This document shows, piece by piece, positions 1 to 33,224 of a stretch of DNA of 33,224 nt. Under the pieces are notes generated by a model. The model worked only from the letters and a program-made list of their open reading frames with translations. It ran no database searches and had not been told where the DNA came from. The stretch comes from Asanoa iriomotensis. Its GTDB lineage: Bacteria > Actinomycetota > Actinomycetes > Mycobacteriales > Micromonosporaceae. Made by a program: the position numbers and the translations under genes. How positions within the stretch are numbered: the stretch's first letter is position 1; each line of letters opens with the position of its first letter. Location: assembly GCF_016862515.1 (NCBI RefSeq), contig NZ_BONC01000080.1:1-33224 (forward strand). Direction: 5' to 3'.

Positions 1-26
1 TCCACGAGACACCCCCTAACCCGGTT

Positions 27-63
27 CGACACCGCCCGCGGCCAGGCGCCGCGGGCGGTGTCG
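27..63 (-). terminator. Strong hairpin terminator after the membrane protein gene
   Basis: A perfect 16-bp inverted repeat (arms 27-42 and 48-63, 5-base loop) lies 5 bases past the stop codon of the leftward gene that ends at 69. There is no T tract after the stem, as is common for GC-rich actinomycete terminators. The role as terminator is inferred from the position and the stem strength. It could also serve a rightward-ending gene outside the window. Confidence 0.75.
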
Positions 64-68
64 TGCGC

Positions 69-1376
69 TCACCAGACGGTCAGCAGCAGGTGGTTGACGG
101 CCAGCGCCGTGAGGGCCTGTGCCACGAGCCACGGCCGCCGGGTGGCGGACGGCAGGAGGGCCGCGCCGGCCGGCAGCCAGACGAGGAACGGCAGCCAGAT
201 CCGCTCGACCTCGGCCTTGCTCATGCCGGACAGGTCGGCGACGAGCATGGCGACCAGCGCCGCCAGCGGCAGCAGCGCCCACGGCGGTGGACGCCGGACC
301 AGCAGCCGCCGGGACACCGCGACCATCGCCGGCCCCGCGGACAGCGTCGCGCACGCCAGGTTCGCCCACACCCAGTAGGCGTAGGGCCGATCCTGTGCGA
401 TGCCCTGCCCGTACCGGATGACCAGGGCTTGATAGCCGTCCCACCACCAGAAACCGGCCGCGGTGAACGCCGCCACGACCAGCCCGGCGCCGGCCGCGAG
501 CCAGCCCAGCGCCGCGAACCGCCCGGTGGCGACCAGCACCGCGAGCACGAGCGGCGCGACCAGCACGAGCCCGTAGGACAGGTAGCACGCGAACCCGAGC
601 AGCACCCCGGCGGAAACCCAGCGCGCCCGGCCGACAGGGCTGGCCAGCAGGGCCAGCCCGACCGCGGTGACGCCCGCGAACAACGCGTCCGCAGAGACAC
701 CCAGCCACACGGCCGCGGGCGTGAGCACCAGGAACGGCACGGCCGCCCGGGCCGCTTCCTCCGAGCCGAGGTGCCGGATCGTCACCGGCACCGCGACGGC
801 GGTCAGCGCGCCGACCGCGACGCAGAGCAGCGCCGCCCAGGCGCCGCCCCCGAGGCCGATCCGGTCGAGGCCGACGAACACCAGCAGCGCGCCGGGTGGG
901 TGACCCGCGACGTGGGTGGTCCACGAGTCCGGCTGGAAGTCGACGATCCGGCCGGTGAACCCGCGCAGCATCGCCGGCACGTCGGTCACGCCGGGCACCT
1001 CGTGCAGGTACTCGTGAACCGTCGTGAGCCGCTCGGTCAGGCCGCGGTGCAGGCCGTCGACCAGGGCCAGCCCGAGCGTCCACAGCAGAGCGCCGAGGTA
1101 GCCCGCGACCAGCAGCCGGCGCCAGCTCAGCCGGGCGGCCAGCGCGGGGCCGTGCCAGATCACGCCGGCCGCGACCAGCAGGGCGACCGGTGTGCCGGGG
1201 CCGGTGTGCGGCAGCCACCGCGCGAACAGCGGCGCGGCGAGGCGCACGTCGTGCACCCCGGTCACGCTCGGCACCAGATAGGCGACCACCGCCGCCGCGA
1301 CGACCAGGAGCGCGGCGGCGCCCGCGGCAACCAGGTCGGCTCTGCGGGTGGTGCGCGCCGCGGTCGCCGTCGCCAT
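69..1376 (-). CDS. Polytopic membrane protein, possible GT-C-type glycosyltransferase
   Basis: This 435-residue protein is almost entirely hydrophobic, with roughly 11-12 membrane helices. It has short polar loops, including a loop with the sequence AGHPPGAL after WTTHV and a second polar loop (GQGIAQDRPYAYW) in the C-terminal half. The size and helix number resemble polyprenyl-phosphate-sugar-dependent GT-C transferases (GT39/GT87-like). I see no unambiguous catalytic Asp motif in the first extracytoplasmic loop, so the function is open. The ATG at 1376 lies 2 bases after the stop of the epimerase gene, so the two are almost certainly co-transcribed. That supports a role in using the nucleotide sugar the epimerase makes. 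A strong hairpin follows the stop. Reliable as a gene, weak as a function. Confidence 0.7.
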   Translation of the reverse strand: MATATAARTTRRADLVAAGAAALLVVAAAVVAYLVPSVTGVHDVRLAAPLFARWLPHTGPGTPVALLVAAGVIWHGPALAARLSWRRLLVAGYLGALLWTLGLALVDGLHRGLTERLTTVHEYLHEVPGVTDVPAMLRGFTGRIVDFQPDSWTTHVAGHPPGALLVFVGLDRIGLGGGAWAALLCVAVGALTAVAVPVTIRHLGSEEAARAAVPFLVLTPAAVWLGVSADALFAGVTAVGLALLASPVGRARWVSAGVLLGFACYLSYGLVLVAPLVLAVLVATGRFAALGWLAAGAGLVVAAFTAAGFWWWDGYQALVIRYGQGIAQDRPYAYWVWANLACATLSAGPAMVAVSRRLLVRRPPPWALLPLAALVAMLVADLSGMSKAEVERIWLPFLVWLPAGAALLPSATRRPWLVAQALTALAVNHLLLTVW

Positions 1377-1378
1377 CG

Positions 1379-2428
1379 TCAGTCCCGCAGCGGCGCGTGC
1401 GCGAACTCGGCGAGGCCGTCGGCCAGCCCGACCCGCGCCCGGAAGCCGAGCTCGTCGGCCGCTCGCCGGGGCGATGCGACCACGTGCCGCACGTCGCCGG
1501 CCCGGTAGCCGCCGACCACCTCCGGTGCCGGCCCGGCGGTCGCCGCGGCGAGCGCGACGGCCAGCTCCCCGACGGTGGTCGGCACGCCCGAGGCGACGTT
1601 GTAGACCCGGAAGCCGGGCTCGCCGTCCACCGCGGACAGCGCCGCGAGGTTGGCGGCGGCGACGTCGTCGACGTGCACGAAGTCGCGCCGCTGCCCGCCG
1701 TCCTCGAACACCCGCGGCGCGCGGCCGGCGGCCAGGGCCGAGCGGAAGATGGCCGCGACGCCGCTGTACGGGGTGTCTCGCGGCATGCCCGGCCCGTACA
1801 CGTTGTGGTAGCGGAGCCCGATAGCCGCGGCGCCGGTCTGCCGCGCCCAGACCGAGGTCAGGTGCTCCTGCGCCAGCTTCGTCACCGCGTACGCGCTGCG
1901 TGGCTCCGTCGGCGCGTCCTCGTCGACCAGGCCCGGCACCAGCGCGGCACCGCACACCGGGCACGGCGGTTCGAAGCGCCCGGCGGCCAGGTCGGCCGGG
2001 CGGCGCGCGGCGGGCCGGACGGTGCCGTGGTCGGCGCACGCGTAGGCGCCCTCCCCGTAGACCACCATCGAGCTGGCCAGCACCAGCCGCCCGACTCCCG
2101 CCCGCGCCAGCGCGGCGAGCAGCACGGCGGTGCCGAGGTCGTTGCAGGCCACATACTCCGGCAGGTCATCGAGGTCGACGCCCAGCCCGACCATGGCCGC
2201 CTGGTGCACCACGGCGTCGACGCCCCGGACGGCGGCCGCCACCGCGGCCGGGTCCCGCAGGTCGGCCGCGACCAGCGGGGCACCCGCCACGGTCTCGGGC
2301 AGTGGTCCGCGGTGGGCCGCCGGGTGGCCGGCGTCCAGCACGCGCACGTCGTGCCCGGCCGCGAGCAGTGCGGCGGTGACGTGCGATCCGATGAAACCGG
2401 CGCCGCCGGTGACGAGAACCTTCTGCAC
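1379..2428 (-). CDS. NAD-dependent epimerase/dehydratase (extended SDR) with zinc-ribbon-like insert
   Basis: This 349-residue cytosolic enzyme probably interconverts a nucleotide sugar. The Rossmann motif GGAGFIG is at residues 8-14, the catalytic serine near 119-120, and YAVTK supplies the Tyr180/Lys184 pair. RRDFVHVDDVA (about 247-257) is the usual substrate-side segment of sugar epimerases. Between the serine and tyrosine there is an insert with C131-x2-H134 and C156-x2-C159, a likely zinc-binding knuckle seen in a subgroup of these SDRs. GTG 2428 is chosen because it starts immediately before KVLVTGG; there is no convincing Shine-Dalgarno sequence. It is divergent from the glycosyltransferase at 2501 across a 72-bp region with an imperfect palindrome. 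The exact sugar cannot be told from sequence. Confidence 0.88.
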   Translation of the reverse strand: MQKVLVTGGAGFIGSHVTAALLAAGHDVRVLDAGHPAAHRGPLPETVAGAPLVAADLRDPAAVAAAVRGVDAVVHQAAMVGLGVDLDDLPEYVACNDLGTAVLLAALARAGVGRLVLASSMVVYGEGAYACADHGTVRPAARRPADLAAGRFEPPCPVCGAALVPGLVDEDAPTEPRSAYAVTKLAQEHLTSVWARQTGAAAIGLRYHNVYGPGMPRDTPYSGVAAIFRSALAAGRAPRVFEDGGQRRDFVHVDDVAAANLAALSAVDGEPGFRVYNVASGVPTTVGELAVALAAATAGPAPEVVGGYRAGDVRHVVASPRRAADELGFRARVGLADGLAEFAHAPLRD

Positions 2429-2444
2429 GATTTGGACGGTAGAG

Positions 2445-2484
2445 GATGTTACGACGTGTTGCCGGGAGCAACATCCGTAATGTC
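2445..2484. promoter_or_regulatory. Imperfect palindrome in a divergent promoter region
   Basis: The 72-bp space between the epimerase start (2428) and the glycosyltransferase start (2501) holds an imperfect inverted repeat. Arm 2445-2462 pairs with 2468-2484, and its core is the perfect hairpin GTTGC-CGGGA-GCAAC. It is positioned to control both divergent promoters. The operator role is inferred; no regulator gene is adjacent. Confidence 0.45.
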
Positions 2485-2500
2485 GGTAGGTTCTGCCTTC

Positions 2501-3160
2501 ATGACGGACGTCGTGCTGCCCTGTCTCGACGAGGCTGCCGCCCTGCCCTGGCTGCTGTCCCGGATGCCGTCCGGCTACCGGCCGATCGTCGCCGACAACG
2601 GCTCGACGGACGGCTCGCCGGAGATCGCGGCAGCGCACGGCGCGACCGTCGTGCGGGTCGCCGAGCGCGGCTTCGGTGCCGCGGTCCACGCCGGGCTGCT
2701 GGCCGCCGACCCGGTCGACGGGGTCGTCTGCGTGATGGACGCCGACGGCTCCTTCGACCCGGCGCAGCTCCCCCGCGTCGCCGACCCGGTCCGCGCGGGC
2801 GAGGCCCGGCTCGTCCTGGGCCGGCGCCGGCCGACCACCCGGGGCGCCTGGCCGTGGCACGCGCGGCTGGCCAACACGGCGCTGGCCCACCTGCTGCGCC
2901 GCACCACCGGCTTTCCCTTGCACGACCTCGGCCCGATGCGGGCCGCCCGGCGGGCCGACCTGCTCTCCCTCGGCCTGCGCGACCGGCGGTTCGGCTACCC
3001 GCTGGAGATGGTCGTCGGCGCCGCCCGGGCGGGCTGGTCCGTGTCCGAGGTCGACGTGGACTACGCGCCGCGGGCGGCCGGCACCCGCTCGAAGGTGACC
3101 GGCACTGTCCGCGGCACCGTCCGCGCGGTGCTCGACATGTCCCGGGTGCTCGCCCGATGA
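2501..3160 (+). CDS. Family 2 glycosyltransferase (GT-A fold)
   Basis: The 219-residue protein opens with VVLPCLDEAAALPWLL, the typical N-terminus of GT2 enzymes. DNGSTDGS (about 33-40) binds the nucleotide, and the metal-binding motif is DADGSFD. The C-terminal part with YPLEMVVGAARAGW and DYAPRAAGTRSKVTG matches dolichol-phosphate-mannose-synthase-like transferases, but no membrane segment is present, so it is cytosolic. ATG 2501 is preferred over the in-frame ATG at 2480 because GGTAGG sits about 10 bases upstream. The gene overlaps the DUF2064 gene by ATGA at 3157-3160, so translation is coupled. This GT2/DUF2064 pair recurs in bacteria next to redox or arsenosugar-type genes. The acceptor is unknown. 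Confidence 0.88.
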   Translation: MTDVVLPCLDEAAALPWLLSRMPSGYRPIVADNGSTDGSPEIAAAHGATVVRVAERGFGAAVHAGLLAADPVDGVVCVMDADGSFDPAQLPRVADPVRAGEARLVLGRRRPTTRGAWPWHARLANTALAHLLRRTTGFPLHDLGPMRAARRADLLSLGLRDRRFGYPLEMVVGAARAGWSVSEVDVDYAPRAAGTRSKVTGTVRGTVRAVLDMSRVLAR

Positions 3161-3804
3161 GCGCGACCCAGCTTCTGGTGTTCGCGAAGGCGCCGGTGCC
3201 CGGCCGGGTGAAGACCCGGCTCTGCCCGCCCTGCTCGCCCGACCAGGCGGCGCTGGTGGCCGCGGCGGCGCTGGCCGACACGCTCGCCGCGGCGGACGCC
3301 GCTCCCGTCGCCGTCCGCACGCTCGTGCTCGACGGCGCCCACTGCGCGCCGCCGGCCTGGCGGACCGTGCGGCAACGCGGCAATGGTCTGGCCGAACGCC
3401 TGGCGAACGGTTATCTCGACAGCGCCATGCCGGGTCACCACGCGCTGCTGATCGGGATGGACACACCGCAGGTGACCCCGGGCCTGCTGGGCACGGCGGT
3501 CCGGGCGCTGGCGACCGCGGACGCGGTGCTCGGCCTGGCCGAGGACGGCGGGTGGTGGGCGCTCGGGCTGCGCGACCCGGCCGACGCCGCCGCCCTGCGC
3601 CGCGTGCCGATGTCCACACCGGACACCGGCCGATCGACGCTGGCCGCGCTGCGCCGGCGCGGGCTGCGGGTCGCGGCCCTGCCCGTGCTGTCCGATGTGG
3701 ATACGGTCGCCGACGCGCACCGCGTGGTGGCCGCGTGCGCGCCCGGCAGCGCGTTCGCCGCCGCGGTCGCCGCGCACGTCCCGGTGGCGGTGGCCGGCCG
3801 GTGA
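3157..3804 (+). CDS. DUF2064 (TIGR04282-type) nucleotidyl/glycosyltransferase-like protein
   Basis: This 215-residue protein begins with LLVFAKAPVPGRVKTRL, the signature of the DUF2064 family. That family has a GT-A/nucleotidyltransferase-like fold in which the Lys/Arg-rich loop resembles the NTP-binding loop of sugar-phosphate nucleotidyltransferases. IGMDTPQVTP and LAEDGGWWALGL are the two other conserved blocks and carry the probable metal-binding acidic residues. In TIGR04282 relatives this gene partners a GT2 enzyme in arsenosugar-type clusters, but no arsenic gene is visible here. It overlaps both neighbours by four bases, so the genes are translated together. It may activate a sugar for the preceding transferase; that is inference. 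Confidence 0.85.
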   Translation: MSATQLLVFAKAPVPGRVKTRLCPPCSPDQAALVAAAALADTLAAADAAPVAVRTLVLDGAHCAPPAWRTVRQRGNGLAERLANGYLDSAMPGHHALLIGMDTPQVTPGLLGTAVRALATADAVLGLAEDGGWWALGLRDPADAAALRRVPMSTPDTGRSTLAALRRRGLRVAALPVLSDVDTVADAHRVVAACAPGSAFAAAVAAHVPVAVAGR

Positions 3805-4952
3805 CCGGGCTGCGGCAGGGACCGTTCGCGCCGGGCGCGTTCCCGTCGCGCCTGCGCTCGCCGTGGCTGACCAGCCGGCTCGGAGTCGCACTGGCGGTGG
3901 CGTTCACGATCTGCTTCGGCACGGGACTGCTCGACCACCTGATCCAGCACCCGCCCGGCTGGTTCAGCTGGCCGACCGACCCGGTCTGGCTGTTCCGGGT
4001 GACGCAGGGCCTGCACGTGGCGACCGGGCTCGCGATCATCCCGCTGCTCGGCGTCAAGCTCTGGTCCGTCTACCCGAAGCTGTTCACCTGGCCGGCGCTG
4101 CGCGGCCTGCCGCACGCCCTGGAACGGCTCAGCATCCTGGTCCTGGTCGCGGCCGCGCTCTTCCAGATCGTCACGGGCGTGCTCAACATCGCGCTCTGGT
4201 ACACGCCGATGCACTTCTACTTCCCCAGCGCCCACTACTGGACGGCGTGGCTGGCCATCGGCGCGATCGTCACCCACATCGGCGTCAAGCTGCCGGTGAT
4301 CCGGGAGGGGCTGTGGCGCTCGCGCGGGGACGGCCGGGGCGGTGGCGGCGGGCTGTCCCGACGCGGCCTGCTGGCCGCGACCTTCGGCGCCGCCGGGGTG
4401 ATCACCCTGGCCACGCTGGGCCAGACCGTCGCCGCGCTGGTGCCGGTCTCACTGCTCGCGCCGCGCCGCCCGCGCGTGGGCCCGCAGGAGCTGCCGGTGA
4501 ACCGCAGCGCCACGGCCGCCGGCGTGCTGACGCTCGCGGTAGATCCCGCATACAAGCTAATGATTCTCGGTCCGTCGGGAAGCAGGAGTTTCACCGTCGC
4601 CGAGTTGGCGAGCATGCCCCAGCACACCGAGTCGCTGCCGATCACCTGCGTCGAGGGTTGGAGCGCCGACGCCGTGTGGACCGGGGTGCGCCTGAACGAC
4701 CTGATCGCGCTGGTCGCACCGCCCGGCCGCTACGAGGTCGAGGCCGAGTCGCTGGAACGGGTGGGCATCTACCGGATCACCGTCGTCGACCCACCGCACG
4801 CCGCGGACCCACGCACCCTGGTCGCCCTCCAGCTGCGCGGCGAGCCCCTCGACATCGACCACGGCTACCCGGCCCGCCTGATCTCGCCCAACCGACCGGG
4901 CGTGCTCCAGACCAAGTGGCTGTCCCGCCTCACCGTCCGGCCCGCACCGTGA
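3801..4952 (+). CDS. Membrane-anchored molybdopterin-dependent oxidoreductase (sulfite-oxidase fold) with cytochrome b-like N-terminus
   Basis: The 383-residue protein has two parts. Residues 1-170 contain four membrane helices with histidines (H46, H72, H145, H159) resembling a small di-heme cytochrome b. A fifth hydrophobic segment (189-216) is preceded by the twin-arginine motif SRRGL (186-190). Residues 230-383 form a sulfite-oxidase-type molybdenum cofactor domain. C283 in LPITCVEGWS is the expected Mo ligand, and GYPARLISPNRPG is the conserved C-terminal block. The folded Mo domain would be exported by Tat after Sec inserts the first helices. This dual route is known for actinobacterial Rieske proteins and related Mo proteins. 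The gene overlaps both neighbours by GTGA. The substrate is unknown; electrons probably pass between the Mo centre and the quinone pool through the hemes. Confidence 0.88.
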   Translation: MTGLRQGPFAPGAFPSRLRSPWLTSRLGVALAVAFTICFGTGLLDHLIQHPPGWFSWPTDPVWLFRVTQGLHVATGLAIIPLLGVKLWSVYPKLFTWPALRGLPHALERLSILVLVAAALFQIVTGVLNIALWYTPMHFYFPSAHYWTAWLAIGAIVTHIGVKLPVIREGLWRSRGDGRGGGGGLSRRGLLAATFGAAGVITLATLGQTVAALVPVSLLAPRRPRVGPQELPVNRSATAAGVLTLAVDPAYKLMILGPSGSRSFTVAELASMPQHTESLPITCVEGWSADAVWTGVRLNDLIALVAPPGRYEVEAESLERVGIYRITVVDPPHAADPRTLVALQLRGEPLDIDHGYPARLISPNRPGVLQTKWLSRLTVRPAP

Positions 4953-5368
4953 GGTGGGTGCGTGGCGGGCTCGTGGTCGCCGGGCTTGGGCTGATGGCCT
5001 ACGCGGTCTACGGCGCGGCCGGTGACCCGGAAACCGACGCCTGGGGCCAGCTCGCCTTCCTCGCCGCCGTGGTGGTCGCGCACGACCTGTTCTTCGCCCC
5101 GATCGTCATCCTGCTCGGTTTCGTCCTCGGCTGGACCCTCCCCGCGCCCGCTCGCGCCCCGGTCCGGGTGGCCGGGCTGATCAGCGTCGCCCTGACGCTG
5201 ATGGCGTTGCCGTTCGTGCTCGGCTTCGGCCGCACGCCGGACCTGCCGTCGGCGCTGCCCCTGAACTACACCCGCGGCCTGCTGGTCTTCCTCGGCGTCG
5301 TCTGGGGCGTCGCGCTGCTCTGGGCCGTGGCCGCACTGCTAGGCGCGCGGTGGCGGTCACGCGGCTGA
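4949..5368 (+). CDS. Small four-helix membrane protein of unknown function
   Basis: This 139-residue protein has four predicted membrane helices (about 6-24, 33-60, 68-88 and 108-132). The only notable polar motif is VVAHDLFFAPIVILLG, in which a His-Asp pair lies inside the second hydrophobic stretch. I do not recognise a named family. The GTG start overlaps the stop of the Mo oxidoreductase by four bases, so it is the last gene of a tightly coupled four-gene operon. It may be an accessory subunit of that membrane complex (inference). Its last 12 bases overlap the end of the convergent alcohol dehydrogenase gene. Confidence 0.75.
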   Translation: MRWVRGGLVVAGLGLMAYAVYGAAGDPETDAWGQLAFLAAVVVAHDLFFAPIVILLGFVLGWTLPAPARAPVRVAGLISVALTLMALPFVLGFGRTPDLPSALPLNYTRGLLVFLGVVWGVALLWAVAALLGARWRSRG

Positions 5369-6574
5369 CGGCGTCACCGCCACCTTGAGCCAACCCGGGC
5401 TGCGCCGGTCGAACTCGTGGTAGCCGGTCAGCACGTCCGTGAGCGGCTCGTGCTGCGTCAGCATCCGGCGGGTGTCGACCGCACCCTGCTCCACCATGGA
5501 CAACAGCCGCGGGATGTAGCGCGGATGGTTGCCATTGCCCATGTTGATTTTGAGGTTCTTGTTGAACGCCGTGCCGATCGGGAAGAACCGGTCGGACGGC
5601 GGGTACACGCCGACGATGCCGAGCGTCCCCGCCTTGGCGAGACTGTCCACCGCCCACTGACCGGCCTGGATCGACGCGTCGCCCGGCGTCCAGTTGCCGT
5701 CGTGCGCGTTGGTCACCGGTGCGATCGCGCGCAGCTCCTCGAGGTGCTCGGCGTCGTGCGCACGCGCGTCGGCCGCCGCGGGGCCGGCCTTGGCGCTCTC
5801 GCCGTCGACGCCGACCGCGTCGATCGCGCGGTCCGGGCCGATGCCCAGGGTCAGCTCCAGCAACGCCTCGACCGGGTCCTCCTCGTCGAAGTTGACGATC
5901 TCGGCGCCGAGCTCGCGGGCCCGCTCCAGCCGGTCGGCGTGATGGTCGACCGCGATCACCCGCGCGGCACCGCGCCCGAACGCCGACAGGATCGCGAACT
6001 GGCCCACCGGGCCGCAGCCGAACACGGTCACCACGTCGCCGTCGGAGACGTTGGCGATCACCGCGCCGAAGTAGCCGCTCGGGAAGACGTCGGCGAGGGC
6101 GATCGCCTGGTCGTCGGAGACCGAGTCGGGCAGCGTGAACATGTTGGTGTGCGCGCACGGCACCCGCACGTACTCGGCCTGGGTGCCGTCGAACGAGCCG
6201 CTGTCCGCGGTCGCGCCGTAGAACGCCGTGCCCGCGCGCCGGCCGGCCGGGTTGATCTCGTCGCACTGCGCGAAGTACCCGGCCCGGCAGTACACGCACG
6301 AGCCGCAGCCCAGGACCGCGGAGAGCACCACGCGCTCACCCGGACGGTGGTTGCGCACCCCTTGGCCGACCTCCTCGACCACGCCGACCGCCTCGTGCCC
6401 GAGGATCGTCCCCGGCCGCACGCCCGGCGCCGTGCCACGGACGAAATGCAGGTCCGTGCCGCAGATCGCCGCCTCGGTGACCCGTACGATCGCATCGCTC
6501 GGTGTCTCGAGCTTGGGTTCTGCCACGTTGTCCAAACGGATGTCACCAACGCCGTGGAACACGACGGCTTTCAT
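5357..6574 (-). CDS. Zinc-dependent alcohol dehydrogenase (formaldehyde-dehydrogenase-like MDR)
   Basis: The 405-residue protein is a medium-chain dehydrogenase. The catalytic zinc ligands are C38 (AICGTDLH) and H60-E61 (LGHEAVG). The structural zinc is held by C90, C93, C96 and C104 (GCGSCVYCRAGYFAQC). FGCGPVGQ is the NAD(P)-binding turn. It is longer than a classic 350-residue ADH because of an insert around 265-300 (roughly 5680-5790). That resembles glutathione-independent formaldehyde dehydrogenase-type members, which keep NAD tightly bound. GGGAGG lies about 12 bases before the ATG at 6574. It is divergent from the alpha/beta hydrolase, with 180 bp between, and its 3' end overlaps the convergent gene at 5357-5368. 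The physiological substrate is not predictable. Confidence 0.9.
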   Translation of the reverse strand: MKAVVFHGVGDIRLDNVAEPKLETPSDAIVRVTEAAICGTDLHFVRGTAPGVRPGTILGHEAVGVVEEVGQGVRNHRPGERVVLSAVLGCGSCVYCRAGYFAQCDEINPAGRRAGTAFYGATADSGSFDGTQAEYVRVPCAHTNMFTLPDSVSDDQAIALADVFPSGYFGAVIANVSDGDVVTVFGCGPVGQFAILSAFGRGAARVIAVDHHADRLERARELGAEIVNFDEEDPVEALLELTLGIGPDRAIDAVGVDGESAKAGPAAADARAHDAEHLEELRAIAPVTNAHDGNWTPGDASIQAGQWAVDSLAKAGTLGIVGVYPPSDRFFPIGTAFNKNLKINMGNGNHPRYIPRLLSMVEQGAVDTRRMLTQHEPLTDVLTGYHEFDRRSPGWLKVAVTPSAA

Positions 6575-6754
6575 CGTCGACCGCCTCCCGGTTCGAGTCG
6601 GCCAGACACGTCGACGACCGACGGGATGGGCCGAGCGCGCCTGGACCCGTCTGACTCCACCCTTCCACGACTGCCGCGCCGCTTCCGGTGTTTAGGCTGT
6701 AAGGAACGCCCCCGGTTTGCCGCCCCACACAGTCGAGCCGGAGGAAAGCAGCCC

Positions 6755-7612
6755 ATGCCGACCTATCTGGAAACCGAGAACAAGACCACGACCGCCGCCG
6801 ACGGCATCACGTACGCCTATCGCGAGGCCGGCGAGTCCGACGTGCCGCTCGTCCTGCTGCAGCATTTCCGCGGGAACCTCGACGACTGGGACCCGGCGCT
6901 CGTCGACGCGCTGACGGCGCACCGCAAGGTGATCACGGTCGACTACGCCGGCGTCGGCTCCAGCACCGGCAGCACCGCGGACAACATCGACCAGATGGCC
7001 CGCGAGATCACGTCGTTCCTCACCGCGCTCGGGCTCGAGCGGATCGACCTGCTGGGCTACTCGATCGGTAGCTTCGTCGCGCAGCGGATCGCGCTCGAGC
7101 GGCCCGCGCTCGTGCGCCGCCTGGTGCTGGCGTCAACCGCTCCCGAGGGCGCGGAGGGCATGTTCGGCTGGGCGCCCGAGGTGGTGTCGGCCGTCGGCAC
7201 CAAGGAGGGCAGCCCCGAGGGCTACCTGTCGGTGTTCTTCAGCGACAGCGACAACAGCCGGGCCGCCGGCCAGCAGACCTTGCAGCGCATCTACACCCGC
7301 AAGGCCGGCCGGGACGACCCGGTCGACTGGGAGACCCTGGTCGCGCAGTACGAGGCCGTGGTGCGCTGGGGCAACCCGGACCACGCCGCCCTGCAGCGGC
7401 TCAGCGCGATCGACATCCCGGTCTTCGTCGCCAACGGCGACAGCGATCCGATGATCCTCCCGCGCTACAGCCACCTGGTGGCCGGGCTGCTGCCGCACGC
7501 GGACATCAAGATCTATCCCGATGCCGCGCACGGCTTCCTGTTCCAGCACTTCCGCGAGTTCGCCGACGACGTCGACGATTTCCTGGAGGTCACTCCCACC
7601 AGCCCAGCGTGA
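6755..7612 (+). CDS. Alpha/beta hydrolase
   Basis: This 285-residue enzyme has a canonical alpha/beta-hydrolase core. HFRG (37-40) forms the oxyanion turn, the nucleophile is S103 in GYSIGS, the acid is D229 or D231 in ANGDSDPM, and the base is H259 in DAAHGFLFQH. It lacks a signal peptide, so it acts in the cytosol. Sequence style resembles the non-heme haloperoxidase/carboxylesterase group, whose members are often general esterases. A strong Shine-Dalgarno sequence, GGAGGAAA, ends 7 bases before ATG 6755, so the start is firm. The gene is monocistronic. Its last 23 bases overlap the end of the convergent FAD oxidase gene. Confidence 0.9.
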   Translation: MPTYLETENKTTTAADGITYAYREAGESDVPLVLLQHFRGNLDDWDPALVDALTAHRKVITVDYAGVGSSTGSTADNIDQMAREITSFLTALGLERIDLLGYSIGSFVAQRIALERPALVRRLVLASTAPEGAEGMFGWAPEVVSAVGTKEGSPEGYLSVFFSDSDNSRAAGQQTLQRIYTRKAGRDDPVDWETLVAQYEAVVRWGNPDHAALQRLSAIDIPVFVANGDSDPMILPRYSHLVAGLLPHADIKIYPDAAHGFLFQHFREFADDVDDFLEVTPTSPA

Positions 7613-8930
7613 CCCCGTCCGGGTCGTAGCGGCGGCGGACCTGGCCGAGCCGCTCGCGGATGTCGTCGGGCCAGCACGAGTCGACCCGCTGCCGCGTGAT
7701 CGGCTGGCTCACCAGGTTGATGTTGTTGACCGGCGAGATCCACGGCGCCGCGACGCTGTCCCAGCGCGCGGCCTCGGCCGGCGCGGCCGTGTCGAACAGC
7801 TCCGGCTGGCCGGAGATGAACGCGGTCACGTAGTCGTTCTCACGGCCGCCGACCGCCGAACCGCCCGGCACGTCCTGCCGGGTGGCGCCGCCGAGGTGGC
7901 GCATCTCGCTGGCGAAGAACGGCGAGTCCGCGCCCACCACGTCGAGGAACGCGGTGGCGAGGCCCTGGTCGACCCGCGCGAGCATGTTGCCGTGCACGTA
8001 GTACGGGATCGGGTCGGGCGGGTCGTTGTGGATCGTGCCGAGTTGCGTGGCCGGCAGCTCACCCAGCATGTCCGCGTAGATCGGTGCGGCGGCGCGCAAC
8101 GGCGCCGCGAGGCGCTCGCCCTCGGCCGGGTCGCCGGGGAACGCGAACCGCACGCCGAGCAGCCGCCGGCCGCGCATCCGCTCCGGCACGTTCGGCAGCG
8201 GCGGGTACGTCACGGCCTGCACGCTGGTGGTCACCCGGGAATCGGCACCGTCGGTCCAGTCGATCCAGGACCGCAGCATCCGCTCGATGTGTGGAGTGTC
8301 CACGAAGAACGATCCACCGTAGACGGACGTCAGCTCGACGAGGCGCACCCGCATCTCGGTCACGACGCCGAGCCCGAACTTGCCTCCGCGCAACGCCCAG
8401 AACAGGTCGGGGTTCTCCTCGGCGGTCGCCTCGACCACCTCGCCCTCGCCGGTGACCACGGTGAAGCCGGTAGCGTAGTCGGAGCTGAAGCCGTAGTTGC
8501 GGGCCAGCGGGCCGACCCCACCGCCGAGCAGGTAGCCGGCCGCGCCGACATCCGGTGACGACCCGGTGATGGGCGCCAGGCCGTGCGGCGCCGCCGCCTG
8601 GACCACGGACCTCCAGCGCACCCCGGCGCCGATCGTGGCGATCCGGGCCTCCGGGTGGATGTCCAGCTTGTCGAACCCGCTGGTGTTCAGCAACAGGCCG
8701 GAGTGGATGGGCGCCTCGGCGCCGTGCCCGGCGCCCTGCACCGCGATCCGCATGCCGGTGGTCCGGGCGAACCGGACGGCCTCGACGACGTCGCGGACCG
8801 ACGTCGCGCGCGCCGCGAGGTCGGGCTCCGGCGAGAAGGCCAGGTTGAAGCCGGCCACCGCGTCGGCGAAGCCGTCGTCGCCGCGCTCGTAAACCGCTCC
8901 GCCGATCCGCTCGGCGAGGATTGAGGTCAT
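7590..8930 (-). CDS. FAD-linked oxidase, berberine-bridge-enzyme type
   Basis: The 446-residue protein has a PCMH-type FAD domain (about 35-210), a substrate domain, and a short BBE C-terminus (about 400-446). H69 in QGAGHG is the residue that usually carries 8-alpha-linked FAD. The second flavin link of bicovalent members, a cysteine in the following FAD loop, is replaced by serine (ITGSSPDVG), so mono-covalent FAD is expected. No signal peptide is visible. A strong ribosome site (AAAGGAGAG) precedes ATG 8930. It lies 23 bases after the antiporter gene in the same operon. Such enzymes oxidise sugars or secondary-metabolite alcohols using oxygen; the substrate here is unknown. Confidence 0.88.
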   Translation of the reverse strand: MTSILAERIGGAVYERGDDGFADAVAGFNLAFSPEPDLAARATSVRDVVEAVRFARTTGMRIAVQGAGHGAEAPIHSGLLLNTSGFDKLDIHPEARIATIGAGVRWRSVVQAAAPHGLAPITGSSPDVGAAGYLLGGGVGPLARNYGFSSDYATGFTVVTGEGEVVEATAEENPDLFWALRGGKFGLGVVTEMRVRLVELTSVYGGSFFVDTPHIERMLRSWIDWTDGADSRVTTSVQAVTYPPLPNVPERMRGRRLLGVRFAFPGDPAEGERLAAPLRAAAPIYADMLGELPATQLGTIHNDPPDPIPYYVHGNMLARVDQGLATAFLDVVGADSPFFASEMRHLGGATRQDVPGGSAVGGRENDYVTAFISGQPELFDTAAPAEAARWDSVAAPWISPVNNINLVSQPITRQRVDSCWPDDIRERLGQVRRRYDPDGVTLGWWE

Positions 8931-8953
8931 GGAACTCTCTCTCCTTTCGGGTG

Positions 8954-10537
8954 TTACGCGTCGCTCCGTGGCGGCCCCAACAGGGCCAGCTCGGTCACGT
9001 CGAGCGACGCCTGCAGCTCGCGCATGACGATGTCGTCGATCTCGCGGCGGTCGCGCATCGCGGTCACCGCCAGGCGCTCGTGCTCCAGCACACCGAGTCG
9101 CAGCCGGCGCTCCAGCTGCTCGGCGCCGGTCAGCTCGGAATGGCCGTCGCCGCGGCGCGCCTCGTCGGCCGCGGCCTCGTAGTCGGCCCGGACGCGGTCG
9201 GTCAGGTAGGCGGGCGCGTGCAGCGAGCGGGCCACCGCCGGCAGGGCGGCCAGACCGGCCTCGGCCGCCCGGACCCGGGCGTGCCGGGCCTCGTCGATCC
9301 GGGCCCGGTCGCTTGACAAGCCCGCCCAGCGGACCACCATCGGCAGCGTCAGACCCTGCACCAGGATAGTCGTCAGGATCACCACCGAGGTCACGAAGAC
9401 GATCAGGTCGCGATCCGGGTACGCGGACCCGTCCGGCAGCACGGACGGCACCGCCAGCGCGGCCGCCAGCGAGACCGCGCCGCGGAAGCCGGCCCAGCCG
9501 TACGCGGTGCGCACCTTCCAGTTGAGCCGCCGGGTCCGCTGGATCGCGCGCCGGTCGAACACGCGGATCACCCCGGCCATGAGATGGATCCAGACCAGCC
9601 GGGTCAGGATCACCACGGCCGCCGCGGCGAACGCGATGGCGACCGCGCGGCCCATCTGGTCGTTCTCGATGCGCCGCGCGGCGGCGGGGATCTGGAGGCC
9701 GACGAGGACGAAGAGGCTGCCGTTGACGACGAAGGTGGTGATGTTCCAGAAGGCGAACGCCTGCACCCGGGACCGGGCGCTGATCACGCGCGGTCCCACG
9801 TACGAGAACAGGAGCCCGACCACCACGACGGCGACCACGCCGCTCGCGTGGATCAGCTCCCCCACGAAGAACGCGGCGAACGGGGTGATCACCGACAGGC
9901 CGCCCTCGCGCAGCGGGTCGTCGATCCGCCGCCGGATCCGGATGAGAATGCCGCCGGTGGCCAGGCCGGCGATCACCCCGCCGACCACCGACCAGACCAG
10001 GTCGCCGGTGATGTGCAGCAGGCTCGGGGCCGAACCGTCGGTCAGCATGCCCAGCGCGACCGCGAACAGCACGAGCGCGGTGCCGTCGTTGATCAGGCTC
10101 TCCGCGCGCAGCGTGGTGAGGTTGCGCCGGGGCATCCGCTTGGCCAGGCCGGCCACCGCCGCGGCGTCGGTCGGTGCCAGCACCGCGCCGAGGATCCAGG
10201 CGGCCGCGGCGGCGACCCCGATCGCCTGCAGCGAGTACGACAGGACGACCATGGTTACGATGACCAGCCCGATCGCGGACAGCAGGATGACCCGGATGTT
10301 CGCGCGGATCTCGCGCAGGCTGGTGTTGAGGCTCTCCCAGTAGAGGATCCCGGGCAGGAAGATCAGCAGCACCGCCGACGCCGGCAGCCGGATGTCCGAG
10401 AGCTGGGGAATGAGGGCCAGAATGCCGCCCATGATGATCAGCAGCACGGGTGGGGCGACGCTGTAGCGGCGGCCGATGGTGGTGCCGACGATGACCGTCG
10501 CGCCCAGCGTGACGATCACGAGCAACCCTGCCAACAC
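8954..10537 (-). CDS. CPA1-family Na+/H+ antiporter
   Basis: This 527-residue protein has about 12 membrane helices in residues 1-415 and a charged cytoplasmic tail. Key blocks are APTDAAAVAGLAKR (121-134) and ESLINDGTALVLF, in which N150-D151 form the ion-binding pair of electroneutral CPA1 exchangers. A later conserved block is GFRGAVSLAAALAVP. It would extrude Na+ (or K+) in exchange for protons at the cell membrane. GTG 10537 is preceded by GGGGGGAGAAG. The upstream 112 bp hold a TCACA-AAA-TGTGA palindrome and the terminator of the preceding gene, so this gene probably has its own promoter and reads into the FAD oxidase. Confidence 0.92.
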   Translation of the reverse strand: MLAGLLVIVTLGATVIVGTTIGRRYSVAPPVLLIIMGGILALIPQLSDIRLPASAVLLIFLPGILYWESLNTSLREIRANIRVILLSAIGLVIVTMVVLSYSLQAIGVAAAAAWILGAVLAPTDAAAVAGLAKRMPRRNLTTLRAESLINDGTALVLFAVALGMLTDGSAPSLLHITGDLVWSVVGGVIAGLATGGILIRIRRRIDDPLREGGLSVITPFAAFFVGELIHASGVVAVVVVGLLFSYVGPRVISARSRVQAFAFWNITTFVVNGSLFVLVGLQIPAAARRIENDQMGRAVAIAFAAAAVVILTRLVWIHLMAGVIRVFDRRAIQRTRRLNWKVRTAYGWAGFRGAVSLAAALAVPSVLPDGSAYPDRDLIVFVTSVVILTTILVQGLTLPMVVRWAGLSSDRARIDEARHARVRAAEAGLAALPAVARSLHAPAYLTDRVRADYEAAADEARRGDGHSELTGAEQLERRLRLGVLEHERLAVTAMRDRREIDDIVMRELQASLDVTELALLGPPRSDA

Positions 10538-10594
10538 CGCTTCTCCCCCCGTTGGAGCGGCCTAGCCACATCCAGAATGCCGCGAACCGGGCGC

Positions 10595-10607
10595 TCACAA
10601 AATGTGA
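10595..10607. promoter_or_regulatory. 13-bp perfect palindrome upstream of the antiporter gene
   Basis: TCACA-AAA-TGTGA is a perfect hyphenated palindrome centred 64 bases upstream of the antiporter start and AT-rich for this genome. It could be an operator, or part of the tail after the neighbouring terminator. It has the half-sites of a CRP-like site in the opposite orientation and with the wrong spacing, so I do not call it CRP. Confidence 0.35.
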
Positions 10608-10615
10608 TCTCGCAC

Positions 10616-10650
10616 AGGTCCGGTCCGACGGCTCAGTGCGGACCGGACCT
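10616..10650 (-). terminator. Hairpin terminator of the FUSC-like gene
   Basis: A perfect 12-bp inverted repeat (10616-10627 with 10639-10650, 11-base loop) begins in the last base of the stop codon of the leftward gene ending at 10650. A short T-rich stretch (TTTTGT on the minus strand) follows about 10-15 bases later. Its position separates the der-osmC-FUSC unit from the antiporter operon. Confidence 0.7.
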
Positions 10651-11174
10651 CAACGGAGGTGGGGGTGGATTAACCGAAGGGAGAGCCAGGCGGTGGCGAC
10701 GCCCACGATCACGCCGATCACCGTGTCCGCGAGGCGCAGGATCGGCTGCTGCCACGGGTCCAACGGGGAGATCGTCGCCACCACCAGCACCACGGCCGTC
10801 GTGATGGCGGCGGTCGTCGCGTCGCCCCGCCGGCCGATCAGCAGCCCCACCAGGCTCGACACGCCGATCAGCAGTGCGAACGCCCACAGGTGGAACGGCA
10901 GGAACACGAGGTAGACGAGGCAGATCACGAAGCTGATCAGCGTGGCGGACATCCGGGACAGGCCCGCCGTGAGGCTCTCGCGGAACGTGGCCCGGCTCAC
11001 GAAGATGGTGGCCAGCGCCGCCCACATGCCGCCGAGCAGGTCGCTGTCGCGGCTGTCCACGTACAGGCGGGTCAGCACGTCGCTGACGAGCCAGAAGGTC
11101 AGCGCGCAGGACAGGCCGAGCACCGTGCTCTCGACCACGGCCACCCGCACCTGCGTGGGTGTGGGCGCCGGCAT
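10650..11174 (-). CDS. FUSC/aromatic-acid-exporter-like membrane protein, half-size
   Basis: The 174-residue protein has five to six hydrophobic segments. Its C-terminal block, RLADTVIGVIVGVATAWL, is characteristic of FUSC-family (aromatic acid exporter/fusaric acid resistance-like) membrane domains. An earlier block, ALATIFVSRATFRESLTAG, fits the family's first helices. Full-size members add a cytoplasmic domain of 200 or more residues, which is absent here, so this is a stand-alone membrane unit that probably oligomerises. ATG 11174 follows the osmC gene by 25 bases, so they are co-transcribed. A perfect-stem terminator starts at its stop codon. The transport substrate is unknown. Confidence 0.75.
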   Translation of the reverse strand: MPAPTPTQVRVAVVESTVLGLSCALTFWLVSDVLTRLYVDSRDSDLLGGMWAALATIFVSRATFRESLTAGLSRMSATLISFVICLVYLVFLPFHLWAFALLIGVSSLVGLLIGRRGDATTAAITTAVVLVVATISPLDPWQQPILRLADTVIGVIVGVATAWLSLRLIHPHLR

Positions 11175-11199
11175 GCCCGCAGGCTACCGCCGGGATTCC

Positions 11200-11613
11200 T
11201 TACGAGGTCAGGGTTTCCGGAATCTCGACGTCTACTGTGGTCTGCTCGCGCAGCGCGGTGCTGACCGTGCAGTACTTCTCGTGCACCCGCTCGGCGACCG
11301 CGCGGAACACCGGCTCGGCCTCCGCGTCGTCGGGCGGCAGCGTCACGTCGTACGTCATCGTGATGGGTCCGAGCTTGTTGGGCTTGACCTTCTCCGACTC
11401 GAGCACCGCCGCGAGCCGGGCCAGCCGGTGGTGGCGCTGCGCCGTCAGCGGCTCGACGGTCACGATGTTGCACCCGCCGAGCGCGGCCAGCAGCAGCTCG
11501 ACCGGCGTGAAGTCGGTGCCGTCCGCGGTGCCGAACCGGATCTCGGCGCCGCGCCCGTTGCGGGCGACGTATCCCCCGTCGTCGGTCCGCTCGACCTCTA
11601 CGTGGTAACCCAT
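11200..11613 (-). CDS. OsmC family peroxide-reducing protein
   Basis: This 137-residue protein has the two conserved cysteines of the OsmC/Ohr family. C48 in AALGGCNIV is the peroxidatic residue, and C115 in EKYCTVS is the resolving one. Length and the TPVELLLAALGGC block fit the OsmC branch rather than Ohr. It would reduce organic hydroperoxides in the cytosol with thiols. The ATG at 11613 is 12 bases past the stop of der and has no strong ribosome site, so translation may rely on coupling with der. The link with an essential GTPase gene may be positional only. Confidence 0.9.
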   Translation of the reverse strand: MGYHVEVERTDDGGYVARNGRGAEIRFGTADGTDFTPVELLLAALGGCNIVTVEPLTAQRHHRLARLAAVLESEKVKPNKLGPITMTYDVTLPPDDAEAEPVFRAVAERVHEKYCTVSTALREQTTVDVEIPETLTS

Positions 11614-11625
11614 CGCGTGATCATG

Positions 11626-13017
11626 TCACCCGTGCGCGCGACCCCGGCCGCCCGGGCCGGTCTTCTTGCGCGGCTTGACGGTCACCTCGACCGGGCTGCC
11701 CTCGAAGCCGAACTCCTCGCGCAGCTTGCGCTCGACGAAGCGCTGGTAGCCGGCGTCGAGCGGGCCCGTGGTGAACAGCACGAAACGCGGCGGCCGGGTG
11801 CCCGCCTGGGTGGCGAACAGCACACGCGGTGCCCGCCCGCCACGGACCGGGTGCGGCGTCTCCTGCACGAGCGCGGTCAGCCACTGGTTGAGCTGGCCGG
11901 TCGGCACCCGGGTCTCCCAGGACGCGAGCGCCCGGCGCAGCGCCGGGGCCAGCTTGTCGACCGCGCGGCCGGTCTTGGCCGAGATGTTGACCCGGATGGC
12001 CCACGGGATCCGCTTGAGCTCGCGGTCGATCTCGCGCTCGAGGTGGTAGCGGCGGTCGTCGTCGACGAGGTCCCACTTGTTGAACGCGATGACCAGCGCC
12101 CGGCCGGCCTCGACCACCATCGTCAGGATCCGCTGGTCCTGCTCGCTGATCGGCTCGGCCGCGTCGAGCAGCACCACCGCGACCTCGGCCGCCTCGATCG
12201 CGCCCGCGGTGCGCAGGGACGCGTAATATTCGGTGCCGCTCGCGTGGCTGACCCGCTTGCGCAGGCCGGCGGTGTCGACGAGCTGCCAGGTCTCGCCGCC
12301 GATGCCGACCAGCGAGTCGACCGGGTCGACGGTGGTGCCCGCGACCGAGTCGACGACCGCGCGCTCCTCCTTGGCCAGCTTGTTGAGCAGCGAGGACTTG
12401 CCGACGTTGGGCCGGCCGACCAGGGCCACGCGGCGCGGGCCGCGCGGTGCGTCGTCGTCGATCCGCGGCGCCGGCTCGGGCATCGCGTCGAGGATCAGGT
12501 CGAGCAGGTCGCCGGAGCCCCGGCCGTGCAGCGCGGAGACCGTCTGCGGCTCGCCGAGGCCGAGCGACCAGAGCGAGACGGCCTCCATCTCGATCGCGTT
12601 GTTGTCGGCCTTGTTGGCGACCAGGATCACCGGCTTGTTGCTGCGCCGCAGCATCTTGACCGCGGCCTCGTCGACGTCGGTGGCGCCGACCGTCGCGTCG
12701 ACCACGAACAGCACCACGTCGGCGGTCTGCACGGCAATCTCGGCCTGCGCCGCGATGGCCTTGGCCCGGTCGCGGGCGTCGGGCTCCCAACCGCCGGTGT
12801 CGACGACCGTGAACTGCCGGCCGTTCCACTGCGCGTCGTAGGGCACCCGGTCGCGGGTCACGCCCGGGGTGTCCTCCACGACGGCCTGCCGCCGGCCGAT
12901 GATCCGGTTGACCAATGTGGACTTGCCCACGTTGGGCCGGCCCACGACGGCCACCACGGGCACCGGGCCGGTGTCGTCCGTCGCGAGGTCCACATCAGAC
13001 AGTTCAGGGGACGTCAT
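11626..13017 (-). CDS. der: Ribosome biogenesis GTPase Der (EngA)
   Basis: The 463-residue protein has the two tandem GTPase domains unique to Der. The P-loops are GRPNVGKST (26-34) and GRPNVGKSS (201-209). DTGG (73-76) and DTAG are the G3 motifs, and NKAD (135-138) and NKWD are the G4 motifs. A C-terminal KH-like domain ends in a basic tail ([16 protein letters not shown]). It acts in assembly of the 50S ribosomal subunit. The second G2 loop reads GTTVDPVD where GTTRDPVD is usual, a minor change. The start ATG overlaps the stop of cmk (ATGA, 13014-13017), so they are translationally coupled. Identity is secure. Confidence 0.97.
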
Positions 13018-13682
13018 GCCGTCACCATCGCGCGCAACCGGGCGACGACCTCGTCGATGCCCATCGCGGTGGTGTCGAGCTCCACCGCGTCGGCCGCCTG
13101 CCGCAACGGGTCGGCGGCGCGGGTGGAGTCGAGCGTGTCGCGGCGGGTCAGGTCGGCGTGGGTGTCGTCGAGGGACGCCGCGTTCTCCAGCGACCGGCGC
13201 CGGGCCCGGGCGTCGGCGGACGCGGTCAGGTAGACCTTGAGGTCGGCGTCGGGCGCCACCACGGCGCCGATGTCGCGGCCCTCGACCACGATCCGGCCGG
13301 CCGTCTCGATCACCGCGCGCTGCTGCGCGACCAGGAGCTGGCGCACCGCGGGCACGGCGGCGACCGCGCTCACGGCGGCGGTCACCTCGGGGCCGCGGAT
13401 CTCGACGTCGACGTCGACGCCGTCGGCCCGCACGTGCGGCGCCGCCGGGTCGGTGCCGATCGCCAGGTCAAGCTCGCCGGCCACCTTCGCGATGCCCTCG
13501 GCGTCGGTGAGATCCACGCCATAGCGCAGCACCGCCCACGTCACCGCGCGGTACATCGCGCCGGTGTCCAGGTACTGCGCACTCAGCGCGGTCGCCAACC
13601 GCCGGGAAACGGTGGATTTGCCGGAACCCGACGGTCCGTCCACGGCCACCACGCACCGACCGTTCGCCAACTCGTCTGCCAC
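13014..13682 (-). CDS. cmk: Cytidylate kinase
   Basis: This 222-residue cytosolic kinase phosphorylates CMP and d[12 protein letters not shown] (16-24) is the P-loop; [10 protein letters not shown] and [20 protein letters not shown] are CMP kinase signatures, and ARARRRSLE is in the LID. GTG 13682 is chosen because GAGGAGGA lies just upstream. An in-frame GTG at 13706 would add eight residues but has no ribosome site. The gene follows rluB after 46 bp, which contain a small perfect hairpin, and overlaps der by four bases. The order rluB-cmk-der is the conserved actinobacterial arrangement. Confidence 0.96.
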
Positions 13683-13708
13683 CGTTCCTCCTCGCGCCGT
13701 CAGCACCT

Positions 13709-13729
13709 ATTCTGCCTGGTCGGCAGAAT
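13709..13729 (-). promoter_or_regulatory. Small perfect hairpin between rluB and cmk
   Basis: ATTCTGCC-TGGTC-GGCAGAAT is a perfect 8-bp stem with a 5-base loop that begins in the last base of the rluB stop codon. It is AT-richer than the surroundings. It could be a weak terminator or attenuator reducing cmk-der relative to the upstream genes, or an RNA-stability element. Confidence 0.4.
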
Positions 13730-14454
13730 CACTCGGCGACGGCCTTGAACAGCGCCGCGACCTCGGCGTTCGTGAGGCGCCTGGTGCGCCCGGGCTTGAG
13801 GTCGCCGAGCCGGATCGGGCCGATGGCGGTGCGGACCAGCCGGTTGACCGGGTGCCCGACGGCGTCCATCATCCGCCGAACGATCCGGTTGCGGCCCTCG
13901 TGGATCACGATCTCGATCTGCGCGGACCGGGCGAACGCGTCGACGAGCCGGAACTTGTCGACCTTGGCCAGGCCGTCCTCCAGCTCGACGCCGGCCTGGA
14001 GCTGCCGGCCGACCGACCGGGGCAGGGGCCCGGGAATCTCCAGCACGTAGGTCTTCGGCACCCCGTACGAGGGATGCATGAGCTTGTGCGCCAGCGACCC
14101 GTCGTTGGTCAGCAGCAGCAGTCCCTCGGAGTCGGTGTCGAGCCGCCCGACGTGGTAGACCCGCTGGTCGACCCGGTCGAGGAACTCGGCGAGCGCGGTG
14201 CGCCCCTTCTCGTCGGCCATCGTCGAGACGACACCGCGAGGCTTGTTGAAGGCGAGGTAGACCAGATTCTGGTCGACGATCACCCGCTGCCCGTCGACGT
14301 AGATCTCCGCGGTGTCCGCGTCGACCTTGTCACCGAGCTGGGCGACCTTGCCGTCGACCTTGACCCGGCCACGGAAGATCAGATCCTCACAGGCCCGTCG
14401 GGACCCCACACCGGCGCTGGCCAGCACCTTCTGCAGGCGCTCAGCGTTCGCCAT
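13729..14454 (-). CDS. rluB: 23S rRNA pseudouridine synthase, RluB/RsuA family
   Basis: The 241-residue enzyme starts with an S4 RNA-binding domain (LQKVLASAGVGSRRACEDLI, then RVKVDG). It continues with the RsuA-type catalytic domain. The catalytic aspartate is in GRLDTDSEGLLLLTNDG, and YLAFNKPRGVV and EGRNRIVRRM are further family blocks. It converts a uridine in 23S rRNA to pseudouridine. ATG 14454 is preferred because GAGG lies six bases upstream; ATG 14472 would add six residues. The start lies inside the end of scpB (14-base overlap), so the genes are coupled. Assignment to RluB rather than RsuA or RluE rests on the scpAB-rluB-cmk neighbourhood. Confidence 0.93.
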   Translation of the reverse strand: MANAERLQKVLASAGVGSRRACEDLIFRGRVKVDGKVAQLGDKVDADTAEIYVDGQRVIVDQNLVYLAFNKPRGVVSTMADEKGRTALAEFLDRVDQRVYHVGRLDTDSEGLLLLTNDGSLAHKLMHPSYGVPKTYVLEIPGPLPRSVGRQLQAGVELEDGLAKVDKFRLVDAFARSAQIEIVIHEGRNRIVRRMMDAVGHPVNRLVRTAIGPIRLGDLKPGRTRRLTNAEVAALFKAVAE

Positions 14455-15721
14455 CTGCCACCTCGTCGACATCGTCCGGAAGGAACGGCGCCAGGTCCGG
14501 GAGCTGGTCGACAGAGTCGAGCCCGAGCTTCTCCAGGAACAGCGTCGTCGTCCGGTAAAGGTACGCGCCCGTCTCCGGCTCCGTGCCGGCCTCCTCGATC
14601 AGCCCGCGGGACGTGAGGGTGCGCACCACGCCGTCGCAGTTCACGCCGCGGATCGCGGAGATCCGGCCACGGGTGACCGGCTGCTTGTAAGCGATCACCG
14701 CGAGCGTCTCCAGCGCCGCCTGGGTGAGCCGGACCGACTGCCCGTCGAGCACGAACCGCTCGACGTAGGCGGCGTACTGCGGCCGGGTGTAGAGCCGCCA
14801 CCCACCGGCGATGCGCCGCAACTCGAACCCGTGCCCGGCGCTGGTGTAGCCGGCCGAGATCGTTTCCAGAGCCGCCGCCACCCGATCGGTCGGCTGCTCC
14901 AGGATCTGCGCCAGCACGATGTCCTGCACGGGCTCGTCGACGACGAGCAGGATCGCTTCGAGCGCACCGCGCAGCTCATCGTCATCGACAAGACCCAACG
15001 CCGCGGCTGGTTCCGGTTGATCGGCGGCAACCATGGGTCGCGCATCCTCATCGGATACGCGCGACGGAGCGGGAACGGCAACCTCGGTCGCGCTGCCGTC
15101 CTGGGCGGCCTCCCCGGTCCCGGGATCGGCCTCCTGCGCAAGATCAACCAACACGCTGTCCGGCGGCGCCGCATCGGCAACACCCTCGGGCTCCAGCTCC
15201 TCCGGCGCGCCGTCGTCCTCGACCTCGCCGACCGCCTCGTCCGCCTGGACGGTATCGGCTTCGACCGCTAGCCCAGGCTCGACCACCGACTCAGGCTCAA
15301 CCACCGACTCGGGCTCGACCACCGGCTCAGGCTCGACCACCGACTCGGGCTCGACCGCCAGCTCAGGCTCGACCGCCAGCTCAGGCTCAACCGCCAGCTC
15401 AGGCTCAACCGCCAGCTCAGGCTCAACCGCCGACTCAGGCTCGACCGCCGACTCGGGTTCGACCGCCGACTCGGGCTCGGCTGGTCCGTCGGACTCCGGG
15501 GAGGGGGTGTGCTCGCCCTGCGGCTCGGCGTCCGCGATGCGCTCATCGCTCGCCGGCTCCGCGGCCTGCTCGCCCTCCGAGGTCGGCTTGTTGTTCGGCT
15601 CCGAATATTTCGACGCCGAACGTTCTTGGGATCGGGCGCGGTCCCACGGGGGCACCCAGGCCGCGGCCTGTTCCGCCAGGGACGACTCGCGGCCCGGGTC
15701 GGCGCCGCTGCGCTCGCTCAC
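14441..15721 (-). CDS. scpB: Segregation and condensation protein ScpB with a long repetitive N-terminal extension
   Basis: ScpB is the kleisin-associated winged-helix subunit of the SMC condensin. Its conserved part starts near residue 245 (LVDDDELRGALEAILLVVDEPV) and includes LTQAALETLAVIAYKQPVTR and RGLIEEAG. Usual ScpB is about 170-230 residues; this one has 426. The first ~240 residues are acidic, proline-rich and low complexity. They contain twelve tandem hexapeptides of the type S/L-A/V-V-E-P-E, encoded by 18-bp repeats at 15261-15476. The region is very likely disordered. The GTG start overlaps the scpA stop (GTGA, 15718-15721). A shorter start within the extension is possible, but the reading frame stays open and codon bias is coding-like. 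Confidence 0.93.
   Translation of the reverse strand: MSERSGADPGRESSLAEQAAAWVPPWDRARSQERSASKYSEPNNKPTSEGEQAAEPASDERIADAEPQGEHTPSPESDGPAEPESAVEPESAVEPESAVEPELAVEPELAVEPELAVEPELAVEPESVVEPEPVVEPESVVEPESVVEPGLAVEADTVQADEAVGEVEDDGAPEELEPEGVADAAPPDSVLVDLAQEADPGTGEAAQDGSATEVAVPAPSRVSDEDARPMVAADQPEPAAALGLVDDDELRGALEAILLVVDEPVQDIVLAQILEQPTDRVAAALETISAGYTSAGHGFELRRIAGGWRLYTRPQYAAYVERFVLDGQSVRLTQAALETLAVIAYKQPVTRGRISAIRGVNCDGVVRTLTSRGLIEEAGTEPETGAYLYRTTTLFLEKLGLDSVDQLPDLAPFLPDDVDEVADGER
15261..15476. repeat. 18-bp minisatellite, 12 tandem units, inside scpB
   Basis: Twelve consecutive 18-bp units follow one another without gaps. On the plus strand a typical unit is TCGACCGCCGACTCAGGC. Neighbouring units differ at one to four positions, and four central ones are nearly identical, which indicates recent slippage or unequal exchange. 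The period is a multiple of three, so the frame is kept. On the coding strand the units encode a glutamate/proline hexapeptide. Confidence 0.95.
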
Positions 15722-16932
15722 TGCTTCTGCTCCTCGGGTTCATCGGCCGCGGGCACGTCGGCCGCCGCCGCGTCATCGGTGGCGGGTTCATCGACTGCGG
15801 CTGGTCCGTAGGCCGCAGGTTCGCCGGCCGCCGCTCCATCGGTGGCGGGTTCAACGGCCGCGCCAGGTCCGTGGGCCGCAGGTTCGCCGGCCGCCGCTCC
15901 ATCGGTGGCGGGTTCAACGGCCGCGGCGGCGTCGAAGGCCGCGGGTTCGCCGGCCGCTTCATCGGTGGCGGGTCCATCGGCTGCGGCAGCTTCTGAGGCT
16001 GCGGGTTTGTCGGCGGCCTCGGCCGGGGTGCCGGCGTACTCGTCGACCTTCAGCTCGCCCACCGCGTCGCCGCCGGTCCAGCGGACCGTCAGTTCGCCCA
16101 GGGCCTGTACCTGTTCGAAGCCCACCAGGTTCTCGCGGTAGAGCTCCAGAAGCGCCAGGAAGCGCGCCACGACCTCGAGCGTGCTCTGGCAGTCGATCGT
16201 CAGCACCTGGAACGTCGCCGTGCCGGAGCGGCGGATTCGATCCCGCAGGATGATCGCGTGCTCGCGGACGCTGACCTTCACGTCGTGGATGTGCGCGATC
16301 GACACCATCTGCGCCATCGTCGGCTTGGGTGTCATGGCCTTGATCGCGAGCTTCAGCAGCCGCGCGGGCCCGATGCCGAGGACCAACTCGGGCAGCGCCT
16401 CCGCGTACCGCGGCTCCAGCGAGACCGCCCGCGGATAGCGCCGGGCGCCCTCCACCTCGAGCCGCTGGATGTGCGCGGCCGCCTCCTTGAACGCCTTGTA
16501 TTGCAGCAGCCGGGCGAACAGCAGGTCGCGCGCCTCAAGGAGGGCGAGATCCTCTTCGTTCTCCACCGACGCCGCCGGCAGCAGCCGGGCCGCCTTGAGG
16601 TCGAGCAGCGTGGCCGCGACGACCAGGAACTCGCTGGCCTCGTCGAGCGGCCAGTCGTCGCCCATCGCCCGGATGTACGCGATGAACTCGTCGGTGACCG
16701 TGCTCAGCGCGACCTCGGTCACGTCGAGCTTGTGCTTGCCGATCAGCGTGAGCAGCAGGTCGAACGGCCCGGTGAAGTTGGCCAGCCGCACGGTGAACCC
16801 GGTCGCGGGCGCCGCGTCGGTCGTCAGTGCGTCGGCGGGCACCGACCCTTCGACGACGACGGCGGACGCTTCGGCCGCATCGGGTTCACTCACCGTTCGA
16901 CCGTAGTCCACCGCCGGAACGGCGACGTTCAC
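15718..16932 (-). CDS. scpA: Segregation and condensation protein ScpA (kleisin) with a repetitive C-terminal tail
   Basis: ScpA is the kleisin that bridges the SMC heads and recruits ScpB. FTGPFDLLLTLIGKHKLDVTEVALSTVTDEFI (about 52-83) and the following EASEFLVVAATLLDLKAARLLP are the family N-terminal signature. The C-terminal winged-helix block (VVARFLALLELYRENLVGFEQ) ends near residue 285. The remaining ~120 residues are an Ala/Glu/Pro-rich tail built from 21-residue repeats, so the protein (404 residues) is far longer than the usual 250-280. GTG 16932 is chosen because GAGGT lies six bases upstream; GTG 16938 and GTG 16893 are alternatives. It overlaps scpB by four bases. In relatives it follows parA directly; here a TnpB element intervenes 70 bp upstream. 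Confidence 0.93.
   Translation of the reverse strand: MNVAVPAVDYGRTVSEPDAAEASAVVVEGSVPADALTTDAAPATGFTVRLANFTGPFDLLLTLIGKHKLDVTEVALSTVTDEFIAYIRAMGDDWPLDEASEFLVVAATLLDLKAARLLPAASVENEEDLALLEARDLLFARLLQYKAFKEAAAHIQRLEVEGARRYPRAVSLEPRYAEALPELVLGIGPARLLKLAIKAMTPKPTMAQMVSIAHIHDVKVSVREHAIILRDRIRRSGTATFQVLTIDCQSTLEVVARFLALLELYRENLVGFEQVQALGELTVRWTGGDAVGELKVDEYAGTPAEAADKPAASEAAAADGPATDEAAGEPAAFDAAAAVEPATDGAAAGEPAAHGPGAAVEPATDGAAAGEPAAYGPAAVDEPATDDAAAADVPAADEPEEQKQ
15778..16023. repeat. 63/60-bp tandem repeats inside the scpA tail
   Basis: Units at 15778-15840 (63 bp), 15841-15903 (63 bp) and 15904-15963 (60 bp) are clearly homologous. A diverged fourth copy follows to about 16023. Each starts GGTGGCGGGT on the plus strand and shares the block GTTCGCCGGCCGC. 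They encode a 20-21-residue repeat with the core EPATD and AAAGEPAA on the coding strand. All lengths are multiples of three. Confidence 0.9.
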
Positions 16933-16950
16933 GCCCACACCTCATGCACC

Positions 16951-17120
16951 TTGACTCCCTCCCCTCACCCGAAGGTGGCGGATTCCCGCGGCTGGGACGA
17001 GTTCACGCCACTAGCCGTTCGGGCGGTTGACGCTTCACAGGCCGCCCAACGGCAGGGCCTCCACGTCCGGTCACGACCAGCCCGGCCGCGAGAATGTTCT
17101 TGGCCGCGTTCACATCCGCG
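16951..17120 (-). ncRNA. Candidate omega RNA (reRNA) at the 3' end of tnpB
   Basis: TnpB proteins use a guide RNA transcribed from the 3' end of their own gene through the right end of the element. Past the stop codon (17003) the minus strand forms two contiguous small hairpins, GCGG-GAAT-CCGC (16978-16989) and CACC-TTCG-GGTG (16966-16977, a UUCG tetraloop). A G-rich linker and TCAA (16951-16954) follow. TCAA is the right-end cleavage motif of IS608-like elements. If the element ends there, the guide would start at 16950 and read into the scpA ribosome-binding site. The 5' boundary given is nominal. Confidence 0.35.
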
Positions 17121-18220
17121 TTGTCCGCATGCCCGCATGCGACACACACGAAGACCGCTTGGCTCTTGCGGTTCTCCGTGGCTACATGGCCACACGAGTT
17201 GCAGGTCTGCGAAGTGAACGCCGAGTTGACCTTGACGACGGCGGCGCCGTGGCGGCGCGCCGCGTGTTCGAGAGCTAATAGGAATCCGCCCCACCCCTTG
17301 TCCAGGATGGCGCGGTTGAGGCCAGCTTTCTGTCGCACGCCACGCCCCGGCGCGTCGACGGTGCCTTTCGCGCTAGCCGTCAAGTTCTTCACCCGGAGGT
17401 CTTCCACAGCGATTAGTCCGAAGGACCGGGCAAGCCGGTTAGCGATCTGCGCGGCGAAATCGGTCCGCCGGAATCGGATACGCGCGTTCAGTCGGGTCAA
17501 CTCGGCCCTGAGGGCGTCGCGGCGCTTCGACCACCGGGTGCGTCCGTGGGTCCGCAGGGACCGGGATAGCCGCTGCTGGATACGGCGCAGCCTGCTTCGC
17601 TCGCCTGGCGTTGCGAACCGCATGTCGTAGAGGTCGCCATCAGAGGTGGCCAGCGCCACTGCCACACCGCGGTCAACACCAACTGGTCGCAGGCCGTTGG
17701 GCGCGACTTCGCTGACACCGTCCTCGACGCAGAACGAGATGTACCAGCGTCCGGCCTGCCGACCGACGGTGGCGTTGCGGACCGTGCCGCCGATTGGGCG
17801 GGTCCAGCGAAACCGCACCCATCCGAGCTTCGGCAGCTTTGCCCGCCCCCACCGACGATTCAGCCGTTCGACCTTTATTTGGTTCGGATCAGGGAACCGG
17901 AACGATGGCTGTGTCTTGGCCTTGGAGCGCCAGTGTACGTTCCACGTGCCGTGGGTCTTGCACGCCTTCTCCAAGTCACGCAGCGTCTGTTGGAGGATGT
18001 GCGATGGAGCCTCGGCAAGCCAACCGCAGTCGGGGTCCTTCTTCGCCGCCGCCATCTGCCGAGACTGCTCGTTGTAGTTGATCCACGCTCCCCTGGTGCG
18101 GTACCGCCGCCGCTGCTCCAACGCCGTGTTCCACACCGCACGACAAATCGCGCCATATCGTTCGGCTTTGTCCGTCTGTTCTGGCGCTAGCGCGAGCAGG
18201 TAGCGACGACCAACCAGCAT
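17003..18220 (-). CDS. tnpB: TnpB, RNA-guided endonuclease of an IS200/IS605-type element
   Basis: This 405-residue protein is a full-length TnpB. The N-terminal half (about 1-170) is the RNA-binding WED/REC-like region. The RuvC catalytic triad is intact: D183 in GVDRGV, E273 in AVEDLRVKNL and D369 in NADVNAAKN. A zinc finger has C340-x2-C343 and C359-x2-C362 (TCNSCGH, CVACGH). This separates it from nuclease-dead TnpB-derived regulators. Known members cleave DNA beside a short TAM, guided by an RNA from their own 3' end, and help the element persist after excision. ATG 18220 has AGGAGG eight bases upstream; a longer in-frame start at 18259 lacks one. The gene lies in the same orientation as the parA-scpAB operon and may be carried on its transcript. 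Confidence 0.93.
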   Translation of the reverse strand: MLVGRRYLLALAPEQTDKAERYGAICRAVWNTALEQRRRYRTRGAWINYNEQSRQMAAAKKDPDCGWLAEAPSHILQQTLRDLEKACKTHGTWNVHWRSKAKTQPSFRFPDPNQIKVERLNRRWGRAKLPKLGWVRFRWTRPIGGTVRNATVGRQAGRWYISFCVEDGVSEVAPNGLRPVGVDRGVAVALATSDGDLYDMRFATPGERSRLRRIQQRLSRSLRTHGRTRWSKRRDALRAELTRLNARIRFRRTDFAAQIANRLARSFGLIAVEDLRVKNLTASAKGTVDAPGRGVRQKAGLNRAILDKGWGGFLLALEHAARRHGAAVVKVNSAFTSQTCNSCGHVATENRKSQAVFVCVACGHADNADVNAAKNILAAGLVVTGRGGPAVGRPVKRQPPERLVA

Positions 18221-18277
18221 CGTTCCGCCTCCTGCCGATCGTCGTGGAGCACCCGCCAAGTGCGACCGATGTTTCGA

Positions 18278-19207
18278 TCACCGCTCCGCTTGCGCGGCGA
18301 TGACCTCTCGGGCTAGCTGACGGTAGTTGCGGGCTCCGGACGAGGCCGGGTCGAGCGTGGTGATCGGCGCACCGGCCACCGTCGACTCGGGGAACTTCAC
18401 CGTCTTGGTGATCACGGTCTGGTAGACCTTGTCGCCGAACGCCTCGACCACCCGCTGGAGCACCTGGCGGCAGTGGGTGGTGCGGCTGTCGTACATGGTC
18501 GCCAGGATGCCTTCGAGCTCGAGGTCGAAGTTGAGCCGCTCGCGCACCTTGTCGATGGTGTCGAGCAGCAGCGCCACGCCGCGCAGGCTGAAGAACTCGC
18601 ACTCCAGCGGGATCAGCACGCCGTGTGCGACGGTCAGCGCGTTGATCGCCAGCAGGCCGAGCGACGGCTGGCAGTCGATCAGGATGTAGTCGTATTCCTT
18701 GCGCACGGACCGCAGCACGCGGGCCAACGCCATCTCGCGGGCGACCTCGTTGACGAGCTGGATCTCGGCGGCCGACAGGTCGATGTTGGCGGGCAGCAGG
18801 TGCAGCCCCGCGACGTCGGTCTTGATCAGCACGTCTTCGGCGGTCACGTCGTCCTGCATCAGCAGGTTGTAGACGGACAGGTCGAGGTTGTGCGGGTTGA
18901 CGCCGAGGCCGACGGAGAGCGCGCCCTGCGGGTCGAAGTCGACGAGCAGCACGCGGCGGCCGTATTCGGCGAGCGCCGCGCCCAGGTTGATGGTCGACGT
19001 GGTCTTGCCGACGCCGCCCTTCTGGTTGGCCAGCGCGATGATCCGGGCCGGACCGTGCCGGTCGGCCGGCATCGGCTCGGGGATCGGCTTGCGCATCGTG
19101 TAGGCCGCCGGGTCGGCGGGCCCGAGCTCGGCGCCGAGGTCGAGCGCGGACTGCTGCTCGCGGAGCTGCGAGGTCCATGCCTCGGCACGGTCACCGTTGC
19201 CAGCCAT
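18278..19207 (-). CDS. parA: ParA-family chromosome segregation ATPase (scpAB-linked)
   Basis: The 309-residue protein has a deviant Walker A motif, KGGVGKTT (63-70), the switch motif LLVDFDPQGAL from D90, and IDCQPSLGLLAINAL as Walker B. It is a ParA/Soj-type ATPase that dimerises with ATP and binds DNA nonspecifically. The ~50-residue N-terminal extension before the ATPase core is usual for the copy located beside scpAB. This copy differs from the origin-proximal parAB. ATG 19207 has AGGGA just upstream. A promoter with a 16-bp palindrome in its spacer lies at 19286-19309. The gene ends 57 bp before the TnpB gene that separates it from scpA. Confidence 0.93.
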   Translation of the reverse strand: MAGNGDRAEAWTSQLREQQSALDLGAELGPADPAAYTMRKPIPEPMPADRHGPARIIALANQKGGVGKTTSTINLGAALAEYGRRVLLVDFDPQGALSVGLGVNPHNLDLSVYNLLMQDDVTAEDVLIKTDVAGLHLLPANIDLSAAEIQLVNEVAREMALARVLRSVRKEYDYILIDCQPSLGLLAINALTVAHGVLIPLECEFFSLRGVALLLDTIDKVRERLNFDLELEGILATMYDSRTTHCRQVLQRVVEAFGDKVYQTVITKTVKFPESTVAGAPITTLDPASSGARNYRQLAREVIAAQAER

Positions 19208-19285
19208 GTCCCTGCCTACCCCCTCCCGACGTACGTCCCGCGCCGGAGCCCCGACTGTACGCCACGTCCCACCGGCCCCGGGTGC

Positions 19286-19309
19286 ACCATATCGGCGTGT
19301 CGACACGCC
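19286..19309 (-). promoter_or_regulatory. parA promoter with a 16-bp palindromic operator
   Basis: On the minus strand TATGGT (19286-19291) is a good -10 box about 80 bases upstream of the parA ATG. Two bases upstream of it the perfect palindrome GGCGTGTCGACACGCC (19294-19309) fills the spacer where a -35/-10 linker would be. A protein bound there would block the polymerase. The -35 element (TTCTTG) is weak. It does not match the parS consensus. Confidence 0.55.
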
Positions 19310-19321
19310 AAGAAGCGCGTG

Positions 19322-20287
19322 TCAGCTATGTGCCCGCGGATGAGCGGTGGCGTAGACCTCACGCAGCCGTTCCACCGTGACCAACGTGTATACCTGCGTC
19401 GTGGTCACGGACGCGTGCCCGAGCAGTTCCTGAACCACCCGAACGTCGGCACCGCCGTCGAGCAGATGCGTCGCGTACGAGTGCCGCAACGTGTGCGGCG
19501 AGACCGCCCGGGACCCGTCGACCGGCAGCCCCGCCACGCCGGCGGCCTTGCGCAGGATGGCCCACGCGCTCTGCCGGGACAACGGCCCGCCACGGGCGTT
19601 GAGGAACACGGCCGGACTCCCCCGACCCCCGGCGACCAGCCCGGGCCGCGACCGCACCAGGTACGCCTCCAGCGCCGCGCGCGCGTACCCGCCGACGGGA
19701 ACGATCCGGGTCCGGCCGCCTTTGCCGTGCAAGGTGGCCGACCCGCCGGTCAGGTCGAGATCGTCGATCGCCGCCCCGACCGCCTCGGAGATCCGCGCGC
19801 CGGTTCCGTAGAGAAACTCCAGCAATGCCCGGTCGCGCAGGTCCAACGGACCGTCGCCGCCGACCGACTCCAGCAGCCGCAGCACCTCGTCGACCTCGAG
19901 CGCCTTCGGCAGGCGCCGGGGCAGGCTCGGCGGTTTCACGTCGCGGCTCGCGTCGTCGGCGACCAGGCCCTCGCGCACCGCGAACCGGTGCAGACCGCGC
20001 ACCGCGGAGGTGGCCCGGGCCGCGGACGCCGCCGACAACGGCGGGTGGTCCGCGTCGCCGTCGCGCAGCGCGGCGACGTGCCCGGCGATCTCCGCGGCCG
20101 TCGTCGCGGCGAGGTCGGTCACGCCGCGCGCCGCCAGGGTCACGAGATAACGATCGAGATCCCGCCGGTACGACGCGAGCGTGTTGCCGGACAGGCCGCG
20201 CTCGACGGTGAGGTGGTCGAGGTAGCCCCGCACCGCGCGCCGCAGCGCCGGTGACGGTTGTGGACCGTCACCGGCGCCGGACGTCAC
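19322..20287 (-). CDS. xerD: Tyrosine recombinase XerD
   Basis: This 321-residue recombinase resolves chromosome dimers at dif together with XerC. The N-terminal SAM-like domain (15-115) precedes the catalytic domain. The full catalytic set is present: R165 (GARISE), K189 (HGKGGRTR), H265 and R268 ([13 protein letters not shown]), H291 (LGHASV) and the nucleophile Y300 (TTQVYT). Length and position next to parA and scpAB fit the housekeeping enzyme rather than a phage integrase. GTG 20287 lies 8 bases after the ald stop, so they share a transcript; the ribosome site is weak. Confidence 0.93.
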
Positions 20288-20295
20288 GGTCGCCG

Positions 20296-21411
20296 TCAGG
20301 CCAGCGCCTCGGCCAGCGAGAGGTGCTTCATGCCGTGCGCCTCCGCGACCGGCCCGTAGGTGACCTGGCCGTCGTAGGTGTTCAGGCCGAGGGCCAGCGC
20401 CGGGTCGCGGCGCAGCGCGTCACGCCAGCCGCGGTTGGCCAACTCCAGCGCGTACGGCAGCGTCACGTTGGTCAGCGCGTAGGTGCTGGTGTGCGGCACC
20501 GCGCCGGGCATGTTGGCCACGCAGTAGAACATCGACTCGTGGACCTTGTAGGTCGGGTCCGCGTGCGTGGTCGGGCGCGAGTCCTCGAAGCAGCCGCCCT
20601 GGTCGATCGAGATGTCGACCAGCACGCTGCCGGGCTTCATCCGGCTGACCAGCTCGTTGGAGATCAGCGTCGGGGCCTTCGCGCCGGGCACCAGCACCGC
20701 GCCGATCACCATGTCGGCGTCGAGCACGGCCCGCTCGACCTCGTACGCGTTGGACGCGACGGTCTGCAGGTGGCCCTGGTAGATCGCGTCGGCCTGGCGC
20801 AGCTTGTTGATGTTGCGGTCGAGCAGCAGCACCTCGGCCTGCATGCCGAGCGCTATCGCGGCCGCGTTCATGCCCGAGACGCCGGCGCCGATCACGACGA
20901 CCTTGGCCGCGTACACGCCGGAGACGCCGCCCATCAGGATGCCGCGACCGCCGCCCTGTCGCATCAGGGTGTACGCGCCGACCTGCGGCGCGAGCCGGCC
21001 GGCGACCTCGGACATCGGGGCGAGCAGCGGGAGAGCGTGGTCGGCCGTCTCGACGGTCTCGTACGCGATGCCGGTGACCTTGCGGTCGAGCAGCGCGTCG
21101 GTGCACTCCTTGGAGGCGGCCAGGTGCAGGTAGGTGAAGAGCACCTGACCCGCGCGCATCCGGTGGTGCTCCTCGGCGATCGGCTCCTTGACCTTGAGCA
21201 CCAGGTCGGCCGTGCCCCAGACCTCGTCGGGCCCGGGCAGGATCGTGGCACCGGCGGCGGCGAACTCGTCATCGGTGATCGACGAGCCGAGACCGGCACC
21301 GGACTCGACGAAGACCTCGTGACCCGCGCGGGCGAACTCGTGCACGCCTGCCGGCGTGATCGCCACGCGGTACTCGTGGTTCTTCACCTCGCGTGGGATT
21401 CCGACCTTCAC
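20296..21411 (-). CDS. ald: Alanine dehydrogenase
   Basis: The 371-residue enzyme interconverts L-alanine and pyruvate plus ammonia with NAD. Family-defining residues are K75 (VLKVKEP) and H96 (YLHLAA), and the NAD-binding turn GAGVSG is at 175-180. [20 protein letters not shown] near the C-terminus is the second signature. GTG 21411 is supported by GAGAAGG about eight bases upstream. The 167-bp leader holds a promoter and an inverted repeat (21479-21505). In mycobacteria ald is controlled by the Lrp-type regulator AldR, but no such gene lies in this window. It is co-transcribed with xerD (8-bp gap). Confidence 0.97.
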
Positions 21412-21478
21412 ATTGACACCTTCTCTCCCGCGTGCGCCCGGTCACCGTTGACTGGGTCGCCTTCCCGCGTCGGCGGCG

Positions 21479-21505
21479 AGTCTAGGGTGCCCTGATCACG
21501 GGCAC
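21479..21505 (-). promoter_or_regulatory. ald promoter with an adjacent palindromic operator
   Basis: On the minus strand TAGACT (21479-21484) is a plausible -10 box about 70 bases upstream of the ald start. Two bases further upstream lies the inverted repeat GTGCCC-TGATCAC-GGGCAC (21487-21505), whose centre TGATCA is itself palindromic. The site overlaps the promoter spacer. A feast/famine-type regulator is the natural candidate, by analogy with AldR control. Confidence 0.5.
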
Positions 21506-21578
21506 GAACCCGCCGGCCACGGACGCGCCTTCAGTATTGCCCGCCGGCTCGCGCCCGCAACACGCAGGCGAGACCCGG

Positions 21579-23986
<2,408 letters not shown>

Positions 23987-26158
23987 TCACGCCGCGCCGA
24001 CACCCTTGGCGACCTCGGGCTCCGCGTCCGGGGTCGCCTCCGGGGTCGTCTCCGGCGCTGTCGGCCGGGTGAAGTCGCTCGCGTGGTTGAGCACCCGCAG
24101 GGCGGTCAGGGCCGCCATCGGCACCGCCACCGCCGCGGCCGCGCCGGCCAACTCCAGGCCCGTGCCGCCGAGCACGCCGCCGAGCAGCACGGCGACGCCG
24201 ATGCCGACCGCGCCGGCCCGGATCGCCGGATAGAGCCCGTACGCCCGGCGCAGCCCACCCCAGTGCCGCAGGAGCACCAGCCAGAGCAGGGCGGCACCGA
24301 CCAGCGCCAGCAGCGTCAGCGGGCTGTTGGCCAGCGCGTCGAAGCTGGCTTTGCTGGTGCGCTGCAGCGTGGTGCCGCCGGTGCCGTCGCCGAGCGCGGA
24401 CACGAACCGGCCCAGGCTGCCCCGCTCGGCCTCGGGCCGGCGGGTCTCGATCCAGGCGAAAACCGCGGTCACCGCGACACCGGCCACCGAGGCGCCGGCC
24501 AGCCGGCCGAGCGTGAGCCAGCCGCCGGTGCTCAGCGCCGTGGCGATGCACACACCGGCGGTCAGGGCCACCGCGCCGATCGGGTCGGCGCCGAGATAGG
24601 GGCTGCCGACCAGGAAGATGCCCAGCCCGCCGATCAGCACGACCACGAGCGGCCGCCACGAGCGGGCGAAGCGCTGGGCGAGCGCGCCGGCGCCGAGCAG
24701 GACACCGGTGACGAACACCCCCAGACCGACGGTGCCGACGCCCGCGTACCGGTTGTCCTCCAGCACCGAGTAGCCGGCCACGCCGTTGAGCTGCAGCCGC
24801 GCGCCGGTCATCAGGTCGACGCCGACCACCACCGCGGCCACCGTGACCACCATCGCCAGCGGGCCTAGGGTGTGCCGGAAGGCCGGCGCGAACCGGACCA
24901 CGGTGGTCCCGACGGCCAGCACGAAGGCCATCACCGCGGCGAACAGCCAGCCGGGCTGGCCGCCCCGCCACCAGGGGACGAGGTCGGCGACCAGGGCGGC
25001 GGGTATCGCCAGCGCGGCGGCGACCAGCAGGACCTCCACCGTGTCGCTGATCGGCTTGCGGACGGGCTCGTGGTCGTCGCCGGCGTGCCGGCGCGCCCGC
25101 CGCAACAGCGGCACCACGGCCACCGCCAGCACCAACTGCACCACGGCGAGGATGCCGAAGAACCAGGTCGCGACGCTGCGCTGGGCGCCAGCCTCGCGGT
25201 CGGCGTCGGCCGGGAAGGTCACCGCGTCGGGCAGCTTCTCGGGCCGGCCCGGGACCGAGGTCGCCGGTTGGCCGACGAACAGCCGCTCGGGGCGGGGGCG
25301 GTTGAGCGCGAGGAGCGCGGTCGGCGCCAGGTCGACGAGCTGGACGTAGCCGTCCCGACCGGTGCTGGGCGAGGTGAGCCAGCCGCCTTCCCAGCCCGGC
25401 CCGTCGGCGATCGCCACGTGCAGCCGGCTCGACTGGTCGGTGTCGGCCAGGCCCGCGACCAGCACCAGCGACCGGTCGGGGCGGGCGGCGAGCACCCGGG
25501 CCAGCGTGGCGTCGGCCCGCGCGGCGGCGGTCGCCCGCACAGCGGGGTCGTCGCCGCTGACGGTGCCGAGGTCGACCATGCTGAGGATGCACCGGCTGAG
25601 CAGCTGCCCGGGGTTCGCGGGCAGCTCGGGCTCGTAGTTGTCGACGCGCCCGTAGGGCCGCGCCGCGGCGACGGCCGCACCGGGCCCGATCGCCGAGGTG
25701 CAGCGCACCGACTGCGGCAGCGCGCCGGGCACCGCGCCCCAGGTCAGGGACTCGTTGTAGGCCACGGCCTGCCGGTCGAGGTCGGGCAGGAACGCGCCGA
25801 TGCCGTCGGGGCGCTGCACGTCAACGGACAGCGGCGGGCAGCCGTCGGTGACCGCGGTGGAGCGCCGCCAACCGGCGTAGTTGCCCGCGCCCAGGGTCAG
25901 CCACCCGTCGACGGGGCAGGTCGGCTTGAGCGCCGAGCGCACCGACAACGAGCCGATCGAGCCGCGCTCGGCCAGCCGCCACAGGTTGGGCGTGCCCTGC
26001 TCGGTGACGTCGTCCCAGCGCAGCCCCGGGATGCCCACCACGACCACGTAGTCGGCGGAGCGCCTGGTCTCCGCGGTGGCCGGCCGGATCGACAGGGCGG
26101 CCAGGCCGCCGGCCAGGGTCAGGACCACGAGGAGGTACGGGGTGAGCCGGCGGATCAT
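23987..26158 (-). CDS. Multi-pass membrane protein with an alkaline-phosphatase-superfamily-like ectodomain
   Basis: This 723-residue protein has an N-terminal signal anchor (about 7-28), then an extracytoplasmic domain to about 330. After that come about 10 membrane helices and a Glu/Pro-rich C-tail. The ectodomain reads VVVVGIPGLRWDD, then QGTPNLWRLAERGSIGSL, and later GYVQLVDLAPTALLAL. That is the layout of alkaline-phosphatase/phosphodiesterase-fold enzymes. The usual first metal ligand (Asp in 'G-x-D-G') is replaced by proline (GIPG), so it may not be a working hydrolase. The ATG overlaps the stop of the GT4 glycosyltransferase by four bases, tying it to envelope glycan work. A similar gene beside pyrG occurs in other actinomycetes, to my knowledge uncharacterised. 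Confidence 0.75.
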   Translation of the reverse strand: MIRRLTPYLLVVLTLAGGLAALSIRPATAETRRSADYVVVVGIPGLRWDDVTEQGTPNLWRLAERGSIGSLSVRSALKPTCPVDGWLTLGAGNYAGWRRSTAVTDGCPPLSVDVQRPDGIGAFLPDLDRQAVAYNESLTWGAVPGALPQSVRCTSAIGPGAAVAAARPYGRVDNYEPELPANPGQLLSRCILSMVDLGTVSGDDPAVRATAAARADATLARVLAARPDRSLVLVAGLADTDQSSRLHVAIADGPGWEGGWLTSPSTGRDGYVQLVDLAPTALLALNRPRPERLFVGQPATSVPGRPEKLPDAVTFPADADREAGAQRSVATWFFGILAVVQLVLAVAVVPLLRRARRHAGDDHEPVRKPISDTVEVLLVAAALAIPAALVADLVPWWRGGQPGWLFAAVMAFVLAVGTTVVRFAPAFRHTLGPLAMVVTVAAVVVGVDLMTGARLQLNGVAGYSVLEDNRYAGVGTVGLGVFVTGVLLGAGALAQRFARSWRPLVVVLIGGLGIFLVGSPYLGADPIGAVALTAGVCIATALSTGGWLTLGRLAGASVAGVAVTAVFAWIETRRPEAERGSLGRFVSALGDGTGGTTLQRTSKASFDALANSPLTLLALVGAALLWLVLLRHWGGLRRAYGLYPAIRAGAVGIGVAVLLGGVLGGTGLELAGAAAAVAVPMAALTALRVLNHASDFTRPTAPETTPEATPDAEPEVAKGVGAA

Positions 26159-27270
26159 GTCGGCGCTAGCTCCGCGTAGATCGCCTCGAGCTGGGCGACC
26201 GTGGCCTCCTCGGTCGGCCAGGTCTTGGCACGCTGGAGGCCCCGCGCCCGGTATTCGGCGCGCTTCGCCTCGTCGCCCAACAGCTCCCGGACCGCTTCCG
26301 CCACGGCCGCGACGTTACCGGGTGGCACCAGCACCGCGGCGTCCCCGACCAGGTCGGGCAGCCCGCCGACGGCGGTCGCGACCAGCGGGACGCCGGCCCG
26401 CAGCGCCTCCTGCGCGAACAGCTGCCGGGCCTCCCAGTCGCTGGTGACCACGGCCACGTCGGCGGCCTCCAGCAGGTCGGCGACGTCGCCGCGGTGGCCG
26501 AGCAGGGTGACCGGCGCGTGCTCCGAGGAGATCAACGCGGCCAGCGGCAGGTAGGCGGGGCCGGAGCCGGCGACCAGCACGGCGGGCATGGGCTGGAGGT
26601 CGCGCCACGTCGCGGCGGCCTCGACGAGCACGTCGTAGCGCTTCTGCGGGTGCAGCCGGCCGACCGAGAGCACCACGGGCTGGTCGCGGTGCAGGCCGAA
26701 CTCGGCGCGGACCGCGGCCCGGCCCCGGCGGGGCTCGGGCAGCTCGGGCGCGGCGACGGGGGCGAGCCGGGCGTCGCGGGCGCCGAGCGCGCGGGCCCGG
26801 TCGACGAGGTCCTCGGAGGCGCCGAGGCAGACGGTGGCGTTGCGGGCCACCACCCGCTCGGCGAACCGGGACGCGTAGCCCCGCAGCCGCCGGGCCAGCA
26901 CCGCGTTGTGCCAGGTGACCACGACCGGCTGGCGCGGCTTGGCGAGCACGGCGACCAGCCCGGCGCGCAGACCGTGCGCGTGCACGACGTCGACGTCGTC
27001 GGCCAGGGCCGCGCGCAGGGCGCCGATCGCCCGGCGGTCGTTGAGCGTCGGGTTGGCGGGGATCTCGACCGGGACGAACCGGGCGGCGCCGGCGGCGGTG
27101 AAGTGGAACTGGGTCTCGGTGGCGGCCGGGCCGGCGACGGTCACGGTGGCGCCGCCCGCGCTCAGCCCGCGGACGAGCGAGGTGACGTGCTGGCCCACGC
27201 CGCCGGTGCTGGAGGCCAGCACGAGGCAGACGGCACCGGTCCACCGGTGCCCCCGGTCGGCGTCGGTCAC
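26155..27270 (-). CDS. GT4-type glycosyltransferase (GT-B fold)
   Basis: The 371-residue cytosolic enzyme has an N-terminal acceptor domain with STGGVGQHVTSLVRGL and VDVVHAHGLRAGLVA. Its C-terminal donor domain has SVGRLHPQKRYDVLVEA, the EX7E-type motif EARQLFAQEAL, and GVPLVATAVGGLPDLV. This is the GT4 retaining-transferase pattern; the donor is unknown. GTG 27270 is chosen because the Shine-Dalgarno GGGAGGG is too close to the in-frame GTG at 27279. The gene is first in a unit running through the alkaline-phosphatase-like membrane protein towards pyrG. A 184-bp region with a palindrome and direct repeats separates it from the MurJ-like gene. Confidence 0.88.
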   Translation of the reverse strand: MTDADRGHRWTGAVCLVLASSTGGVGQHVTSLVRGLSAGGATVTVAGPAATETQFHFTAAGAARFVPVEIPANPTLNDRRAIGALRAALADDVDVVHAHGLRAGLVAVLAKPRQPVVVTWHNAVLARRLRGYASRFAERVVARNATVCLGASEDLVDRARALGARDARLAPVAAPELPEPRRGRAAVRAEFGLHRDQPVVLSVGRLHPQKRYDVLVEAAATWRDLQPMPAVLVAGSGPAYLPLAALISSEHAPVTLLGHRGDVADLLEAADVAVVTSDWEARQLFAQEALRAGVPLVATAVGGLPDLVGDAAVLVPPGNVAAVAEAVRELLGDEAKRAEYRARGLQRAKTWPTEEATVAQLEAIYAELAPT

Positions 27271-27454
27271 GCCACCCACTCCCTCCCCCGTGCGACCCGG
27301 CGCGCCCCAGGTCGTGCGGCGATGCTATCGGGACGTCGGCCGCCACCGGTGCTGATAAAGCGGGTCCGACCCGTTCACTGTCAGTCTTCGGTCATTCGTA
27401 CGCAGCCCGCCGTTCATTGTCGGTGATGCCCTCCGCCGGGTACGACGTGGACCC
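27271..27454 (-). promoter_or_regulatory. Intergenic promoter region with palindrome and direct repeats
   Basis: This is the only sizeable gap in the envelope cassette and holds no gene. It contains the palindrome CGGGTC-C-GACCCG (27361-27373) and two near-identical 14-mers, CGTTCACTGTCAGT (27372-27385) and CGTTCATTGTCGGT (27411-27424). A looser third copy lies near 27389. On the minus strand CTGACA overlaps the first repeat as a possible -35 element, with CTTTAT 18 bases on as a poor -10. It is lower in GC than its surroundings, as promoters here are. A promoter for the GT4-pyrG unit is likely; the exact boxes are uncertain. Confidence 0.5.
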
Positions 27455-29083
27455 TCAACCGGCCGCCCGGCGGCCCAGGCGGCGGCGGATCGCGGCGGCC
27501 GCCGGGCGCACGTCATGGCGGTCCAGCGGGTACGCGACCGCCGCGAACACCAGCACCACCACGATGCCGGCGACGACGCCGTGCCAGAGCGCGGCCGGCT
27601 TGCCGGCCGTGGTGCCGCCGCTGAGCGCGTCGGCCACCGCCCAGCCGGCGAACGCCGCCGCGGCGCCCGCGGTCAGGCCGACCAGCAGCGCCCGGCCGAA
27701 GCCGGCCAGCGCGGCGCCGCCGGCCCGCCGGTGCACGGCCAGGACGAGCAGCGCGCCGAGCACCAGCATGCCGACCGAGTTGGCCAGGGTCAGCGCCAGG
27801 AGGCGGCGGTCGGTGGCCAGGCCGCCGGCGAGCACCACGGCGGCCACGGCGACCGTCGCCCAGCCGATCGCGGTCGCGACGGCGGCGGGGCGGGGCAGGC
27901 CGCGGGCGTAGAGGGCGCGGGTCAGGATGGCGAACAGGCCATACCCGATCAGGCCCGGCGCGAACCCGGCGACCGCGCCGCCGAGGCCGGCCAGCGCGAA
28001 GAAGCCGGCGACCGGCTCGGCGACCGCGAACAGGGCGGCGGCGCCGAGGCAGCTCAGCAGCAGCACACCGCGGGTGGCGGGGGCGAGCCGCGCCTGGTAG
28101 CCCGCGTGGTCGCCGGTGCTGTGCGCGGTGGCCAGCGCCGGGTAGACGGCCGTCGCCACCGGCACCGCCAGGATCGCCCAGGGCAGCAGGTAGACCGCCT
28201 GGGCCACGGTGAACACCACCGCCGTGCCGTCCGGCACCTCATTGGCCAGCCGCAGTGTGACTACGACCGCGACCTGCTGCAGGCCGACCGTGACCACACC
28301 GGCACCGGCCAGGCGCAGCGCGTGCCGGCCCGCGCCGTCCGGGAACCGCCACGTCGGGCGCAGCCGCAGGCCGAGGCCGCGGACCGGGATGACCAGGCAG
28401 AGCGAGAGCACGACGACGCCGAGCGTGGTGCCGACGGCGAGGATGAGCTGGCCGCCGGCGCCGACACCGGGCACGTCGGCCCGGACGCCCTCGACGGCCG
28501 CGAACAGGCCGTACGTCGCGGCGACCACCACGCTGGACAGCAGCGGCGCGAGCACCGGCCAGGCGAACCGGTGGCGGGCCTGCAGCACGCCGGTCAGCAC
28601 GATGCCGACTCCGTACAGGGGTAGCTGCGGTGCGAAGATCCGCAGCATCAGCACGCCCGCGTCGCGCGCGGACGCCGGCAGGTCGCCGGCGAGGCCGTCG
28701 ATGATCGGACCGGCCAGCAGGGCGACCACGACCGCGAGCGGCACGAGCGCCGACAGGGTCCAGGTGAGCAGCGCGGCGACGGTGCCGGCCTCGGCGCGCC
28801 GGTCGCCGCCCGCGACCGCGCCCGCCAGCAGCGGCACCACCAGCGCGGCGAGCGCGCCGCCCGCGACGATCTCGAAGATGATGTTGGGTACGTAGTTGGC
28901 GGTGACGTAGGCGCTGCCGAGCAGCGTCGATCCGACGAGCCAGCCGAGCACCGCGGTGCGCCCGAAGCCGGCGATCCGGCTCAGCACCGTGAGCCCGCCG
29001 ATCAGGCCCGCCGACCGCGCGACGCGCGGGGCGACCACCGGCGGGGGGACGGTGGTGCTGCTGGGAGGGGTGGACACGCTCAC
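27455..29083 (-). CDS. MurJ/MviN-like lipid-linked glycan flippase
   Basis: This 542-residue protein has about 14 membrane helices. It begins with the MviN signature: ARSAGLIGGLTVLSRIAGFG followed by YVTANYVPNIIFEIVAGGAL. It belongs to the MOP flippase superfamily, whose MurJ branch moves lipid II to the outer face. ILRIFAPQLPLYG-like and GFFALAG blocks (LMLRIFAPQLPLYGVG, GFFALAGLGG) follow family positions. Actinomycetes usually carry another mviN near the replication origin, so this may be a paralogue devoted to a different lipid-linked sugar. It starts 4 bases after the MraY/WecA-like gene. GTG 29083 lacks a clear ribosome site; GTG 29077 is two codons shorter. Confidence 0.9.
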   Translation of the reverse strand: MSVSTPPSSTTVPPPVVAPRVARSAGLIGGLTVLSRIAGFGRTAVLGWLVGSTLLGSAYVTANYVPNIIFEIVAGGALAALVVPLLAGAVAGGDRRAEAGTVAALLTWTLSALVPLAVVVALLAGPIIDGLAGDLPASARDAGVLMLRIFAPQLPLYGVGIVLTGVLQARHRFAWPVLAPLLSSVVVAATYGLFAAVEGVRADVPGVGAGGQLILAVGTTLGVVVLSLCLVIPVRGLGLRLRPTWRFPDGAGRHALRLAGAGVVTVGLQQVAVVVTLRLANEVPDGTAVVFTVAQAVYLLPWAILAVPVATAVYPALATAHSTGDHAGYQARLAPATRGVLLLSCLGAAALFAVAEPVAGFFALAGLGGAVAGFAPGLIGYGLFAILTRALYARGLPRPAAVATAIGWATVAVAAVVLAGGLATDRRLLALTLANSVGMLVLGALLVLAVHRRAGGAALAGFGRALLVGLTAGAAAAFAGWAVADALSGGTTAGKPAALWHGVVAGIVVVLVFAAVAYPLDRHDVRPAAAAIRRRLGRRAAG

Positions 29084-29087
29084 GTCG

Positions 29088-29921
29088 TCAGGGGCGCCGT
29101 CCGAGCGCGTCCAACTCGCGCAGCCCCGGCGTCTGCTGGATGACCTGGGTGAAGCTGACCCGCTCGCTGGCCGCGGTGAGGCCCGCCAGCCCGGCGAGCA
29201 GCGCGGCCCGCCCGACCCGGCCGGTGCGGGCGGCCAGTGCGACGCCGAGCAGCGCGCCGAACGCGTTGGCGCCGGCGTCGCCGAGCATGACCCGCTCGTC
29301 GAGGTCGTCGGGTAGGAGGGCCGTGGCGGCGCCGACCGGGCCGGCGACCAGCCCGCCCGCGGGCCCGGCGGCCAGCGGACCCGCGACGATGGTGCCGGCC
29401 TTGATCGCCCGGCCGGGGCGCAGGTCGAGCAGGTTGAACAGGTTGGCCGTGCCGGCGATCACGCCGGCGCCGAGGGCGACGTCGACGGCGGTGCCCACCC
29501 GGCCGCGCCGCGGGCGGTCGGCGGCGAGCAGCGCGCTGGCGGCGAGTGCGGCGGCGCCGACGCCGGCGATCTTGACGAGCCCGCTGGTAACCCGGCCTTC
29601 GCGGAGCGCGCCGAGGTGGCCCTTGAAGCCCTTGGCCTTGTGCTCCGGGCGGCCGCCGACCACGTCGTCGTAGAAGCCGACCGCGCCGGAACCCAGGCCT
29701 GCCACCAGTGCCGCGCCGGCCTCGGGCAGGCTGCGGGCGCCGGCGGCCGCGCTGGTCGCGGCGCCGACCGCGAGCGCCGGGCCGGCGGCCAGCGTGACCG
29801 TGCGGCCCCGGAAGTTGGTGCGGTCGAGTTGGGTCGAGCCGGGCCACGAGCGGATGACCCGCAGCGCGCCCCGCGCCGTCAGCGCGCCGGCGGTGGAGAG
29901 GACGACGTTCTTGATCCTCAT
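29088..29921 (-). CDS. MraY/WecA-like polyprenyl-phosphate sugar-phosphate transferase, divergent
   Basis: The 277-residue membrane protein keeps the main GT4-type phosphotransferase (PNPT) positions. DRTNFRG (33-39) is the first loop, D85-D86 sit in VGFYDDVVG, and N160 and N163 plus D166 are in ANLFNLLDLRPG. D215 is in MLGDAGANAFG. It would attach a sugar-phosphate to undecaprenyl phosphate on the inner membrane face. It is shorter than MraY (about 320-360 residues), the 'DGLDG' block reads LDLRPG, and the histidine-rich loop of MraY is absent. So it is not MraY itself. It overlaps steB by ATGA (29918-29921) and lies 4 bases before the MurJ-like flippase, which makes all three one translational unit. 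Confidence 0.82.
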   Translation of the reverse strand: MRIKNVVLSTAGALTARGALRVIRSWPGSTQLDRTNFRGRTVTLAAGPALAVGAATSAAAGARSLPEAGAALVAGLGSGAVGFYDDVVGGRPEHKAKGFKGHLGALREGRVTSGLVKIAGVGAAALAASALLAADRPRRGRVGTAVDVALGAGVIAGTANLFNLLDLRPGRAIKAGTIVAGPLAAGPAGGLVAGPVGAATALLPDDLDERVMLGDAGANAFGALLGVALAARTGRVGRAALLAGLAGLTAASERVSFTQVIQQTPGLRELDALGRRP

Positions 29922-30865
29922 TGCGGCTGCTGCGGCATCATCGAGGCGGACCCGGCACCCAGGCCGTATTGCCCGGCCTTGCCCTGGCTGACCATCTCGG
30001 CCGTGGCCAGCGCGGTGACCACCTGGCCCTGGGTGGTGTTCGCGTTGTCGACCGTGCTGATCGTCTTGACCAGCGCGCCGTCGCCCCGGACCGCGGCGAC
30101 CACGTTGCCGTCGCTGGCACCGTTGCCGGCCACCACGACCGAGCCCTGCTTGTCGAACTGGCTGACCATGGTCACCACGGCCTGGTCCTTCTGCGCCGAC
30201 TCCTTGTCGACGTACGGCAGGCCGGTGACGATCACCACGGCCTCGGCCGGCTCGGTCACCTTGTCCTTGCCGGCGTCGGCGTAGCTGATGTATTTCGCCT
30301 TCTCGTACGCCGTGAGCAGCGCGGTGATGTCCGCGGCGGCGGGCGGGGTGCCCTGCGTGCGGTCGAGGACCGCGCTGGCCAGCAGGGCGCTCGCCGTCTC
30401 CACGCCGTCGCTGTTGCTCGGGAGCCCGGTCACCGGGATCGACGCCTGCGCCGCCGAGGCGGCCAGGTAGAGCAGCTCCTGGGAGTTCGCCGGCGCGAAG
30501 AACGAGTCCTGCATCTCGATCCGGCCGGTGATCGTCGCGCCGGCCGTGGTCAGCATCGTGCGGACCTGGTCGGCGTGCTCGCGACCGCTCGGCAGGGTGA
30601 CCATCAGAACCTTGCGGCCGGTCAGCCGGCCCGGGAGGACGACCTGCGCCATCTCGGCGGCGAAGTCCTCCTCGCGCTTGACCTCTTCCTGAAGGCTGGA
30701 GACCGAGTCCCGTAGCTGGGTGTTGTCCTTTTTCAGCTCGGAGACACGCTGGTTGAGCGAGTCGGCGACCGGGCCGTTGAGCGCCGCGGTGCCGACGACC
30801 AGCCCGATGGCGAGTGCCAGGAACACCGCGGTGAGTGACACCACGTGGTACCGGAAATTGATCAC
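29918..30865 (-). CDS. steB: SteB/MctB-family membrane protein (division-associated)
   Basis: This 315-residue protein has one N-terminal membrane helix (about 8-29), then a coiled coil (about 32-70, with SELKKDNTQLRDSVSSLQEE). An extracytoplasmic alpha/beta domain with Gly/Ala-rich loops follows. This is the DUF3186/MctB architecture. The M. tuberculosis relative Rv1698 was described as the copper-efflux protein MctB. The Corynebacterium relative SteB forms a cytokinetic ring complex with SteA. Adjacency to steA favours the division role. No channel-like region or metal-rich motif is evident. GTG 30865 has AGAAGG eight bases upstream. The stop overlaps the following transferase gene. Confidence 0.88.
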   Translation of the reverse strand: MINFRYHVVSLTAVFLALAIGLVVGTAALNGPVADSLNQRVSELKKDNTQLRDSVSSLQEEVKREEDFAAEMAQVVLPGRLTGRKVLMVTLPSGREHADQVRTMLTTAGATITGRIEMQDSFFAPANSQELLYLAASAAQASIPVTGLPSNSDGVETASALLASAVLDRTQGTPPAAADITALLTAYEKAKYISYADAGKDKVTEPAEAVVIVTGLPYVDKESAQKDQAVVTMVSQFDKQGSVVVAGNGASDGNVVAAVRGDGALVKTISTVDNANTTQGQVVTALATAEMVSQGKAGQYGLGAGSASMMPQQPQ

Positions 30866-30902
30866 GCTGTTTGCCTTCTGATTCGGTCGGGAACGCCCCG
30901 TC

Positions 30903-32084
30903 CTAGCTGAAGAGCTGTCCCAGTTGGAAGACCAAATTGTTCCACCACTCGGAAAGCACGCCGAGGTAGGCCTTGCCCACGGTGGAGACGGCCACCGCCG
31001 AAGCCATGGCAGAAACGGCGCTGAGCACCAGTAACAGCAACGACGAGCCAGAAATGCTCTGCCGGTAGAGGCGGCTGACGCCCTTGGCGTCGACCACCTT
31101 GCCACCGACCTTGAGGCGGGTGAGGAACGTCGATGCCATTCCGCCGCGCCCCTTGTCGAGGAACTCGACCAAGTTGTTGTGCGTGCCCACCGCGACGATG
31201 AGCGTGGCGCCCTTCTCGTCGGCCAGCAGCATCGCGACGTCTTCGCTGGTCGCGGCGGCCGGGAAGGTCAGGGCGGAGAGTCCGAGCTGGTGCACCCGGG
31301 CCAGGCCCGGAGCGCGCCCGTCGGGATAGGCGTGCACGATCACCTCGGCGCCGCAGCGCAGCACGTCGTCGGTGACGGAGTCCATGTCGCCGATGATCAT
31401 GTCGGGCGTGTAGCCCGCCTCGACCAGCGCGTCGGCGCCGCCGTCGACACCGATCAGGACCGGCTTGAACTCCCGGATGTACGGGCGGAGCACGTCGAGG
31501 TCGTCCTTGTATTCGTAGCCCCGCACCACGATCAGGCAATGACGCCCGGCGATGCTGGTCTCGACCTCGGGGACACCGACGCCGTCGAGCAGGAGGTCGC
31601 GCTCCTGCTTGAGGTATTCCATCGTGTTGGCGGCGAACGCCTCGAGCTGCACCGACAGGCCCTCGCGGGCGTCCGACATCGCCTTGGCGACCGTTTCGGT
31701 GTCCTGCCTGGCCCCGTGCGCGATCGGCTCGCCGCCGACGTACACGGTGTTGCCGTCGATCCGCACCGCGTCGCCCTCGCGGAGCTGCTGGAAGACGCTC
31801 TCCCCCAGGTCGTCGACGAGCGGGATGCCGGCCTTGACCAGCACCTCCGGGCCGAGGTTGGGGTAGCGACCGGAGATGGAGGGCTTGGCGTTGAGCACCG
31901 CGGTGACGCCGACCGCGACGAGCGAGTCGGCGGCCACCCGGTCGAGGTCGACGTGGTCGATGACGGCGACATCGCCCGGGCGCAGTCGACCGACCAGACG
32001 CTTGGTCCGGCGGTCGAGGCGCGCGGTGCCGGTGATTGTGCCCGGTTCGGCGCTCCGGGTCCGGCGCAAGGTGGGTAGACGCAT
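30903..32084 (-). CDS. steA: Cytokinetic ring protein SteA (thiamin-pyrophosphokinase-like)
   Basis: The 393-residue protein has an N-terminal domain containing LRPGDVAVIDHVDLDRV and ARRLNAKPSISGRYPNLG-like sequence (AVLNAKPSISGRYPNLGP). A thiamin-pyrophosphokinase-like core follows, with LIGVDGGADALVEAGYTPD and MIIGDMDSVTDD. A single C-terminal membrane helix (about 352-376) precedes a Trp-containing tail. In Corynebacterium SteA and SteB assemble at the septum and influence cell-wall hydrolase control. The TPK fold is probably used for scaffolding or ligand sensing rather than thiamin metabolism. ATG 32084 has AGGA about nine bases upstream; ATG 32093 is an alternative. It lies 37 bp upstream of steB and 192 bp downstream of recN. 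Confidence 0.92.
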   Translation of the reverse strand: MRLPTLRRTRSAEPGTITGTARLDRRTKRLVGRLRPGDVAVIDHVDLDRVAADSLVAVGVTAVLNAKPSISGRYPNLGPEVLVKAGIPLVDDLGESVFQQLREGDAVRIDGNTVYVGGEPIAHGARQDTETVAKAMSDAREGLSVQLEAFAANTMEYLKQERDLLLDGVGVPEVETSIAGRHCLIVVRGYEYKDDLDVLRPYIREFKPVLIGVDGGADALVEAGYTPDMIIGDMDSVTDDVLRCGAEVIVHAYPDGRAPGLARVHQLGLSALTFPAAATSEDVAMLLADEKGATLIVAVGTHNNLVEFLDKGRGGMASTFLTRLKVGGKVVDAKGVSRLYRQSISGSSLLLLVLSAVSAMASAVAVSTVGKAYLGVLSEWWNNLVFQLGQLFS

Positions 32085-32202
32085 CGTGACCATCCTGGCA
32101 TGTCCGGCGAACGAATTGCGGTCGCGACATGCCTGAGCAGGGGTGCTAGCTGTGGCACGCGAATGACCGACGCGTACGTGCCAGGTCTCAGCGAACCATG
32201 CG

Positions 32203-32226
32203 GACGCCACCCACTGCGGTGGCGCC
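32203..32226 (-). terminator. Putative recN terminator
   Basis: On the minus strand a 9-bp stem (one G-U pair) with a 6-base loop lies about 50 bases past the recN stop, in the 192-bp gap before steA. There is no T tract. It probably separates recN from the steA unit, whose promoter would lie in the remaining ~120 bp; I see no convincing promoter boxes there. Confidence 0.45.
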
Positions 32227-32276
32227 CGTCACACCTTGCCCTCCCGCGGCCGGTTGCACCCACCCGGAGTGTGCGT

Positions 32277-33224
32277 CTAGCTGCGCCTCTCGCGGGCGGC
32301 CACGGCGAGCAATTCTTCCGCGTGGGCGATACCCAGATCGGAATCTGGCAAACCCGCGAGCATGCGGGCCAGCTCGCGGGCGCGCTCGGTGTCTTCGACG
32401 ACGCGCACGCCGCTGGTGGTCACGGCGCCGCCGGTGTCCTTGGCGACCACCAGGTGCCGGTCGGCGAACGCGGCCACCTGCGGCAGGTGGGTCACCACCA
32501 GCACCTGGTGGGTGCGGGCCAGGCGGGCCAGCCGGCGGCCGATCTCGACCGCGGCCCGGCCGCCGACCCCGGCGTCGACCTCGTCGAAGACCAGCGTGGG
32601 CGGGCCGCCGGCACCGGCGAAGACCACCTCGATCGCGAGCATCACGCGGGACAGCTCGCCGCCGGAGGCGCCCTTCTGCAGCGGCAGGCTCGGCGCGCCG
32701 GGGTGGGCGTGCAGGCGCAGCTCGACGTCGTCGGCGCCGTCGGCGGTCGTCGCGGCGGCGGGCAGCACCGCGACCTCCACCCGGGAGTGCGGCATGGCCA
32801 GCCCCGCCAACTCGACGCTGACCAGGTCGGCGAACCGGCCGGCGGCCTCCTTGCGGGCGGCGGTCACCCGGACGGCCAGCGCGGCCACCTCGTCCTCGAG
32901 CCGCGCACGCTCGCGGTCGAGCTCGTCGAGCAGGTCGTCGGAGGTGTCGAGCTCACCGAGCCGGCCGCGGGCGCGGTCGGCCCAGGCGATCACCCCGTCG
33001 ACGTCGTCGGCGTATTTGCGCGTCAGCGCGCGCAGCTCGGCGCGGCGCTCGTAGATCGTCTGGAGGCGGGCCGGGTCGGCGTCGAGGCTGTCGAGGTAGG
33101 AGGACAGCTCGGCGGTCACGTCACCGATCAGCGTGGCCGCCTCGTCGAGCCGGGCCGCGAGGTCGCCCAGCTTGGCGTCGACGCCCGCCTGGCCCTCCAG
33201 GGAGCGTTTGGCGGCGCCGAGCAG
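32277..33224 (-). CDS. recN: DNA repair protein RecN, C-terminal part (cut by the window edge)
   Basis: The last 315 residues of RecN are present; the frame continues open to 33224, so the N-terminal P-loop half lies outside. Visible are the end of the coiled-coil arm (EDEVAALAVRVTAARKEA), the ABC signature SGGELSRVMLAIEVVF and the Walker B LVFDEVDAGVGG. The His switch is in QVLVVTHLPQVAAFAD. RecN is an SMC-like ATPase that holds broken DNA ends during double-strand-break repair. The GTG/ATG-type codons inside the window (for example at 33119) are internal, because conserved RecN sequence continues upstream of them. The gene order recN-steA-steB is the usual actinobacterial one. Confidence 0.96.
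   Translation of the reverse strand: MLGAAKRSLEGQAGVDAKLGDLAARLDEAATLIGDVTAELSSYLDSLDADPARLQTIYERRAELRALTRKYADDVDGVIAWADRARGRLGELDTSDDLLDELDRERARLEDEVAALAVRVTAARKEAAGRFADLVSVELAGLAMPHSRVEVAVLPAAATTADGADDVELRLHAHPGAPSLPLQKGASGGELSRVMLAIEVVFAGAGGPPTLVFDEVDAGVGGRAAVEIGRRLARLARTHQVLVVTHLPQVAAFADRHLVVAKDTGGAVTTSGVRVVEDTERARELARMLAGLPDSDLGIAHAEELLAVAARERRS

Follow-up and report, generated by a model that had tools for sequence, protein, structure and literature searches.

Genes for an uncharacterised lipid-linked sugar chain adjoin steAB in most of the sampled actinobacteria that carry steAB. In the window analysed here (the whole stretch of 33,224 nucleotides from Asanoa iriomotensis), we lean towards reading the genes between steB and pyrG as a dedicated, uncharacterised pathway of the Wzx/Wzy type for a lipid-linked glycan, of which SteA would be a cytoplasmic component. 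The observations comprise the gene set, its conservation, the protein folds, the catalytic residues and the covariation of the SteA pocket. New here are a PNPT-like transferase (PNPT) that retains the catalytic aspartates but carries RPGR..K in place of DGLDG, a SteA pocket whose conservation tracks the presence of this PNPT, and a membrane protein whose phosphatase-fold ectodomain has no DH motif and whose membrane part appears to resemble Wzy polymerases and O-antigen ligases.

All of the genes lie on the minus strand. SteA (30903-32084, 393 aa with the start chosen by length; the reading frame is open to 32210) matches NF040608 at 531.5 bits (cut-off 150) and is followed, after 37 bases, by steB of the MctB family (29918-30865; PF11382, E 1.3e-86). 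The steB stop overlaps the start of the PNPT (29088-29921, 277 aa, assigned by fold and catalytic residues) in an ATGA read in the DNA at 29921-29918. Four bases separate the PNPT from a MurJ-like flippase of the MOP family (27455-29083; PF03023, 177.8 bits) and 175 bases separate the latter from a GT4 glycosyltransferase (26155-27279; PF00534, E 1.1e-27). A second ATGA (26158-26155) joins the GT4 stop to the start of a membrane protein (23987-26158), in which an ectodomain with the alkaline phosphatase superfamily fold (approximately residues 34-304) is followed by a multi-helix domain that appears similar to that of Wzy and O-antigen ligases. The CTP synthase gene pyrG (22178-23968; NF003792, 847.9 bits), 18 bases further, is the right-hand border of the cassette and is not a claimed member. 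The original prediction had named this one-directional set from steB to the ectodomain protein and both overlaps, and the profile matches and the DNA bear it out.

The PNPT superfamily is marked by a catalytic Asp pair, an N..N..D motif and LGD. The window PNPT has the fold and, aligned to MraY, all of these marks; D85, D86, N163, D166, G214 and D215 were invariant in 55 rows, and the relatives were also invariant at H102, K117, R171 and K174. The block NxxNLLDxRPGRxxK replaces the NxxNLxDGLDGL of MraY-type enzymes, with NLLDLRPGRAIK occupying the DGLDG position. No conserved histidine loop was seen, H102 being the sole invariant histidine among the 55 relatives; the predicted absence of DGLDG is confirmed. 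The protein is a polyprenyl-phosphate-1-phosphate transferase-like enzyme, possibly for a hexosamine. It scored 12.5 bits on PF00953 (cut-off 27) and had no NCBIfam match, TIGR00445 (MraY) included. PF00953 was silent for 27 of the 55 members even at E 1 (best member 2.5e-8), and the group is frequently missed by this standard domain model.

The set turns up repeatedly in the phylum, which is more than chance would give. Of 86 phylum-wide stretches, 74 have a PNPT between steB and pyrG, and 64 have a GT2 or GT4 in addition. The locus MurJ (23/86) and the membrane protein (29/86) were often absent, and the exact order PNPT-MurJ-GT4-membrane protein occurred in only two stretches, that of the window and that of its family member. 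The search behind these stretches matched 120 of 296 genomes, and 100 of the 119 besides the window's own were fetched. Among 80 named relatives, chosen by PNPT, this order was common and steA-steB-PNPT-MurJ was present in 75, so gene order in close relatives is not random, as it would be had the original prediction failed. Genome-wide, steB was present in 98 of the 103 PNPT genomes (296 sampled; the genomes are related, not independent), supporting the co-occurrence with steAB across Actinobacteria that the original prediction had proposed as a check. Here steB was counted over its family cut-off (117 genomes); PNPT matched 139 genomes at E 1e-5, and those over 100 bits were counted, the weaker ones being perhaps other PNPT. 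An uncharacterised lipid-linked glycan is thereby indicated in about one third of the phylum-wide genomes (103/296, PNPT over 100 bits). The 19 genomes with steB and no PNPT were ten of family f2, six of f27, G198, G150 and G208; the four fetched f27 stretches had steB alone, the G150 stretch stops at a contig edge and the PNPT of G208 was found in two weak pieces.

The genes could instead form two functionally unlinked modules in an old, stable neighbourhood, SteAB controlling a wall hydrolase and the others making a general wall or surface polymer. Genes resembling tlyA and nudix, as well as pyrG, are kept around the locus too (tlyA, recN and nudix are our own reading of gene names in the fetched loci), and as the whole neighbourhood is syntenic, adjacency by itself proves little. 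Five Streptomyces-like genomes retain PNPT-GT4 in the same neighbourhood, and neither SteA nor SteB was found there. In this group (f4, which we take to be Streptomyces) SteA was found in none of eight genomes with all candidates scored, while only 7 of the 14-26 first-look steB candidates were scored, making this a weaker absence than that of SteA. Families f2 (presumably Mycobacteriaceae) and f7 keep SteA, plus SteB where read, without PNPT. Against two modules stand the genome-wide coupling of steB and PNPT and the decay of the SteA pocket where PNPT is absent, and we consider them unlikely, though the most serious competitor.

In the window SteA the DGGAD, GDMDS, H and SxD residues of this pyrophosphokinase-like pocket are intact. 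The protein scored 34.9 bits on PF04263 TPK_catalytic (gathering 30.7), with only 36 residues matched, and 43.6 bits on TIGR01378 (thiamin pyrophosphokinase), under the 76.4 required. At least nine of ten marked pocket residues were present in 104 of 105 labelled SteA rows with PNPT and in none of the 30 that had no PNPT, the ten having been picked after the contrast was seen. In sequences scored after the residues were chosen, named PNPT loci supplied 75 full-length SteA, of which 74 kept all ten (L182 was too short for scoring), and 19 of 20 PNPT-negative SteA retained eight or fewer. TPK_catalytic scores behaved likewise (29.3-35.1 bits in seven SteA with the cassette vs. 18.0 at most, or no match, in five without), again arguing against separate modules. 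As the pocket tracks PNPT presence, the link between steAB and the cassette goes beyond gene order. Where the cassette is missing, SteA has usually lost residues of its likely active site, and the ancestral role of the complex may therefore have been in this sugar pathway. PNPT absence required only two changes on the SteA tree, so the covariation amounts to two independent pairs, for which significance is unreachable. This tree included 23 chosen named loci out of 76 with SteA (L054 and L336 unlabelled) and counted PNPT as present outside the fetched stretch in L051, L070, L071, L080, L087 and L131. The class-level set of 236 genomes had SteA in 133 and, at E 1e-20, PNPT in 93, of which 11 were f4 genomes without SteA; 31 (11 + 20) of the approximately 51 SteA genomes without PNPT were scored. 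Rerunning PNPT at E 0.001 on ten PNPT-negatives gave five weak matches (best 6.7e-8), one of them (G362) at the expected place.

The alkaline-phosphatase-like ectodomain of the original prediction is confirmed by its fold. Enzymes of the alkaline phosphatase superfamily are marked by a DH metal motif and a first-strand Asp. The fold search recovered the superfamily, but the DH motif was found in 0 of 29 rows, and an active phosphatase was rejected on this absence; the first-strand Asp was present in 10 of 29 rows and Pro, as in the window, in 15. Profile-profile comparison of the membrane domain with Wzy gave 80.7% (E 1.3e-5) over 80 columns in the R..G..N region. The SEDS-Wzy positive control gave 77.9% and SEDS, MurJ and PNPT at most 2.1%; an earlier run with a badly framed Wzy set had given 21.6%. 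The Wzy and SEDS profiles drew on usable frames from 26/30 and 23/30 loci respectively, picked by hydrophobicity. SEDS (RodA/FtsW) kinship was not adopted (2.1% in the profile comparison); RodA stood at Foldseek ranks 47 and 50 (E 0.16-0.17). Wzy_C was absent from the 12 Pfam families matched at E ≤1 by 29 members. No solved Wzy or ligase was among the best 50 Foldseek matches of each search, a neutral result as the ectodomain fills these lists. Three positions, N476, H581 and D665, are conserved in 26-27 of the 29 relatives aligned but are T, S and G in the window; each is retained in only 19 of 57 named relatives. Relatives of the membrane protein were also found at other loci, some beside genes that we read as ParA/ParB-like (11 loci). 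Overall, the protein looks like an enzyme of the Wzy/ligase type that carries a DH-less ectodomain of phosphatase fold.

This likeness bears on whether the lipid-linked sugar, rather than leading to a wall polymer, might serve as donor in the glycosylation of proteins or be a glycolipid. The single GT2 scanned against NCBIfam was nearest to AglJ (97.7 bits vs. a cut-off of 325), and the further polyprenyl-phosphate sugar transferases listed for it were all under cut-off. The solved chains closest to the window GT4 (best E 1.3e-16) belong to group 1, GT4-like glycosyltransferases. The AglJ match favours this reading, but the Wzy/ligase-like protein suits a polymerase or ligase, a protein O-ligase of that fold being also possible, and we hold the donor or glycolipid reading to be quite improbable.

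The prediction that the product is probably not lipid II agrees with the rest of the genome, where separate copies of the genes were found. Two true MraY (283.3 and 275.3 bits, cut-off 192.05), one of them in the dcw cluster, and a true MurJ (278.9 bits, cut-off 235.55) are encoded elsewhere. The window flippase diverges from this MurJ and reached 176.7 bits on TIGR01695, under the curated 235.55, though PF03023 recognised it; the window PNPT, without DGLDG or a TIGR00445 match and outside dcw, is not a MraY. Despite the MraY-like fold of the PNPT and the MurJ-like sequence of the flippase, we reject the identification of the window genes as the ordinary mraY and murJ of lipid II synthesis as next to impossible, given these copies and the low profile scores.

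For the favoured lipid-linked glycan pathway we infer chemistry, product, septal site and direction of signalling as follows. The PNPT would put a sugar-1-phosphate on undecaprenyl phosphate, the GT4 (GT2 in other lineages) would elongate the lipid-linked sugar and the MurJ-like protein would flip it. The Wzy/ligase-like protein may then polymerise the glycan or pass it to a wall or surface acceptor, with the phosphatase-fold ectodomain as a putative binding domain. In its pocket SteA would bind or convert a pathway nucleotide or nucleotide-sugar, and SteB would relay the SteA state through the membrane; in Corynebacterium and Mycobacterium this state would be passed on to the hydrolase RipA, and the SteAB-RipA switch already known would then represent a derived form without the cassette. 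From the predicted dedicated saccharide pathway, the non-lipid-II character and the steAB co-occurrence stand, and the glycan may be built and exported at the division site, an idea drawn from the SteAB work in Corynebacterium, in the available part of PMC6705760. A bolder and rather doubtful version makes SteA an enzyme now or ancestrally (pyrophosphokinase- or sialyltransferase-like); together with the noncanonical PNPT, in which RPGR..K would be an altered nucleotide-recognition block, it would make a lipid-linked glycan that licenses septum splitting, and mycobacterial SteAB-RipA would be a fossil regulator that outlasted the loss of the glycan genes.

In our literature search, none of the listings described this cassette. 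We take pyrG to follow steB directly in Corynebacterium and Mycobacterium, Corynebacterium steAB to be without these glycan genes, and a GT2 and a transferase to adjoin steAB in Clostridia. The window matches the SteA-SteB of Corynebacterium and Mycobacterium (a RipA activator) in both genes and in their order, and in our alignments several marked pocket residues are missing from the two SteA chains of known structure. The accessible text of PMC12977500 describes GDP or UDP as stabilising CgSteA, this assay as inconclusive for MtSteA, the pocket of both solved proteins as predicted to bind carbohydrate, mycobacterial SteA (Rv1697) as reported essential in vitro, and clostridial steAB as located just 3' of spo0A. 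SteB is a single-pass membrane protein in Corynebacterium (available part of PMC6705760). The glycan genes beside an intact pocket would explain why SteA has a nucleotide pocket at all and indicate where its substrate might be sought. MglA of Kitasatospora (MurG-like) is likewise an extra wall-precursor paralogue in actinobacteria, but a MurG relative, and the accessible portion of PMC8092295 names no PNPT/SteAB neighbourhood. Compared with MraY, WecA and DPAGT1, the window PNPT is shorter, has LRPGR..K for DGLDG, scores under the PF00953 cut-off and belongs to a family with its own invariant residues, in which no conserved histidine loop was seen. As in Wzx/Wzy pathways, an initiating PNPT, a glycosyltransferase, a MOP-family flippase and a membrane protein that appears Wzy/ligase-like come together; unlike in those pathways, the flippase is MurJ-like, the Wzy-like domain is fused to a DH-less phosphatase-fold ectodomain, and the cassette is linked to a division complex.

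In the window, steA (ORF 30903-32210), steB (29918-30865), the MraY/WecA-fold transferase (PNPT, 29088-29921), a MurJ-like flippase (27455-29083), a GT4 glycosyltransferase (26155-27279) and a large membrane protein (23987-26158) are transcribed in this order on the minus strand, followed downstream by pyrG (22178-23968, minus strand), alanine dehydrogenase and a XerD-like recombinase. The cassette coordinates of the original prediction were correct on the window DNA, and the two ATGA overlaps it claimed (steB-PNPT and GT4-membrane protein) are both present. After xerD, a ParA-family gene, scpA and scpB lie on the same strand (14441-19306), so that a chromosome-segregation block borders the cassette locus.

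The prediction that these are not the ordinary lipid II genes was borne out: elsewhere, the same genome encodes two MraY as well as a MurJ that exceeds the curated cut-off. A dcw cluster outside the window harbours FtsI-like and FtsW-like proteins, murE, murF, mraY, murG and murC. The second MraY lies on a separate contig (L255:9105-10208, minus strand; 275.3 bits, above the curated cut-off); none of the four scanned ORFs adjoining it is a cell-wall gene. The window flippase scored 176.7 against the MurJ model (cut-off 235.55), and the window PNPT scored 12.5 bits against PF00953 (cut-off 27). As the only two PF00953 matches in this genome are both MraY, the cassette PNPT may be, judging from sequence, its sole non-MraY PNPT.

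The predicted structure of the membrane protein (pTM 0.83) shows an ectodomain with the alkaline-phosphatase-superfamily fold. The protein is probably not a phosphatase, because the DH motif was found in none of 29 aligned relatives. The family alignment revealed conserved motifs in the membrane part (consensus GYSPIxAGRFxGxGN, THLGR and NDSG). R470 and R600 are kept in 29/29 relatives and 54/57 named relatives; N476, H581 and D665 are kept in 26-27 of the 29 relatives (T, S and G in the window), and each in 19 of the 57 named ones. In the profile comparison, the membrane part scored 80.7% against Wzy_C-model proteins (E 1.3e-5; 21.6% in a first run with a badly framed Wzy set), and 2.1% or less against SEDS, MurJ and PNPT. 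SEDS and Wzy, which are related to each other, gave a similar value of 77.9% in the same test. Pfam gave no Wzy_C match for this family. In other genomes, some relatives of the membrane protein are distant from steB (L220-L254), and ParA/ParB-like genes adjoin them in 11 fetched loci.

Conservation was analysed in 101 stretches surrounding steB, of which 100 represent other genomes in the phylum. steA was present in 94, PNPT in 79, GT4 in 32 and pyrG in 86; MurJ (29) and the membrane protein (36) are frequently absent from the locus. Both steB and pyrG occur in 86 stretches. In 74 of these they flank PNPT, and in 11 nothing; the remaining one has only MurJ and the membrane protein between the two, its PNPT being upstream of steA. 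The main layouts were GT2-PNPT (33) and MurJ-GT4-membrane protein-PNPT (13), with PNPT alone in eight; the full window order, PNPT first, is common to 2/86. The three GT2 copies scanned are all PF00535 enzymes, and the one scanned against NCBIfam matched AglJ best, below cut-off. Four loci of family f27 (L088, L100, L111, L112) hold an MctB-family gene, perhaps a different protein; steA, PNPT and pyrG were not found in their fetched stretches. Named actinobacteria were found by PNPT sequence; among the best 80 of the 584 matches listed, 75 have steA-steB-PNPT-MurJ, and in 49 of these GT4, one membrane protein and pyrG come next, in order. Synteny is general across the region, and adjacency taken alone is thus weak evidence for a link between the cassette and SteAB.

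Genome-wide, steB was present in 117 of 296 genomes, PNPT (counted above 100 bits) in 103 and both in 98. The five PNPT genomes without steB all belong to one genus (f4/g8), which we take to be Streptomyces. SteA was not found in these genomes. Their PNPT-GT4 pair lies downstream of a tlyA-like gene (L215-L219), in loci where neither SteB nor MurJ was found; a RecN-like ORF immediately precedes PNPT in the two loci read. In four of the five, the PNPT match ends approximately 20 residues short of the family-model end.

SteA has a thiamin-pyrophosphokinase-like domain, as described for the solved mycobacterial protein (PMC12977500). Nine or ten of ten pocket residues, which were marked only after lineage comparison, are present in 76/76 SteA from stretches with PNPT. 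Eleven SteA from PNPT-less genomes (one f7 and ten f2, presumably Mycobacteriaceae) have 3-5. Seven other stretches without PNPT encode SteA with all ten; PNPT lies beyond the fetched stretch in five of these genomes, one carries it as two weak pieces, and one stretch stops at a contig edge. Of twenty PNPT-negative SteA fetched later, 19 have 1-8, and the exception (G362) has 10; in that genome a weak PNPT-like piece occupies the expected position. Of the SteA encoded at the named PNPT loci, 75 are full-length; all ten residues are present in 74 and 8 in the other. Pfam TPK_catalytic scores followed this pattern, with 29.3-35.1 bits in seven SteA with the cassette (one below the 30.7 cut-off), and 18.0 or less, or no match, in five without it.

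A SteA tree that omitted the pocket columns has 104 labels with both pocket and PNPT, 30 with neither and 1 mixed. Two changes suffice to explain PNPT absence, so that phylogenetically these are two events and a sign test cannot reach significance. Kinship codes suggest more than two losses: f2 is in the window's order, while f7 and f73 share only its class. Family f1, of the same order as the window and Micromonosporaceae by its nearest named relatives, has the cassette. Such losses could be masked on the tree if relaxed SteA sequences were drawn together by long-branch attraction.

No description of such a cassette was found in the mostly open-access literature searched. We interpret the cassette as a pathway of the Wzx/Wzy-like type that makes an undecaprenyl-linked glycan, because its gene set covers initiation, extension, flipping and a polymerase- or ligase-like step. 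PNPT would initiate, the glycosyltransferase extend and the flippase export the glycan, and the membrane protein would act as the polymerase- or ligase-like enzyme. The SteA pocket is kept with PNPT, which suggests that SteA handles one of the pathway's nucleotides or precursors and that SteB reports this outward; we infer that the glycan would be septal. Corynebacterium and Mycobacterium are not known to carry these glycan genes beside steAB, which fits family f2 here. SteAB of these genera is reported to regulate the hydrolase RipA (PMC6705760, PMC12977500), although SteB was dispensable for mycobacterial cell separation in one study (PMC12338722).
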